Assembly: GCF_003590945.1 (NCBI RefSeq)
Contig: NZ_QYUK01000016.1
Location: forward strand, 124,001-188,000
Direction: 5' to 3'
Source: Oleomonas cavernae
GTDB lineage: Bacteria; Pseudomonadota; Alphaproteobacteria; Zavarziniales; Zavarziniaceae
Length of the DNA stretch: 64,000 nucleotides
The position numbers and the translations under genes are program-made. This document shows, piece after piece, positions 1-64,000 of the stretch; positions within the stretch are counted from its first letter, which is position 1; every line of letters begins with the position of its first letter. The notes beneath the pieces are model-generated. The model did not search any database and was not told where the DNA came from. It saw only the letters and a list, made by a program, of their open reading frames with translations.

Positions 1-891
1 GCGCGCGACGGTGAGCACGATACCCTCGTCGATGGCGCAAAAGAACGACAGGCTGCCGTCGTCGTGGACCCGCTGGATCGAGCGGACATAATCGCGCCCG
101 CCGGCGCGCACCACCAGGGGGTGGGCGGCGAAGACCGCGGGCGACAGGTCGGCGACTTGGAGGCCGATCACCCGGGCATATTCAAGCGCCGCCGGCTCGG
201 CATTGATTTCGGTCACCAGCCGCAGGGACGGGTCCGCCCTGGTCACCACCATCTTCTCGCTGGACGACACGAAATGCTGGGTCTGGAAGACCTGGAACGG
301 CAGGTCGGTGCTGATCAGGGTGACGATGGCGGCATCGCGATGCACCGCCCCATCCAGCAGCACCCGGGTTTCGCGGAACATCAGGTCGTCCCCGGCCGAG
401 CCGCCGACCAGGGGAATCTCGTCGAAGGCATCGCCCAGGATCGAGGCCAGCATTTCCTCGCTCATCGAGAGCCCGTCGCTGATCACCAGGGCGAAGGCGC
501 CGCCCGCCTCGCCATGGACCCGGCGCATTTCGCGCACCAGCGCGTGGCCGTCTTCGAAGCGAAACTCGGACAGGCGCTCGATCAGGCGCGGCGTGGCGGT
601 GAAATGGCCGGCCGAAAAGGCGATCGCCGTCACCGTTCCCGTGCGGTAGCCGAAGGGCGTGATTTCGCCGGCGGTGGTGCAACCGGCCACGCACAGGCCC
701 GGAATCCCTTCCTCCAGGCCGGCGGCGACCGCTGACAAATCGTGACTGGGCGAGCAGAACAGCAGCAGCAGCGCGATCGGCAGGGCACCGATCTGGGACA
801 GGATTTCGCTGACCGCGATCTCGGTGGAAGCCGCGTCGCTGGTCGCCCGGCGGATCGGTCGTAAGCCTGCCGAAGCGCTCGCCTGCATCAT
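1..891 (-). CDS. FIST-domain sensor protein (C-terminus cut by window edge)
   Basis: Reading the minus strand from ATG at 891 (a second ATG follows at 888) gives 297 codons without a stop to the window edge, so the C-terminal end is missing. The motifs GCTTAGEI (about residues 70-77) and LVGGSAGDD (about 161-169) are typical of the FIST N domain, with a FIST C domain beginning after about residue 215. FIST proteins are cytoplasmic small-ligand sensors; some (NosP) bind haem and sense nitric oxide, but ligand and partner kinase cannot be read here. It is divergent from the cytochrome c gene at 1053. Plus-strand ORFs over the same DNA are shadows. Confidence 0.8.
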   Translation of the reverse strand, partial: MMQASASAGLRPIRRATSDAASTEIAVSEILSQIGALPIALLLLFCSPSHDLSAVAAGLEEGIPGLCVAGCTTAGEITPFGYRTGTVTAIAFSAGHFTATPRLIERLSEFRFEDGHALVREMRRVHGEAGGAFALVISDGLSMSEEMLASILGDAFDEIPLVGGSAGDDLMFRETRVLLDGAVHRDAAIVTLISTDLPFQVFQTQHFVSSSEKMVVTRADPSLRLVTEINAEPAALEYARVIGLQVADLSPAVFAAHPLVVRAGGRDYVRSIQRVHDDGSLSFFCAIDEGIVLTVAR

Positions 892-1052
892 GCTCCCCGT
901 TCGGCGGCTCGCGGCGACCGCCCTGCCTTTGTGATTGTGACTCGATGATGGCGCGCGCCCAGCCGCCAAGTCTACTGATCGAAAGTGCAATTGGCGGCCC
1001 CGCCCGCCGTGGCTAGCGTCGCAGGAAACATATACCACCGGGAGGGATTGTC

Positions 1053-1421
1053 TTGTCCGCCGTCAACCGCCTGCTCGTCACCGCCGCCCTGTCGTTCCTG
1101 CCTGCCGCCGCGTGGGCAGAGGATACCGCCGCGGGCGAGAAGGTCTTCAAGAAATGCGCCGCCTGCCACAGCGTGGCCGCGGGCGAAAACAAGATCGGCC
1201 CCACGCTGTTCGGGATCGTCGGCCGCCCGGTCGCCTCGATCGAGGGCTACCACTACTCGGACGCGATGAAGGCCAAGGGCGGTGCCTGGACGGCCGAGGC
1301 GCTGGATACCTACCTGACCAACCCGGGCAAGGAAGTGCCGGGTACCAAGATGAGCTTCATGGGCCTGAAGAAGCCCGAGGATCGGGCCGCCGTGATCGAC
1401 TATCTGCGGACCCTGAAATAG
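1053..1421 (+). CDS. Periplasmic class I c-type cytochrome
   Basis: A 122-residue protein with a signal peptide (cleavage after AAAWA, about residue 22) and one haem-binding CAACH motif near residue 36. The sixth ligand is probably the Met in the PGTKMSF segment near residue 94. This is the size and layout of cytochrome c2/c550-type electron carriers. The start is TTG at 1053, 5 nt after a GGGAGGGA ribosome site; no ATG fits. It lies directly upstream of the PQQ-type ABC genes, so a role carrying electrons from a quinoprotein dehydrogenase is inferred. It resembles the second cytochrome at 18054-18440, including the MxFxGLxKPED segment. Confidence 0.88.
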
Positions 1422-1430
1422 GCGGCTGGC

Positions 1431-2201
1431 GTGGGCGATCTCGTCTCGCTGACCGCGCGCCGCAACCCGATGCCCGTGCTGACGGTCGACCGGGTGGCAA
1501 AGCGCTACGGCGCGCGAGACGCCCTGGCAGAGGTCAGCCTGACCGTCGGGCGCGGCGAGATCGTGGCCCTGCTGGGGCCCAACGGCGCGGGCAAGACCAC
1601 CCTGTTCCGCATCATCGAGGGCCTGGTGCCGGCCGATGGCGGCCGGGTCATGGCGGCCGGCCACGATGTCTCGCGCGCACCGGCCGCGGCGCTTGCCAGC
1701 CTGGGGATCGTGTTTCAGGAAGCGACCCTGGACCTCGACCTGACGGTCGCCGAGAACCTCGCCTACTATGCCGCCCTGCGCGGGGTGCCCCGCCGTGAGC
1801 GGGCCGGCGCGGTCGAGACCAGCCTGGAACGGCTGGGCCTCGCCGATCGTGCCGCGTCGCGGGCTCGGGAGTTGAGCGGCGGCCTGCGCCGGCGCGCAGA
1901 ACTGGCGCGGGCCTTGATCGGCGGGCCGTCCCTGCTGCTGCTCGACGAGCCGACCGATGCGCTGGATCCCGCCAGCCGCCGGTCGCTGCGCGCGGAAGTC
2001 GATCGCCTGCGCCGCCTGACGGGTTGCGGTGTGCTGTGGGCCACGCACCTGGTGGACGAGGTGGCCACCGCCGACAGGGTGGTGATCCTCGACCGCGGCG
2101 CGATCGTGGCCGAGGGAATCCCGGCGGCGATCATCGCCGCTCACGGCGGCAACAGCCTGACCGACGCCTTCCTGGCCCTGACCGGCGCGGCGGCCTCATG
2201 A
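1431..2201 (+). CDS. ABC transporter ATP-binding protein, PQQ-alcohol-dehydrogenase-associated type (copy 1)
   Basis: ABC ATPase with Walker A GPNGAGKT, signature LSGGLRRR, Walker B LLLLDEPTD and H-loop WATH. The closest relative visible here is the ATPase at 34093-34842; both sit with an ABC-2 permease and an amino-acid-receptor-like binding protein. Families with this arrangement are recurrent neighbours of PQQ-dependent alcohol dehydrogenases; their substrate is unknown. GTG at 1431 lies 9 nt after the cytochrome stop; ATG at 1470 is a plausible alternative because the recognisable domain starts there. The stop overlaps the permease start as ATGA, so the two are translationally coupled. 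Confidence 0.88.
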   Translation: MGDLVSLTARRNPMPVLTVDRVAKRYGARDALAEVSLTVGRGEIVALLGPNGAGKTTLFRIIEGLVPADGGRVMAAGHDVSRAPAAALASLGIVFQEATLDLDLTVAENLAYYAALRGVPRRERAGAVETSLERLGLADRAASRARELSGGLRRRAELARALIGGPSLLLLDEPTDALDPASRRSLRAEVDRLRRLTGCGVLWATHLVDEVATADRVVILDRGAIVAEGIPAAIIAAHGGNSLTDAFLALTGAAAS

Positions 2202-3013
2202 GCGGCATCGGCCACATGATGGCGGCGGCCGGCGCCATCCAGCGCCGCGAGTTGCGGCGCTTCGTCGAACAGCGCAGCCGCCTCGCCTCGGCCCTGGTCC
2301 GGCCCTTGCTGTGGCTGATGGTGTTCGCGGCCGGGTTCCAGAACGTCTTCGGCGTCGCGATCATCCCGCCCTATCAGAGTTATGTAACCTATCAGATCTA
2401 TGTCGTGCCGGGGCTGGCGTGCATGGTGCTGCTGTTCAACGGCATGCAGTCGTCCCTGTCCCTGGTCTATGACCGCGAGATGGGCATGATCCGGCTGCTG
2501 CTGACGGCACCGCTGCCGCGCTGGTGGCTGCTCCTGGCGAAGCTGTTGGCCGGCGCGGCGCTGTCCCTGGTCCAGGTCTATGCCTTCCTGGGGATCGCCG
2601 CCCTGGCGGGCGTGCGCCTGCCGGCCCTGGGATACCTGACGATCCTGCCCGCCCTGGGCGCGACCGCGCTGATGCTGGGGGCGATCGGGCTGTTGCTGTC
2701 CGCGACCATCCGCCAGCTCGAGAATTTCGCCGGGGCGATGAACTTCGTCATTTTCCCGATGTTCTTCCTCTCCAGCGCCCTCTACCCGCTGTGGAAGATC
2801 CACGAGGCCGCCGCCGCGCCGGTCTATTACCTGTGCCTGGCCAACCCCTTCACCTACGCGGTCGAACTGGTGCGCTTCGCCGCCCATGGCAGGCTGGCGC
2901 CCCTGGCGCTGGCCGTGGTGCTGGGCACGGCGCTGGCCGGTTTCGTGCTGGCCCGCCTGGCCTATGATCCACAGCGGGGCATCCTGGGCCGGGCCAGGCC
3001 GGCGGGGGCCTGA
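2198..3013 (+). CDS. ABC-2 type permease, PQQ-alcohol-dehydrogenase-associated (copy 1)
   Basis: A 271-residue integral membrane protein of the ABC-2 family with about six hydrophobic segments. The soluble N-terminus ends in a RRELRRF-type amphipathic stretch, followed by a conserved SLVYDRE segment near residue 90 and an ANPFTYAVELVRF segment near the C-terminus. ABC-2 permeases usually export, although a binding protein is encoded next door. Starts at the ATGA overlap with the ATPase. It is the intact counterpart of the frameshifted permease at 34839-35680 and shows where that gene's frame breaks. Confidence 0.87.
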   Translation: MSGIGHMMAAAGAIQRRELRRFVEQRSRLASALVRPLLWLMVFAAGFQNVFGVAIIPPYQSYVTYQIYVVPGLACMVLLFNGMQSSLSLVYDREMGMIRLLLTAPLPRWWLLLAKLLAGAALSLVQVYAFLGIAALAGVRLPALGYLTILPALGATALMLGAIGLLLSATIRQLENFAGAMNFVIFPMFFLSSALYPLWKIHEAAAAPVYYLCLANPFTYAVELVRFAAHGRLAPLALAVVLGTALAGFVLARLAYDPQRGILGRARPAGA

Positions 3014-3069
3014 GCAGTGATTCCCCGGCCGGCTTCCTGGCCGGCACGCGGTAGGCGAAAGCGACGACG

Positions 3070-4257
3070 ATGTTCCGATATCTTGTGGCACTGATGCTCG
3101 TCGTGGCGGGGCCGGCCGTGGCCGGCCCCGGCATCGAGATCGAGATCGTCCATGTGACCCGCGACGAGCCGCCGGCCACGCCGTTTTCGTTCACGGAACC
3201 GGTGCCGCAAGGCGAAGGACTGCAGGGCGCCCGCCTGGGCCTGGCCGACGACAATGCCGGCGGCCGCTTCCGGGGGCAGGCCTATCGCCTGCGCGAGATC
3301 ACCATTCCGCGCGACGCCCCCGTGGCCGGGGCGCCCGACCTTGCCCAGGCCATCGCCGGCCCGGGGCGCCTGATCGTCGCCGACGTCGAGACCGCCGATC
3401 TCGAGGCGTTACTGGCCCTGCCCGGTGCCGACCAGGCCCTGGTCTTCAACGCCCGCACCACCGACGACCGCCTGCGCCGCGATGGCTGCCGTGCCAATCT
3501 GTTCCACACCATGATCAGCCGGGCCATGCGGGCCGATGCCCTGGCCCAGTATCTGGTACGCCAGGACTGGAAGCGCTGGTTTCTGGTGGTGGGCCCCGGC
3601 GAGGCGGATCACGCCCTTGCCGATGCCGTCAGGCGCAGTGCTGCCCGTTTCGGTGCCGAGATCGTGCTCGAGAAGCCCTGGACCTACGAGGTCGGCCACC
3701 GCCGCACCGACAGCGGGGTGAGCAATGCGCGCGAGGAGATCCGCCCGCTGACCAGGGCCGACGACTACGATGTCCTGATCGTGGCCGACGAAGCCGATGA
3801 CTTCGGCGAGTATCTGCCTTATCGGACGGTCCTGGCCCGCCCGGTCGCCGGCACCCACGGCCTGGTACCCGTCGCCTGGAGCAGGGCCAACGAGCAATGG
3901 GGCGCCACCCAGTTGCAGCGCCGCTTCGAGAAACAGGCCGGGCGGCCGATGACGGCGCGCGACTACGCCAACTGGCTGGCCCTGCGTGCCATTGCCGAGG
4001 CTGTCACCAAGGCCGGATCGGCCGACGCCGCCGGGGTCCGTGCCGCCCTGCTCGACCCGGGCTTTGCCATGGCGGCGTTCAAGGGGACACCAGTCTCGTT
4101 CCGCCCCTGGGATCGTCAGATGCGCCAGCCGGTTCTGCTGGCGACCCCTCGTGTCCTGGTGTCGGTCGCGCCCGAGGACGGCTTTCTCCATCAGGTGACA
4201 CCACTCGACACGCTGGGCGACGATGCACCCGAGACCGCTTGCCCCCAAAACGGTTAG
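3070..4257 (+). CDS. Periplasmic branched-chain-receptor-like binding protein, PQQ-ADH ABC system (copy 1)
   Basis: A 395-residue exported protein (signal peptide of about 19 residues, cleaved after AVA) of the type I periplasmic binding fold. It is the intact version of the interrupted gene at 31250-32469: both contain an RLR-DC-ANLFH segment, an SxQLQxRF-like segment, KGxPVSFRPWD and LHQ-TPLDTLG near the C-terminus. These binding-protein-like genes accompany PQQ-dependent alcohol dehydrogenase loci. Whether they deliver a ligand to the ABC-2 permease or serve as chaperones is not known. It follows the permease by 56 nt, probably in the same operon starting at the cytochrome gene. Confidence 0.85.
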   Translation: MFRYLVALMLVVAGPAVAGPGIEIEIVHVTRDEPPATPFSFTEPVPQGEGLQGARLGLADDNAGGRFRGQAYRLREITIPRDAPVAGAPDLAQAIAGPGRLIVADVETADLEALLALPGADQALVFNARTTDDRLRRDGCRANLFHTMISRAMRADALAQYLVRQDWKRWFLVVGPGEADHALADAVRRSAARFGAEIVLEKPWTYEVGHRRTDSGVSNAREEIRPLTRADDYDVLIVADEADDFGEYLPYRTVLARPVAGTHGLVPVAWSRANEQWGATQLQRRFEKQAGRPMTARDYANWLALRAIAEAVTKAGSADAAGVRAALLDPGFAMAAFKGTPVSFRPWDRQMRQPVLLATPRVLVSVAPEDGFLHQVTPLDTLGDDAPETACPQNG

Positions 4258-4459
4258 ACCGCATGCCCCCAAAGTATATTGTCCGCCACCAAAGTATTAG
4301 AAGCAGCCTTCGTCGATCGTATTACGCAGCAAGTAGAATTTAAATCGAGGCGCCCGATACCGATGCTGCGACCCGCTGGGTTTTTGGTCGGTGGTTGTCG
4401 GTGTCGAGCCGGAAATGATCGCCCCGAGTCCAGTCCATGAGATCATTTGGAGGGACACC

Positions 4460-5860
4460 ATGTCGGGGATCAACAGGCTGGTCGGGTTTACTTGTGCAAC
4501 AGCAATCTTGGCAGTTACGGCGGCGGGGGCTGCCCGCGCGGATGCGACAGAGGACCTGCTGCGTCGGCTGCGTGCCAAGGGCATTCTGACCGAGCAGGAA
4601 TATCGTGAACTATCGGGCAGCAAGCAGGCCGAGGCGACCGCGGCGGCGGCACCGGCCCCGGCGGACGACAGCCTCTACGTGAAGGTCAAGGATCCGTCGA
4701 AGGGCATCGGCCTGACCGTGGGGCCGGTGGACATCACCCTGTCGGGCTCGGTCAATGCCTTCTTCGTCTCCAGCAGCAAGGACAACGACAACCAGCCGGT
4801 GGCGCTGGGCGCCGTCGGCGGCCGGCAGGATTCGGTGGCCGTGCGCAACGGCCTGCTGCCCGGATTCTTCAAGATCGATGTCACCACCTTGCAGGACGGC
4901 ATCGAATACGGCGGCCACTTCGGCTTCTATCCCGGGATCAACAGCGTCTCCAACGTCGGCGGCGCCAATTCGGCCGGCAATCCCACCGCGCTCGGCACCT
5001 CTGGCATCGACTTCCGCCAAGTCTACATGACCGTGGCCTCGCCCTCCTTCGGCGAATTCAAGGCCGGCCGGGATATCGGCCTGTTCGGCTCCGAGGCGAT
5101 CCTCAACGACATGCTGCTGCTGGGCGTCGGTGCGCCGGGCGGCAACGTGGGGCCGTCGAACACCTCGCTGGGCCACATCGGTACCGGTTACATCTATGCC
5201 GACTTCATGCCCCAGTTGACCTATACGACGCCCGATTTCAGCGGCCTCAAGGCCACGGTCGGCCTGTTCCAGCCGCTCGACACGGTCCCTGTCCTGGGCA
5301 CGTCGCTGACCGGCCACGAAACCCCCGGCGCCCAGGGCAAGGTGACCTACGACTACAAGGACGGCGATTTCGCGGCCCGGCTGTTTGCCGGCGGCGTGGT
5401 CCAGGAACTGTCCGCCAACATCGATGTCCCGGGGGAGCCGGGCAGCGCCGACACCACCGCCTATGGCATCGACCTGGGTGCCAAGCTCAGCTACGGCGGG
5501 GCCAGCGTGCTCGGCTACTACTACACCGGCAAGGGGCTGGGCACGACGGGCCTGTTCATCGGCTCGGTCGCGGCCAACGGCGAGGCCCGCGATTCCGAGG
5601 GTTTCCTGGTCCAGGCGACCTATAGCTTCGACAAGTTCATGATCGGGGCAAGTTACGGCGCCAGCTACCTTGACCTGGCCGAGGGCGAGGCCTCGTCCCT
5701 GCTGGTCGAGAGCAACGAGTCGATGGCCGTCCAGGGCCGCTATTCCCTGCGCAAGTGGGCAACCCTGGTGGGCGAGTACGTCCACACGGAATCGACCGCC
5801 CATGACGGCGCCAGCGCCGAGGAAGACGCCGTCGCCCTGGGGGCGATCCTGTTCTTCTGA
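4460..5860 (+). CDS. Outer-membrane porin
   Basis: A 466-residue protein with a signal peptide (about 26 residues, ending AAGAARA) and a short helical segment LLRRLRAKGILTEQEYREL, as seen at the N-terminus of many OprP/O-type and related porins. A long beta-rich region follows and ends in aliphatic-aromatic FF, the usual outer-membrane assembly signal. Start chosen at ATG 4460, 5 nt after GGAGGGA; the longer reading from 4391 lacks both. Probably transports small solutes; the substrate is not deducible. The 200 bp upstream contains two copies of a CCAAAGTAT-like word (about 4268-4297) that could be a regulator site. Confidence 0.82.
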   Translation: MSGINRLVGFTCATAILAVTAAGAARADATEDLLRRLRAKGILTEQEYRELSGSKQAEATAAAAPAPADDSLYVKVKDPSKGIGLTVGPVDITLSGSVNAFFVSSSKDNDNQPVALGAVGGRQDSVAVRNGLLPGFFKIDVTTLQDGIEYGGHFGFYPGINSVSNVGGANSAGNPTALGTSGIDFRQVYMTVASPSFGEFKAGRDIGLFGSEAILNDMLLLGVGAPGGNVGPSNTSLGHIGTGYIYADFMPQLTYTTPDFSGLKATVGLFQPLDTVPVLGTSLTGHETPGAQGKVTYDYKDGDFAARLFAGGVVQELSANIDVPGEPGSADTTAYGIDLGAKLSYGGASVLGYYYTGKGLGTTGLFIGSVAANGEARDSEGFLVQATYSFDKFMIGASYGASYLDLAEGEASSLLVESNESMAVQGRYSLRKWATLVGEYVHTESTAHDGASAEEDAVALGAILFF

Positions 5861-5968
5861 CCTTGCCCGATTTCAGGGCCCAAGCCTCCTCCCGGCCGGC
5901 CCTGAAACGCCCGATCACAGCCATGCCCTCGCCTCACGACCATGGCTGTGGTCGGTAACGCCAACCGA

Positions 5969-6904
5969 TCAGGCGCCGTGCGGCGCCTGGCCGATACTGG
6001 GCAGGAAGCTGCCGCCGCGCTCGAGCAGGAAGTCGATGATGGCGCGCACGGCCGGTACTGGCCGGCGCTGGGCGAGATGGACGACATACCATTGCCGCAC
6101 GATCGGCAGGCCCTTGACATCCAGGGCCACCATGCGCCCGTCGGCCAATTCCGCCCCCACCGTGTGACCTGAAATGAACGAGATGCCCAGGCAGGCGATG
6201 ACCGCCTGCTTGATCGTCTCGTTGCTGTCGATCTGCATCGCGATCGGCGGATCAATGCGCATCTTGGCGAAGAAGCGCTCCATCAGGCCACGGGTGCCGC
6301 TGCCCGGTTCGCGCACCAGGAAGGTTTCCTCGGCCAGCAGCCTGGCCGGAATGTCGCGCTGGCCGGCCAGGGGGTGGTCGGGCGGGGCGACGATGAGATG
6401 CGGATGATCCCCGATCACCTCGGCCTCGACATCGAGTTCGAGCGGCGGCCGCCCCATGATCGCCACATCGATGGCGAAATGCTGCAAGCCCTTCAGGATC
6501 TCGGCCCGGTTGCCGACGGTGAGGCGCAGCGAGATGCCGGGGTGAAGCCGGCGAAAGGCGGCCAGGGCCTGGGGCGCGAAGTATTTGGCCGTCGAGACCA
6601 CGCCGATCGAGACCGTGCCCTTTTCCGCCCCCGCAAGACTGGACAGCATGGCCGAGCAATCGGCGATGGCCGCTTCGATCCGCTCCGCCGCGGTCAGGAT
6701 CTCGCGGCCGGCGTCGGTGGCGACAGTCTCATTGCCGTGACGCTCCAGCAGCGGCTGGCCGGCCAATTCCTGCAATTGCTGCAACTGCATGGTGACCGCA
6801 GGCGGCGTCACATGCAGTTCCCCGGCCGCCCGTGTGACCGACCCGGTGCGGATCACCGCCTGGAACGCGCGTAATTGTCGCAGGCTGACGTTGAGCAGGC
6901 TCAT
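5969..6904 (-). CDS. cbbR: LysR-type regulator of the Calvin cycle operon, CbbR
   Basis: A 311-residue LysR-family regulator. The N-terminal winged helix-turn-helix (about residues 5-62, LRQLRAFQAV followed by SVTRAAGELHVTPPAV) precedes the two-lobed effector domain. It is transcribed divergently from cbbF at 7082, the standard location of CbbR, which activates cbb operons in response to metabolites such as RuBP, ATP or NADPH depending on species. A TCA-N7-TGA site lies in the shared intergenic region. The ATG at 6904 is 177 bp from cbbF. Confidence 0.92.
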   Translation of the reverse strand: MSLLNVSLRQLRAFQAVIRTGSVTRAAGELHVTPPAVTMQLQQLQELAGQPLLERHGNETVATDAGREILTAAERIEAAIADCSAMLSSLAGAEKGTVSIGVVSTAKYFAPQALAAFRRLHPGISLRLTVGNRAEILKGLQHFAIDVAIMGRPPLELDVEAEVIGDHPHLIVAPPDHPLAGQRDIPARLLAEETFLVREPGSGTRGLMERFFAKMRIDPPIAMQIDSNETIKQAVIACLGISFISGHTVGAELADGRMVALDVKGLPIVRQWYVVHLAQRRPVPAVRAIIDFLLERGGSFLPSIGQAPHGA

Positions 6905-6919
6905 CGCGGCAGATTTCCA

Positions 6920-6970
6920 CGGAATTCAGAAAATCTGAAGACCTAAGTAAAAACTAAAAAATTCCCTAAC
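6920..6970. promoter_or_regulatory. Candidate CbbR operator in the cbbR-cbbF intergenic region
   Basis: A perfect inverted repeat TTCAGA-AAA-TCTGAA at 6925-6939 contains TCA-N7-TGA, matching the TNA-N7-TNA form of known CbbR sites. A second, looser TAA-N8-TAA lies at 6944-6957. The block is AT-rich compared with the flanking DNA and sits between the divergent cbbR and cbbF starts. Function is inferred from position and match. Confidence 0.55.
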
Positions 6971-7081
6971 TTTCTTCAATAGCGGAAATTTGCCTCGGGT
7001 CGCGATCAACCAGCGACCGGGAAATAAAGCGACAGGGATGCGTGTGCCGGCCCGGCCCGGCAGCGCAAAAAAGGAAGCACC

Positions 7082-8131
7082 ATGCCCGACGTGCAGGCCC
7101 ATCAGCCGATGACCCTTGGTCAATATCTGGGCGCTTACGAGATGAGCGAGACGCCCTTGGCAAAAGCCGTGGCCGCGACGATCGGCGCCCTCGCCGACGC
7201 CGGCCAGCAACTGGCATCCCTGATCGCCTTGGGCCCGCTCGCCGGCGCGATGGCGGCCAAGCGCCACGACGACCGCTTCGGCGACAGCCAGAAGGAACTC
7301 GATTTCCGCGCCCATGCCATCGTCATCGATCACCTCGCCGCGGCCCCCGTCGCCCTCGTCGGCTCGGAGGAGGCGGACGAGGCCGAACTGCTGAACGCCG
7401 ATGCCCCGCTGGTGGTGGCGATCGATCCGCTGGACGGTTCCTCGAACATCGATACCAATGCCTCGGTCGGCACGATCTTCTCGATCTATCCGGCGGGCGG
7501 CGGGACCGCGGCCTTGCTGCAGCGCGGCACGCAGCAGCTTGCCGCCGGCGTAATCATCTACGGTCCGCAGACCGGCCTGATGCTGACCGTCGGCGACGGC
7601 ACGGCCCTGTTCACGCTCGACCCCCGCACCGGCCAGTTCAGCCTGACCCAGGCCCGCGCCGCCATTCCGCCGCGCTGCCGTGAATATGCGGTCAACAGCT
7701 CCAACGCCCGCCATTGGGACGATGGCATCCGGCGCTATGTCGCCGACCTGGTCAAGGGTGCCGAAGGCCCCCGGGGGACCGACTTCAACACCCGCTGGGT
7801 CGCCTCGATGGTGGCCGATGCCTTCCGCATCCTGGTCCGCGGCGGGGTCTATCTTTATCCCGGCGATGCCCGCCCCGGCTACCACGAGGGGCGCCTGCGC
7901 CTGATCTACGAGGCCAACCCCATCGCCTTCCTGATCGAGCAGGCCGGCGGGGGCGCCACCGACGGCGTCCGGCGCATCCTGGAGATCGAGCCCACCAGCC
8001 TGCACCAGCGCACCCCCCTCGTCTTCGGCTCGGCCGAGGAGGTGCTGCACCTGGGGCACTACCAGACCAATGCCTATGCGGGCGGCGAGGAATCGCCGCT
8101 GTTTGGCACCCGCAGCCTGTTTCGGGCCTGA
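7082..8131 (+). CDS. cbbF: Fructose-1,6-bisphosphatase class I
   Basis: A 349-residue class I FBPase, which removes the C1 phosphate of fructose (and often sedoheptulose) bisphosphate in RuBP regeneration. The metal-binding motif DPLDGSSNIDTN (about residues 116-127) and the sugar-phosphate segment around YVADLVKG-EGPRGTDFNTRWVASMVAD are present, and length is normal. ATG at 7082 follows AAAAGGAAG with good spacing. First gene of the cbb operon; a 12 nt gap to cbbP indicates co-transcription. Confidence 0.95.
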   Translation: MPDVQAHQPMTLGQYLGAYEMSETPLAKAVAATIGALADAGQQLASLIALGPLAGAMAAKRHDDRFGDSQKELDFRAHAIVIDHLAAAPVALVGSEEADEAELLNADAPLVVAIDPLDGSSNIDTNASVGTIFSIYPAGGGTAALLQRGTQQLAAGVIIYGPQTGLMLTVGDGTALFTLDPRTGQFSLTQARAAIPPRCREYAVNSSNARHWDDGIRRYVADLVKGAEGPRGTDFNTRWVASMVADAFRILVRGGVYLYPGDARPGYHEGRLRLIYEANPIAFLIEQAGGGATDGVRRILEIEPTSLHQRTPLVFGSAEEVLHLGHYQTNAYAGGEESPLFGTRSLFRA

Positions 8132-8143
8132 GGGGGAACCGCG

Positions 8144-9019
8144 ATGTCGACCAGGCACCCCATCATCTCGGTCACCGGTTCGTCGGGCGCGGGCACCACC
8201 TCGGTGCGCAACACCTTCGAACAGATCTTCCGGCGCGAAGGCATCACCGCCGCCTGGATCGAGGGCGATGCCTTTCATCGCTACGACCGGCTGGACATGC
8301 GCAAGCAGATGGCGGCGGCGGCGGCGGCCGGCAATCCCCACTTCAGCCACTTCGGCCCCGAGGCCAACCTGCTGGCGGAACTCGAGACCGTCTTCGCCGA
8401 ATATGGCGCGCACGGCACCGGCCGCACCCGGCACTATGTGCACGACACCAACGAGGAAGCGCAGTACGGCGCGCCGCCCGGCACCTTCACCGATTGGGCC
8501 CCGTTCCCCAACGACAGCGACCTGCTGTTCTACGAGGGGCTGCACGGGGTGGTGGTCGACGACGGGATCGACCTCGCCAGCCATGCCGATCTCAAGATCG
8601 GCGTCGTGCCGGTGATCAACCTGGAATGGATCCAGAAGATCCACCGTGACCGCGCCGCACGCGGTTACTCGACCGAGGCGGTGACGGACACGATCCTGCG
8701 CCGGATGCCGGACTATATCCGTTACATCTGCCCGCAGTTCACCCAGACCGACATCAATTTCCAGCGGGTGCCGACCGTCGATACGTCCAACCCGTTCGTG
8801 GCCCGCTGGATCCCGACGCCCGATGAATCGATGGTGGTGATCCGCTTCAAGAGCCCGCGCGGCATCGATTTCCCCTACCTGCTGGCGATGATGAACGGCA
8901 GCTTCATGTCGCGCGCCAATTCGATCGTCATCCCGGGCAACAAGCTCGACCTGGCGATGCAGCTCATCCTGACGCCGGTGATCCTTCAGCTGATGCAGCG
9001 CAAGCAGAGGGCAGCATGA
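8144..9019 (+). CDS. cbbP: Phosphoribulokinase
   Basis: A 291-residue bacterial (octameric-type) phosphoribulokinase making RuBP from ribulose 5-phosphate and ATP. The P-loop reads GSSGAGTTS at about residues 10-18, followed by [10 protein letters not shown] and the FYEGLHG segment typical of the family. ATG at 8144 lies just after GGGGGAACC. The stop overlaps the transketolase ATG by 4 nt (ATGA at 9016-9019). Confidence 0.96.
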
Positions 9020-11049
9020 CCAGGACCAGCCAGGCCCCCACCCAGGCGGCGGCAGCCGCGGCCGCCACCCTGCCGCAAATGGCCAATGCCTTGCGCGTGC
9101 TGGCCATGGATGCGGTCGAGAAGGCCAAATCCGGCCACCCCGGCATGCCCATGGGCATGGCCGATGTCGCCACCGTTCTGTTTCAGCGCTTCCTCAACTT
9201 CGATCCCGACGCGCCCGACTGGGCCGACCGCGACCGCTTCGTGCTGTCGGCCGGCCACGGCTCGATGCTGCTCTACGGCCTGCTGCACCTGACCGGTTAC
9301 CCCGGCATGACGGCGGCCGAACTCGCCCGCTTCCGCCAATGGGACGCGCTGACGCCGGGTCATCCCGAGTACGGCCACACGCCGGGCGTCGAAACCACCA
9401 CGGGGCCGCTGGGGGCCGGCATCGCCACCGCCGTCGGCATGGCGCTGGCCGAGGCGATGGCCGCCGCACGCTTCGGGACCGATCTGGTCGATCACCATAC
9501 CTATGTCATCGCCGGCGACGGCTGCCTGATGGAGGGCATCAGCCACGAGGCGATCTCGCTGGCCGGCCACCTGCGGCTGGGCAAGCTGATCGTGCTGTTC
9601 GACGACAACGGCATTTCGATCGACGGCTCGGTTTCGCTGTCCTGTTCGGACGACCAGCTCGGCCGCTTCGCCGCCAGCGGCTGGACGGTACAGCGCATCG
9701 ACGGCCACGATTTCGAAGCGATCGAGGCCGCGATCGAAATCGCCCGCGCCGCCGACCGGCCCTCGCTCATCGCCTGCCGCACGGTCATCGGGCGCGGCGC
9801 GCCCACCAAGGCCGGCAGTGCCGGAACCCATGGCGCCCCCCTGGGCGAGGCGGAAGTCGCCGCGACCCGCGCCGCGCTGGATTGGACGGCACCGCCCTTC
9901 ACCGTGCCGCAAGCCATTCGCGACGCCTGGGCCCTGGCGGCCCAGCGCGGCAAGGCCGCCCACCGGGCCTGGCGCCAGCGCCTGGCCGCGGCGGCCCCCG
10001 CCCAGCACACCGCCTTCCTGGCAAGCCAGGCCGGCGACCTGCCCGAGACGGCAAGGCAGGCCTTGGCGGAGATCCGGCGGGATTTCCTGTCCAGGCGCCC
10101 CACCCTGGCGAGCCGGCAGGCATCGCAGCAGGTGCTGATCCAGCTCCTCCCGGCGATGCCGACCCTGGTCGGCGGCTCGGCCGACCTCACCCATTCGAAC
10201 CTGACCATGGGCAAGGACCAGGCACCCGTCGCCGCCGGCAACTTTGCCGGTTCCTACATCCATTTCGGCATCCGCGAACACGCCATGGTCTCGGCCCTCA
10301 ACGGTCTCGCCCTGCACGGCGGCTTCGTGCCCTATGGCGGGACGTTCCTGGTCTTCTCCGACTATTGCCGCCCGGCTATCCGGCTGGCCGCCCTGATGGG
10401 CCTGCGCATCGTCCTGGTCATGACCCATGACTCGATCGGCTTGGGCGAGGATGGCCCGACCCATCAGCCGGTCGAACACCTGGCCAGCCTGCGCGCCATG
10501 CCCAACCTGCTGGTCTTCCGCCCGGCCGATGCGGTCGAGACGCTGGAGGCCTGGGCCTTGGCCCTGGAGCAGCGCCGGCGGCCGTCGGTGCTGTGCCTCA
10601 GCCGCCAGGGCCTGGCCGCCCTGCCCCGGCAGGACGAGAACCGGGCCGCCACCGGCCTGTCGGCCCTGGGGGCCTATGTCGTGCGCGAGACGGCCGGGCC
10701 GCGCGATGTCACCTTGATCGCAACGGGTTCCGAGGTGGGCGTTGCCCTGGCGGCAGCCCGCCTGCTGGAAGCCGAAGGTCACCACGCGGCGGTGGTGTCG
10801 GCGCCCTGTTTTGAATTGTTCCGGGAACAGCCGGAAGCCTATCGCCGCAGCGTCCTGGGGACGGCCCCGCGCATCGGCATCGAGGCTGCGGTCGAGGGTG
10901 ACTGGGCCCGCTGGCTGGGCGATGGCGGCACCTTCATCGGCATGACCGGCTTTGGCGCCTCGGCTCCGATCGATGCGCTGTACCGCGAATTCGGCATCAC
11001 TGCCGAGGCCGTGGCCGCGGCGGCCCGCCGCCTGATCCAGCAGCCGTGA
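9016..11049 (+). CDS. cbbT: Transketolase
   Basis: A 677-residue transketolase for the sugar rearrangements of RuBP regeneration. Thiamine diphosphate binding is shown by [13 protein letters not shown] with a downstream DDNGISIDG (about residues 165-205). The pyrimidine domain contains [20 protein letters not shown] near 415-434, and [15 protein letters not shown] follows. Start overlaps the cbbP stop. The gene belongs to the cbb operon and is probably the cbb isozyme; a housekeeping copy elsewhere cannot be excluded. Confidence 0.95.
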
Positions 11050-11063
11050 CGGGGCGCGCGACC

Positions 11064-12314
11064 ATGACGCTTCACACCCCCGCCATCGCACCAGCCGCCC
11101 GTGCCCGCCGGTTTCCCGGCATCGACGACCTGGGCGACCTCGCCGGCCGCCGGGTCCTGCTGCGGGCCGACCTCAACGTTCCCGTCAGGAACGGCAAGGT
11201 TACCGATGCCACCCGTCTCGATGCCATCACCCCCAGCATCCGGGCGCTGAACGCCAAGGGCGCGCGGGTGGTGGTCCTGTCCCACTTCGGCCGGCCCAGC
11301 GGCCGCGACCAGGGCCTTTCCCTGCTGCCGGTGGCCAGCGCGTTGGAAACCGTCCTGGAGCGTCCCGTGGGCTTCGCCGGCGACTGCATCGGCAGCGATG
11401 CCGCCGAGGCGGTTGTTGCCCTCGCGCCGGGGGATGTCCTGGTCCTGGAGAACACCCGCTTCCATCCGGGCGAGGAACGCAACGACCCGGCCTTTGTCCG
11501 GGCGCTCGCCGCGCTGGGCGATGCCTATGTGAACGATGCCTTCTCCTGCGCCCATCGCGCTCACGCCTCGACTGTCGGCCTGGCCGGCCTGCTGCCCTGC
11601 GCCGCGGGCCTTGCCATGAAGGCGGAACTCGACGCGCTGGAGGCGGCGCTGGGCGCCCCGCAGCGCCCGGTCGTGGCCGTCATCGGCGGGGCCAAGGTTT
11701 CCAGCAAGCTGGATGTCCTGGGCAACCTGGTGGGCAAGGTCGATGTCCTGGTGATCGGCGGCGGGATGGCCAACACCTTCCTGCACGCCCAGGGCAAGGC
11801 CATCGGCAAAAGCCTGGCCGAGCGTGACCTGGCCGATGTCGCGCGCGAAATCCTAGCCAGGGCGCCGGCCGCGGGGACGCGCATCGTGCTGCCCGTCGAC
11901 GCCGTCGCCGCCTGGAAATTCGAGGCCCTGGCCGACCATCGGGTGGTCGATATCGACGACGTGCCCGCCGACGCCATGCTGCTCGACGTCGGCCCGAAAT
12001 CGGTGGCCGCCATCGCCGGCCTGCTGGCGGCCGCCCGGACCGTGGTCTGGAACGGGCCGCTGGGCGCTTTTGAACTCGAACCCTTCGACCGGGGCACCAT
12101 CGCTGCCGCCCGCGAAGTTGCGCGACTGACACAGGCCGGGGCTCTGCTGTCGGTGGCGGGCGGCGGCGATACCGTGGCCGCGCTGAACCACGCCCGGGCC
12201 GCCCACGCGTTTTCCTTCTGTTCGACGGCGGGCGGTGCCTTCCTCGAATGGCTGGAGGGCAAGGCCCTGCCGGGCATCGAAGCCCTGATGTCCCCCGATC
12301 ACCAAGGAGCATGA
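11064..12314 (+). CDS. pgk: Phosphoglycerate kinase
   Basis: About 416 residues, normal for [14 protein letters not shown] near the N-terminus, SHFGRPSG, the [10 protein letters not shown] segment and the nucleotide site [12 protein letters not shown] near the C-terminus. It converts 3-phosphoglycerate, the RuBisCO product, to 1,3-bisphosphoglycerate. ATG at 11064 is preferred, but GTG at 11046 would overlap the cbbT stop and add six residues. A glyceraldehyde-3-phosphate dehydrogenase gene is not in this operon. cbbA follows after 3 nt. Confidence 0.93.
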
Positions 12315-12317
12315 GCC

Positions 12318-13397
12318 ATGGCCCGTATCACCCTGCGGCAACTGCTGGATCACGCCGCCGAATTCAGCTACGGCGTGCCGGCCTTCAACATCAACAATAT
12401 GGAGCAATTGCTGGCGATCATGGCGGCGGCCCAATCGGTCGATGCCCCGGTGATCGTCCAGGCCTCGCGCGGCGCCCGCTCCTATGCCGGCGACATCATG
12501 CTGGCCAAGATGGTCGAGGCGGCCGAGGCGATGTATCCCGGCATCCCGATCTGCCTGCATCAGGACCACGGCAATGACGAGGCGACCTGCTTCTCGGCCG
12601 TGCAGATGGGCTTTACCAGCGTGATGATGGACGGCTCGCTGGAGGCCGACGCCAAGACGCCGGCCAGCTACGACTACAACGTCGCGGTAACCGCACGGGT
12701 GACGAGCCTCGCGCACAAGCTGGGGGTCTCGGTCGAGGGCGAGCTGGGCGTGCTGGGCAGCCTGGAGACCGGCAAGGGCGAGGCCGAGGACGGCCACGGC
12801 ACCGATGCGACCTTGAGCCACGACCAGCTCCTGACCGATCCCGACCAGGCGGTGGCCTTCGTCGAGGCGACCGGGGTCGATGCCCTGGCCATCGCCATGG
12901 GCACGTCGCACGGCGCCTACAAGTTCTCGCGCCAGCCCGACGGCGAGATCCTGGCCATGTCGGTGGTCCAGGCGATCAACGCCCGCCTGCCCGACCTGCA
13001 CCTGGTCATGCACGGCTCGTCCAGCGTGCCGGAAGACCTGCAGGCGCTGTTCAACCGCTATGGCGGCAAGATGCCGGCGACCTGGGGCGTGCCGATCGAA
13101 GAGATCCAGCGCGGCATCCAATACGGCGTGCGCAAGGTCAATATCGATACCGACTGCCGGCTCGCCATGGCGGTGGAATTCCGCCGGGTGGCGACGCAGA
13201 ACCCGGCGGAATTCGACCCGCGCAAATTCCTGAAACCCTCGATGGATGCACTGAGCGCCCTGTGCCGTAACCGCTTCGAGGCTTTCGGCACCGCCGGCCG
13301 GGCCAGCCGGATCAAGCCCCTGCCCCTGGCCGCCATGGCGCGCCGCTACCAAAGCGGCAGCCTGGTTCCCCGCAGCATCCTGCCCGTCGCGGTTTGA
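12318..13397 (+). CDS. cbbA: Fructose-bisphosphate aldolase class II, CbbA type
   Basis: A 359-residue zinc-dependent class II aldolase condensing triose phosphates to fructose bisphosphate and sedoheptulose bisphosphate. Zinc and catalytic motifs are visible: LHQDHGND around residue 80, [18 protein letters not shown] near residue 197 and MHGSSSVP near 233. ATG at 12318 has AAGGAGC upstream. Tightly spaced between pgk and cbbL within the operon. Confidence 0.95.
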
Positions 13398-14864
<1,467 letters not shown>

Positions 14865-14878
14865 GGGGAGACACCACA

Positions 14879-15283
14879 ATGCGCATCACCCAAGGCTGCT
14901 TCTCCTTCCTGCCCGACCTGAGCGACGCCCAGATCCGCTCGCAGGTCCAGTACTGCATCGACCAGGGCTACGCCGTCGGCCTGGAGTTCACCGACGAGCC
15001 CCATCCCCGCAACACCTATTGGGAAATGTGGGGCCAGCCGATGTTCGACATCCGCGATGCCGCGGGGGTCATGCTGGAACTGGAGAGCTGCCGCAAGGCC
15101 TACGGTGACCGTTACATCCGCCTGACCGGCTTCGATGCCAGCCACGGCTGGGAATCGGTGCGGATCTCGTTCATCGTGAACCGGCCGGAAGTGGAAACCG
15201 GCTTCCACCTCGAACGCCGGGAGGAAGGCGGGCGCCGCATCGCCTATGCCACCGTGCCCGACAAGCGGCCAGGTGCCTCGTGA
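14879..15283 (+). CDS. cbbS: RuBisCO small subunit
   Basis: A 134-residue small subunit with the family N-terminus [16 protein letters not shown], followed by [20 protein letters not shown] and the [14 protein letters not shown] segment. The C-terminal extension is of the red-type kind, which forms a beta-barrel in the holoenzyme. The start is ATG at 14879, after AAGGGGAGAC; the longer upstream reading runs through cbbL in another frame. The stop overlaps the cbbX GTG start. Confidence 0.96.
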
Positions 15284-16182
15284 CCACAACGATCGAGGCC
15301 ACGATCGACCTGGCGGCCGAACTCGACGCCTCGGGCGCCCGCGAGGTGCTCGAGACGCTCGACGCCGAGTTGATCGGCCTCGAGCCGGTGAAACTGCGCA
15401 TCCGCCAGATCGCCGCCCTGCTGGTGGTCGAGCGGGTGCGCAAGCGCCTGGGCCTGGCGGCCGAGCCGCCCTCCTTGCACATGTCCTTCACCGGCAACCC
15501 CGGCACCGGCAAGACCACGGTGGCCATGCGCATGGCCGATATCCTGCACAAGCTGGGCTTCGTGCGCAAAGGCCACCTGGTCTCGGTGACGCGCGACGAC
15601 CTGGTCGGCCAGTACATCGGCCACACCGCGCCCAAGACCAAGGAAGTGCTGAAGCGGGCCATGGGCGGCGTGCTGTTCATCGACGAGGCCTACTACCTCT
15701 ACCGGCCCGAGAACGAGCGCGACTACGGCCAGGAATCGATCGAGATCCTGCTCCAGGTCATGGAGAACAAGCGCGAGGACCTGGTGGTGATCCTGGCTGG
15801 TTACGCCGACCGCATGGACCGGTTCTTTGCCAGCAATCCGGGCTTCCGCTCGCGCATCGCCCACCATGTCGATTTCCCCGACTATGGCGACCAGCAATTG
15901 ATGTCGATCGCCGAGTTGACGCTGGCCAAGCAGAACTATCGCCTGAGCGAGGGCGCCAAGGCCGCCCTGGCGCGCTACATTGCCCTGCGCCGCGCCCAGC
16001 CGCATTTCGCCAACGCCCGCTCGCTGCGCAATGCCCTCGATCGCGCGCGCCTGCGCCAGGCCACCCGCCTGTTCGCCCAGCAGCGCCGCGATCTCACCGC
16101 CACCGACCTGATGACCATTGAGGCCGAGGATATCCAGGCCAGCCGGGTCTTCCTTGCCAAGGCGGAGGGCCCCCATGGCTGA
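15280..16182 (+). CDS. cbbX: Red-type RuBisCO activase CbbX
   Basis: A 300-residue AAA+ protein: Walker [10 protein letters not shown] (about residues 73-81), pore-loop region [19 protein letters not shown] and Walker [12 protein letters not shown] (about residues 129-139). CbbX removes inhibitory sugar phosphates from red-type RuBisCO by pulling on the CbbL C-terminus. GTG at 15280 overlaps the cbbS stop by 4 nt (GTGA). Its stop overlaps the cbbE start. Confidence 0.95.
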
Positions 16183-16852
16183 ATCGCTGGTCATTGCCCC
16201 CTCGATCCTGTCGGCCGATTTCGCCCGCTTAGGGGAAGAGGTCGCCGCGATGACGGCGGCCGGTGCCGACTGGATCCATGTCGACGTGATGGACGGGCAT
16301 TTCGTGCCCAACCTGACCTTCGGCCCGGACCTGGTGCGCTGCATGCGCCCCCACAGCAACCACCTGTTCGACGTCCACCTGATGGTCGCCCCGGTCGACC
16401 TGCACCTGGAGGCCTTTGCCAAGGCCGGCGCCGATCTCATCACCGTCCATGCCGAGGCCGGGCCGCACCTCGACCGGACGTTGCAGGCCATTCGCGGCCT
16501 GGACCGCAAGGCCGGCGTGGCGCTGTGCCCCGCCACCCCGGCCGAGGCGGTGGCCCATGTCCTGGACCGGGTCGATCTGGTGCTGGTCATGACCGTCAAC
16601 CCCGGCTTCGGCGGCCAGCGCTTCATCGCCGCGCAACTGGCCAAGATACGCCAGTTGCGGGCCATGATCGGCGACCGGCCGATCCGCCTCGAGGTCGATG
16701 GCGGCGTCAACAACGAGACCGCCGCCGCCGTGGTCCAGGCCGGTGCCGATACCCTGGTCGCCGGCTCGGCCCTGTTCCGCGGCACGGCCCAGGCCTATCA
16801 GCAGAACATCCAGGCGCTTCGCCAGGCTGCCGAACAGCCGTCGCATCCTTAG
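16175..16852 (+). CDS. cbbE: Ribulose-phosphate 3-epimerase
   Basis: A 225-residue TIM-barrel epimerase interconverting xylulose and ribulose 5-phosphate. [16 protein letters not shown], the metal-site motif [12 protein letters not shown], the DVHLMV strand, [10 protein letters not shown] and DGGVN are all present. ATG at 16175 overlaps the cbbX stop by 8 nt, so this is the last enzyme gene of the cbb operon. Confidence 0.95.
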
Positions 16853-16912
16853 ACTTGCCCATGGGCGGGGTGTGCTATCGTCGCGGCAGCCCCGTCGCAA
16901 GGAGAGTCGAAA

Positions 16913-17734
16913 ATGACCGCCACGGCCGAGGGACGCGCCTATCGCCGTCTCCTCATCACCGTCCTTGCCATCGCCCTGTACGCGCCGGCCTCGCCCGGCC
17001 GGGCCCAGGACATGATGCGCCATCTCGACCTGACCTCGCCGGCGATGACGCAGGCGGAAATGACGCGCGCCGACGTCGAACGCCTGCTGGCCGCCGCCGG
17101 CCCCGCCGGGGCCGATCTGTCAGGCCGGCGGCTGTCGGGCCTCGACCTGTCGGGCCTGGATTTCACCAACGCCAATCTGCGTACCGCCATCCTGAACGGC
17201 ACCAGGCTGGTCGGGGCCAACATGGCGGGGGCCGTGCTGGACCAGGCCTGGGCGCTGAAGGCCGATTTCTCGCGGGCCGATCTGCGAGGCGCCAGCCTGT
17301 TCGGCAGCCAGGCGATCGGCGCCGTGTTCGACGGTGCCGACCTCTCCGGTGCCAGGGTCGCCGGCGACCTGTCCGGTGCCAGCCTGCGCGGCACGATCCT
17401 GCAGGGCGCCAGGCTGGGTGCCGACATGCGCAACCAGTCCATGGGCCTGATGCGCGCCGTCCTGAAATCCGCCGACCTCGAAGCGGCGAACCTGTCGGGC
17501 GCTGACCTGTCCCGGGTCGATCTGGAATTCGCCGATCTGCGCGGGGCCGATCTGCGCCGGGCCGATCTTCACGGCGCCATGCTCGGCGGCGCCGACCTGA
17601 CCGGCGCCATGGTGGCAGGTGCCGATTTCCATGACGCCGATGTAACGTCGACGAAGCTCCGCGGCCTGGTCGGCCTCGACCAGGCGGTCGGCATCGATCA
17701 GGCGCGCAACCTCGACCGCGCCTTCCGCGACTGA
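16913..17734 (+). CDS. Exported pentapeptide-repeat protein
   Basis: A 273-residue protein with a signal peptide (about 30 residues, ending GRAQ). From about residue 65 it consists of repeats of the A(D/N)LxG type, with an interrupted middle part and a regular run of ADLxxADL near 185-235. It should fold as a right-handed quadrilateral beta-helix in the periplasm. ATG at 16913 follows AAGGAGA. It lies 60 nt downstream of cbbE and may be read from the cbb operon. Function unknown; periplasmic location makes a direct role in carbon fixation unlikely and a role with the neighbouring periplasmic methanol system more plausible. Confidence 0.8.
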   Translation: MTATAEGRAYRRLLITVLAIALYAPASPGRAQDMMRHLDLTSPAMTQAEMTRADVERLLAAAGPAGADLSGRRLSGLDLSGLDFTNANLRTAILNGTRLVGANMAGAVLDQAWALKADFSRADLRGASLFGSQAIGAVFDGADLSGARVAGDLSGASLRGTILQGARLGADMRNQSMGLMRAVLKSADLEAANLSGADLSRVDLEFADLRGADLRRADLHGAMLGGADLTGAMVAGADFHDADVTSTKLRGLVGLDQAVGIDQARNLDRAFRD

Positions 17735-17741
17735 CCGGCGA

Positions 17742-17981
17742 TCAGTCCACGGTCGTCGCCTGCGCCCGCGCCCGCACGGGTCGGCAGATCGTTTTCAGGT
17801 AGGTCGTCTCGCCGATGCCCTGGCGCAGGGTGGTGCCGGCAATGGCTTCCTGCCAGCCCATGGTGCAATGCAATTCCGATGAGACAGTGGTCGACATGTA
17901 ATCGACCGCTGTCTTCTCGTCACAGGCCTCCGGTGATACCGGCTTGAGGCAAACCAACACAATCGCCACGAAGGACGCCAT
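17742..17981 (-). CDS. Small Cys-containing conserved hypothetical protein
   Basis: A 79-residue product with a hydrophobic N-terminus (FVAIVLVCL) and four cysteines (near residues 11, 20, 39 and 67). The start is well supported: AAGGAG lies 7 nt before ATG at 17981. No catalytic motif is seen. It is downstream of the cytochrome c at 18054-18440 on the same strand, 72 nt away, so co-transcription is likely. Function not known. Confidence 0.65.
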   Translation of the reverse strand: MASFVAIVLVCLKPVSPEACDEKTAVDYMSTTVSSELHCTMGWQEAIAGTTLRQGIGETTYLKTICRPVRARAQATTVD

Positions 17982-18053
17982 TGGGTACTCCTTAGCACAG
18001 CGGCCGTTCCGGCCGCCGGGCGCGGAACCCCAGTTAGTCGATGGGACGGTTGG

Positions 18054-18440
18054 TCATTGCGTCTTCTTACCGTCTGCGGTGAATGACTTAAGGTAGGCGA
18101 TGACGTTGACGATGTCTTCCGGTTTTGGCAGGCCGACAAAGGCCATTTTGTTGCCCGGCACCTTCAGTTTAGGATTCTTAAGATATTCTGAGAGTTGATC
18201 CTCGGTCCAGGTTAGACCCGAGTTCTTCATCGCTGCGGAATAATTAAACCCATCGACCGACGCAGATTTACGCCCGACCACTCCGTTCAATGTCGGACCG
18301 ACGCCATTTTTCGCGGTTTCGCCCAATTGGTGACATACCTTGCACTTGACGAATACTTTCTCCCCGAGGGCGGCGTCTTCGGCAAAGGCCGCCGAGGGGA
18401 CGATCACCAGTGCCAGCAGTGCTGCAAGTATAGGCCGCAT
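18054..18440 (-). CDS. Periplasmic class I c-type cytochrome
   Basis: A 128-residue cytochrome c with a signal peptide cleaved after AAFA (about residue 20), haem motif CKVCH near residue 33 and a probable Met axial ligand in [10 protein letters not shown]. It resembles the cytochrome at 1053-1421 throughout. GGGAGGT is 8 nt upstream of ATG at 18440. Base composition is lower in GC than its neighbours. Likely an electron carrier between XoxG-like cytochromes and the terminal oxidase, inferred from position. Confidence 0.88.
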
Positions 18441-18747
18441 TTTTTCTAACCTCCCGAGATTCTAACCATCGAATTAGCCAAAAGATTTCTTTCCCATCTT
18501 CCGGCTTCTGTGTTTGTGCTTGACCGACGACTGCCCATGGCGACAGCGCCCAAAAAAAGCAATAGACAGTATGAAGAATGCTGATCACACTCCCCGTCAA
18601 GAATAGATTAAAATAAATTTGCGCAAGGGAGCGCCGCGGAGTGTCGTCTCGCCGTCATCGGACCCCGCCATGCCGCTGCCGCCAAGGCCCCTGCGCAAGG
18701 TCGCGGGCCCTGCCGCGACGGATGGACGCATCCATGGCGAAGCGGGC

Positions 18748-19749
18748 ATGACCATGCAACGCGAAGCCGCGAAACCGACACGGCGCAGCCTCCTGCTGCT
18801 GGCGGGCGCCGCCTTGGCGATACCGCGCGCGCTGCACGCCGGCCAGCATCCGCCGCTGAACGTCGGCGTTCTCGAATTCGGCACCGTCGGCTGGGAAATC
18901 GAGACCATCCGCCGCCTCGGCCTGGACACGGCGGCCGGGGTGCAAGTTACCGCGACCAGGCTGGCCTCCAACGATGCCGCCCGGATCGCCTTCCTGGGCG
19001 GCGGCGTCGACGTCATCGTGACCGACCTGCTGTGGGCCGCGCGGATGCGGGCCGAAGGCCGCAACCTGGTCTTCCTGCCCTTCTCGGCCACGGAGGGCGC
19101 CTTGATGGTGCCGCCGGCCTCGGCCATTGCAGGCGTGGCCGATCTCGCGGCCAAGGCGGTGGGCGTCGCGGGCGGGGCGCTGGACAAGAACTGGCTGCTG
19201 CTGCAGGCCTATGCCCGCCGGAAGGCCGATCTCGATCTGGCCCGGGCGGCACGGCCGGCTTTCGGCGCGCCGCCCCTGCTGAGCCAGAAGCTCGAGGATG
19301 GCGAGTTGGACGCGGCCCTCCTCTACTGGAACTTCTGCGCCCGGCTCGAGGCGAAGGGCTACCGGCGGATCATCGGGGCCGACGAGATCACCCGGTCGTT
19401 CGGCATTGCCGGCCCTATCGCCTTCATCGGCTATGCCTTCGCCGAGCGCGTCGTCGCCGGCCGGCCGGACGCCATCCGCGCCTTTGCCGCCGCCTCGCGC
19501 CAAGCCAAGCAGGTGCTGGCGTCGCAGGACGAGGCCTGGACCGCCCTCCGCCCGCTGATGCAGGCTGACGACGAGGCAACCTACCAGACCCTGAAACGGC
19601 GCTTCGTCGAAGGCATCCCCGGGCGTGCCATCGGCGACGAGCAGGCCGACGCCGCCCAGCTCTATGCCCTCCTGGCCGAGCTGGGCGGCGAGAAGCTGGT
19701 GGGCGCGGCCAAGACCCTGCCCGACGGGCTGTACTGGACCGGGACATGA
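18748..19749 (+). CDS. NitT/TauT-type ABC transporter substrate-binding protein
   Basis: About 333 residues. The N-terminus TRRSLLLLAGAALA looks like a twin-arginine signal peptide. The mature part has the layout of SsuA/TauA-like binding proteins: NVGVLEFGTVGWE near the start, then GVDVIVTDLLWAARM. ATG at 18748 is chosen because it places the signal peptide correctly; a longer reading from 18619 adds a proline-rich segment. The stop overlaps the permease start (ATGA at 19746). With permease, ATPase and metallohydrolase it forms a four-gene set just before xoxF; a PQQ, lanthanide or methanol-related ligand is possible but unproven. Confidence 0.8.
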   Translation: MTMQREAAKPTRRSLLLLAGAALAIPRALHAGQHPPLNVGVLEFGTVGWEIETIRRLGLDTAAGVQVTATRLASNDAARIAFLGGGVDVIVTDLLWAARMRAEGRNLVFLPFSATEGALMVPPASAIAGVADLAAKAVGVAGGALDKNWLLLQAYARRKADLDLARAARPAFGAPPLLSQKLEDGELDAALLYWNFCARLEAKGYRRIIGADEITRSFGIAGPIAFIGYAFAERVVAGRPDAIRAFAAASRQAKQVLASQDEAWTALRPLMQADDEATYQTLKRRFVEGIPGRAIGDEQADAAQLYALLAELGGEKLVGAAKTLPDGLYWTGT

Positions 19750-20519
19750 GGCGGGACGGGCGCGTCAAGGTCGCCGGCATCGCCCTGCGCGGCCTGTCCC
19801 TGCTGTCCCTGCTGGTGCTTTGGCAGGTTGCCGCCGACCTTGCCGCAAGCCGGTCGTTGCCCTCACCCGGCGCCGTCTTCAGCTTCATGATCGAGGAGGC
19901 CCTGCACGGCGACCTGATGTCCAACCTGGGACTGACGCTGTGGCGCGTGGCCGCGTCCTTCACCATCGCCATGGCGATCGGCACCGCGGCGGGCATTGCC
20001 CTTGGCCTGTGGCAGCGCGTGAACGCGGTTTTCGACACCTGGCTGCTGGTCCTGCTGAACCTGCCGGCGCTGGTGATCGCCATCCTGTGCTACATCTGGC
20101 TGGGCCTGACCGAGGCGGCGGCGATCACCGCGGTGGCGCTGAACAAGATCCCCAACGTCATCGTCATCCTGCGCGAGGGCACCCGCTCCATCGATCGCGA
20201 GCTCGACGAGATGAGCCGGGCCTATCGCTTTTCGAGCGCAACCTGGTTGCGCCATGTCCTGATGCCCCAACTGACCCCCTACCTGGCCGCGGCTGCGCGC
20301 TCGGGCCTGGCGCTGGTGTGGAAGATCGTGCTGGTGGTCGAACTGCTGGGGCGTTCGGACGGGGTTGGTTACGCCATCTCGGTCCACTTCCAGCTCTTCG
20401 ACGTGCGCGGCGTGCTCGGCTATGCCCTGGCCTTCATCATCGTCATGCTGGCCGCCGAATTCGTCGTCCTCCAGCCCCTCGAGTCCCATGCCCGACGTTG
20501 GCGGCCCTCCCCTGCTTGA
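19746..20519 (+). CDS. NitT/TauT-type ABC transporter permease
   Basis: A 257-residue permease of the SsuC/TauC type with about six membrane segments. The EAA-like cytoplasmic loop is visible as RELDEMSRAYRFSSATWLRHVLMP (about residues 155-178). It starts in a 4 nt overlap with the binding protein, and its end overlaps the ATPase by 32 nt. It acts with the genes at 18748 and 20488 as an importer. Confidence 0.88.
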   Translation: MRRDGRVKVAGIALRGLSLLSLLVLWQVAADLAASRSLPSPGAVFSFMIEEALHGDLMSNLGLTLWRVAASFTIAMAIGTAAGIALGLWQRVNAVFDTWLLVLLNLPALVIAILCYIWLGLTEAAAITAVALNKIPNVIVILREGTRSIDRELDEMSRAYRFSSATWLRHVLMPQLTPYLAAAARSGLALVWKIVLVVELLGRSDGVGYAISVHFQLFDVRGVLGYALAFIIVMLAAEFVVLQPLESHARRWRPSPA

Positions 20520-21225
20520 GGCGCGGATCACGCGCAAGTGCTACCACGGGCCCGGCGGCACGGTGGAAGCGGTGGGGAACCTGTCCCTGACCATCGCCCC
20601 GGGCGAGTTCGTCTGCCTGATCGGCCCCTCGGGCTGCGGCAAGACGACCACCCTGCGCATCCTGCTGGGGCTCGACCGCGACTTCGAGGGCCAGGTGACG
20701 CCGGACCCCCGTGACCTGGCCATCGGCGTGGCCTTCCAGGAGCCGCGCCTGCTGCCCTGGCGCACGGTCGAGCAGAACATCCGCCTCGCCCTGCCGGCCG
20801 GCCGGCGGCAGCGCAATCTCGATCATCTGCTGGCGGATTTCGGGCTTGTCGCGTGGCGGGCCCGCTATCCCGGCGCCTTGTCGCTGGGCCTCGCCCGTCG
20901 GGTGTCGCTGGCCCGGGCCCTGGCCGACGATCCGCCGCTGCTGGTCCTGGACGAGCCCTTCGTCTCGCTCGACGACCGGGCGGCGGGCGAACTGCGCGCA
21001 TTGGTGCTCGCCGCCGCGCAAGACCACGGCATGAGCGTGCTGATGGTGACGCACAATATTCGCGAGGCGCTGTGGCTCGCCGATCGCCTGGTGCTGCTGA
21101 GCCCGCGCCCGGCCCATGTCCTGGGCGAGGTCGTGCTGGACGCGCCCAGGCTGGTCCGCACCGGGCCCTGGATCGAACAGCAGCACCACAAGCTTGCCGC
21201 AAGCTTTCAAACCGTCATGACGTGA
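20488..21225 (+). CDS. NitT/TauT-type ABC transporter ATP-binding protein
   Basis: A 245-residue ATPase with Walker A GPSGCGKTT, Q-loop FQEPRLLPW, a degenerate signature SLGLARRVSLARAL (LSLGL instead of LSGGQ), Walker B LLVLDEPF and H-loop VTHN. ATG at 20488 is inside the permease gene and gives the normal N-terminus; the longer reading lies in permease coding DNA. The altered signature is also seen in other specialised NitT-type systems, so it does not prove loss of activity. Confidence 0.85.
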   Translation: MPDVGGPPLLEARITRKCYHGPGGTVEAVGNLSLTIAPGEFVCLIGPSGCGKTTTLRILLGLDRDFEGQVTPDPRDLAIGVAFQEPRLLPWRTVEQNIRLALPAGRRQRNLDHLLADFGLVAWRARYPGALSLGLARRVSLARALADDPPLLVLDEPFVSLDDRAAGELRALVLAAAQDHGMSVLMVTHNIREALWLADRLVLLSPRPAHVLGEVVLDAPRLVRTGPWIEQQHHKLAASFQTVMT

Positions 21226-21248
21226 CCGCGCAAGGGAGGGAGGCGGGC

Positions 21249-22172
21249 ATGCCGCGGGCGCTCCTGGTTATTGTCATCTGGCTCGTCGCGGCCGCCGCCA
21301 GGGCGGGCGATGTAGCCCCCCTGCCGATGACCCGGATTGCGGACGGGATCTATGTCTATGCCGCGCCCTACGAACTGGCGACGCCTGAGAATGCCGACGG
21401 GATCGGCAACCTCGGCTTCATCGTCGGTGCCGACGCGGTCGCGGTGATCGACACCGGCGGCTCCTATGCCGTGGGCCAGCGCCTTCTGGCCGCGGTCCGG
21501 GCGCAGACCGAGCGCCCGGTCCGCTATGTCGTCAACACCCATGTCCACCCCGACCACGTCCTGGGCAACGCCGCCTTTCTGGGCCTGGACGCTCATTTTG
21601 TCGGGCACGCCAACCTGCCCCAGGCCCTCGCCGACCGGGGCCTAAGCTATCTCGCCGCGACCGCCCGGCTGATCGGCGACGCCGCCTTCGCTGGAACCCA
21701 GGCGATACCACCCGATCTGCTGGTGGCAGACCGGCTGACGCTCGACCTCGGCGATCGCACCATCCTCCTCGAGGCCTGGCCGACCGCCCACAGCAACACC
21801 GATCTCACCGTGTTCGACGAGAAGACCGGCACCTGGTTTCTCGGCGATCTGGTGTTTTCGGGCCATGTCCCGGCACTCGACGGCAGCCTCCGGGGCTGGC
21901 TGTCCGTGCTCGAGGCGATCGCCGCGAGACCCGCCGGGCGCATCGTCCCCGGCCACGGCCCGGCGACAATGCCCTGGCCGCAGGCAGCGGTGCCAACGCG
22001 GCGCTATCTCCAGCAGTTGGCGGGCGACATCCGACGCCTGATCGCGCAGGGGCGGACGATGCGCGACGCCGCGGCCCAGGCCGCTCAGGCGGAGCGGGAG
22101 CAGTGGACGCTCTTCGACGAATTTAACGGGCGCAACGCGACTAGCGCTTTTCATGAGCTGGAATGGGAGTAG
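21249..22172 (+). CDS. Quinoprotein-relay-type zinc metallohydrolase (metallo-beta-lactamase fold)
   Basis: A 307-residue exported protein: signal peptide of about 19 residues ending AAARA, then a metallo-beta-lactamase fold with the zinc motif THVHPDH (about residues 97-103), FLGDLVFSGH and PGHGPA. Proteins of this SoxH-related family accompany quinoprotein dehydrogenases and SoxYZ-like carriers, as here (carrier at 26501). ATG at 21249 follows AGGGAGGG. It ends the ABC operon and lies 376 bp before xoxF. Substrate not known. Confidence 0.82.
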   Translation: MPRALLVIVIWLVAAAARAGDVAPLPMTRIADGIYVYAAPYELATPENADGIGNLGFIVGADAVAVIDTGGSYAVGQRLLAAVRAQTERPVRYVVNTHVHPDHVLGNAAFLGLDAHFVGHANLPQALADRGLSYLAATARLIGDAAFAGTQAIPPDLLVADRLTLDLGDRTILLEAWPTAHSNTDLTVFDEKTGTWFLGDLVFSGHVPALDGSLRGWLSVLEAIAARPAGRIVPGHGPATMPWPQAAVPTRRYLQQLAGDIRRLIAQGRTMRDAAAQAAQAEREQWTLFDEFNGRNATSAFHELEWE

Positions 22173-22548
22173 TGTGCGAGCAACTGTCGGCGCCTGCGGC
22201 ACAATCCAGTTGTGCGGCGCATTGCTTCCCCTGGCGCAACGCAGCATAATAAACGTAACTTAATAAGTTAAAAATAATGATGACTTTGGCCCTTGCAGTA
22301 TTGCGTCGGCGATCGTCGCGCGATTAGAATTTGTCCATCTTCGACTTCCAACGGCACTGCGATGAGGATCACAGCGTCAGTTCGAGAGCGTGCAGGACTG
22401 CCTGTCGCCGCATGACTTCTTGGCGGGCGATACGCCAGCCGTGCGCGCTGTCGAAGAGTAGAGTGTAACATTAAGGCGTTAAGAGCACCGCCCAACCGGC
22501 GCGCTGTCGACCAAGGCATCGTGACCCATAATCACTCGGAGGACGCTC
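22173..22548 (+). promoter_or_regulatory. xoxF upstream region
   Basis: A gene-free stretch of 376 bp. It contains an inverted repeat GCACAA-TCCAG-TTGTGC at 22199-22215, an AT-rich patch at about 22245-22285, and a possible sigma-70 promoter TTGCGT (22300-22305), 18 nt, TAGAAT (22324-22329). GGAGGA at 22536-22541 is the xoxF ribosome site. No convincing small gene is present. Confidence 0.4.
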
Positions 22549-24351
22549 ATGAAAAAACTCATCTTGTGGACAGGATTGGCATGTTCGCTGTTGTTCGGCG
22601 CTGCCGCCAACGCGAACGACGAGGTACAGAAGCTCACCCAGGACCCCAACCAATGGGTCCTGCAGACCGGCGACTATGCCAACACACGTTACTCCAAGCT
22701 CGACCAGATCAACGCCGGCAACGTCAACAAGCTCCAGGTCGCCTGGACCTTTTCGACCGGTGTGCTGCGTGGCCATGAAGGCGCGCCGATCGTGGTCGGG
22801 GACATCATGTATGTCCACTCCCCCTTCCCCAACACGGTCTTCGCCCTGGACCTGAACGATGACGGGAAGATCATCTGGAAGTACGAGCCCAAGCAGGATC
22901 CCAACGTCATTCCTGTAATGTGCTGCGATACGGTCAACCGCGGCCTCGCCTATGCCGACGGCAAGGTGTTCCTGCACCAGGCCGATACCACGGTGGTGGC
23001 ACTCGATGCCAAGACCGGCAAGGTCGTCTGGTCGGTCGTCAACGGCGACCCGAAGGCCGGCGCCACCAACACGGCAACGGTCATGCCGGTCAAGGACAAG
23101 GTCCTCGTCGGCATTTCCGGCGGCGAGTTCGGCGTCCAGTGCCATGTCACCGCCTACGACCTGAAGACGGGCAAGCTCGCGTGGCGTGCCTATTCCGAAG
23201 GCCCCGACGACCAGATCCTGTTCGACCCGGTGAAGACCACCGCGCTCGGCAAGCCGGTCGGCGCGGACTCCAGCCTGAAGACCTGGCAGGGCGATCAATG
23301 GAAGACGGGCGGCGGCTGCACCTGGGGCTGGTACTCCTACGACCCCGCCACCAACCTCGTCTACTACGGCTCCGGCAACCCTTCGACCTGGAATCCGAAG
23401 CAGCGCCCGGGTGACAACAAGTGGTCCATGACCATCTTCGCCCGTGACGCCGATACCGGGGTCGCCAAGTGGGTCTATCAGATGACCCCGCACGACGAAT
23501 GGGACTATGACGGCATCAACGAAATGGTGCTGGTCGACCAGAAGATCGACGGCAAGGATCGCAACCTTCTCGTCCACTTCGATCGTAACGGCTTCGGCTA
23601 CACCCTGGACCGCAAGACCGGCGAACTGCTTGTCGCCGAGAAGTACGATCCGGCGGTGAACTGGGCCTCCAAGATCGACATGGACCCGAAAAGCGCCACC
23701 TACGGTCGCCCCCTGGTCGTGGCCCAGTACTCGACCGAACAGAATGGCGAGGACGTGAACTCCAAGGGCATCTGCCCGGCCGCCCTCGGCACCAAGGACC
23801 AGCAGCCTTCCGCCTTCTCGCCGCGTACCGGCTTGTTCTACGTGCCGACCAACCATGTCTGCATGGACTACGAGCCGTTCAAGGTGAGCTATACCCCGGG
23901 CCAGCCCTATGTTGGCGCCACCCTGTCGATGTACCCCGCCCCCAACAGCCATGGCGGCATGGGTAACTTCATCGCCTGGGATGCCACCAAGGGCAAGATC
24001 GTCTGGTCGCTGCCCGAGCAGTTCTCGGTCTGGTCGGGCGCCCTGGCAACCGCCGGCGATGTCGTCTTCTACGGCACGCTCGAAGGTTACCTGAAGGCGG
24101 TCGACGCCAAGACGGGCAAGGAACTCTACAAGTTCAAGACCCCGTCCGGCATCATCGGCAACGTCATGACCTACACCCACAAGGGCAAGCAGTATGTGGC
24201 GGTGCTCTCGGGCGTCGGCGGCTGGGCGGGTATCGGCCTGGCGGCCGGCCTCACCGACCCCAACGCCGGCCTGGGTGCGGTCGGTGGCTATGCGGCACTG
24301 AACAGCTATACCGCCCTGGGCGGTCAGCTGACGGTGTTCGCGGTCCCCTGA
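22549..24351 (+). CDS. xoxF: Lanthanide-dependent PQQ methanol dehydrogenase XoxF
   Basis: A 600-residue periplasmic quinoprotein with a signal peptide (about 21 residues, ending AAANA) and an eight-bladed propeller. It has the adjacent disulphide cysteines C125-C126 in MCCDTVNRG. The active site reads PHDEWDYDG with D319 and D321. D321 is the extra aspartate that coordinates a lanthanide; calcium-type MxaF has Ala there. The product oxidises methanol (and often formaldehyde) and reduces XoxG. Subclade XoxF5 is likely for an alphaproteobacterium but was not tested. It is followed by xoxG and xoxJ, the normal order. Confidence 0.97.
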
Positions 24352-24385
24352 TCGGTTCGACGACAGCGTAACCACAACGGTAATG

Positions 24386-24423
24386 GAGGCTGGCGCTGCC
24401 CCTTTGGGCATCACGCCAGCCTC
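24386..24423 (+). other. Stem-loop between xoxF and xoxG
   Basis: Ten-base arms GAGGCTGGCG (24386-24395) and CGCCAGCCTC (24414-24423) enclose an 18-base loop, about 35 nt after the xoxF stop. No T-run follows, so it is not a standard intrinsic terminator. A role in mRNA 3'-end protection or in lowering xoxG relative to xoxF is inferred. Confidence 0.5.
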
Positions 24424-24518
24424 TCCCATCTGGGCAGAAACCTAGCGGAGCGTTGGCGTGCGAGGCGCCTCGTCGCCTCGGCCCATGGCGTTCCAGGACT
24501 TGAACGGGAGTGCAGGCC

Positions 24519-25076
24519 TTGTTTCCATCTGATCGTGACCGCAAATTACCCGCCTTCGGCCGGAAACACCGGGGCTGGCACCTCGCCGCACTTCTGCTCT
24601 GTGCCACGGCCGGCCTCGGGGCGGCGGCATCGGCGGCGCCCGGCACGGCAGTCGGCAGCGAAGACGGCAAGTACGTGGATGCCGAAGGCAGCCCCACCTA
24701 CAACATCGCGCCCGACGGCAAGCTGGACTGGTATACCTTCTCGGGTTACCGCCGGTATCATTCCGAATGCCACGTCTGCCACGGCCCGGACGGTGCCGGT
24801 TCGACCTATGCGCCGGCGCTGGCGGATTCCATGAAGACCCTCAACTACGAGCAGTTCATGACCATCGTCGTCCAGGGGCGAACGAACGTGGGCGCCGGCA
24901 ACCAGAAGGTGATGCCGAGCTTCGGCGAGAACCGCAACGTCATGTGTTATCTCGACGACATCTACGTCTACCTGCGCGCAAGGGGCGACGGCGCCCTTGG
25001 CCGGGTACGGCCCGAAGCACACGACCCCAAGCCGGAGAGCGCCAAAAGTGCCGAAGCTGCCTGCATGGGCAATTGA
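24519..25076 (+). CDS. xoxG: Cytochrome c XoxG, electron acceptor of XoxF
   Basis: About 185 residues: an N-terminal basic region and hydrophobic signal (LAALLLCATAGLGAAASA), then a single haem motif CHVCHG near residue 86, followed by GSTYAPALADSMKTL and VMPSFGENRNVMCYLDD, whose Met is the likely sixth ligand. It accepts electrons from reduced XoxF. TTG at 24519 is chosen because GGGAG lies 8 nt before it; GTG at 24510 would add three residues. The end overlaps the proposed xoxJ start. Confidence 0.88.
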   Translation: MFPSDRDRKLPAFGRKHRGWHLAALLLCATAGLGAAASAAPGTAVGSEDGKYVDAEGSPTYNIAPDGKLDWYTFSGYRRYHSECHVCHGPDGAGSTYAPALADSMKTLNYEQFMTIVVQGRTNVGAGNQKVMPSFGENRNVMCYLDDIYVYLRARGDGALGRVRPEAHDPKPESAKSAEAACMGN

Positions 25077-25929
25077 GTGGCGGCAGACGGTGCCGGCGGC
25101 GCTCGTCGCCGGCGCCGTCGCGCTCGGCGCCTGCCTTGCCGGCAACGGCGCGTTGGCCCAACAGGGGCCGGACCTGGTGGCCACGGACAAGTTGCGGGTC
25201 TGCGCCGACCCGTCGAACCTGCCCTTCTCCAACCGCGACAAGGCCGGCTTCGAGAACAAGATCGCCGAGATCGTCGCCGACGAGTTGAAGGTACCCGTGC
25301 GATACTTCTGGCTGCCGCAGGGGCCGGGCTTCGTCCGCAACACGCTGGCCACCGGCCTTTGCGACGTGATCATCGGCTATGCCTCCGGTGCCGACATCGT
25401 CCAGCACACCAATCCCTACTACCGCTCCACCTATGTCCTGGTCGTCAAGGCCGGCGGCCCGCTGGATGGCGTCGAGCGTCTCGAGGACGAGCGCCTCAAG
25501 GGCCGCAGGCTCGGCATCATCGCCGCCACCCCGCCGGCCGACCACCTGTTGCGCCTGGGCCTGCTTAAGGACGCGAAAACCTATTCCCTGCTGGTGGACC
25601 GCCGCTATGCCTCGCCGGCGGAGGAGGCCCTGGCAGACCTGGCGTCGGGTGTCATCGACGGCGCCCTGCTGTGGGGGCCGATCGGCGGCTACTTCGCCAA
25701 GCAGGCGGCGGTGCCGCTCAAGGTGATCCCGCTGGTGAAGGAGGTGGAACGTCCGGCGCTCAGTTTCCGCATCACCTTCGGCATCCGGCCCGACGAACTC
25801 GACTGGAAACATCGCCTCAACGACGTCATCCGCAAGCGCAAGGGTGATATCGACCGGGTTCTGGCCGATTACGGCGTGCCCCTGGTGGCCGATGACGGCA
25901 GCCCGGGCGCGGAGGGCAACCTGCAATGA
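25048..25929 (+). CDS. xoxJ: XoxJ/MxaJ-type periplasmic binding protein
   Basis: A solute-binding-protein-like product with LRVCADPSNLPFSNRDKAGFENKI near the mature N-terminus, the hallmark of the quinoprotein-dehydrogenase-associated family. XoxJ is needed for methanol dehydrogenase function, probably in assembly or activation rather than transport. GTG at 25048 is preferred: GGAGAG is 8 nt upstream and the reading gives a basic N-terminus plus signal peptide (cleavage after GALA). GTG at 25090 is an alternative. It overlaps xoxG by 29 nt, and its stop overlaps the next start (ATGA). Confidence 0.88.
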   Translation: MPKLPAWAIEWRQTVPAALVAGAVALGACLAGNGALAQQGPDLVATDKLRVCADPSNLPFSNRDKAGFENKIAEIVADELKVPVRYFWLPQGPGFVRNTLATGLCDVIIGYASGADIVQHTNPYYRSTYVLVVKAGGPLDGVERLEDERLKGRRLGIIAATPPADHLLRLGLLKDAKTYSLLVDRRYASPAEEALADLASGVIDGALLWGPIGGYFAKQAAVPLKVIPLVKEVERPALSFRITFGIRPDELDWKHRLNDVIRKRKGDIDRVLADYGVPLVADDGSPGAEGNLQ

Positions 25930-26477
25930 AGCCATGCCGGCACCTCGCGCCGCTGGCCCTCGCCTTGGCCGTCCTGTCGGCCGCGCCCGCCCTGGCAGAG
26001 GCGCCGGCCGAGCCTGACGGCTATCGCCTGGAGGACTACCGGGCCGCCACGCCGGCAACCCTGCGCGGCGCCACCGTGCTGACGACTCCGGACGCACAGG
26101 CCCTGTGGCAGGCCCAAAGCGCCCTGTTCGTCGATGTCCTGCCCCACGCGCCCAGGCCCGCCAACCTGCCCGCCGGCACGATCTGGCGGGACAAGCCGCA
26201 CGACAGCATCCCCGGCGCGGCCTGGCTGCCCGATGTCGGGCACGGCGCGCTGGCGGCCGAGACCGAGGCCTATTTCAAGCGCAACCTGGCGAGCCTGACG
26301 GCAGATGATCGCGACAAGCCGCTGGTCCTCTTCTGCAAAAAGGATTGCTGGATGTCGTGGAACGCGGCCAAGCGTGCGCTCGGCTATGGCTATCGTCATA
26401 TCTACTGGTACCCGGATGGTGTCGACGGCTGGGCCGCCGCCGCCCTGCCGCTCGCCCCGCTGGAACCGCGGCCATAG
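25926..26477 (+). CDS. PQQ-dependent catabolism-associated rhodanese-like protein with CxxxCW motif
   Basis: A 183-residue exported protein (signal peptide ending ALAEA) with a rhodanese-like fold. The family motif is FCKKDCWMSWNAAKRA near residues 137-152, with two cysteines spaced C-x3-C before Trp. Such proteins occur only with PQQ-dependent dehydrogenase loci; function is unknown but may be thiol or sulfur chemistry in the periplasm. ATG at 25926 overlaps the xoxJ stop. It precedes the SoxYZ-like carrier by 23 nt. Confidence 0.87.
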   Translation: MKPCRHLAPLALALAVLSAAPALAEAPAEPDGYRLEDYRAATPATLRGATVLTTPDAQALWQAQSALFVDVLPHAPRPANLPAGTIWRDKPHDSIPGAAWLPDVGHGALAAETEAYFKRNLASLTADDRDKPLVLFCKKDCWMSWNAAKRALGYGYRHIYWYPDGVDGWAAAALPLAPLEPRP

Positions 26478-26500
26478 GCGGGCCGCCTCGGAGGTGACCC

Positions 26501-27304
26501 ATGTTGTCCCGTATGCGCCATCTCGCCATCCAGGTGGCTGCGGCCGCGATGATCCTGGGCGCCACGGCGGCCGCCCGGGCCGCCGAGGACGAGGCCACCT
26601 GGACCTCGATCAAGCCCGACATCTTCGGCGAACGCGCCATCGCCGCCGATGCCGGGGTCATCTCGCTCGATGCGCCGGACCGGGCCGAGGATGCGGCCCT
26701 GGTGCCGATCGACATCCATATCGCGATCCCTGAGGCCGACCATCGCGCCGTCGTCGTGGTAACCCTGGTGGTCGACGAGAATCCCTCTCCCGTGGTCGCG
26801 ACCTTCACCCTGGGCGAGGCGACCCGGCACTTCGACCTGTCGACGCGGGTGCGCGTGAACGCCTATTCCTATGTTCGCGCCGTGGCGCAGACCAGCGACG
26901 GCACGCTCTACATGGCGCGGGCCTTCGTCAAGGCCTCGGGCGGCTGCTCGTCGCCCGCGGTCAAGGACCCGGCGGAGGCCAAGGCCAACCTGGGCAAGAT
27001 GCGCTTCCGCGTCTTTGCCGGAACCGGGCGGGACGAAGCGCAGGTCCAGATCCGCCATCCCAACTATTCCGGCCTGCAGATGGATCAGGTGACCCGCCTC
27101 TATACGCCGGCATGGTTCGTCCAGACCCTGTCGGTCACCCAGGGCGAGACCATCCTGTTCACCATGGAAGGCGGCATTTCGATCAGCGAGGATCCCACCT
27201 TCCGCTTCAGCTATCGCGCCGACGGCCGCCCCGTCACGGTGGAGGCCAAGGACACCGAGGGCCACGTCTTCCGCCAGGGCTTTACCGGCGATGGCGGCAC
27301 CTGA
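26501..27304 (+). CDS. Quinoprotein-dehydrogenase-associated SoxYZ-like carrier protein
   Basis: A 267-residue exported protein fusing a SoxY-like N-terminal domain and a SoxZ-like C-terminal domain. The SoxY-type swinging-arm region reads SGGCSSPAVKD, with C149 as the presumed carrier thiol; here it lies inside the chain instead of at the C-terminus of SoxY. The SoxZ part begins near residue 165 (MRFRVFAGTGRDEAQVQIRHP). Probably works with the metallohydrolase at 21249 and the rhodanese-like neighbour. ATG at 26501 follows GGAGGTG. Last gene of the xox operon. Confidence 0.86.
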   Translation: MLSRMRHLAIQVAAAAMILGATAAARAAEDEATWTSIKPDIFGERAIAADAGVISLDAPDRAEDAALVPIDIHIAIPEADHRAVVVVTLVVDENPSPVVATFTLGEATRHFDLSTRVRVNAYSYVRAVAQTSDGTLYMARAFVKASGGCSSPAVKDPAEAKANLGKMRFRVFAGTGRDEAQVQIRHPNYSGLQMDQVTRLYTPAWFVQTLSVTQGETILFTMEGGISISEDPTFRFSYRADGRPVTVEAKDTEGHVFRQGFTGDGGT

Positions 27305-27343
27305 CCTGTAGCCCTGCAGCCAAGGCGGGCCATGTAATCGTTG

Positions 27344-27425
27344 CCGTCATCCCGGCGAAGGCCGGGATCCATCCTGGGCCAGCACGAGATGTCGCAATGG
27401 ATTCCGGCCTTCGCCGGAATGACGG
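27344..27425. repeat. Inverted pair of palindromic intergenic repeats
   Basis: Two copies, in opposite orientation, of a ~29 bp element containing CCGGCGAAGGCCGG (27344-27372 and 27397-27425). The same pair arrangement recurs at 52359-52460, and a degenerate copy lies at about 61002-61026. It lies between the convergent carrier gene and the gene ending at 27454, where it could end transcription from both sides. Confidence 0.8.
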
Positions 27426-27453
27426 TGGAGGGAAAGCTTACGGCCGCCAGCCG

Positions 27454-27819
27454 CTACTTGAAGCAGCGGATCTCGGCTTCCGCCTGGGTTCGCCGCAAGT
27501 CGGCGACGATGTCGTCGAACTGCTTGGTACTGCGGAACACATTGGCCTGCAGCCCGATGCCCTGGCGCATCGACAGGATCGTTTCGGCTTCGACATAGCG
27601 GTCATAGGGCAGGATCGAGGCGATGACGTCGATCGAGCAGGAGCACCGCTGCATGGCATCATGGGTCTGGCCGTTCGCCGCCATGCAACCGAAGACATAG
27701 TCGACGCGGGCCTCGGTCGGGTAGTCGTTCTCGAAGGCCGGCGCGGCCGCCGCCGCCAGGGTCGGCGGGCAAAAGGCGAGCAATGCCGCCACGATCGCTT
27801 CAATCGGCCTTGGCATCAT
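27454..27819 (-). CDS. Exported hypothetical protein with paired cysteines
   Basis: About 121 residues from ATG at 27819: signal peptide (AIVAALLAFCPPTLAAAAA), then a mature domain with GCMAANGQTHDAMQRCSCSIDVIAS and a final RCFK. Four mature cysteines suggest disulphides. It overlaps the end of the upstream gene (stop at 27800-27802) by 20 nt, so the two are an operon. The C-terminus faces the xox operon. Not recognised as any named family; a methanol-oxidation accessory role is inferred from context only. Confidence 0.65.
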   Translation of the reverse strand: MMPRPIEAIVAALLAFCPPTLAAAAAPAFENDYPTEARVDYVFGCMAANGQTHDAMQRCSCSIDVIASILPYDRYVEAETILSMRQGIGLQANVFRSTKQFDDIVADLRRTQAEAEIRCFK

Positions 27820-28492
27820 AGACAATCTTCTCGTCAAGCAGCGATGCCCCCTGCCCGTTGTCGGCAGCCACGTGGATTTCGACAACCTCGCCCGGGATCT
27901 CTTTGGTTACGGTAAAGTCATAGGTCATGGTGTCGAGGCCCAGCATGCGATCCTTGTTGGGATCATCCTTGAAGGGAGTGATGCGCACACGCCAACCGGG
28001 CAGCGTGCGGCCGCCGGCCTCGACCGGCCCCGCCTCGACCGTGGCCTTGTCGCGCAGGCTGCCGCGGATCGCATTCTTCAGGTAGCGCGGGTTGACATGA
28101 AGCTGGGTCGACAGCACGCCGATGTGATTCTCCAGGAACAGGCTGACCATCGGGTTGCCTGTCATGTCCTCGAACGGGCCCGCGGCGCGCCGGTGTTCGC
28201 CGGTGAACAATTCAACCGCCACCGTGCGGGTCTCGGCCCGGCTGCCCGGCGTGATGGAGAGGCGAACCCGGTCGCTGAACGACGGGCCCAGCACCGCGTC
28301 ATCGGCGGTCCGGCGGCTGTAGGCATAGGTCAGGACATCGCCGGGATGCGTGTTGTCGAGCTGCGGCTCTTCAAACAGCAGGGTCCCGGCATCGGGCGGC
28401 ACCTCCCCGGCCCGCGCCAGACCACCGTGGACGGTAGCCCCCGCCGCCGCAATGGCCACGGCAAACAAAAACCACGGACTCCTCACACGCAT
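27800..28492 (-). CDS. Exported hypothetical protein near methanol dehydrogenase genes
   Basis: A 230-residue protein with a signal peptide (about 28 residues, ending GGLARA) and a mainly beta-strand mature part. It lacks membrane segments and cysteines in the mature region. ATG at 28492 has GGGAGA upstream, and a TATAAT box lies 52-57 nt before it (28544-28549). It is co-directional and overlapping with the gene ending at 27454 and lies downstream of the response regulator gene. Function unknown. Confidence 0.65.
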   Translation of the reverse strand: MRVRSPWFLFAVAIAAAGATVHGGLARAGEVPPDAGTLLFEEPQLDNTHPGDVLTYAYSRRTADDAVLGPSFSDRVRLSITPGSRAETRTVAVELFTGEHRRAAGPFEDMTGNPMVSLFLENHIGVLSTQLHVNPRYLKNAIRGSLRDKATVEAGPVEAGGRTLPGWRVRITPFKDDPNKDRMLGLDTMTYDFTVTKEIPGEVVEIHVAADNGQGASLLDEKIVYDAKAD

Positions 28493-28543
28493 TCTCCCTG
28501 GCGCCGGGCCGCTAATCGCCGCCCGTCAATTGTTTTTAAGAGG

Positions 28544-28549
28544 ATTATA
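28544..28549 (-). promoter_or_regulatory. Candidate -10 box upstream of the gene at 28492
   Basis: A perfect TATAAT on the minus strand in an AT-rich patch about 52 nt before the ATG at 28492. The -35 hexamer at normal spacing is poor, so activation by a regulator would be expected if this is a promoter. Confidence 0.35.
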
Positions 28550-28643
28550 AGATCTGCATTTCCCTTTATCAGAAGAAACGGCGATCATTACTGTCCGCTG
28601 CCTTGCTCTATACGGCAAGGAAAAAGCCCGCGCCCGCTGATGC

Positions 28644-29348
28644 TCAGCGTGACAGCGCGCTGTTGCCGGCCATGTTGAGCATGAAGCCACGGCCGCGCAC
28701 GGTGCCGATCGAGGGGCCCCCGACCCGCGTGATATCGGTGAACTTCCCGCGCAGATAGCCGACATAGACGTCGACGACGTTGAGGGAGACCCCGCCCTGG
28801 GTTGCCCACAGGCGGTCGAAGATGTCGCTGCGCGACACCGGATGGTTGGCACTGTGCATCAGCAGGGCCAGAAGCTCGGCCTCGCGCTGGGTCAGCTTGA
28901 TGTGCACGGTGCCGAAATGCGCCTGGCGCGTCTCCAGGTCGAGGATCAGGCGCCCGGCGATCAGTCGGGTACGCTCGTCCATGCCGACCGAGCGGTGCAG
29001 CAGGTGGGCCCGCAGGCGCGCCACCAGTTCGTCGAACTGGAAGGGCTTGACGATATAGTCGTCGGCCCCGGCCATCAGGCCATCGGCCCGGTCGCTGACT
29101 TCATCCTTGGCACTGAGAAACAGGATCGGGCCGGTATGGCCGTATTCGCGCAGCGAACGGCAGACATCGAGGCCCGAGCCGTCCGGCAGCACCATGTCGA
29201 GCAGCACGGCGCAGGGGTTGATCTCCTTGGCGGCGCCCAGCGCCTTGTCGGCCCGGTCGACCACGGTCACGTCGAAGCCGTCGGCCTTCAGGCCGCGGAT
29301 CAAGAAGGAACCGATATCGGCGTCGTCCTCGACAAGAAGTACGTTCAT
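28644..29348 (-). CDS. OmpR-family response regulator
   Basis: A 234-residue two-domain regulator: receiver domain with acidic pocket EDD (residues 7-9), phosphoacceptor D51 in LLDMVLPDG and the conserved Lys in FLSAKDE. The C-terminal winged helix (about 135-230) has TQREAELLALL and VDVYVGYLRGKF. It follows the histidine kinase by 19 nt on the same strand (kinase first). Located between the xox and pqq genes, it may control methanol oxidation, in the way MxbDM or MxcQE do in Methylorubrum; this is inference. Confidence 0.9.
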   Translation of the reverse strand: MNVLLVEDDADIGSFLIRGLKADGFDVTVVDRADKALGAAKEINPCAVLLDMVLPDGSGLDVCRSLREYGHTGPILFLSAKDEVSDRADGLMAGADDYIVKPFQFDELVARLRAHLLHRSVGMDERTRLIAGRLILDLETRQAHFGTVHIKLTQREAELLALLMHSANHPVSRSDIFDRLWATQGGVSLNVVDVYVGYLRGKFTDITRVGGPSIGTVRGRGFMLNMAGNSALSR

Positions 29349-29367
29349 CGCGTCGTTACCCTGCGCT

Positions 29368-30915
29368 TCAGTTCCCGCTGGCGGCGGTGGGCAGAACGAT
29401 GGTCACCCTGGTGCCGCGCCTGGAGTCCTCATCCGATGATATAAGGATGCTGCCGTCATGTCGCGCAATGATCCAGCGGGCCAGGGCCAGGCCAATGCCA
29501 AAGCCCGATTTCTCGGCTGAATTGCGGCGGGCAAAGCGCTGGAACACCTGTTCGCGCGCCTCCGGGGGGATGCCGCAGCCATCGTCGGCCACGGTAATGG
29601 AAGCCCCCGCCGCCCCCGCCGACAGCGAGACCACGATGGCCGTTGCCCCCGTCGCGTGCCGAATCGCGTTGTCGATCAGGCCTTCGACCACCTGGCGCAG
29701 CCATTCGGCGTCGGCCCTGGCCTCGACCGGGGTGTCCGGCAGGTCCAGCCGCAGTTCGAGCCCCTGCCGCCGCGCCGAGATCGCAAAAGACTCGACCGCA
29801 TCGCTCAGCACCGATTGCAGCGCCGCCTGCCGAAAATCCAGGTCGATCTCGCCGCTTTCCGAGCGGGCGACGCGCAGCAGATCCTCCACCCGGCGATGCA
29901 GGCGCAGGGCGCGCTGGCGGATGGTGGTCAGGATGGGCCTGACCGTTTCGGCCGGGATCGAGGTCGCCCGCAAGGCCACGTCGCACTCGCCCAGCACCAC
30001 GGTCAGCGGCGTGCGCAGTTCGTGGCTGACATCGGCAAAGAACCGTCGGCGCGAGCGATCGATCGCGCCGAGCTGTTCATTGGCCTTGGTCAGGTCCGCC
30101 GTCCGCTCGGCGACTGTCCGTTCCAGATTGGCCCGGTCCTCCGACAGGCGCCGTTCGCGCTGGGCCAGCATCGACGCCATGCGGTTGAACCGCGCCACCA
30201 CCAGCCCCAGTTCGTCGCGCGCACCGATCGGCAGGCGGGTCTCCAGGTCACCCCGCGCCACGGCCTTGGCGGCATGCTCGATGGAGACGATGCGCTGCAA
30301 CAGGGGCAGCGTGATCCGGCGGTGCAACAAAACGGCGGCGACCAGCGCCAGCAGCGCGGCGGCCAGCGCCCCCTCGACCAGCCGGCGCGAGGTTTGTCGC
30401 AAGGAATCGCGCCCGGCCGCCACGGCCCGGCGCTCGGCCTCGACCAGCGACGACAGGGCCGGCCCGGCCGACAAGGCAAAAACGTTGAGCGCCCCGCGAA
30501 TGGCATCCCCGCGGCTCAGCGTGCCGGGCTCGTCCAGGGCTCGGCCGACCGATGCGTCCAGCGTCCGGAAGTCGGCACGAAGATGGGCCGACACCCGGCC
30601 GCCGCCCGCGCCCGGATCGGCTTGCCCCTGCGCCGCATCGAAGGCGACCAGGGCTTCCTCGGTCTGCGCGCGCAAGTCTGCCAGGCGCGTGCGGCTGGGC
30701 GAGGTGGCGTTGGTGCTGTCGATCGAGGCCAGCGCATAGTCGGTCAGCCGCCCGGAAATCTCGGCCAGCAGGTCGAGCCGATGCTGCGACGCCATCAACC
30801 GCTCCAGCGCCCGATCCGACACCTGCACGGCAAAGAAAATACCCGCGGCTGCCAGGACGGTGAGCATGGCCACACCGCCGACGAGAAACAGAAGCCTGGC
30901 CCTGATCGATCCCAT
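29368..30915 (-). CDS. Sensor histidine kinase (HAMP-HisKA-HATPase)
   Basis: About 515 residues from ATG at 30915. A first membrane segment (LLFLVGGVAMLTVLAAAGIF) is followed by a periplasmic region of ~150 residues, a second membrane segment (EGALAAALLALVAAVLL) and HAMP. The HisKA motif is ADVSHELRTPL with H298. The ATPase domain shows DNAIRHA, DDGCGIP and GFGIGLAL. A longer start at 31047 would place basic, proline-containing sequence before the membrane segment and is less likely. It is transcribed with the response regulator and away from the binding protein gene at 31250. Stimulus unknown. Confidence 0.9.
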   Translation of the reverse strand: MGSIRARLLFLVGGVAMLTVLAAAGIFFAVQVSDRALERLMASQHRLDLLAEISGRLTDYALASIDSTNATSPSRTRLADLRAQTEEALVAFDAAQGQADPGAGGGRVSAHLRADFRTLDASVGRALDEPGTLSRGDAIRGALNVFALSAGPALSSLVEAERRAVAAGRDSLRQTSRRLVEGALAAALLALVAAVLLHRRITLPLLQRIVSIEHAAKAVARGDLETRLPIGARDELGLVVARFNRMASMLAQRERRLSEDRANLERTVAERTADLTKANEQLGAIDRSRRRFFADVSHELRTPLTVVLGECDVALRATSIPAETVRPILTTIRQRALRLHRRVEDLLRVARSESGEIDLDFRQAALQSVLSDAVESFAISARRQGLELRLDLPDTPVEARADAEWLRQVVEGLIDNAIRHATGATAIVVSLSAGAAGASITVADDGCGIPPEAREQVFQRFARRNSAEKSGFGIGLALARWIIARHDGSILISSDEDSRRGTRVTIVLPTAASGN

Positions 30916-31214
30916 GCCTGCCTGAAGCCGAGCTTCCTCCACAGCGTTTCTACGGCCGCCATCGCGGCAATCTGGCATGCTTCGCGCACCTGAAAAAGCG
31001 CGAAGATTGCGCGGATTATCGCCGGCACCGGGCCTTGGCGCGGCCACATGGCATGCAACAGGTCCGATAGCATCGCCGCGGCCCTGCCCATCGCGGCAAG
31101 CGCTGAAACCAGCATTGTTCTCTTGATTGTCGATCGGTGAACTTGATCGATCACGCAGGCCATCAAATACTATCGGCTTATGAATTTTATTATTTTCAAC
31201 TTACATCTAATACC

Positions 31215-31249
31215 TTGACTGAGAAACAGGCCCCTGAATAATCGGGGCC
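31215..31249 (+). promoter_or_regulatory. Promoter with overlapping inverted repeat at the start of binding protein 2
   Basis: TTGACT (31215-31220), 16 nt, AATAAT (31237-31242), then the ATG at 31250. This spacing would put the transcription start at about the ATG, implying a leaderless message; no Shine-Dalgarno sequence is visible. The inverted repeat GGCCCC-N9-GGGGCC (31229-31249) spans the -10 and could be an operator. Confidence 0.45.
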
Positions 31250-32469
31250 ATGAACAATAGACGGCGTGCATTACCGATCATTGGAACGGCGCTTGTCGGT
31301 TTGACGATGGCGGTTACCACCGCCTGGCCCGGCTCGAGCCGGGCTCAGGCGACGCCCCCATCGATCGAGGTTCGCATCGGCCTTGTCGGCCACAAGAGCC
31401 AGCCGCCGGCGCTCTACGAGCTCGACCCGACACCGCCGGACGAAGGCGCGGCGGGGGCCCGGCTTGCCATCGAAGACAACAATACCACCGGCAAGTTCAC
31501 CCATCAGCGCTACGCCCTCGACGAGGCGACACTGGCTGCCGGGCAATCCGCCGTCGAGGCAGCAACGCGGCTGGTCGACGGCGGCGCCGGCTTCCTGATC
31601 CTGGACCTGCCGGCCGACGAGTTGCTCGGCGTGGCCGATGCGTTGGCGGCGCGGAACGTCATCCTGTTCAATGCCCAGGCGCAAGACGACCGGCTGCGCA
31701 ATGCCGACTGCCGCGCCAATCTCTTTCACATCGCGCCCAGCCGCGCCATGGTCACCGACGCCCTGGCCCAGGTCATGACCGCGAAGCGCTGGGCCGATCT
31801 GTTCCTGATCGTCGGCCCCGGCCCGAGGACCAGCTCTACGCCGAGGCGGTGCGGCGTTCCGCGAAGAAATTCGGCTTGAAGATCGTGGCGGAAAAGAACT
31901 GGGACTTCGGCGCGCTCGCCCGCGCCCGCGGCGACAGCGTCACCCAGGCGGAAGCCCTGGTCTTCACCCGCGGGGTCGACTACGACATCATGATCGTGGC
32001 CGACGAAGCAGCCGATTTCGGCGACTATATTTCCTACCACACCTGGGATCCCAAACTGGTGGCGGGCACCCAGGGCCTGGTCGCCACCCCCTGGCACCGC
32101 GCCCAGGACGCCTGGGGTTCGGCGCAACTACAAAGCCGTTTCTACAAGGCGGCCGGGCGCACCATGCGGCCGGTCGACTATCAGGCCTGGGTTGCCGTGC
32201 GCGCGATCGGCGAAGCGGTTACGCGCCTCAAATCGGCCGACCCGCAGGCGGTTGCCGGCTTCATGGTCGACCCGGATTTCCAGATCGCAGCCTTCAAGGG
32301 CGTTCCGGTCAGCTTCCGGCCCTGGGACCACCAGTTGCGTCAGCCGCTGCTGATCGCGCAGGCCATGGCAATCGTGACGGTTTCGCCGCAGGCAGGCTTC
32401 CTGCACCAGCGCACGCCGCTCGACACGCTGGGCTTCGATCAACCGGAAAGCACCTGCCGCTTGCCATGA
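31250..32469 (+). pseudogene. Binding-protein-like gene of the PQQ-ADH ABC system, copy 2, frameshifted
   Basis: The first part (31250 to about 31824) has a signal peptide and aligns with the intact protein at 3070-4257 up to LFLIVGPGP. The frame then breaks and the rest (to 32469, ending QPESTCRLP) continues in another frame, with AVRRSAKKFG directly alignable to AVRRSAARFG of copy 1. Adding one C to the CCC run at 31822-31824 restores GPGPEDQLYAEAV and an uninterrupted product of about 407 residues. Either a real inactivating deletion or a sequencing error. Upstream is a probable leaderless promoter; downstream is the beta-propeller gene. Confidence 0.82.
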
Positions 32470-32512
32470 CAGGAAGGGGCGGATCAACCGCGCCGTTTGG
32501 GAGGAATGTGGA

Positions 32513-33487
32513 ATGTGGCGCCCGATCTTGCTTGGCATGATACTGGTTACAGGTGTCGGGATTGCCATCCCGGCCGCCGCCTACACCGTCTATGTCTCGA
32601 ACGAGAAGGGCAACTCGATCAGCGTGATCGATTCCGTGACCATGGCGGTAACGAATACCGTTGCGGTCGGCCGGCGGCCGCGCGGCATCACCATCAGCAA
32701 CGACGGCAAGTTCCTGTTTCTCGCTGCCAGCGACGAAGACGGCGTGCAGGTGATCGATACCGCCACGATGAAAGTGGTGCGCACCCTGCAATCGGGCCCG
32801 GACCCCGAACTGTTCATTCTTCACCCGTCCGGCAACCCGCTCTACATCGCCAACGAAGACGATGCCCTCGTAACCGTGGTGGACGTGGAAAAAAACCAGA
32901 TCCTGGCGCAGGTGCCGGTGGGGGTGGAGCCCGAGGGCATGGGCATCAGCCCGGACGGCAAGATGCTGGTCAACACCTCCGAAACCACCAACATGGCCCA
33001 CTTCATCGATACCACGACCTTCCAGGTGATCGACAGCGTCCTGGTCGATTCAAGGCCCCGCTTCGCCGAATTCAACAGAGACGGCAGCAGGCTGTGGGTC
33101 AGTTCCGAAGTCGGCGGCAGCATTGCCGTCATCGACCCGAAGACGCGGCAGATCATCAAGACGATCGAGTTCGAAATTCCCGGCGTGACCCGGGAAGCGA
33201 TCCAGCCGGTGGGCGTGCGCGTCACCAGCGACGGCAAGTATGCCTTTGCCGCCCTGGGCCCCGCCAACCGCGTCGCCGTCATCAACGGCGAAACGCTGGA
33301 GGTCGAGAAATACCTGCTGGTCGGCCAGCGGGTCTGGCAACTGGCCTTCACCCCGGACCAGAAATTCCTCTACGCCACCAACGGCAATTCCAACGACGTT
33401 TCGATCATCGACGTCGCCGAGTTGAAGGTGGTGAAGACGATCGCCGTCGGTGAAGCGCCCTGGGGCGTGGTGGTCTCGCCCCGGTGA
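32513..33487 (+). CDS. PQQ-dependent catabolism-associated YVTN beta-propeller protein
   Basis: A 324-residue exported protein (signal of about 22 residues) made of seven-blade-type repeats of about 42 residues, each with a V-x-D-x-x-T-x-x-V-x-x-I/V core, for example VSNEKGNSISVIDSVTMAV and ANEDDALVTVVDVEKNQIL. ATG at 32513 has GGGAGGA just upstream. Such propellers accompany PQQ-dependent alcohol dehydrogenases. A paralogue lies at 40575-41522, and each sits next to an SRPBCC protein. Possibly a scaffold or PQQ-handling protein; function is not established. Confidence 0.85.
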   Translation: MWRPILLGMILVTGVGIAIPAAAYTVYVSNEKGNSISVIDSVTMAVTNTVAVGRRPRGITISNDGKFLFLAASDEDGVQVIDTATMKVVRTLQSGPDPELFILHPSGNPLYIANEDDALVTVVDVEKNQILAQVPVGVEPEGMGISPDGKMLVNTSETTNMAHFIDTTTFQVIDSVLVDSRPRFAEFNRDGSRLWVSSEVGGSIAVIDPKTRQIIKTIEFEIPGVTREAIQPVGVRVTSDGKYAFAALGPANRVAVINGETLEVEKYLLVGQRVWQLAFTPDQKFLYATNGNSNDVSIIDVAELKVVKTIAVGEAPWGVVVSPR

Positions 33488-33534
33488 TCGGCCCTGCCCC
33501 GTCAATCAACAAGAAAATCGAGAGGATACCCATC

Positions 33535-34023
33535 ATGCGAAACCTGTCCCTTTGTGCCGGCGCGGCGCTCGCGCTACTCGTCGGCGGCCAGGCCCTGGCG
33601 GCCGAGAACAGCAACCGGGTCGAAGCCAAGGCGACGCCTGACCAGGCCTGGGCGCTGATCGGCGATTTCTGCGGCATCAAGAATTGGCACCCTGCCATCG
33701 CGACCTGCGAATTGTCGGAAATGGATGGTGCCAAGATCAGGACGCTGACGGCAAAGGACGGCGCCAAATTCGTCGAGAAGCTGGTCAAGTGGGATGATGC
33801 GGGCAGGTCCTACACCTACGCGATCCTGGAGAGTCCGCTGCCGGTCGAGAAGTATGTCTCGACCCTGAAGGTCGAGGAGGACGACGAGCCGGGCAAGGTG
33901 GCAATCATCTGGTCGTCGAGCTTCGAGCCCAAGGGGGTTTCCGAGACCGATGCGCGCAAGGTCGTCGCCGATATCTATGTCGCCGGCCTGCTCGCGCTGA
34001 AGAACACGCTCAAGGGCAAGTGA
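33535..34023 (+). CDS. Exported SRPBCC (START-like) family protein
   Basis: About 162 residues: signal peptide MRNLSLCAGAALALLVGG with cleavage after ALA, then a compact SRPBCC fold beginning NRVEAKATPDQAWALIGDFCGIKNWHPAI. Such folds form a deep hydrophobic pocket for a small ligand. ATG at 33535 follows GAGAGGA; the longer reading from 33484 lacks a ribosome site. It is paralogous to the protein at 40018 (IGNFQDMGWLPGV matches IGDFCGIKNWHPA). Location between propeller and ABC genes implies a shared periplasmic role. Confidence 0.82.
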   Translation: MRNLSLCAGAALALLVGGQALAAENSNRVEAKATPDQAWALIGDFCGIKNWHPAIATCELSEMDGAKIRTLTAKDGAKFVEKLVKWDDAGRSYTYAILESPLPVEKYVSTLKVEEDDEPGKVAIIWSSSFEPKGVSETDARKVVADIYVAGLLALKNTLKGK

Positions 34024-34092
34024 TGGCGGGTAAGTGATGGCGGGCCGGGTGCCCGATCGGTATCCTCCTCCCATGCGGTCACAGCCCGGGAC

Positions 34093-34842
34093 ATGATTGT
34101 GGCACCACCAGAATCCCTGCCGGCCTTGTCGATCAACGGCCTCGGCCATCGCTTCGGTGCAAGGGAGGCTTTGGCCGGCATCTCGCTCGAGGTGCCGGCC
34201 GGGCGCTTCGTTGCCCTGCTGGGCCCCAACGGGGCCGGCAAGACCACGTTGTTTTCGGTCGTCACCCGCCTCTACAACAATCAGTCGGGGGTCATTTCGG
34301 TCTTCGGGCACGACCTGCGCCGGGCCCCCTCCCGCGCCCTGGCCGAACTCGGCGTCGTGTTCCAAAGCCGCACCCTCGACCCCGACCTAACGGTGCGCCA
34401 GAACCTGGCCTATCACGCCGCCCTGCACGGCCTGGCCGGCCGGGCCGTGCGGGCGCGCATCGAGCATCTGCTGATCCGCGCCGGCCTGGGCGAGAAGATC
34501 GACGACAAGGTGCGGATCCTCTCGGGCGGCCAGGCGCGCCGGGTCGAGATCGCGCGCGCCCTGGTCCACGCGCCGCGCCTGCTGCTGCTCGACGAGCCGA
34601 CCGTCGGCCTCGACCTCGCAGCCCGCGCCGGCATTGTCGACAGCGTGCGCCAACTGGTCCGCGACGACGGCATCTCGGTCCTGTGGGCGACCCATATCTT
34701 CGAGGAAATCGCGCCCGAGGATGCCGTCTACGTGCTGCACGAGGGCAATATCGTGGCCGCGGGCACGGCCGCCTCGCTGGCCGAGGAAAGCGGGTCGACC
34801 CTGGCGACCGCGTTCCGCAAGCTGACGGAGCAGGCCCGATGA
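34093..34842 (+). CDS. ABC transporter ATP-binding protein, PQQ-ADH type (copy 2)
   Basis: A 249-residue ATPase with Walker A GPNGAGKTT, signature LSGGQARRVEIARAL, Walker B LLLLDEPTVGLD and H-loop WATH, all intact. It is paralogous to 1431-2201. The stop overlaps the permease start (ATGA at 34839). Unlike its partners in this copy it has no frame interruption. Confidence 0.9.
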   Translation: MIVAPPESLPALSINGLGHRFGAREALAGISLEVPAGRFVALLGPNGAGKTTLFSVVTRLYNNQSGVISVFGHDLRRAPSRALAELGVVFQSRTLDPDLTVRQNLAYHAALHGLAGRAVRARIEHLLIRAGLGEKIDDKVRILSGGQARRVEIARALVHAPRLLLLDEPTVGLDLAARAGIVDSVRQLVRDDGISVLWATHIFEEIAPEDAVYVLHEGNIVAAGTAASLAEESGSTLATAFRKLTEQAR

Positions 34843-35680
34843 CGCCCGCCGCACCCTCGCGCCTCGGCCTTGCCGGCTACCTGGTTTGCCTGGGCGGCAT
34901 CACCCGGCGCGAGCTGTTGCGCTTCGTCAACCAGCGCGAGCGCTTTCTGTCCGCCCTGGTACGGCCCCTGATCTGGCTGTTCATCTTCGCCGCCGGCTTT
35001 CGCAGCGTGCTCGGCGTCTCGATCCAGCCGCCCTACGAGACCTATATTCTCTACGAGGTCTACGTCGTGCCGGGGCTGGCCGTGATGATCCAGCTTTTCT
35101 ACGGCATGCAGTCGTCGCTCTCGATGGTCTATGACCGCGAGGTCGGCTCCATGCGCGTGCTGCTCAGCAGCCCGTTCCCGCGCTGGTCCCTGCTGCTGGC
35201 CAAGCTCCTGGCCAGCGTGCTGGTCTCCGTCGCCCAGGTCTATGTGTTCTTGGGATAGCCTTGTTCTGGGAGGTCGACGCGCCGGCGCTGGGTTATCTCC
35301 TGGCCCTGCCCGCCTTCGTGCTGACCGGCCTGATGCTGGGCGCAATCGGGCTGTTCCTGTCGTCGCTGATCAAGCAGTTGGAAAACTTCGCCAGCGTGAT
35401 GAATTTCGTGATCTTCCCGATGTTCTTCGCCTCGTCGGCGCTCTATCCGCTGTGGCGGATCCGCGAGGCGAGTGAAACACTCTATGTCATCTGCCTGGCC
35501 AACCCGTTCAGCCATGCCGTGGAACTGATCCGCTTTGCCCTGTACGGCGCCTTCGAGCCCGTATCCCTTGCCGTGGTCGCCGGCACGACCGCCGCATTCT
35601 TCGTTGCCGCCGCCGTGGCCTACGATCCCGTGCGGGGGTTGATGGCCCGTCGCGGCGGGCCCAGAGGAGAAGCACCATGA
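34839..35680 (+). pseudogene. ABC-2 permease of the PQQ-ADH system, copy 2, frameshifted
   Basis: The first part ends at a stop (35256-35258) right after VAQVYVFLG; the remainder reads in the next frame from about 35255 (IALFWEVDAPALGYL...) to 35680. The intact copy at 2198-3013 runs straight through this point (VQVYAFLGIAALAG). Adding one G to the GGG run at 35252-35254 restores one reading frame of about 280 residues with six membrane segments. True decay or a base-calling error; no other damage is seen. The stop overlaps the next gene's ATG. Confidence 0.83.
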
Positions 35681-36279
35681 GGCCCCGCATCCTTGCCGCC
35701 CTGTGCCTGATCCTGGCCGCCCCGGCCCAGGCCCAGGCTCCGGCCGACCCGGACTGGCCGTGCATTCAGCGCAAGGTCGGCACGATCAGCGCCGGCACCG
35801 TCTGGAGCGGTCCCGACCTTGCCAGCGCCGGGCCGTGGGACAAGGATTTCGACGCCGCGGCCCTGGCGCAGAAGCTTGCTTCGCGGCGCACGCCGATGGC
35901 CGAGGTCGACGGCCTGATCGAGGCCTTCGCCCAGGCCGCCGGGCCTGAGAAGAGCGTGCGCCTGACCCGGGTCTTTGCCGGCGTGCTGGAGCTGACCAAC
36001 ACCGAGCGGGACCGCATCCTGAACGGCATCACCCGCTATGCCCGCGGCCAGCACAAGCTCGCCGACCGGATCCGGGAAGCGAGCGACAAGGTGGGCGAAG
36101 CCAAGGATTCACCGATGGCCGCGGAATCCAAGGAAACCCTGGAACTGGAAAACCAGTTGCAGTGGGATACCCGGATCTTCGAGGAACGCCGCCGGTCCCT
36201 GACCTATGTCTGCGAGACGCCGGTCCTGCTGGAACAGCGGGTCTTCGAGATTGCCCGCCGCATCCAGCAGCGGCTGTGA
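35677..36279 (+). CDS. Exported hypothetical protein of the PQQ-ADH ABC operon
   Basis: A 200-residue product with a short signal peptide (ending AQAQA) and a mostly helical mature part. WPCIQRKVGTISAGTVWSGPD occurs near its N-terminus, and the long charged helices near 110-190 may form a coiled coil. Two cysteines only (near residues 29 and 176). ATG overlaps the permease stop (ATGA), so it is the last gene of the operon, convergent with pqqE. No named function; a periplasmic partner of the ABC exporter is inferred. Confidence 0.72.
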   Translation: MRPRILAALCLILAAPAQAQAPADPDWPCIQRKVGTISAGTVWSGPDLASAGPWDKDFDAAALAQKLASRRTPMAEVDGLIEAFAQAAGPEKSVRLTRVFAGVLELTNTERDRILNGITRYARGQHKLADRIREASDKVGEAKDSPMAAESKETLELENQLQWDTRIFEERRRSLTYVCETPVLLEQRVFEIARRIQQRL

Positions 36280-36283
36280 CGGG

Positions 36284-37369
36284 TTACGCGCCGCCGATCC
36301 GGCGATAGGTGTTGATCACCGCTGGCCCGGCCGCCGCCTGCCGGGCCAGATCGAACAATTGCGCATGGGCCGGCGACAATTGGCAGGCCGGATCGGTCGC
36401 CGCCGCGGTGCCGGTCAGGGCCAGGGCCTGGCAGCGGCAGCCGCCCCAGTCGATCTCCTTGCGCTCGCAGCTTTGGCACGGCTCGGGCATCCAGTCCGTC
36501 CCGCGAAAGGCCGCGAAGGCCGGGTCGTTGGCCCAGATGTCGGCGAGCCGGCGGCCCCGGATGTTGGCGAAGCTGAGGCCCGGAATGGTCTCGGCCGCGT
36601 GGCAGGGCAGGATGTTGCCGGTGGGCGAGACATTGACGAAGCGCCGGCCCCAGCCGCCCATGCAGGCCTTGGGCCGCCGGGCATAGTAATCGGGGATCAC
36701 GTAATCGATCAGCAGCCGCCCGCCCAGGCGCAACCGCTCCGCCTCGACCAGGGCGGTGGCGGCATCGAGCTGGTCCAGCGTCGGCATCAGGTAGTCGCGG
36801 TTCTTCAGCGCCCAGCCGTAATACTGGACATGGGCGATCTCGATGCGCTCGGCCCCCACATCCTCGGCAAAGGCGATCATCTCGTCCAGGCGATCCAGGT
36901 TCTGGCGATGCACCACCGCATTGATGGTCAGGGCCAGGCCCGCCTGGTGCACCTCCTGCGCCGCCGCGCGTTTCTTCTGTAACCCGCCGGGATAGGCACT
37001 GATCTTGTCGGCATTGGCGGGGTCGGTGTCCTGAATCGAAATCTGCACATGGTCGAGGCCGGCCTCGACCAGAACCTCGAGCTTCTCACGGTCCAGCAGC
37101 ACGCCCGAGGTGATCAGGTTGCTGTACAGCCCGGCCGCGCGGGCGTGGCCGACAAGCTGGGGCAGGTCGCGCCGCACCAGGGGCTCGCCGCCCGAGAAGT
37201 GGATTTGCAGAATGCCCAGCGCCGCCGCCTCGTCGATCAGGCGCAGCCACTCCCCGGTGTCCAGTTCGTCGGCCACCCGCGCCAATTCGATCGGGTTGGA
37301 ACAATAGGGACACTGCAACGGGCAGCGATGCGTCACCTCCGCCAGCAGGGCCAGGGGGGCGTCGATCAT
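36284..37369 (-). CDS. pqqE: PQQ biosynthesis radical SAM enzyme PqqE
   Basis: A 361-residue radical SAM protein joining Glu and Tyr of PqqA. The SAM cluster is C16-x3-C20-x2-C23 ([10 protein letters not shown]), followed by [12 protein letters not shown]. The SPASM region has [36 protein letters not shown] at 37369 overlaps the pqqC stop (ATGA). The longer reading from 37453 is pqqC DNA in another frame. PqqE normally needs PqqD to present PqqA; pqqD is not in this operon. Confidence 0.95.
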
Positions 37370-38091
37370 GGTTGCCACGCGCCCGGTGTCACCAGGCCCG
37401 GCTCGACATAGGCGAAGTGCAGGGCATCGAGCTGCGCCCAGAGCACATCGCATTTGAAGGTCAGGGCCGCAATCACCGCCTGTTGCTGGTCGGGCCGGCG
37501 CGCCTCGCGCTTGACATAGTCCAGGGCGAAATCGGCGTCGCGCGGGGCCTGGGTCAGGCGCTTGTCGAAATAGGCCAGGGCCTCCTTCGAGACGAAGTCG
37601 TAATTGGCCAGCATCCCGGCCACCCGGTTGGCGATGATGCCGGGCGCAAACAACTCAGTCAGCGACGAGGCGATGGCTTCCAGCAACGGCCGCTCGGCCA
37701 CGAAATGGACGTAGGCGTCGACCGCGAAGCGCGTGGCCGGCAGGACCCCGCGGGCGGAGGCGACATAGGCCCGGTCGAAGCCCAGGGAATCGGTCAGCCG
37801 CAGCCAGCGCTCGATCCCGCCGTCGCCCTCGCGCTCGCCGTCGTGATCGATGATGCGCTGGCGCCAGCTTCGGCGCAGGGCCGGATCTTCCAGCCGCGCC
37901 AGCAAGGCCGCGTCCTTCAGGGGAATCCGGCTTTGGTAGTAATAGCGGTTCAGTGCCCAGGCGCGAACCTGGTCGATCGTCAGCTTGCCGCCATGCAGCA
38001 GGGCGTGGAAGGGGTGTTTGTCGTGATAGCGCGCGGCGCCGACGGCGCGCAGCGCGGCCTCGAGCTCCTCAGGGGTCATGATCGCGTTCAC
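37366..38091 (-). CDS. pqqC: Pyrroloquinoline-quinone synthase PqqC
   Basis: A 241-residue cofactor-free oxidase catalysing the last ring closure and oxidation steps of [19 protein letters not shown] near the N-terminus and the [16 protein letters not shown] segment (about residues 48-63) are diagnostic; it ends in the usual PGAWQP. It is not fused to PqqD, unlike in Methylorubrum. Start at ATG 38091 overlaps the pqqB stop by 4 nt. Confidence 0.96.
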
Positions 38092-39002
38092 AGGTGAATT
38101 TCCTCCCCATCCACGGGTACGTGCCAGCCCGCTGCTGTCGCGGCAGCGCGTTGCGACGTCCCGTCGACGAGCGCCGGGTTGGTCGTATTGATATGGATAA
38201 AGATCCGCCGGCCGATCGACAAGTCGGCCAGGCGGGCCATCGTGCCATCGGGCCCGGACATGCTGACATGCCCCATCCGGTAGCCGGTCTTGGCCGAGGC
38301 CCCGAGCAGGATCATCTCGTCATCCTGCCACAGCGTGCCGTCGAACAGCAGCAGATCGGCGCCATCGATACGCCGGCGCAAGGCCTCGTCGATCGCCGCG
38401 CAGCCCGGCACGAACACAACCCGGCGGGTGTCATCGGTGATCTCCAGGCCGATCGTGGTGCCCTTTCGCCCGGTCAGGTCGTTCCCGGCCCCTTCGAGGT
38501 AGAGCGGCACCTTGCCGGCAACATCGAAGGCGGTGACCGTCACCCCGCCGGCGACCTCGAAGGGAACATCGAGAGCGATCGGCCGGCGCGGCACCCGTTC
38601 GGCCGGCAAGGCGCCGAAAATCGGGTTGGCATCGATGGTGCCCAGGGTTTCCGCGGTGCCGTGCAGGGCAAACCGGTGGCCTTCGCGCAGGCTGAGCAGA
38701 CCGGTGATGAAATCGATCTCGCCGCCGGTCAGCACCACATCGGCGATCGGCGAATGGCGCAACCCCTCCCCCGGCCAAGCCTGCGCCGGCCACAGGGCCG
38801 GATTGGCCATGATCTGTGCCCGCAGGTCCGGGGAGGCGTTGATCAAGGTCCAGGCGGCACCGTCGCGGCTGACCGCGATCGAGGCCTGGGTGCGCTGGGG
38901 CGCCGCCGGATCACCCTGCCAAGCCTTGAGCGAGGTTGGGGCGCGACAGTTCCACTGTGGAAAACCGCCGCCGGCCGCGGTGCCGAGGAGCAAGATGCGC
39001 AT
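38088..39002 (-). CDS. pqqB: PQQ biosynthesis protein PqqB
   Basis: A 304-residue metallo-beta-lactamase-fold protein with LLGTAAGGGFPQWNC at the N-terminus, INASPDLRAQI, the LTGGEIDFITGLLSLREG segment (which replaces the usual HxHxDH zinc motif in PqqB) and GHVSMSGPDG near residue 250. PqqB hydroxylates the Tyr of the PQQ precursor. It starts 39 nt after the pqqA stop and overlaps pqqC by 4 nt. Confidence 0.95.
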   Translation of the reverse strand: MRILLLGTAAGGGFPQWNCRAPTSLKAWQGDPAAPQRTQASIAVSRDGAAWTLINASPDLRAQIMANPALWPAQAWPGEGLRHSPIADVVLTGGEIDFITGLLSLREGHRFALHGTAETLGTIDANPIFGALPAERVPRRPIALDVPFEVAGGVTVTAFDVAGKVPLYLEGAGNDLTGRKGTTIGLEITDDTRRVVFVPGCAAIDEALRRRIDGADLLLFDGTLWQDDEMILLGASAKTGYRMGHVSMSGPDGTMARLADLSIGRRIFIHINTTNPALVDGTSQRAAATAAGWHVPVDGEEIHL

Positions 39003-39041
39003 GGGGCCTCGACACAGTGCTACCGACGGCAGCCCGTCAGA

Positions 39042-39122
39042 TCAGCGCTCGGCGCAGGCGTAGGCGTTGATTTCCATGCCGACGCGGATTTCGCTGATCC
39101 GTGGCTTCGACCATTTCTTCAT
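39042..39122 (-). CDS. pqqA: PQQ precursor peptide PqqA
   Basis: A 26-residue ribosomal precursor (MKKWSKPRISEIRVGMEINA then YACAER). E17 and Y21 have the required E-x3-Y spacing and supply the carbon skeleton of PQQ. The N-terminal K-W-S-K-P and G-M-E-I-N features match other PqqA peptides. AAGGGAGAACGAC lies before the ATG at 39122. The residue between E and Y is Ala, and a Cys occurs two residues after Y. First gene of pqqABC(-)E. Confidence 0.93.
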   Translation of the reverse strand: MKKWSKPRISEIRVGMEINAYACAER

Positions 39123-39437
39123 GTCGTTCTCCCTTGGTTGTGGGCGGTTTTCGCCTTTCGACAGGCTCACTATACCAGTGTGGCGGCGCAATTGGCACGG
39201 CCAATTATGGTAGAATTTCTGAAATTTGCCTTATTATTCAAAAAAATAGATGATCTTTCCCAGTAAGTGGGTGCAGGATCATCGGACTTAACTCGCCAAT
39301 GCGCGAGATTGTTCTTAAGTTCTTATGAATTCCTTAGTTTTCTACCCGGCGCCACGGCTTCTTATGGTTTGCTTATAGTCAGCGGCGGCGCGACTTCTTT
39401 ACTTGGCCTTGCGCACCTGGCCTTTTGTGGAGGCGCC
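39123..39437. promoter_or_regulatory. Divergent promoter region between pqqA and the gene at 39438
   Basis: This 315 bp region is AT-rich. It holds a perfect inverted repeat AATTGGC-ACG-GCCAATT at 39190-39206, 68-84 nt upstream of pqqA, which is a candidate operator. Nearer the plus-strand gene, the word GTTCTTA occurs twice in tandem (about 39310-39326). No small gene is seen. Confidence 0.45.
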
Positions 39438-39938
39438 ATGAGAACGCTTCGAAAAACTGCCATCGCCGGCCTGTTCGTCGGCCTCACGGCCCTGTCGGGC
39501 ACCGCCTATGCCGAGCCGCTGAAAATCCTGCTGCTGCCGTTCAGCTTCTTCGACACCTCGGGCGAGCCGCGCGACCAATCGGCGGACCATGCCCGGCGAC
39601 TGGCGGCCATCACCAGCGATCTGGCCGCGAAAATCGAGGCGCAGGGCCTGTTCGAGGTCGTCGTGGCACCGGCCGATGCACCGCCCTGCCCGGCCGGCGA
39701 CAATGATTGCGTTCTGGGCCTGGCCCGCCGGGCCGGCGCCGACCTGATCCTGACCGGTGCGGTACAGAAGGTCAGCACCATGGCGACGCAGCTCTGGGTC
39801 GGCGCCTTCGATGCGGGCAACGGCAAGCGCGTCTTCTACAACCAGCTCAGTTTCCGCGGTGATACCGACCAATCCTGGCAGCGGGCCACGGCCTTCCTGT
39901 TCGACCAACTCGCCGCGGATCCGCCCAAGAAATCGTAA
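39438..39938 (+). CDS. Exported DUF3280/DUF2380-like protein
   Basis: A 166-residue exported protein (signal peptide ending TAYA, about residue 24). The mature domain begins PLKILLLPFSFFDTSGEPRDQS, has CPAGDNDCVLGLARRAGADLILTGAVQKVS, and resembles the small alpha/beta domain of DUF3280/DUF2380 proteins seen in methylotroph clusters. ATG at 39438 follows TGGAGG. Divergent from pqqA; followed after 79 nt by an SRPBCC gene. Function unknown. Confidence 0.72.
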   Translation: MRTLRKTAIAGLFVGLTALSGTAYAEPLKILLLPFSFFDTSGEPRDQSADHARRLAAITSDLAAKIEAQGLFEVVVAPADAPPCPAGDNDCVLGLARRAGADLILTGAVQKVSTMATQLWVGAFDAGNGKRVFYNQLSFRGDTDQSWQRATAFLFDQLAADPPKKS

Positions 39939-40017
39939 GACACCTCAACCAACCAAATAACCAAGCAATAAAGGTCCCGCTCGAATTCGGGACCGACAGT
40001 CAAGGGATAACGCCTCG

Positions 40018-40578
40018 ATGAAGTTCGCCCGATTCGTCTTCGCCGCCTGTCTGGTCGCCCTGATGCCGTTCGTCGCCCAGGCGCACGGCCCGGTGCGCAA
40101 GAAAATCACCGAGAGCGTCCAGATCAACCTGCCGGCTGAAAAGGTATGGGCGGCCATCGGCAACTTCCAGGACATGGGCTGGCTGCCGGGCGTCGCCAAG
40201 ACCGAGGGCAAGGGCGGCAACGAGGTGGTCGATCCCGACGACGACACCAGGAACCCCACCCGCCGCCTGACCCTGGCCAACGGCGCCACCATCGACGAGG
40301 TCCTGTACAAATATCAGGCCGACAAGATGAGCTATTCCTACCGCATCACCGCGGTGGACGTGAAAGTGCTGCCGGTCACCAACTACGCCTCGACCATTAC
40401 CGTCCTGCCGGGCGAGAACGGCACCAGCACGGTAGAATGGCGCGGCGCCTTCTACCGCGGCTATCCCAACAACGACCCGCCGCCAGAACTCAACGACGAA
40501 GCGGCCGTGACCGCGGTCACCACGCTTTACCGCACGGGGCTCGATGCGTTGAAGGCAACGCTCGAGAAGGGGTCATGA
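40018..40578 (+). CDS. Exported SRPBCC family protein
   Basis: A 186-residue protein with a signal peptide (MKFARFVFAACLVALMPFVAQA) and SRPBCC fold: VQINLPAEKVWAAIGNFQDMGWLPGV, then a strand-rich part with NYASTITVLP. Paralogue of 33535-34023. ATG at 40018, with AAGGGA 6 nt upstream. Its stop overlaps the start of the beta-propeller gene, so the two act together; the other pair in this window has the reverse order. Confidence 0.83.
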   Translation: MKFARFVFAACLVALMPFVAQAHGPVRKKITESVQINLPAEKVWAAIGNFQDMGWLPGVAKTEGKGGNEVVDPDDDTRNPTRRLTLANGATIDEVLYKYQADKMSYSYRITAVDVKVLPVTNYASTITVLPGENGTSTVEWRGAFYRGYPNNDPPPELNDEAAVTAVTTLYRTGLDALKATLEKGS

Positions 40579-41522
40579 GGGCGGCCAGCCATGCCTTTGG
40601 CGCAGCCTCGCTGCTGCTCGCCGCCTATTGCCCGGCGCCCCTCGCCGCCGAGGCCTTCGTGACGGACCAGCCGGGCGAACAGGTCTCGGTGGTCGATCTC
40701 GACCGCATGGTCGCGGTCGCCAGCATCCCGGTAGCGGGCGAGCCGGCGGGGATCGCTGTGAGCCCTGACGGCACCCGTGCCTTCGTCACCAGCCCGGAAG
40801 GCAAGTTCGTCAGCGTCATCGATACCGCGGCGCGTCAGGTCATCCGGCAGATCGCGCTGGACGGCGGGCCGCTGGGCATCGCCGTCCATCCCGCCGGCCA
40901 GCCGGTCTATGTCGCCGACTGGTATGCCAGGCGCCTGTGGGTGGTCGATCCGCGGGGCCAGGCCCCGTTGCGCACCGTCACCGTCGGCACCTCGCCCTCG
41001 GGCGTGGCCGTGACCCCGGACGGCAAGTTCGTGCTCACCGCCGACCGCGACGACAACGCGGTTTCCATCGTCGACACGGCGAGCCTCGAGCGTGTCGCCG
41101 TGGTGACCGTGGGCACGCGGCCGTTCGGGGTTACCGTGGATGCGGCGGGGCGCCGGGCCTATACCGCGAATGTCGGCTCCAACGATGTCTCGGTCATCGA
41201 TCTTGGCACCCGGCAGGTGGCGGGAACCGTGAAGGTCGGCGATCGCCCCTATGCCGTCGCCCTGGCCCGCGGCCGCGCCTTCGTGACCAATCAATATGGC
41301 GGCACCGTCAGCGTTTTCGACACGCAGACGCTGGCCACCCTGGGCCGGGTTCCCGTCGGGGAATATCCCGAAGGCATCGCGGCCAGCCGGGATGGCGCCC
41401 GGGTCTATGTCGCCAACTGGTTCTCCAACACCCTGACCGCCATCGATACCGGAACAATGACGGTCGTGGGTGAAGTGGCCGTTGGGGATGGCCCGCGTGC
41501 CTTCGGTCAATTCATCCGGTAA
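40575..41522 (+). CDS. YVTN-family beta-propeller protein
   Basis: A 315-residue exported protein (signal peptide ending PLAAEA) with seven repeats such as GEPAGIAVSPDGTRAFVTSPE and GTSPSGVAVTPDGKFVLTADR. ATG at 40575 overlaps the SRPBCC stop (ATGA); the longer reading from 40146 is SRPBCC DNA in another frame. Paralogue of 32513-33487. It precedes gfa by 66 nt. Possibly a quinoprotein-associated scaffold. Confidence 0.85.
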   Translation: MRAASHAFGAASLLLAAYCPAPLAAEAFVTDQPGEQVSVVDLDRMVAVASIPVAGEPAGIAVSPDGTRAFVTSPEGKFVSVIDTAARQVIRQIALDGGPLGIAVHPAGQPVYVADWYARRLWVVDPRGQAPLRTVTVGTSPSGVAVTPDGKFVLTADRDDNAVSIVDTASLERVAVVTVGTRPFGVTVDAAGRRAYTANVGSNDVSVIDLGTRQVAGTVKVGDRPYAVALARGRAFVTNQYGGTVSVFDTQTLATLGRVPVGEYPEGIAASRDGARVYVANWFSNTLTAIDTGTMTVVGEVAVGDGPRAFGQFIR

Positions 41523-41588
41523 GCACAGGCACGTTACACTCGGTAAAGCGTTCACCCACCACAAGCTCGACACTGGGAGGAAGTAACC

Positions 41589-42164
41589 ATGGCATCGATA
41601 TCCCTGCATCCGTCCATCGACAACGGCATTGCGCCAGGCTCGAAGGATTTCGCCGGCGGCACCTTGGTGTGCAAATGCGCCGACCGGCCGGTCAAGGTGA
41701 GCGTGGGCGCGCAGACCGCGCACAACCACGCCTGCGGCTGCACCAAGTGCTGGAAGCCCAAGGGCGCCATCTTCTCGGTCGTCGCCGTGGTCTCGCGCGA
41801 CAAGGTGAGCGTCACCGAGAACGCCGACAAGCTGGCCGTGGTCAACAAGGATGCGCCGATCCAGCGCCATGCCTGCAAGGGCTGCGGCGTGCACATGTAC
41901 GGCCGCATCGAGAACACCAACCATCCCTTCTACGGCCTCGACTTCATCCACACCGAACTCTCGCCCCAGAGCGGCTGGTCGGCGCCCGAATTCGCCGCCT
42001 TCGTCTCCTCGGTCATCGAATCCGGCGTCCGGCCGGAACAGATGGGCGCCATCCGCGGGCGCCTGCGCGAGTTGGGGCTGGAGCCCTATGACGCGCTCTC
42101 GCCGGCCCTGATGGATGCCATCGCCACCCATGTCGCCAAGGCCTCGGGCGCCCTGGCGGCCTGA
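41589..42164 (+). CDS. gfa: S-(hydroxymethyl)glutathione synthase (glutathione-dependent formaldehyde-activating enzyme)
   Basis: A 191-residue zinc protein accelerating formation of S-hydroxymethylglutathione from formaldehyde and glutathione. Zinc ligands appear as CKC (about residues 28-30), ACGCTKCW (about 49-56) and CKGCGV (about 97-102). ATG at 41589 has GGGAGGAAG upstream. frmA follows after 67 nt, giving the full entry to the glutathione formaldehyde-oxidation route. Confidence 0.95.
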
Positions 42165-42231
42165 TCACCGAACTTGCACACAACCGGCCGGGCCGCGCGC
42201 CCGGCCGGCTTTGCCATAAGGAATAGCTGTC

Positions 42232-43341
<1,110 letters not shown>

Positions 43342-43352
43342 GGCTTAAGGCC

Positions 43353-43397
43353 AAAAAAAATCCCGGAATGCCGAGGAGACATGAGGCATTCCGGGAT
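43353..43397 (-). terminator. Intrinsic terminator for the DUF1302 gene
   Basis: Perfect 13-base arms ATCCCGGAATGCC (43360-43372) and GGCATTCCGGGAT (43385-43397) with a 12-base loop. On the minus strand the stem is followed by a run of eight T, at 43360-43353. It lies about 57 nt after the stop of the gene at 43455-45638; as a symmetric stem it may also end frmA transcription. Confidence 0.85.
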
Positions 43398-43454
43398 GAG
43401 TGGCGTACCGGCATCGTGGAGGGAAGTGCCGGATACGCGGGTAAAACTTGGGCG

Positions 43455-45638
43455 TCAGAAGATGTAGGAGATGTTGACGCCGACGAAGTCGCGGTCGACG
43501 TAGGGGTTGCGTGAACCACCCAGGCCGCCGCCGCCGCCGAAGCTCTTGAAGTAGTTGACGCTGAGCGACCAGTTGTCGAGGTAGTCGAACTTCAGCCCGA
43601 AATTGAGCGAGGTGACGCTCTTGGTGAAGCCGGGGTTGGGCGCCGGCGTCGAGCCGAACAGGCCGTGGGAGAAGCCGATCGACGGGGTCATGGTGACGCC
43701 GTCCATGACGTTGGGATAGTCCCAGAAGAACAGGCCCTGGACACCGCCCGAGAATTCGGTCGGCGGCTTCCAGGTCGGCGGGAAGGCGGGGCCCAGCGAG
43801 GTCGCCTGGATCTCGTCGGCGACCATGGCCGGACCGACATTCAAGGGCCGGGTATGGAAGCCCGAGAAGCCGTTCTGGCCGTAGGCGGCATATTGCGTGC
43901 CCTCGTTCAGGTCGATGTAGAGGGCGCCGAACTCGACCAGGCCGATCAACTGGTTGGCACCCAGCAGCGAGGTGACCCAATTGGTGCCGCCCAGGATCTG
44001 GGTGAAGCGCACCGCCGCCTGCCAGACATCGTGGCGTTCGTCAAGGTAGAAGCGCCGGCCGGGAATATACTGGTCGTCGGCCGGGGTGAAGCCGGTCTCC
44101 AGGATCGGCGCGACACCGGGATTGGGCACGCAGATGGCCGCGACGCAGATCGGGGTCAGCGCCCGGGTCGCCTGGTCGATCGGTGCGCCACCGGCCGCGT
44201 TATAGGCGGTGCCGATGAAGGCCGGCTCCGAGATCCAGATCGGCACATTGTGCTTCCAGCTGACCTCGGCATTGATCGCCACCGCCAAGGGATCGTAGGT
44301 CGTGTTGAAGGCAAAGCCGATCATCTCCAGCCCGGTCGGGTAGTAGATGCTGAGCCGGCTGTTCTCGAAATTCTCGAGCACGGTCGAGCGCGGCGCCGTG
44401 CCGAAGGGCGGCTGGATCAGGGCACTGCTGGCCGGGTTGGTGAGCGCGCCCAACAGATCGGTCACCGGCCCGCCGAGCACGCCGGACAGCGCCGAGGTCA
44501 GGGAATTGAGCTCATCGACGTCGAGCTGGTCGAGCAGGCCCTGGAGCACCGGCAGCGGCACGCTGGCCAGATTCAATTGGCCCGTGCCGGCCGCGAACTG
44601 CTGCGGCGACTGGGCATAGATCGACGGCAGGCGCGAGGTGTAGTTGACGTAGTAGAGCTGGAATTCGGTATTGTTGAGGTCGGGCGAGAAATAGCGCAGC
44701 GACACGCCCCATTCGGTCTCGTCCGGGTCGTCTTCCGTGTGCAGCGGGGCGTTGACCGCGATGGCGACGCTGTTGGGATCGTCGTAATCCGCCGGGTTCA
44801 GGCCGGTGCCGGCGGTGTAGGACCGCGGATCGAAGGGATCGGTGAAGGTGGTGGCGTATTTCACGCCGTCGCAGAAATTGTCGGTGAAGGAGAAGAAGCT
44901 GCCGCAGGTATCGAGCTTGAAGGGCTCGAAGTCGAGCTGGTAGAAGGCTTCGACCGACAGGCCGCTGGCCAGTTCCATGCTGGCCGAGATCATCGGCACC
45001 GGCATCAGGGCGTCCTTGAGCTCGGCGCCCGGCACGCGGATCTTGCCGACGTCGATCGGATTGATCACCGAGATGCCGTTGATGGTGAACAGCGCCTCGC
45101 CCCAGTTCAGGATCTGGCTGCCCACGGTGACGGTCAGCGGCCGGTCGAACACCGTGTAATTGCCGCGGACATAGTAGTCGAGCAGATAGGCATCCCAATC
45201 CGCCTTGTTGTCGGCGCCGTCATGATAGCGGCCGCTGGTATAGGGGCGCAGCTCGGGCTGGAAATCCGCCAGGTCGTTGTTGGCGGCGATCGAATCGTAG
45301 AAGGCGGCGCCCCGGACATAGAGCAGGTAGTTCTGCCATTTCAGCGACAGCTCGGCCCGCGCGGTCGAGGTCTGGCTGATGATGTCGTATTTGTCGAAAT
45401 TGAGATTGCCGTCGTCATTGCCGGCCGAGATCAGCTTGCCGCCGTAGTAGTAGCCGTAGTTGCGCGGGTCGCGATCGGCCATGCGCATCTGGGCGCCGGT
45501 CGACAGCGAGACGATGACCGTACCGGTTACCTCCTCGCCCAGCTCGAAATCATAGGCGAGTGCCGTGGCCGAAAGGCCCAGGGCGCAGGCGGCGGTCATC
45601 ATCAGTACCGGGCGCCACTTGAAGGTCTTGGCGTTCAT
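43455..45638 (-). CDS. DUF1302 family outer-membrane protein
   Basis: About 727 residues: signal peptide (ending ATALA) followed by a long beta-strand-rich chain ending in Phe (VGVNISYIF), as expected for an outer-membrane barrel. DUF1302 proteins pair with DUF1329 proteins, as here, and have been linked to export or uptake of lipids, sterols and other hydrophobic molecules. ATG at 45638 follows GGGGAGGGGAC. The gene follows the DUF1329 gene by 71 nt on the same strand and ends at an intrinsic terminator. Confidence 0.85.
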   Translation of the reverse strand: MNAKTFKWRPVLMMTAACALGLSATALAYDFELGEEVTGTVIVSLSTGAQMRMADRDPRNYGYYYGGKLISAGNDDGNLNFDKYDIISQTSTARAELSLKWQNYLLYVRGAAFYDSIAANNDLADFQPELRPYTSGRYHDGADNKADWDAYLLDYYVRGNYTVFDRPLTVTVGSQILNWGEALFTINGISVINPIDVGKIRVPGAELKDALMPVPMISASMELASGLSVEAFYQLDFEPFKLDTCGSFFSFTDNFCDGVKYATTFTDPFDPRSYTAGTGLNPADYDDPNSVAIAVNAPLHTEDDPDETEWGVSLRYFSPDLNNTEFQLYYVNYTSRLPSIYAQSPQQFAAGTGQLNLASVPLPVLQGLLDQLDVDELNSLTSALSGVLGGPVTDLLGALTNPASSALIQPPFGTAPRSTVLENFENSRLSIYYPTGLEMIGFAFNTTYDPLAVAINAEVSWKHNVPIWISEPAFIGTAYNAAGGAPIDQATRALTPICVAAICVPNPGVAPILETGFTPADDQYIPGRRFYLDERHDVWQAAVRFTQILGGTNWVTSLLGANQLIGLVEFGALYIDLNEGTQYAAYGQNGFSGFHTRPLNVGPAMVADEIQATSLGPAFPPTWKPPTEFSGGVQGLFFWDYPNVMDGVTMTPSIGFSHGLFGSTPAPNPGFTKSVTSLNFGLKFDYLDNWSLSVNYFKSFGGGGGLGGSRNPYVDRDFVGVNISYIF

Positions 45639-45709
45639 GTCCCCTCCCCCTTCGCGGCCGGCCACCCCGGGGGCGACACGGCCACGTCTGTCGTTGGTTT
45701 CTTCAGGTC

Positions 45710-47092
45710 TCAGCGGGTGCCCATGCGGCGGATGGCGTCGGGCGAGAATTTCGAGGGGTCGATATCCTGGACATTCCAGTCCAGCATCTTCTCCTCGTTC
45801 TTCAGGCCGAAGACGACATAGCGCCCCGACTGCAGGTCGTAATTGGCCTCCAGCGCCGAGGAGCACAGCGGCAGGTCATAGTAGTTGACCTGCGGCGCAT
45901 CCTGCACCCGCCAGAGCTGACCGCGGGTATCGAAGGCATCGACCGCGGCGATATTCCAACTGTCTTCGTCGAGGTAGAAGGTGCGCCGGCCGTAGACGTG
46001 GCGGGTGCCCTCCTTCAGCTTGGAATCGACCACCCAGACCCGGTGCAGCTCGTAACGGCTGAAGTCCTGGTTGAGGTGCAGGGGCGACAGCAGTTCCTTG
46101 TACTTGTGCTTGTCCGACATCAGCTCGTAGGCGTTGTAGCCGATGTACATTTCCTGGGACGGTTTCAGTTCGAAATTGTAGCGGTCGGTGGCGCCGTTAT
46201 AGACGTCGAACTGGTCGGTTGTGGCCAGGCCGTCGGTGTTGAACAGCGGGTTGTCGTAGGACAGTTCGGGCGCGCGCAGCACCCGCCGGGTGCCCGGGTT
46301 GTACTGCCAGGCCTGGCGCGGCAGCTCCTTGGCGTTGATCGTGTCGAGCACCAGCACGATCGAGCCGGCGACACGGGCCGGCGCCGTGGTGATGTTGAGG
46401 TACGAAATGCCGATATTGTTGAGCTGCTTGATGTCGGTGACATCGCCGATGGTGGCGAGGCCGGGGCCGGAATAGTGGATGATGCCTTCGTCCTGGTTCT
46501 TGAACATGCCGAAGGAGCCGTCGCGGTTGACCGCGGCCGAGGCGAACCAGCGGCGGAACTTGAAGCCGCGATAGCGCAGGCGGTGGTTCCAGATCGCCTC
46601 GACCCCGTTCTGCGGGATCGGGAAGGGAACGCCCAGGATCGCGTCGTTGAGGCCGTTCTGGTCTTCGGTCATGGTCGCGGTGACGGCGTTGCGCTTGCTC
46701 GCCTCATAGACCCGCTCGGGCAGGGAGCAGGAACGCCGGGTCTGGTAGACCGGCAATTTGTAGGTCGGGTAGGTCTTCAGCATGGCTTGCTGGCCCACGC
46801 TGAGCTTGCCCGCGTACTGGCCCATGTTCTGCCCGGTGATGGTCGCCTTGACCGGGTCCGCGGCGAAGGGGCTGACGTGGTGCATGCCGGGGGTATAGCC
46901 GGCCGGCGGCCGGGTGATGCCGCCGTCATAGGCCGGGATGGAACCGTCGGCATTGCCCGCCTTGGTCGCACCGATCAGGCTCAGGTCCTTGCCCAGCCGG
47001 TCGGCCTGGGCTTGCGGCACCTTGGCCAGCGCGGGCGATGCGGCCAGCATGGCCAGCACCATCCCGGCGGCTGCGATGGACGACTTTGTCAT
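45710..47092 (-). CDS. DUF1329 family envelope protein
   Basis: About 460 residues with a signal peptide (ending ALAKV) and the DUF1329 layout: ADRLGKDLSLIGATKAGNADGSIPAYDGG near the start and a C-terminal half with DRYNFELKPSQEMYIGYNAYEL and RRTFYLDEDSWN. The fold is related to LolB/outer-membrane lipoprotein carriers, but no lipobox cysteine is seen. ATG at 47092 is preceded by GGGGGAGGA. Probably shuttles a hydrophobic compound together with the DUF1302 barrel. Confidence 0.86.
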   Translation of the reverse strand: MTKSSIAAAGMVLAMLAASPALAKVPQAQADRLGKDLSLIGATKAGNADGSIPAYDGGITRPPAGYTPGMHHVSPFAADPVKATITGQNMGQYAGKLSVGQQAMLKTYPTYKLPVYQTRRSCSLPERVYEASKRNAVTATMTEDQNGLNDAILGVPFPIPQNGVEAIWNHRLRYRGFKFRRWFASAAVNRDGSFGMFKNQDEGIIHYSGPGLATIGDVTDIKQLNNIGISYLNITTAPARVAGSIVLVLDTINAKELPRQAWQYNPGTRRVLRAPELSYDNPLFNTDGLATTDQFDVYNGATDRYNFELKPSQEMYIGYNAYELMSDKHKYKELLSPLHLNQDFSRYELHRVWVVDSKLKEGTRHVYGRRTFYLDEDSWNIAAVDAFDTRGQLWRVQDAPQVNYYDLPLCSSALEANYDLQSGRYVVFGLKNEEKMLDWNVQDIDPSKFSPDAIRRMGTR

Positions 47093-47172
47093 TCCTCCCC
47101 CTCTTTCTTGTCCTGGCGTGCGAACGTGTGTGTTCCACGTTTCAGCGGACTCTAGAGGCGGGGCCGCCGCAA

Positions 47173-47203
47173 CCAGCCCAACCAAGGATGGGTTGGGCTG
47201 GTC
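47173..47203. repeat. Perfect inverted repeat between the small ORF and the DUF1329 gene
   Basis: Twelve-base arms ACCAGCCCAACC and GGTTGGGCTGGT surround AAGGAT. There is no T-run, so it may be an operator or a stem-loop. A similar CCAACCTTGGATGGG word occurs at about 48210, upstream of the SDR gene, on the other side of this gene block. Confidence 0.6.
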
Positions 47204-47217
47204 GTAAGCGGCAGTAT

Positions 47218-47310
47218 TCAGCCCATAATGGGAATGATTGAAACCAGCATCTGTTCGCGATAGGGCACAACCTCGCCGGCGACGAAGCGCTGTACCGTGC
47301 GGCGATACAT
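47218..47310 (-). other. 30-residue ORF, possible acyl-CoA dehydrogenase remnant
   Basis: ATG at 47310 preceded by GGGGAG, ending at 47218. The text RTVQRFVAGEVVPYREQM looks like the N-terminal helix of acyl-CoA dehydrogenases (compare LRRFVETEVMPAAKAW in the enzyme at 56918). No further homology follows. It may be a gene remnant or coincidence. Confidence 0.25.
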
Positions 47311-47325
47311 CCCGCTCCCCGCCCC

Positions 47326-48150
47326 TTATGCCGGCACCTTGTCGACAACCCGGGCAGGCTTGGGCGGTGCCGGAAAGCCGCCGCCCTGGCCGCCTTCGAC
47401 ATAGATCACCTGGCCCGAGACATAGCCGTTGCCGGGCGAGCACAGGAAGGCGACGACATCGGCCACCTCCTGCGGCGTGCAGACATGGCCGAAGGGATAG
47501 ACGGCATCGAGATCGCCGATACGCTCGACCCCGGTCACCGCCTTGGCCAGGCGGCCACCCATCTCGGTCGCGGTCAGGCCGGGGCCACCACGTTGACCCG
47601 GATCCCCGAACGGTTGACCTCCTTGGCCAGGGTTCTGGCCAGTGCCTCGATCGCGGCCTTGGCCATGGTATAGGGCGCGCCGCCGGCCGGGGTGGCCGCC
47701 GTTGCGATGCTGGACAGCATGACGATATCGCCGCGCGGCGCCGCCAGCAGATGGGGCAAGGCATAATGCGCCAGGTAGAAGGCGCCGAAGGCATGCACCC
47801 GCATCAGCTTCTCGACCTCTTCGGGCGCGGTCTTGGCCACCGGCAGGCCGCGGCTGGCGATACCGGCATTGTGGACCAGGATATCCAGGCGGCCGAAGTC
47901 GCGGACCGCCGCCTCGACGATCGCCGCGCAGTCGGCGGCCTCGCCGACTGAACCTTGATAGAGCCGTACCCGGGCACCCAGCGCCGTCAGGCGGGCCGCG
48001 GTTTCCTGGGCCGCGGCTTCGTCGCGATTGTAGTTGAGGGCGATGTCTGCACCGCCCTTGGCCAGGGCCGCGGCAATCGAGGCGCCAATGCCGCGACCGG
48101 CCCCGCTGACCAGGGCGACGCGACGGGGAGAGAGATGATCGGAGGGCATA
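47326..48150 (-). pseudogene. Short-chain dehydrogenase/reductase, frameshifted
   Basis: The N-terminal part (from ATG at 48150) has the Rossmann motif SGAGRGIGASIA, HNAG and the catalytic YTMAK, and stops just after VNVVAP. The C-terminal part (GRLAKAV... SGQVIYVEGGQGGG) is in the next frame down to 47326. Adding one base to the CC at 47579-47580 (plus strand) gives VNVVAPGLTATEMGGR, the usual SDR text, and an enzyme of about 274 residues of the 3-oxoacyl-ACP reductase type. It is co-directional with the DUF1329/DUF1302 genes. Real mutation and base-calling error cannot be told apart here. Confidence 0.85.
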
Positions 48151-48224
48151 TGCGTTCCATCTTCAGCCATGAGGCGACGATGGAACCCGGCGCGGACATC
48201 GTCCGCACCCAACCTTGGATGGGC

Positions 48225-49271
48225 CTACCAGTGCCCCGTGGCGGCGGCCTGGCGGCGGAAGGCGCTGGGCGCCATGCCCATCTGGCGCTTGAACAGGCGG
48301 ATGAAGCTGGCCGGTTCCGCAAAGCCCAGTTGGGCGGCGATCTCGGCGATCGGCAGGGTGCTCTTGGTCAGGAGGCGCGCCGCCGCCTCGCACTTCACTT
48401 GCGCGCGCAATTCGACAAACCGGATCTCTTCATCGGCCAGCCGGCGCATGAGCGTGCGCGAATGCATGTTGAGGACGCAGCACACCTCCTCGAGCGAGAC
48501 GATCTCGCCCGGCCGCAGGGTCAGGATGCGGCGCACCCGCTCGCTCAGCCGCGGGGTCTCCTCGACGAACAGCATGTATTCCGCCGGCCGCCGCATGATC
48601 GCGCTCAGCGCCTGGTGATCGCGGACGTTGGGCAGCAGCGCGGTTTCCTTGGGGATGGAGAAGCCGAAGAAATCGGCAGGCGCCGGCCGGCCCCAGATCG
48701 CCGGCGCCCAGTCGTCCAGATAGGGGGCGGTCTGGGCATTGACGTGCAAGGTTCCATCGATCGCCGGCCGCCCCACCATCCAGGCCGAAAGCCGCTGCAG
48801 GAACAGCACTTGCACATAGAGGAACAGGGGGTGGCAGCGGGTGGTGTCGACCGCCTCCCAGCGGACCAGCACGCGGTCGACGGTGTCCGCCACGGCGATC
48901 GGGTAGGCGTGGGTGACCAGGCTGTTGAAGCGCGCGTACTTGCGCCACACGCGATGAAGATCCGCCTCACCGATCACCGCCTGGGTGGTCATGTGAAAGC
49001 TGCCCAGGGCCAGCGGCTCGTTCATCAGGCCCAGGCTCTCGTCGCCCAGGCCGCGGCCGTATTGGGTGAGTTGCCGGGCGAAGTCGCGAAACGTCATCCG
49101 CTCGTCAAGGCCGGTGGGCGGGCCCGGGGCCCCGGCCGCCGGATCGGCCGTGCGGTGCGGCCGGAATTCATGGGCGGCAGCGACCAGGCCCTCGAAGATG
49201 CGGGGCGAGATCGAGGGGTGCCTTGGCGCGGGGGCGGCGCCCTCTTCGTGTCCCTGGCGGCCGGGCGACAT
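48225..49271 (-). CDS. AraC-family transcriptional regulator (arabinose-binding-like N domain)
   Basis: About 348 residues. A long N-terminal ligand domain (GDESLGLMNEPLALGSFHM region) is followed by the AraC DNA-binding domain: SLEEVCCVLNMHSRTLMRRLADE as first helix-turn-helix and LPIAEIAAQLGFAEPASFIRLFKRQMGMAPSAFRR as second. ATG at 49271 with GGAGA 6 nt upstream is better supported than TTG at 49292. It lies 74 nt before the SDR gene on the same strand and is divergent from the MalT/LuxR gene; it probably controls the DUF1329/DUF1302 genes. Confidence 0.87.
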   Translation of the reverse strand: MSPGRQGHEEGAAPAPRHPSISPRIFEGLVAAAHEFRPHRTADPAAGAPGPPTGLDERMTFRDFARQLTQYGRGLGDESLGLMNEPLALGSFHMTTQAVIGEADLHRVWRKYARFNSLVTHAYPIAVADTVDRVLVRWEAVDTTRCHPLFLYVQVLFLQRLSAWMVGRPAIDGTLHVNAQTAPYLDDWAPAIWGRPAPADFFGFSIPKETALLPNVRDHQALSAIMRRPAEYMLFVEETPRLSERVRRILTLRPGEIVSLEEVCCVLNMHSRTLMRRLADEEIRFVELRAQVKCEAAARLLTKSTLPIAEIAAQLGFAEPASFIRLFKRQMGMAPSAFRRQAAATGHW

Positions 49272-49485
49272 GGGCGATCTCCGCGTCTCCAATCGCCGAA
49301 AAATCGCTCATTTGTCAGAAATGGTCAATTTTATTGTCTCGAGCAGACATTCTTGCTCCCACCCCTCTGAACTAAAGTTGGGCAAGGGGAGCCGGCGCCT
49401 GACGCCAGCGCCACCAACAAGAAAAAGAACGGGGCCGTGCGATCCCTCTCGAGAGGGGCCAGGGCCTGCATCGGGAGGGCAGCTC

Positions 49486-52206
49486 ATGACGCCATCAGCG
49501 GGAAGCAATCTCGCCCCGGATTTACGGTCCACGCGCGTACTGCGCGACCATGGCACCGCGATCCTGGAACGGCTGCCGCTGCCCGGGGCCGAGATGGAGC
49601 GGCCGCGGATCACCCGCCTGATCGGCGGCAGCGTCGCCCGCAATCTGGTGACCGTGTTGCTGGGCCCGCCCGGCACCGGCAAGACCGTGGCCATGGCCGC
49701 CGCGATGCGCCAGTTCAATCAGGCCGGCACGCCTTGCGTCTCGCTGCCCTGCACCCCGGCCGACAGCGACGGCAAGGTCTTCACCGCTCGCCTGGTCGAG
49801 GCGATCGGCCAGACCGTGCGCCAGCATGGCGGCACCCTGCCCAACGAGCCCATCGCCGATGCCAAGGCGGCCGCGGCCCTGCTGCTGAACCTCGCCGCCC
49901 GGGCGGGCAACCCGGTCTGCGTCTTCATCGACGATTTCCACCACGCCGACGATCAGCCGCAACGGGCGTTCGTGGTCAGCCTGTTCCACCATGGCTATGG
50001 CGACATTCGCATCGTCGCCGCCTCGCACCACCGCTTCCGTTGCGGCCTGGGCAGCCTGCTGCTGGACAGCAAGCTGGAAGAATTCGGCATGGCCGACCTG
50101 GTCTTCTCGCCCGAGGAAGCCCGTGCGCTGTTCCACAGCCGGCTGTCGCCCGGCGAGGAGCGCGCGCTCGAGACCTTGATCCGCCGCACCGAAGGCTGGC
50201 CGGCGGCGCTGAGGATCGTCGAACGCCGCCTTGCCCGCGGCGAGGACCTGGCCGAGATCGCCCGTGATTTTTCCAGCGCCAACCGGGAATTTGCCTCGTT
50301 CTTCGACGATCTCCTGGCCGCCCTGCCGGCGGACCTGGCGGATTTCCTGCACACCGTCGCCCCGCTGGACACGGCGCCGGCCGAGCTGTTGCGGGTCATC
50401 CTGGGCGACAACCCGGATGACTTGATGGCCCGCGCCACCGAAGCCTGCCCCTTCGCGGCTTACGGCGACCGCGAGGAACGCTCGCTGCGGCTGCATGGCC
50501 TGTGGCGTGACTATCTCGGCGCCCGCCTCGCCCGCCAGGCGCCCGCCCGGCTGGACGACATCCTGCGCAAGGCGGCCGACTGGTACGAGGCGCGGGCCCA
50601 ATGGGTGATCGCCGCGAACTACCAGTTGCGTGCCGGCCGGGCCGAGGATGCCGCCGTGCTGCTGGGCCTGCACGCCGACGACATCTTCGCCCGCGACGGC
50701 GAGGTGCACGACGTGCTGCCGCTGGTCGAAGGCCTGCCCAAGGCGGTGAAACTATCGCCCGAGAATACCTTCTGGATCGGCCGCAGTGCCGCCTTCAAGG
50801 GCGACTTCGCCCACACCGCCCGCCTGATCGAGCAGGCCCAGACCGTGGCCGCCGCCAATGGCGACGGGCCGGGGCGCATGAAGCTGCTGCGCCTGCTGGT
50901 CGCCTACGGCTTCGATGACTTCGACCTGGTCCGCAGCGAGGCCACGCGCTGGCTGTCGGAAGCACAGGGCGCACCGCTGGTCGACCGGGTAACCGTGTCG
51001 ATCATGCTGTCGCTCTCCTGCGCCGCGACCCTGGACCCGATCAAGGCGGCAGTCGCCCTGGACACGGCACGGTCCGACGCCAGCCGCACCGACAGCGCCT
51101 ATCTCCAGACCTGGATCACCATCGCCGCCGCCCTGCAGGCGATCGATGGCGGCAATCCGGCGCTGGCCTTGAGCGAGGTGGAGCGGGCGCTGGCGCAAAG
51201 CGCCTGCCGCGGCGCCATCAAGCGCACCTGCGAACTGGTCCGCGCCGCCTGCCTCTACGAGATGGGCGATCTCGACGCGGCCCGCGCGATCCTTGACCGC
51301 AACCTGCTGGACGGTCTGCGCCATGGCATCACCGAGACCGCCTTTGCCGGCCTGCGCACCGCCATCCGCCTGTGCGAGATCGACCAGGGGCTGGAGGCCG
51401 CGCTGCGCTTTGCCCGCGACGCCGAACACACCACCGAACGGCGTTTCGGCAAGCGCTGCCGCAGCCTGCTGCGCCTGGCAAGGATCGAAGCGATCCTGCG
51501 CCAGCCCGACGAGCGCCGCTCGCACCGCTTCGAAAGCGACCTGACCGATCTCGACGTGCTGGTCGACAGCGCCACCCGCCACTGCCCCGCCATCGCCGAG
51601 CGGGTACGCCTGGTCACCGCCCGGCGCCACATCGCCGACGGCGCCACCAGGCCGGCCCTGGCCACCCTGTCCACCCTCATGTCGCCGGCGGCGACCGGCC
51701 GGCGCCTGCGGATATGGGCCGAGGCTTGCGTGCTGAAGGCCGCCGCGCAAGCCGCGGACGGCGACATGGCCGGCGCCCTGAAGACCCTGTGGGCCGCGAT
51801 CGAACGCGCGGCCCCCCTGGGCCTCAACCGCACCTTCGTCGACGATGCCGCCCTGCTGCGCGGCCTGGCCCCGGCGCTGCTCGACCACGCCCGGCGGCTG
51901 TCGGGCCGGATCGAGCCGGCCTGCGTCACCCTGGCCGAGGCGATCGCCCGGGCCTGCGACGTCTCGTTGCACCAGGCCGAAGTCCATGGCGACGACGACG
52001 ACCTGCCGCTGGAACCCTTGACGGCCGGCGAGATCAAGGTCCTCTCGCTCGCCGCCAGCGGCCTGACCAACGCCCAGATCGCGCAGCAGACCCTGGTCGC
52101 CGTGCCCACCATCAAATGGCACCTGCACAACGTCTTCAACAAGCTTGGCGTAAAGACCCGCACCGCCGCCATCGCCCGCGGCCGCCAGATGGGCGTGCTG
52201 ATGTAA
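49486..52206 (+). CDS. MalT-type LuxR-family transcriptional activator
   Basis: About 906 residues. An NTPase domain has Walker A GPPGTGKT near residue 65 and a Walker B-like VCVFIDDFHHAD; a long helical repeat domain (about 330-830) and a C-terminal LuxR helix-turn-helix follow: LTAGEIKVLSLAASGLTNAQIAQQ. This is the large ATP-binding (LAL/MalT) activator layout. ATG at 49486 has GGGAGGG at 49473-49479; a reading from 49066 runs over the AraC gene. It is divergent from the AraC gene; the target is probably this catabolic cluster. Confidence 0.88.
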   Translation: MTPSAGSNLAPDLRSTRVLRDHGTAILERLPLPGAEMERPRITRLIGGSVARNLVTVLLGPPGTGKTVAMAAAMRQFNQAGTPCVSLPCTPADSDGKVFTARLVEAIGQTVRQHGGTLPNEPIADAKAAAALLLNLAARAGNPVCVFIDDFHHADDQPQRAFVVSLFHHGYGDIRIVAASHHRFRCGLGSLLLDSKLEEFGMADLVFSPEEARALFHSRLSPGEERALETLIRRTEGWPAALRIVERRLARGEDLAEIARDFSSANREFASFFDDLLAALPADLADFLHTVAPLDTAPAELLRVILGDNPDDLMARATEACPFAAYGDREERSLRLHGLWRDYLGARLARQAPARLDDILRKAADWYEARAQWVIAANYQLRAGRAEDAAVLLGLHADDIFARDGEVHDVLPLVEGLPKAVKLSPENTFWIGRSAAFKGDFAHTARLIEQAQTVAAANGDGPGRMKLLRLLVAYGFDDFDLVRSEATRWLSEAQGAPLVDRVTVSIMLSLSCAATLDPIKAAVALDTARSDASRTDSAYLQTWITIAAALQAIDGGNPALALSEVERALAQSACRGAIKRTCELVRAACLYEMGDLDAARAILDRNLLDGLRHGITETAFAGLRTAIRLCEIDQGLEAALRFARDAEHTTERRFGKRCRSLLRLARIEAILRQPDERRSHRFESDLTDLDVLVDSATRHCPAIAERVRLVTARRHIADGATRPALATLSTLMSPAATGRRLRIWAEACVLKAAAQAADGDMAGALKTLWAAIERAAPLGLNRTFVDDAALLRGLAPALLDHARRLSGRIEPACVTLAEAIARACDVSLHQAEVHGDDDDLPLEPLTAGEIKVLSLAASGLTNAQIAQQTLVAVPTIKWHLHNVFNKLGVKTRTAAIARGRQMGVLM

Positions 52207-52209
52207 AAA

Positions 52210-52349
52210 AGCCCTCTCCGCCCTTCAGGGGGGAGAGGGTGAGGTGGGTCGGCGGCGTAAGGCGTGATCTGTCCCATCCCACCACCTCACCCTTCCCATC
52301 GCTGACGCGATGGGCCCCTTCCCTCTCCCCCGCAAGCGGCGGAGAGGGA
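52210..52349. repeat. Intergenic palindromic module, copy 1
   Basis: About 140 bp composed of inverted blocks: CCCTCTCCGCCCTTCAGGGG at the left, CCCATCGCTGACGCGATGGG in the middle, and CTCTCCCCCGCAAGCGGCGGAGAG at the right. A near-identical module is at 52477-52621. It follows the MalT/LuxR stop by 3 nt and may act as a terminator or REP-type element. Confidence 0.8.
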
Positions 52350-52358
52350 AACTCACTG

Positions 52359-52460
52359 TCGTCATTCCGGCGAAGGCCGGAATCCATCATGAGGTCAGGC
52401 GTGATCGCGGTGATGGCGCGCGCTGCATCAAAATGGATCCCGGCCTTCGCCGGGATGACG
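52359..52460. repeat. Inverted pair of palindromic repeats between the two modules
   Basis: Copies of the CCGGCGAAGGCCGG element in opposite directions (52359-52387 and 52432-52460), as at 27344-27425. Confidence 0.8.
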
Positions 52461-52476
52461 GCTGCCGGGTCTTGGT

Positions 52477-52621
52477 AGCCCTCTCCGCCCTTCAGGGGGG
52501 AGAGGGTGGGGTGAGGTGGGTGGATGGCGTGAAGCGTGATCTGTCCCGACCCACCACCTCACCCTTCCCATCGCTGACGCGATGGGCCCCTTCCCTCTCC
52601 CCCGCCTGCGGCGGAGAGGGA
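52477..52621. repeat. Intergenic palindromic module, copy 2
   Basis: A direct repeat of the module at 52210-52349 with a few changes, mainly in the GGTGGGTNGG linker and the CGCCTGCGGCGG tip. The two modules and the inverted pair fill the 424 bp between the convergent genes ending at 52206 and 52631; no gene is present in that space. Confidence 0.8.
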
Positions 52622-52630
52622 TGGATGTGA

Positions 52631-53521
52631 TTACTCCCACGGCCGGTCCGTCCACCACGGAAACTCGGCCGGCATATCGGCCGGTACCCGGTCGGGATAG
52701 TTGGGTGCGCGCTTCTCGATGAAGGACATGACGCCTTCCTTGGCATCCGCCGTCTTGCCGCGGGCCTTGACCAGGCGGCTGTCGACCTTGTGCGCCTCCA
52801 TCGGGTGATCGGCGGTCAGCATGCGCCACATCATCTGGCGCGTGAGGCTGACCGAGACGGGGGCCGACTGTTCGGCGATCTCGGTGGCAATGGCCATGGC
52901 CGCGGGCAGCAGGTCGTCGGGCTCGTGGACCGAGCGGACCAGGCCGCGTGACAGCGCCTCGGCGGCCGGGAAGACGCGGCCGGAATAGCACCATTCCAGC
53001 GCGGTCGAGACCCCCACCACCCGGGGCAGGAACCAGCTCGAAGCCGCTTCCGGCACGATGCCACGCCGGGCAAAGACGAAGCCGAACCGGGCCGTGGTCG
53101 AGGCCAGGCGGATATCCATGGGCAGGGTCATGGTGACGCCGATGCCCACCGCCGGGCCGTTGATCGCCCCGATCACGGGCTTCAGGCTTTCGAAGATGCG
53201 CAAGGTGACCATGCCGCCGCCGTCGCGGCCGATTTCCGCGTCGGTCAGGCGCGGATGGCGCGGGCGCGACTGCGGATTGTCGTAGTCGAAGGTGGCACCG
53301 CCGGCGCTCAAGTCCGCCCCGGCACAATAGGCCCGGCCGGCCCCGGTCATGATCACCGCGCGGACATCCGGGTTGCCGTCGGTCACATCGAAGGCATCGG
53401 TGATGTCGTAGCGCATCTGGGCGTTGAAGGCGTTCAGCTTGTCGGGCCGGTTGAGCTCGATGGTCGCGACATGGCCATCGAGGCGGACGGTGACGGTTTC
53501 GAATTGAGCAAGCGTGGTCAT
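52631..53521 (-). CDS. Enoyl-CoA hydratase/isomerase family protein
   Basis: About 296 residues. Crotonase-fold features: LNRPDKLNAFNAQM near residue 25, oxyanion-hole segments AYCAGADLS (about 65) and GPAVGIGVTMTLPMDIRLAS (about 122-141). The sequence resembles members acting on CoA thioesters of fatty or cyclic acids; exact substrate is unknown. ATG at 53521 is used. It is divergent from the oxygenase gene at 53648. Confidence 0.88.
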   Translation of the reverse strand: MTTLAQFETVTVRLDGHVATIELNRPDKLNAFNAQMRYDITDAFDVTDGNPDVRAVIMTGAGRAYCAGADLSAGGATFDYDNPQSRPRHPRLTDAEIGRDGGGMVTLRIFESLKPVIGAINGPAVGIGVTMTLPMDIRLASTTARFGFVFARRGIVPEAASSWFLPRVVGVSTALEWCYSGRVFPAAEALSRGLVRSVHEPDDLLPAAMAIATEIAEQSAPVSVSLTRQMMWRMLTADHPMEAHKVDSRLVKARGKTADAKEGVMSFIEKRAPNYPDRVPADMPAEFPWWTDRPWE

Positions 53522-53647
53522 CGGCACTCTTTCTTGTTCTGGCGCACGCTATCGCGCCCTCTCCCTCGACCGACCCCAACCTTTGATCAGGTTGCCGGGA
53601 CGGCGGCGAGCCAAGAATGGCGGCGAACCGATCCGTGGGGAATAGCG

Positions 53648-55069
53648 ATGTCGATTGCGCAAAAACACTCGCCCAGCGACTGGGTCGCCGCCTTTACCAG
53701 CGGCCTCTATGCCCCGGTCAACCGCGAGGTCACCGGCCCGCCGGTGGCGGTGATCGGCGAGATTCCGCGCAATCTGAACGGCATCTTCGTCCAGAACACG
53801 CCCAACCCGGCCTTCGCGCCCAACCCCGGCCATTCCTGGTTCGACGGCGACGGCATGGTCCACGGCGTGCAGTTCGAGGACGGCAAGGCGACCTATCGCA
53901 ACCGCTATGTCCGCACCAAGGGCCTGGACGACGATATCGCCGCCGGCAAGGCCAGCTACAGCGGTTCGCTGGCCCTGCCCGGCCAGGGGCCACGCCACAA
54001 GAACGTGGCCAATACCGATCTGGTCCATCACAACGGCCGCCTGCTGGCCCTGTGGTGGGAGGGCGGCGAGCCCTATGAGCTGAGCCTGCCGGACCTGAAG
54101 ACCATCGGCACCTATGACTACAACGGCACGCTGAACATCGGCATGACCTCGCATGTGAAGCTCGACCCGGCGACGGGCGAGCTGCATTTCATTTCCTGGG
54201 GCACCAGGCGGCCCTACCTTTCCGTGGGTGTCGCCGATGCCACCGGCAGGATCGCCAGGGTTACCCCGGTCGAGCTGCCCGGCCCGCGGGTGCAGCACGA
54301 CGTGGCGCTGAGCAATCGCTATGTCGGCGTCTTCGATTTCCCCCTGATGATCGACATGAACCGGGCCGAGGCCCTGGGTTTCGTGCTGAACGATGCCAAG
54401 CCGGCACGGATCGGCCTGGTCGACCGCCGCGACGAGAGCGCGCCAGTGCGCTGGTTCGAGATCAAGCCCTGCTTCATGTGGCACCTGATGTGTGCCTGGG
54501 ACGAGGGGGATGATTTCGTCCTGCTGGGCGCCCGCCTGGACGGTGCCACCCGCGTCGATGCCCGCGGCCAGGTCCATGACGACCGGCCCATGGTCGACGG
54601 CGAGCATCGCTTCGACTCGCAGCTCTACCAATGGCGCCTGAACACGCGCGACGGCACGGTGCGCGAGGGCGTGGTCGACGACCTCTACATCGAATTCCCC
54701 CGCGTCAACGACGCCTTCATCTGTTCGGGCGCCCGCTTCGGCTATGCCGGGGCGATCCAGATGAGCGCCCGCACCCTGAAGGCCGAGGGCCTGGCCAAGT
54801 TCGACCTGAAGACCGGCCGGCGCGAGCAGTTGCGCCTGCCCCGGGGGCATTTCAGCAACGAGCCGTGCTTTGCCGCGGCCGACGCTTCGACCAGTGAAGA
54901 CGACGGCTATGTCCTGAGCTTCGTCAGCAACGAGGCCGAGGCCACCAGCGAACTGTGGATCGAGGCGGCCCAGGATTTCACCAAGGGCCCGGTCGCCCGG
55001 ATCAAATTGCCCCAGCGCGTGCCGGCAGGTTTCCACACCCGCTGGATCCCGGCCGCCGCCTTACGCTGA
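53648..55069 (+). CDS. Carotenoid/stilbene-cleaving oxygenase family protein
   Basis: A 473-residue retinal-pigment-epithelium-65-fold protein. The four iron-binding histidines are in place: H169 (SHVKL), H217 (QHDVA), H279 (WHLMC) and H463 (FHTRW). The N-terminus PRNLNGIFVQNTPNPAF and WFDGDGMVHG are family hallmarks. Such non-haem iron dioxygenases split C=C bonds of carotenoids, stilbenes or phenylpropenes (isoeugenol type). ATG at 53648 follows GTGGGGA. It precedes an enoyl-CoA hydratase gene by 13 nt. Substrate uncertain; a lignin-derived or terpenoid compound would fit the cluster. Confidence 0.9.
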   Translation: MSIAQKHSPSDWVAAFTSGLYAPVNREVTGPPVAVIGEIPRNLNGIFVQNTPNPAFAPNPGHSWFDGDGMVHGVQFEDGKATYRNRYVRTKGLDDDIAAGKASYSGSLALPGQGPRHKNVANTDLVHHNGRLLALWWEGGEPYELSLPDLKTIGTYDYNGTLNIGMTSHVKLDPATGELHFISWGTRRPYLSVGVADATGRIARVTPVELPGPRVQHDVALSNRYVGVFDFPLMIDMNRAEALGFVLNDAKPARIGLVDRRDESAPVRWFEIKPCFMWHLMCAWDEGDDFVLLGARLDGATRVDARGQVHDDRPMVDGEHRFDSQLYQWRLNTRDGTVREGVVDDLYIEFPRVNDAFICSGARFGYAGAIQMSARTLKAEGLAKFDLKTGRREQLRLPRGHFSNEPCFAAADASTSEDDGYVLSFVSNEAEATSELWIEAAQDFTKGPVARIKLPQRVPAGFHTRWIPAAALR

Positions 55070-55082
55070 ATTGGAGAGCATC

Positions 55083-55874
55083 ATGAGCGAAGATATCCCA
55101 TCGGTCACCCTCGCGGTCGACAACGGCCTTGCCACCATTACCCTGGCGCGGCCCGACAAGGGCAACGCCCTGGGCTATGACAATGCCCGGGCCCTGCGCG
55201 ACGTCGCCCTGGCCTGCGACGAGAATCCCGAGGTCCGCGCCGTATTGCTGAAGGCTGACGGCAAGAATTTCTGCGTCGGCGGCGACCTGGGCACCTTCGT
55301 CAAGTCGGACAACCTGCCGCTGGCGGTCAAGGAACTGACCATCGAGTTCCACGCTGCCCTGTCCAAGCTTGCCCGCATGCGGGCGCCCCTGGTGGTCGCG
55401 GTACAAGGGGCGGCGGCGGGGGCCGGCGTCGCCCTGGCGGCACTGGGCGACATCGTCATCGCCGCGCGCGCCTCGCATTACACCATCGCCTATACCGGCA
55501 TCGGCTTCTCGCCCGACGGCGGCACCACCTATACCCTGCCCCGCCTGATCGGCCTGCGCCGGTTCCAGGAACTGGCCCTGACCAACCGCCGCATCGATGC
55601 GGCCGAGGCGGCGAGCATCGGCCTGGTCACCCGCGTGGTCGACGACGAGCAACTGCCGGCCGAAGCGGAAGCGACGGCCCGGCGCCTGGCCGAAGGGCCG
55701 ACCCAGGCCTTCGGCGCCATCCGCCAATTGCTGCTGGGCACCTTCAATGCCGGCTTCGAAGGCCACCTGGAACAGGAAGCCCGCTACCTCTCCGATGCCT
55801 GCCGCAGCGCCGACGTGAAGGAAGGCATCGCCGCGGTACTGGCTAGGCGCAAGCCGGCGTTCCAGGGCCGGTGA
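55083..55874 (+). CDS. Enoyl-CoA hydratase/isomerase family protein
   Basis: A 263-residue crotonase with LARPDKGNALGYD, oxyanion segments NFCVGGDLG (about residues 63-71) and GAAAGAGVALAALGDIVIAARAS. GGAGAG is 5 nt before ATG at 55083. Co-transcribed with the oxygenase. About 26% shorter in the central loop than the crotonase at 52631; probably hydrates or isomerises a CoA ester formed after double-bond cleavage (inference). Confidence 0.9.
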   Translation: MSEDIPSVTLAVDNGLATITLARPDKGNALGYDNARALRDVALACDENPEVRAVLLKADGKNFCVGGDLGTFVKSDNLPLAVKELTIEFHAALSKLARMRAPLVVAVQGAAAGAGVALAALGDIVIAARASHYTIAYTGIGFSPDGGTTYTLPRLIGLRRFQELALTNRRIDAAEAASIGLVTRVVDDEQLPAEAEATARRLAEGPTQAFGAIRQLLLGTFNAGFEGHLEQEARYLSDACRSADVKEGIAAVLARRKPAFQGR

Positions 55875-55890
55875 GTGGCGGTAACAGATT

Positions 55891-55999
55891 GCGTCCTTCG
55901 AGACGGCCCTGCGGGCCTCCTCAGGATGAGGGGATCTGTAGTGGCACAAAGATTCTCCTCATCCTGAGGAGCCACCGAAGGTGGCGTCTCGAAGGACGC
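55891..55999. repeat. Long inverted repeat after the enoyl-CoA hydratase gene
   Basis: Arms at 55891-55929 and 55954-55999 contain GCGTCCTTCGAGAC / GTCTCGAAGGACGC and CCTCAGGATGAGG / CCTCATCCTGAGG. It lies between convergent genes and resembles intergenic elements common in alphaproteobacterial genomes; it may serve as a bidirectional terminator. Confidence 0.78.
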
Positions 56000-56027
56000 A
56001 CTGCGCTGATCCTAGCGTCTTATTTCT

Positions 56028-56789
56028 TCAAACCGGCCAGCACCTCGGGCGCCTGGCCGGCGAAGAAGTGGCCGACCGTGCGGGGACCACCCCCTTCAGC
56101 CGCCATTGGCGATCGAACTCGTCGCGCCGATGGAACTGGCGCGGTGTCTCGGCATCGATCGCGGCCAGCCGCCGCCCATAGGCTTCCAGCATATCCTTGC
56201 GGGCGCCGTCGTCGACATAGGTGACGGCATTGGCGACGAAAGGATTGAGCACGTCGAAGCCGCAGAAGGCGAGCACGCCGTTCTGCAGCGGCCACAGGTT
56301 GACGTCGGTGTCGCCGTTGATGCCGTCGGGCGCCATCATCTGGGGGAAGGCTGCCATGGTGGTCGAGAGCATTGCCCGGCGCCCGGCCAGGCCGCCCTTG
56401 TCGTACCAGCGCCCGCCGCCATAGGCGAAATCGAGGGCGAAGACCCGGTCGATCCAGCCTTTGAGGATCGCCGGCACGGAAAACCACCACAGGGGAAATT
56501 GCAGGATCAGCAGGTCGCACCAGATCAGCTTCTCGATCTCGGCCGCGATATCGTCGGCGAAGCTCTTCGCGGCCCAGGCCGCGCGCTGTTCCTTGTCGTA
56601 GGACATGAAATCGGGGTTGGCGCGGCTCTTGAAGTCGCCCGGCCGCGCCACCGGATCGAAGTTCATGGCATAGAGGTCGCTGACCTGGACCGGCCAGCCG
56701 CGGGCGGCAAAGCTTGCGCGTGCCTGCGCCAGCAGCGCCGCGTTGAACGACTGCGGCTCCATATGGGCATAGACGATCAGCACCTTCAT
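56028..56789 (-). CDS. NAD(P)H quinone oxidoreductase, flavodoxin-like fold (C-terminus probably frameshifted)
   Basis: As read, 253 residues: MKVLIVYAHMEPQSFNAAL (flavin phosphate loop), LQFPLWWFSVPAILKGWIDRV (about residues 83-103) and GGRWYDKGGLAGRRAMLSTTMA. This is the NQO/modulator of drug activity B family. The last ~20 residues (ARSATSSPARRPRCWPV) are Arg/Pro-rich, unlike the family. Adding one base to the C run at 56100-56104 gives GGGPRTVGHFFAGQAPEVLA and a stop at 56020, a more natural end. ATG at 56789 has AAGGGA 9 nt upstream. Confidence 0.85.
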   Translation of the reverse strand: MKVLIVYAHMEPQSFNAALLAQARASFAARGWPVQVSDLYAMNFDPVARPGDFKSRANPDFMSYDKEQRAAWAAKSFADDIAAEIEKLIWCDLLILQFPLWWFSVPAILKGWIDRVFALDFAYGGGRWYDKGGLAGRRAMLSTTMAAFPQMMAPDGINGDTDVNLWPLQNGVLAFCGFDVLNPFVANAVTYVDDGARKDMLEAYGRRLAAIDAETPRQFHRRDEFDRQWRLKGVVPARSATSSPARRPRCWPV

Positions 56790-56917
56790 CACGGGCCATC
56801 CCTTCAGCGTGGCCCCACCATGATCCCGGCCCCGGCCAGGCTGCCCCGTCCAAAGGTGGGGGCGCCGGCCCGCTGCCCGCCGCCTAATCGGCCGCGATAC
56901 CGGAGGTTCAAACGCGC

Positions 56918-58069
56918 ATGATCGATCTCGACAGCACCTTCCTGACCGAAGAGCACCGCATGCTGCGGGGCCAGTTGCGCCGCTTTGTCGAGACCGAGGT
57001 GATGCCCGCCGCCAAGGCCTGGGAAAAGGCCGGACAGATCCCGGCGGAGGCCTTCCGGCGCATGGGCGAGCTGGGCTTCCTGGGCCTTTCCATGCCGGTC
57101 GAATACGGCGGTTCGGGCTTCGATACCCTGGGCTCGGTGGTCTTCGGCGAGGAACTGGGCCGTTCGGGTTTCGGCGGCTTCGGCGCCTCGGTCACCGATC
57201 ACGCCGATATCGCGGCCCCCATGATCCGGCGCAACGGCAGTGCCGAGCAATGTGCCCGCTACCTGCCCGGCATCATCGCCGGCGAGCGCATCTGCGCCCT
57301 GGGCGTGACCGAGCCCGGCGGCGGCTCGGACCTGATCCGCATGAAGACCAGTGCGCGCAAGGATGGCGACAGCTACATCCTGAACGGCCAGAAGACCTTC
57401 ATCACCAATGCCTACTGCGGCGACCTGTTCGTGGTGGTCGCCCGCACCGACCCGGAGGCCAAGGGCGCCACCGGCTTCTCGATCTTCCTGGTCGAGAAGG
57501 GCACGCCGGGCTTCAGCATCGGCGCCAGGTTCGAGAAGACCGGCTGGCAATGCGCCGATATGAGCGACCTGTTCTTCACCGATTGCCGCGTGCCCGCCGC
57601 CAACCTGCTGGGCGAGGAGCACAGGGGCTTCTATTTGATGATGCAGGGCATCGAGCACGAGCGCCTGAGCATCGGCAGCCAGTGCTTAGGGTTGGCCGAG
57701 CGGGCGATCGAGATCACCCTGCGCTGGCTGAAAGAGCGGCCGGCCTATCGCGGCATGCTGTGGGACCTGCAATCGATCCGCCACGACATGGCCCAGATGA
57801 GCAGCGAACTGGCCGCCGCCAAGCTGCTGGTCTATCACGCCGCGGCGAAGAAGAGCCGGGGCGAGAGCGCCCGCATGGAAGCGACCATGGTCAAGGCGCT
57901 GGTGCCTGAATTGCTGAAGCGCGCGGTCGACAAATGCGTGCAGCTTCATGGCGGCATGGGTTACATGCGCGAGGCCGAGATCGAGCGCATCTGGCGCGAC
58001 ACCAGGCCCCATTCGCTGGGTGGCGGCGCCTCGGCCGTCATGCTGGACGAGGTCGCCAAACTGCTGTGA
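56918..58069 (+). CDS. Acyl-CoA dehydrogenase
   Basis: A 383-residue FAD enzyme with normal layout: helical N domain (LRRFVETEVMPAAKAWEKAG), FAD/substrate segment CALGVTEPGGGSDLIRMKT (about 128-146), beta domain with GQKTFITNAYCGDLFVVVAR, and C domain QLHGGMGYMREAEIERIWRD. ATG at 56918 follows CGGAGG. Divergent from the quinone reductase. With the crotonases it implies beta-oxidation of a side chain. Confidence 0.92.
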   Translation: MIDLDSTFLTEEHRMLRGQLRRFVETEVMPAAKAWEKAGQIPAEAFRRMGELGFLGLSMPVEYGGSGFDTLGSVVFGEELGRSGFGGFGASVTDHADIAAPMIRRNGSAEQCARYLPGIIAGERICALGVTEPGGGSDLIRMKTSARKDGDSYILNGQKTFITNAYCGDLFVVVARTDPEAKGATGFSIFLVEKGTPGFSIGARFEKTGWQCADMSDLFFTDCRVPAANLLGEEHRGFYLMMQGIEHERLSIGSQCLGLAERAIEITLRWLKERPAYRGMLWDLQSIRHDMAQMSSELAAAKLLVYHAAAKKSRGESARMEATMVKALVPELLKRAVDKCVQLHGGMGYMREAEIERIWRDTRPHSLGGGASAVMLDEVAKLL

Positions 58070-58424
58070 CAGGCCGGGGACCGACCCCGCCCATCGATTA
58101 ATTTCCCCCAAGGGTTCCGCTGGCGCGGGATCGATGCTAGGGTGCCTTTGGCATCCGCATATGCCTTATTGCTTCGAGGGAAACCCCCTCGCCCGGACCG
58201 GCCCCGAATCCTTCGCAGGTTCTGTTCGTAACAGATAATCAGCGGATCGCCCGAAGCCAGATTGGCAAGCAACCAGAGTGGCAAGCAAACGGCATCGTTG
58301 AGCATCCAGGTCAGCCTGGAACAAGCATCGAGAACCGATTTTTGTGCCGGTGCATGCACCACGGGGCGCTATGCCCCCTCGTTTTCAAAACGAACCCGAC
58401 GTCGACATGAAAGGAGAAATCCCC
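58070..58424. other. Gene-free stretch upstream of the phasin gene
   Basis: No coding sequence is supported in these 355 bp. Visible elements: direct repeat TGGCAAGCAA (about 58262-58292), palindrome GGTGCATGCACC (about 58347-58358), and a small stem GGGGCGCTATGCCCC (about 58362-58376). AAGGAGA at 58411-58417 is the phasin ribosome site. The repeats may be regulator sites. Confidence 0.4.
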
Positions 58425-58813
58425 ATGGCAAAACAGGCATCGACCAATGGCTCCAGCGCCACGACGGCGGCGGCCCTCATGCCGTTGGCGGCCCCCTGAA
58501 CGGCGCCTTGATGACGGCCTTCGCTCACAGCGGCGAGGTTTTCGCCCAGGCCTGCGCCCAATGGCAGAGCGAATTCTCGTCATTCATCGCCGCACGGTTG
58601 AAAGCGGACCAGGAACTGCAAGCCTCGCTCGCCGATTGCGACAACCCGACGACCATGATCAGTGTCCAGCGCGACTGGGCCAAGGCGGCGGCCGAGGCCT
58701 ATCTCGAAGAAAGCACCAAGCTGATGGACATCGGCATGGCGGCCGCGCGCGACGGCATGGCGTCATGGCTGGATGCCGCCCGGCAAAGCACACCCGTACC
58801 ACCCCAAACCTGA
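58425..58813 (+). pseudogene. Phasin-family protein, frameshifted near the N-terminus
   Basis: ATG at 58425, 7 nt after AAGGAGA, opens a frame that stops after 24 residues (MPLAAP*). The rest, LNGALMTAFAHSGEVFAQAC... to 58813, is in the next frame and has the helical amphipathic character and AxxQAxWQ-type text of phasins, which coat polyhydroxyalkanoate granules. Adding one C to the run at 58492-58496 joins the two into a product of about 129 residues. Probably a sequencing contraction. Confidence 0.75.
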
Positions 58814-58871
58814 CCACCGGTCCCCGTCGCTCGCCAGGGGCGCCAGGGACACCTTAGCCAGGGAGGTAAAC

Positions 58872-59087
58872 ATGCCAGGATCTTCGTATCGCCCCAACAC
58901 CGCAGGCGACCACCTGTCCCACCAAGTACCCCGCCGCCGGGCCCTGTGGCCGGTGCCGGTGTCCTCGCTCTCCGCCCTGGTCGACCTGGGCATGTCGGAT
59001 GAAGGGATCGGCCGCTATCTCGCCGTCAGCCCCGAAGCGATCGCCCGGCTTCGGGCCAAGCACCACCTGCCGCTCACCGATCGCTAG
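58872..59087 (+). CDS. Small helix-turn-helix-like hypothetical protein
   Basis: A 71-residue protein. GGGAGG lies 5 nt before ATG at 58872. The C-terminal 40 residues (SALVDLGMSDEGIGRYLAVS then PEAIARLRAKHHLP) look like a helix-turn-helix of the kind that inspects DNA or acts as a small regulator. Next to the phasin gene; could control storage-polymer genes, which is inference only. Confidence 0.6.
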   Translation: MPGSSYRPNTAGDHLSHQVPRRRALWPVPVSSLSALVDLGMSDEGIGRYLAVSPEAIARLRAKHHLPLTDR

Positions 59088-59162
59088 CAGGATTGCCGGC
59101 AGCGCGTGCTTGGCGCTGCCGGCCCCCTTCCCCCGTCAACCCGCAGCCCCTATAAGCGGGGC

Positions 59163-60995
59163 ATGAGTCCCCCACTGCCCCAACCCCTGGCCGTTCTGCG
59201 TGATGTGTTCGGCTTTGATGCCTTTCGCGGGCAACAGGCCGCGATCGTCGACCATGTGATCGGCGGCGGCGATTGCCTGGTGGTGATGCCCACCGGCGGC
59301 GGCAAGTCGCTGTGCTACCAGATCCCCGCCCTGTGCCGGACCGGCGTGGGCGTGGTGGTCTCGCCCCTGATCGCCCTGATGCAGGACCAGGTGGAGGCGC
59401 TGCGCCAGGTCGGCGTGCGCGCCGCCGCGCTCAATTCGGCGCTGGATGCCAACGAGGCGCGGGCGGTCGAACGGGCCCTGGTGAAGGGCGATCTCGACCT
59501 GGTCTATGTGGCGCCCGAACGGCTGCTGACCGACCGCTTCCTCGACCTGCTGGACGAGGCGCCCATCGCCCTGTTCGCGATCGACGAAGCCCATTGCGTC
59601 TCCCAATGGGGCCATGATTTCCGGCCGGAATATTTGCAACTGGAGGTCCTGCACCGGCGCTATCCCACTGTCCCGCGCATCGGCCTGACCGCCACCGCCG
59701 ATGGCCCGACCCGCGCCGACATCGCCAAGCGCCTGGGGCTGGACGAGGCGCCGTTGTTCATGGCCGGCTTCGACCGGCCTAATATCCGCTACACCGTGGT
59801 GCCCAAGCTCGAACCCCGGGTCGGCCTGAAGCGCTTCCTGGACGGGCGCAAGGGCGAGGCCGGCATCATCTATTGCATGAGCCGCGCCAAGGTCGAGACC
59901 ATGGCGGAATGGTGCGTGGCCCAGGGCGTGCCCGCCCTGCCCTATCACGCCGGGCTGGACCGCGAGGTGCGTGCCTGCAACCACGACCGCTTCCTGAAGG
60001 AGGACGGCGTGGTGATGGTGGCAACCATCGCCTTCGGCATGGGGATCGACAAGCCCGACGTGCGCTTCGTCGTCCACCTCGACCTGCCCAAGACCATCGA
60101 GTCCTACTACCAGGAAACCGGCCGCGCCGGGCGGGACGGCCTGCCCTCGGAAGCCCTGCTGTTCTACGGCCTGGAGGATGTCGCCCGCCTGCGCCAGCTC
60201 ATGGCCGGATCCGAAGCCGCCGAGACCCACAAGCGGGTGGAGAAGGCCAAGCTCGAAGCGCTGCTCGGCTTTTGCGAAAGTGCCCGCTGCCGCCGCCAGG
60301 TGCTGCTCGGCTATTTCGGCGAGACCCTGGAGAAGCCCTGCGGCAATTGCGATATCTGCCTCAACCCGGTGAAGACCCGCGACGGCACGATCGAGGCGCA
60401 GATGGCGCTGTCGTGCATCTATCGCACCGGGGAGCGTTTCGGCGCCGTCCATGTCATCGATGTGCTGATCGGCCACGAGACCGAGAAGGTGAAGAGCTTC
60501 GGCCACGACCAGATCAAGACCTTCGGTGTGGGCAAGGAGCGCAGCCGCGACGCCTGGCGCGGCACCATCCGGCAATTGGCCGCGTTAGGCCTGGTCGAAG
60601 TCGACCTGGAGCGGCACGGTGCCCTGGTGCTGGGCCAGGGCTCGCGCGAGGTGCTGCGCGGCGAGCGCCGGGTCGAACTGCGCGAGGATCCGCCGCCCGC
60701 CATTGCGCCCAAGCGCAGCCGGTCGAACGGCACGCCCACCGCCCGCCCCAGCGATGGCGCCGAAGGTGCCCTGTTCTCCGCCCTGCGCGCGCTGCGCCTG
60801 GCCCTGGCCAAGGAACAGGGCGTGCCGCCCTATGTGATCTTCCACGACACGACCCTGATCGAACTGGCCCGCCGCCGCCCCCAGGACCGCGGCGACTTCG
60901 CCCAGGTGCCGGGTGTCGGCCAGGCCAAGCTGGACCGCTACGCCGCGCCGTTCCTGGACCTCATCCGCACCCACGACGATGGGGCGATGGGTTAG
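59163..60995 (+). CDS. recQ: ATP-dependent DNA helicase RecQ
   Basis: A 610-residue superfamily 2 helicase: Walker [16 protein letters not shown] in [19 protein letters not shown], motif [13 protein letters not shown], the RecQ zinc site with [12 protein letters not shown] and CGNCDIC, a winged helix and a C-terminal HRDC domain (about 540-605). It unwinds DNA in recombination and repair. ATG at 59163 is used; the longer reading from 59106 lacks a ribosome site. Convergent with metZ. Confidence 0.96.
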
Positions 60996-61050
60996 CAGCC
61001 GTCATTCCCGGCCTGCGCCGGGGTGACGACAACGGGGGCGGATACCAACC

Positions 61051-62259
61051 CTACCCGATCGCCTGATCCAGATCGGCGATCAGGTCGCCCGCATCCTCCA
61101 GGCCCACCGAAAGGCGCATGAAGCCCTCGGTGATCCCCACCCGCTCGCGCTCCGGCGCCGGCAGCCGCTGGTGCGTGGTCGACGAGGGATGGGTGACCAG
61201 GCTCTTGGAATCGCCCAGGTTGTTGGAGATGTCGATCAGTTCCAGCCGGTTCATCAGCTTGAACGCGCCCGCGCGCCCGCCCTCGACCTCCAGCGTGACG
61301 ACCGAGCCGCCCTGGCCCGACATCTGGGCCAGCGCCAGGTTGTGCTGGGGATGCGACGGCAGGCCGGGATAGGACGCGGCCTTCAGCCGGCCCTGGCCCT
61401 TGGCGCCGTCGAGGAAGCCCGCCACCTTGGCCGCATTCTCGCAATGCCGCGTGACCCGCAGCTCCAGCGTCTCCAGGCCTTTCAGCAGCAGCCAGGCATT
61501 GAACGGCGACAGCGACGGCCCGGTGTGGCGCAGGTACTGGTTCAAGTGCCTGTCGAAGAAATCCTGGCCGCACAGCACAGCGCCGCCCAGGCACCGGCCC
61601 TGCCCATCGATATGCTTGGTGGCGGAATAGACCACCACGTCGCAGCCGTATTCCATCGGCCGCTGCAGGATGGGCGTGGCGAAGACATTGTCGATGACCA
61701 CGCAGGCCCCGGCCTTGTGGGCGAGGTCCGTCACCGCCTTCAGGTCGATCACGTCCAGCGTCGGGTTGGCCGGGGTTTCCAGGAACACCACGTTGGCGGG
61801 CGCGCGCAGGGCATCTTCCCACTGGTTGAGGTCGCCGCCATCGACATAGGTCACGGAGACGCCGAAGCGCGGCAGGATGTCGTCGAGGATATAGCGACAC
61901 GAGCCGAACAGCGCCCGGCTGGATACCACCCGGTCGCCGGTCTTGAGTTGGCACATCAGCGCGGCATGGACCGCGGCCATGCCCGACGCGGTGGCGCGGG
62001 CCAGCGGTGCCCCTTCCAGGATCGCCATGCGTTCCTCGAACATGGCCGTGGTGGGATTGCCCAGGCGCGAATAGGTAAAGCCCTCGGCCTCGCCCTTGAA
62101 GCGGGCCTCGGCGACTTCGGCGCTATCGTAGCGGAAGCCGGAGGTCATGAAGATCGCCTCGCCGGTTTCGCCGAAATCGGAGCGATTGGTGCCGCCGCGC
62201 ACCAGCTTGGTCGAGAGTTTCCACTTGTCCGCAACGTTGCGGGGCGTACGCCGTGCCAT
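61051..62259 (-). CDS. metZ: O-succinylhomoserine sulfhydrylase MetZ
   Basis: A 402-residue PLP enzyme of the Cys/Met metabolism family making homocysteine from O-succinylhomoserine and sulfide. The cofactor lysine is in YSATKHIDGQGR; YSRLGNPT and ETPANPTLDVID are typical of MetZ. ATG at 62259 is preferred over TTG at 62268. The leader carries a SAM-II riboswitch and a terminator, so expression should fall when S-adenosylmethionine is high. Confidence 0.93.
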   Translation of the reverse strand: MARRTPRNVADKWKLSTKLVRGGTNRSDFGETGEAIFMTSGFRYDSAEVAEARFKGEAEGFTYSRLGNPTTAMFEERMAILEGAPLARATASGMAAVHAALMCQLKTGDRVVSSRALFGSCRYILDDILPRFGVSVTYVDGGDLNQWEDALRAPANVVFLETPANPTLDVIDLKAVTDLAHKAGACVVIDNVFATPILQRPMEYGCDVVVYSATKHIDGQGRCLGGAVLCGQDFFDRHLNQYLRHTGPSLSPFNAWLLLKGLETLELRVTRHCENAAKVAGFLDGAKGQGRLKAASYPGLPSHPQHNLALAQMSGQGGSVVTLEVEGGRAGAFKLMNRLELIDISNNLGDSKSLVTHPSSTTHQRLPAPERERVGITEGFMRLSVGLEDAGDLIADLDQAIG

Positions 62260-62284
62260 GATCACCAAGGGTCCCTGGGCCCAT

Positions 62285-62309
62285 AAAAAAACCCGGCCGA
62301 CGGCCGGGT
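62285..62309 (-). terminator. Intrinsic terminator in the metZ leader
   Basis: On the minus strand ACCCGGCC-GTC-GGCCGGGT followed by six T (62290-62285). It lies just downstream of the SAM-II aptamer and 26 nt before the metZ ATG, so it can act as a SAM-responsive attenuator. Confidence 0.85.
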
Positions 62310-62317
62310 GGAATCCC

Positions 62318-62374
62318 CCGGCCTTTTAGCGGTTTTTAACGTGGCCGCAAGCCGACCGGCTCAAATCCCACGGG
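62318..62374 (-). promoter_or_regulatory. SAM-II riboswitch upstream of metZ
   Basis: The leader matches the SAM-II (metA motif) aptamer: CGTGG (62372-62368) pairs with CCACG (62344-62340), with the GATTTGAGCC and GGCTTGCGGCC segments between. The downstream GTTAAAAACCGCTAAAAGG supplies the conserved TTAAA and GCTAAAAGG that form the pseudoknot. It is followed by a terminator and metZ, a known target class. Confidence 0.92.
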
Positions 62375-62505
62375 AAGCGGAGCATAGGGCGGGAGGGAGG
62401 GGGCGTCAAGGGTTGGGTGGAATGACCGCCACTCGCGTTTGCGTTGAGCCAAAGTAAAATTTCCCGTAACGTCTCAGCTAATGTGCAGCGAAATTGGGGC
62501 TAAAA

Positions 62506-64000
62506 TTGTTTTCCAAGAGGTTACTTACAGCTCTGGTTTCTCGCGGCTATTTCCCACGGGAGCTTCCAGCGACATTCACCACCACAGATTTCGGAGAGCG
62601 CGTTGGTGGAGTAATCGCCGACTGGGAGAAAGCAAAAATATTTACGACAGACAAAGTAAACTACAAGAAATCTGGAAATAGGATTAAATTGTCGTCGTCA
62701 TATACATACAAAATTCCGGAGGCAGAAATTGAAATTATTTCAAAGCCAAAGAGAGGGTACGAACGAAGAAATATTCATATTACCCACCCTCTGCCACAAG
62801 CTCTTTTGTCAAGAGAATTGATAGAGAATTGGAGGACCATCTGTAAATGGACGGCAAAAAGCAAATTTACTATAGATAAATTGGAAATATCGGAAAATTT
62901 CGAGAGATCTATAAAAGATATCAATTTTCGGGTCCATGGTGCAAAGAAAAATTTTATTGAAGCTTCTGCAAATTGGATAGTACAGACGGATATTAGCCGA
63001 TTTTACCCCTCTATTTATACCCACTCCATTCCGTGGGCCGCATACGGAAAGCAAAAGGTGAAGGGCAATTTAAATTTGTACAAGGGGTCTTTGGGGGATA
63101 GACTAGATATATTAGTTAGAGCATGCAATAGAAATCAGACAATTGGGATTCCTATTGGTCCAGAAACCTCAAGAATTCTATCGGAAATAATTTCGTCTCG
63201 TATTGATTTGAATTTCTCTCAGCGAATGCCTTCGATAAAAGTGGATAGCGTAGATAGGCTGCAGGATGATTGGTTCGCAGGAGCAGAGAATTTTAGCGAA
63301 GCTGAAAATATAATATCAGCGATAACGCACGTATATCGGGATTACGGCCTTGAGATAAATGGTGGAAAAACTTCTATTGATAGGATGATCGCCGCCCCAT
63401 TCGCTGGTTGGCGCTCGGAACTTGCATCATTTCTCTCCCACAAGAGCGGCCCACTACGATCAGGTAGACTTAAAGAATTTCTCGATATGGGTTTAAACCT
63501 TCAATCCAAAACACCCAATGATCCAGTTATTAACTATGCCATGTCTGTCATTGAAGGGCAGCGTTACAATGATTCAGACGCTGAAATATTGGAATCATTT
63601 TTGCTTAAAGCTGCCGCTATATCGCCGATATCTTTAGATAAGATATGCAGAGTAATTCTAAATATAAACAACTATACAAAAACAATATCTAAAAGAAGAA
63701 TAGTCAATAGATTTAGATCACTGATCGATATAAATATGCAAAATGGCAACACTTATGAAGTCATTTGGCTACTGTTTACAATCCGAGGACTCAAGAAAAC
63801 TTTTGATTCTAAGGTGTTAACGGAATCATTGGACCTATATAGTGGAAGCGTAATACCTCTTATTTTACTGGAAATGAAGAATAATGGGACGTTTCTCGGA
63901 AAATTACCGATTTCTCGCTGGCAGTCGTCCATCGACGATGAAACCATAAAAAGTGATTGCATTTGGCTTTTGGCATATGAGGGCATGAGGAGAGGATGGC
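62506..64000 (+). CDS. Abi/defence-type reverse transcriptase (C-terminus cut by window edge)
   Basis: At least 498 codons without a stop. After LLTALVSRGYFPRELPATF, the RT core has TDISRFYPSIYTHSIPWA with D162, GIPIGPETSRILSEI near residues 214-228, LQDDW with D254 and D255, and LEINGGKTSI. The catalytic triad is complete. The C-terminal ~200 residues are helical (ending WLLAYEGMRRGW), as in AbiA/AbiK and other unknown-group or defence-associated RTs; subtype is not assignable. No ATG: the frame opens at 62482, so TTG at 62506 (GGGG 5 nt upstream) or 62494 is the start. Codon use and base composition are AT-rich, unlike the rest of the window, which indicates recent transfer. Confidence 0.85.
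   Translation, partial: MFSKRLLTALVSRGYFPRELPATFTTTDFGERVGGVIADWEKAKIFTTDKVNYKKSGNRIKLSSSYTYKIPEAEIEIISKPKRGYERRNIHITHPLPQALLSRELIENWRTICKWTAKSKFTIDKLEISENFERSIKDINFRVHGAKKNFIEASANWIVQTDISRFYPSIYTHSIPWAAYGKQKVKGNLNLYKGSLGDRLDILVRACNRNQTIGIPIGPETSRILSEIISSRIDLNFSQRMPSIKVDSVDRLQDDWFAGAENFSEAENIISAITHVYRDYGLEINGGKTSIDRMIAAPFAGWRSELASFLSHKSGPLRSGRLKEFLDMGLNLQSKTPNDPVINYAMSVIEGQRYNDSDAEILESFLLKAAAISPISLDKICRVILNINNYTKTISKRRIVNRFRSLIDINMQNGNTYEVIWLLFTIRGLKKTFDSKVLTESLDLYSGSVIPLILLEMKNNGTFLGKLPISRWQSSIDDETIKSDCIWLLAYEGMRRGW

Follow-up and report, generated by a model that had tools for sequence, protein, structure and literature searches.

A DRT6-type reverse transcriptase of Oleomonas cavernae from a branch with a variant catalytic box

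The gene at the far edge of the window (the whole 64,000-nucleotide stretch of Oleomonas cavernae DNA that was analysed) is confirmed, by sequence profiles and structural modelling, as a DRT6 (UG12) reverse transcriptase, a known antiphage kind. Judged by alignment, the branch to which it belongs, marked by an RLQDDW catalytic box, is a new active-site variant of the known DRT6. We consider it probable (about 0.8), by analogy with published relatives, that the enzyme acts as a solo reverse transcriptase that would make protein-primed, untemplated ssDNA, toxic upon infection and triggered by a phage protein. Its antiphage function we infer from the family. Family, fold, Asp triad, acquisition, the failure to detect a partner or ncRNA and the subclade-specific box are observations made here.

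The reading frame runs open into the window edge, as a preliminary description had stated, and extension of the contig past 64000 places the stop at C16:188203, 203 bases beyond the window. The complete product has 565 aa (P0001) and ends in NMFSEY. The start codon chosen earlier, at 62506, is a TTG; a second in-frame TTG lies at 62494, and a GGGG 7-10 bases 5' of 62506 favours the former. The catalytic Asp triad had been described as intact, and D162, D254 and D255 are indeed invariant in 58/58 aligned proteins. AlphaFold2 models, one for the window part and one for relative L041, bear out the helical character stated earlier for the long C-terminal part. Features are collected in Table 1.

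Table 1 Features of the gene and its upstream edge (window coordinates).
Feature	Position	Strand	Remark
DRT6-type reverse transcriptase gene, codons 1-498	62506..64000	+	whole gene 565 aa, end C16:188203 outside window; PADLOC Drt6
Glu19, ELP motif	62560..62562	+	aligns with Glu of Drt3b-type L011; putatively with DRT3b E22
Tyr66-Thr67-Tyr68	62701..62709	+	beside low-confidence N-terminal loop; rival primer site, putatively an AbiK/Abi-P2-like loop
Catalytic Asp162, motif A TDISRF	62989..62991	+	alignment
Arg223 of GPETSRI	63172..63174	+	putatively aligns with DRT3b R241
RLQDDW box, catalytic Asp254-Asp255	63256..63273	+	Leu252, Gln253 in place of usual Tyr/Phe, Val/Ile
121-base stretch, metZ-side homology end to gene start	62385..62505	.	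likely upstream edge of acquired piece; scant ncRNA space

Among PADLOC profiles, Drt6 is the best for the protein (486 bits, residues 7-542 on profile 4-497 of 511), followed by Drt4-named models at 369 (PDLC02177) and 355 bits and then by UG30, UG14, UG31, Drt3b and AbiK; AbiK scores 115 bits and AbiP2 93.5. Drt6 is also the top PADLOC model in 6/6 scanned subclade relatives. The NCBIfam match list holds no Drt6 entry, and its DRT models all missed their cut-offs (Drt4, 213 bits against 450; Drt3b, 117 against 350; Drt3a, 26 against 200). In 19 other DRT6-group rows the top PADLOC model is Drt6 in eight and Drt4-named (PDLC02177 or PDLC02179) in 11, and one 'Drt4' model of this pair scores above Drt6 even on the solved DRT6, 9wy8. 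Since these two models beat Drt6 on many DRT6-group proteins, PADLOC annotation of DRT4 versus DRT6 is unreliable; the 'DRT6 group' label of the 45 tree rows discussed below rests on the tree, the PADLOC labels overlapping.

Mean pLDDT is 91.7 for the modelled window part (498 aa) and 92.0 for L041 (563 aa; 52% identical to the window part). Among solved chains, 9wy8 (E 4.5e-49; PDB title 'Cryo-EM structure of the hexameric DRT6') is nearest by sequence search, and Foldseek likewise places it first for both models, with E 1.0e-27, TM 0.86/0.87 and 26% identity for the window part. VIA-align of L041 with 9wy8 gave Z 38.3 and rmsd 2.0 over 487 residues; Z is 32.0 for DRT4, 25.2 for AbiK and 21.8 for Abi-P2. 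In a tree of 58 rows (short search, no bootstrap) the protein falls on the DRT6 side together with 9wy8, separate from UG15/Abi-like rows; SH-aLRT support for the fork uniting all 53 DRT6-group rows is 86, and this fork is drawn open. Within the DRT6 group the protein and the seven close relatives included in the tree make up a single branch (SH-aLRT 100; stem of 1.69 changes per column); 9wy8 occupies another part of the group, and two UG15 reference rows lie outside it. The tree placement proposed in the preliminary description thus puts the gene on the DRT6 side, and what had been called an Abi/DRT-type reverse transcriptase can, on the Drt6 profile, the 9wy8 fold and the tree, be named DRT6 (UG12).

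Searching 84,980 species genomes with an alignment as query gave 339 stretches and 316 relatives, the best 80 of which were used; a single-protein scan of the same genome contigs returned no relative. Among the best 80 of 316, ten are 48-61% identical to the protein and the rest at most 31%. These ten come from Rhizobium, Filomicrobium, Pseudooceanicola, Paracoccus, Pseudorhodobacter, Rhizorhabdus, Aminobacter, an alphaproteobacterium and one Comamonadaceae MAG. On plasmids 199 records matched, eight of them covering at least 80% of the protein; phage records gave four partial matches, none covering more than 80%, and viral contigs 18 loci, none above 34% identity.

The RLQDDW box is present in the protein and in 10/10 close relatives (seven intact frames and three broken ones). 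When 97 long frames were scanned, only the seven subclade members had the Gln of QDD in the box region; it occurs in 0/90 other collected long-frame reverse transcriptases. The pattern used overlooked L118, whose box is RFIDDY. Position 253 is Gln in 8/8 aligned subclade members and Val, Ile, Tyr, Thr or Met in the 45 other DRT6-group rows. Position 252 is Leu in the same 8/8 and Tyr or Phe in 32/45 others, an aromatic residue being absent in 13/45. An RLQDDQ at residue 217 of L061 is unrelated; the catalytic-type box of that protein is RLIDDY at 256. In DRT3b, whose box is YVDD, Y276 and V277 contact the ribose at -1, the last added nucleotide (PMC13174585), so the Leu252-Gln253 change would sit where the growing strand is held. 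A search that left the primary DRT4/DRT6/Drt3 papers and the UG/Abi survey outside its reach, and therefore weighs little, found no publication on DRT6/UG12 active-site variants or terminal Tyr.

Three of the ten close relatives have broken frames and two (L039, L042) end about 50 residues early, the frame-damaged or shortened genes being L039, L042, L045, L047 and L048; an IS110-type transposase gene lies 41 bases beyond the end of one early-ending relative. From these reading frames the gene seems to decay often among close relatives, though draft genomes may hold errors. At the codon level, purifying selection is shown for relatives L041 and L043 (dN/dS 0.067).

DRT4 is described, in two 2026 reviews (PMC13314766, PMC13213688), as a one-gene, tyrosine-primed polymerase whose untemplated ssDNA is stabilised by phage ORF55 until toxic; the same texts present DRT6 as an ORF55-activated relative of DRT4 and call its product unresolved. 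By analogy, the Oleomonas enzyme alone would prime ssDNA from its own tyrosine, without a template. In the uninfected cell this product would be degraded or held low, and during infection an ORF55-like phage DNA-binding protein may shield it; the build-up of ssDNA would then halt both cell and phage (abortive infection). The hexamer, the priming residue, untemplated synthesis, the phage trigger and abortive infection are taken over from published relatives. For DRT6 a structure has been solved and a phage activator is known, yet those reviews leave its product unsettled. The RLQDDW branch supplies natural active-site variants and two candidate primer tyrosines, through which DRT6 priming and base choice could be probed one residue at a time in a compact one-gene system.

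The comparison with known systems is closest for DRT6 itself, with which the protein shares the top PADLOC profile, the top solved full-length fold, the side of the tree and, apparently, a single-gene layout; it differs from 9wy8, at 26% identity, in its box (RLQDDW against RYVDDF) and in having Glu19/Arg223 where 9wy8 has Gln/His. DRT4 (UG15; 9vdo, 9l9s) provides the second-best fold and is likewise published as one-gene, protein-primed and untemplated (PMC13314766 and PMC13213688), but the NCBIfam Drt4 score lies far under its cut-off (213 against 450 bits) and the two UG15 reference rows stand outside the DRT6 group. AbiK and Abi-P2 also combine a reverse transcriptase with a helical domain, and Tyr66/Tyr68 stand where they carry an N-terminal-loop primer Tyr, yet their PADLOC profiles score lower on the protein. 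With DRT3b it shares the aligned Glu/Arg pair, published as base-selecting, and a Tyr at the C-terminal end, but the Drt3b score (117 against 350 bits) and the box differ. The one RVT_1 match in its own genome is the gene itself, so there is no Drt3a partner, unlike DRT3b.

Candidate priming residues were compared across the group. Of 105 proteins collected, 100 have 500-700 aa, and removal of listed rows and clustering at 70% identity left 71; the removal list of ten comprises seven distant viral-contig rows, the UG15 row L038 and the early-ending L039 and L042, none of them Tyr-ended. An exact terminal Tyr occurs in 25/71 non-redundant DRT6-group proteins against 13/670 control ORFs, and a Tyr within the last two residues in 36/71 against 27/670, the controls being mechanically chosen ORFs of at least 150 codons from the same loci, with false ORFs and broken-relative fragments included. 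The Fisher value for the terminal Tyr, 1e-18, takes the rows as independent, and the tree requires at least 13 changes. These changes, with absence in 46/71, mean that terminal Tyr recurs but is not fixed, and so is no strict hallmark. Within the subclade, 6/6 full-length members have a Tyr among the last two residues. The excess over control ORFs makes a C-terminal Tyr a candidate DNA primer, which in this protein would be Tyr565. DRT3b primes DNA from Y666 in its C-terminal tail (PMC13174585), and published work places DRT9 priming at C-terminal tyrosines and that of AbiK and Abi-P2 at Y44 and Y61, each in an N-terminal loop; other literature drawn on is PMC12483538, PMC11077055, PMC8934634 and PMC9508834. 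A rival, putative alternative primer site is Tyr68, which is present in 8/8 subclade members and 2/45 other DRT6-group proteins and directly follows the loop modelled with the lowest confidence.

DRT3b selects bases dA and dC by E22 and R241 (PMC13174585). In L011, which its profile score (675 bits) marks as a Drt3b, a Glu and an Arg align with Glu19 and Arg223, and Arg223 would be the counterpart of R241 on the offsets between two Drt3b sequences. Glu19 is found in 8/8 subclade members and 37/45 other DRT6-group rows; Arg223 in 8/8 and 19/45, and among the remainder Leu occurs 13 times, His seven, Phe four, and Gln and Tyr once each. At both putative base-selecting positions 9wy8 differs (Gln and His), so the specificity of the Oleomonas enzyme may differ and the behaviour of 9wy8 may not carry over.

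The gene has a GC content of 39.2% (GC3 37.8%) against 66.4% for the whole window, and in 1209 windows of equal size placed away from the gene the value never falls below 59.7%. Lying so far under all 1209, it looks horizontally acquired, and from composition and context it looks like a recently acquired single gene. On its upstream side, a SAM_alpha riboswitch (62306-62381, -; 56.3 bits against a gathering score of 36) stands in front of metZ (61051-62268, -). This side is common to four genomes of the genus, and homology stops at window 62372-62384; beyond that point the genes differ in the four genus relatives, so that the comparison yielded no exact empty site. The 62385-62505 stretch is, from this comparison, likely the upstream edge of the acquired piece. 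One of the seven examined genomes of the order has a Drt6 match, namely that of the gene itself. Downstream, a MazE/AbrB-like gene on the opposite strand is convergent and ends 28 bases past the stop. Farther on lies a DUF4172 gene (L002:8601-9715, -; window 64601-65715, outside) that continues in an overlapping second frame; the two overlapping frames suggest a frameshift. We take it to be the N-terminal portion of a gene of the Fic type.

Several observations sit uneasily with the preferred DRT6 reading: the aromatic residue is missing from the catalytic box, several relatives in the subclade carry broken or shortened genes, 46/71 group members lack the terminal Tyr, 9wy8 differs at both putative base-selecting residues, and Drt4-named PADLOC models outscore Drt6 on 9wy8 and on 11/19 other group members. 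In a different view of the product, the enzyme would make base-restricted, protein-templated rather than random DNA, with Glu19 and Arg223 choosing the bases and Leu252-Gln253 remodelling the 3'-end site. Both residues are kept in 8/8 subclade members and align with L011, and their putative DRT3b counterparts select dA and dC, Y276/V277 contacting the -1 ribose (PMC13174585). Yet Arg223 is not Drt3b-specific, being present in 19/45 other DRT6-group proteins; its equation with R241 depends on offsets between two Drt3b sequences; and the box is unlike the YVDD of DRT3b. We regard this specificity as unlikely, if worth keeping in mind, and are equally doubtful of the wider proposal that the RLQDDW branch might be a separate DNA writer, placing base-restricted, protein-templated DNA on the terminal Tyr with the residue at the Arg223 position (Arg/Leu/His/Phe) as a product code. 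That the branch has instead lost polymerase activity or repurposed the fold seems quite improbable: the box aromatic is missing in 11/11 members, frames are broken in 3/10 relatives and end early in two, but the three catalytic Asp are present in 8/8 aligned members, dN/dS between L041 and L043 is 0.067, and an aromatic at 252 is also missing in 13/45 other DRT6-group proteins.

A partner gene or ncRNA past the window, which the preliminary description had thought possible, was not detected in the 28 bases before the convergent gene, by Rfam or by flank comparison. Within 10 kb, Rfam gave nothing above gathering score except the metZ riboswitch (SAM_alpha). Flanking noncoding homology beyond shuffles was found in none of 45 pairs per side except L041/L043, a near-identical sister pair with a conserved flank, and the Oleomonas gene with L039, whose upstream score of 27 against a shuffle maximum of 26 is marginal. 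An overlooked ncRNA template or scaffold, as in DRT2, DRT3a and DRT9, is therefore very improbable, even though up to 121 upstream bases are absent from genus relatives and the L039 score just exceeds the shuffles. That the enzyme belongs to the reverse transcriptases of group II introns or retrons is extremely improbable. Its profile matches to these are weak, at 27.5 bits for group II intron (cut-off 300) and 23.8 for St85 (235), the only retron model among the NCBIfam matches listed. No intron RNA was found by Rfam within 10 kb, and DRT6, DRT4 and AbiK match the fold over its full length whereas a group II enzyme does so over the reverse transcriptase domain only (Z 15.6). The earlier assertion that the protein is neither maturase nor retron agrees with these data.

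For the solo DRT6 reading, the surroundings of the relatives are also relevant: no shared partner was found among the neighbours of nine of the ten close relatives (L045 absent). These neighbours encode a D-Ala ligase and an IS110-type transposase (L039), a GATase and a lytic transglycolase (L040), type III restriction-modification (L043), an aminotransferase (L044), thiC (L046) and a xylose-isomerase-like protein (L047).

More distant relatives have other settings. At L038:1857-5608 a Drt4-type reverse transcriptase overlaps by 4 bases an upstream 704-aa gene for which neither Pfam nor PADLOC gave a match at the thresholds applied. At L006:1489-4022 a DRT6 gene overlaps a match to the PADLOC candidate PDC-S18 (483 bits), behind an integrase-like ORF. 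On rhizobial plasmids, DRT6 genes (L035:96-5677, L036:96-5677) lie 15 bases behind AAA-TOPRIM ATPase and UvrD helicase genes. At L035 these two genes have their top matches in Gabija, namely GajA (610 bits) and GajB (584 bits); to judge from this gene order, DRT6 may act together with Gabija there.
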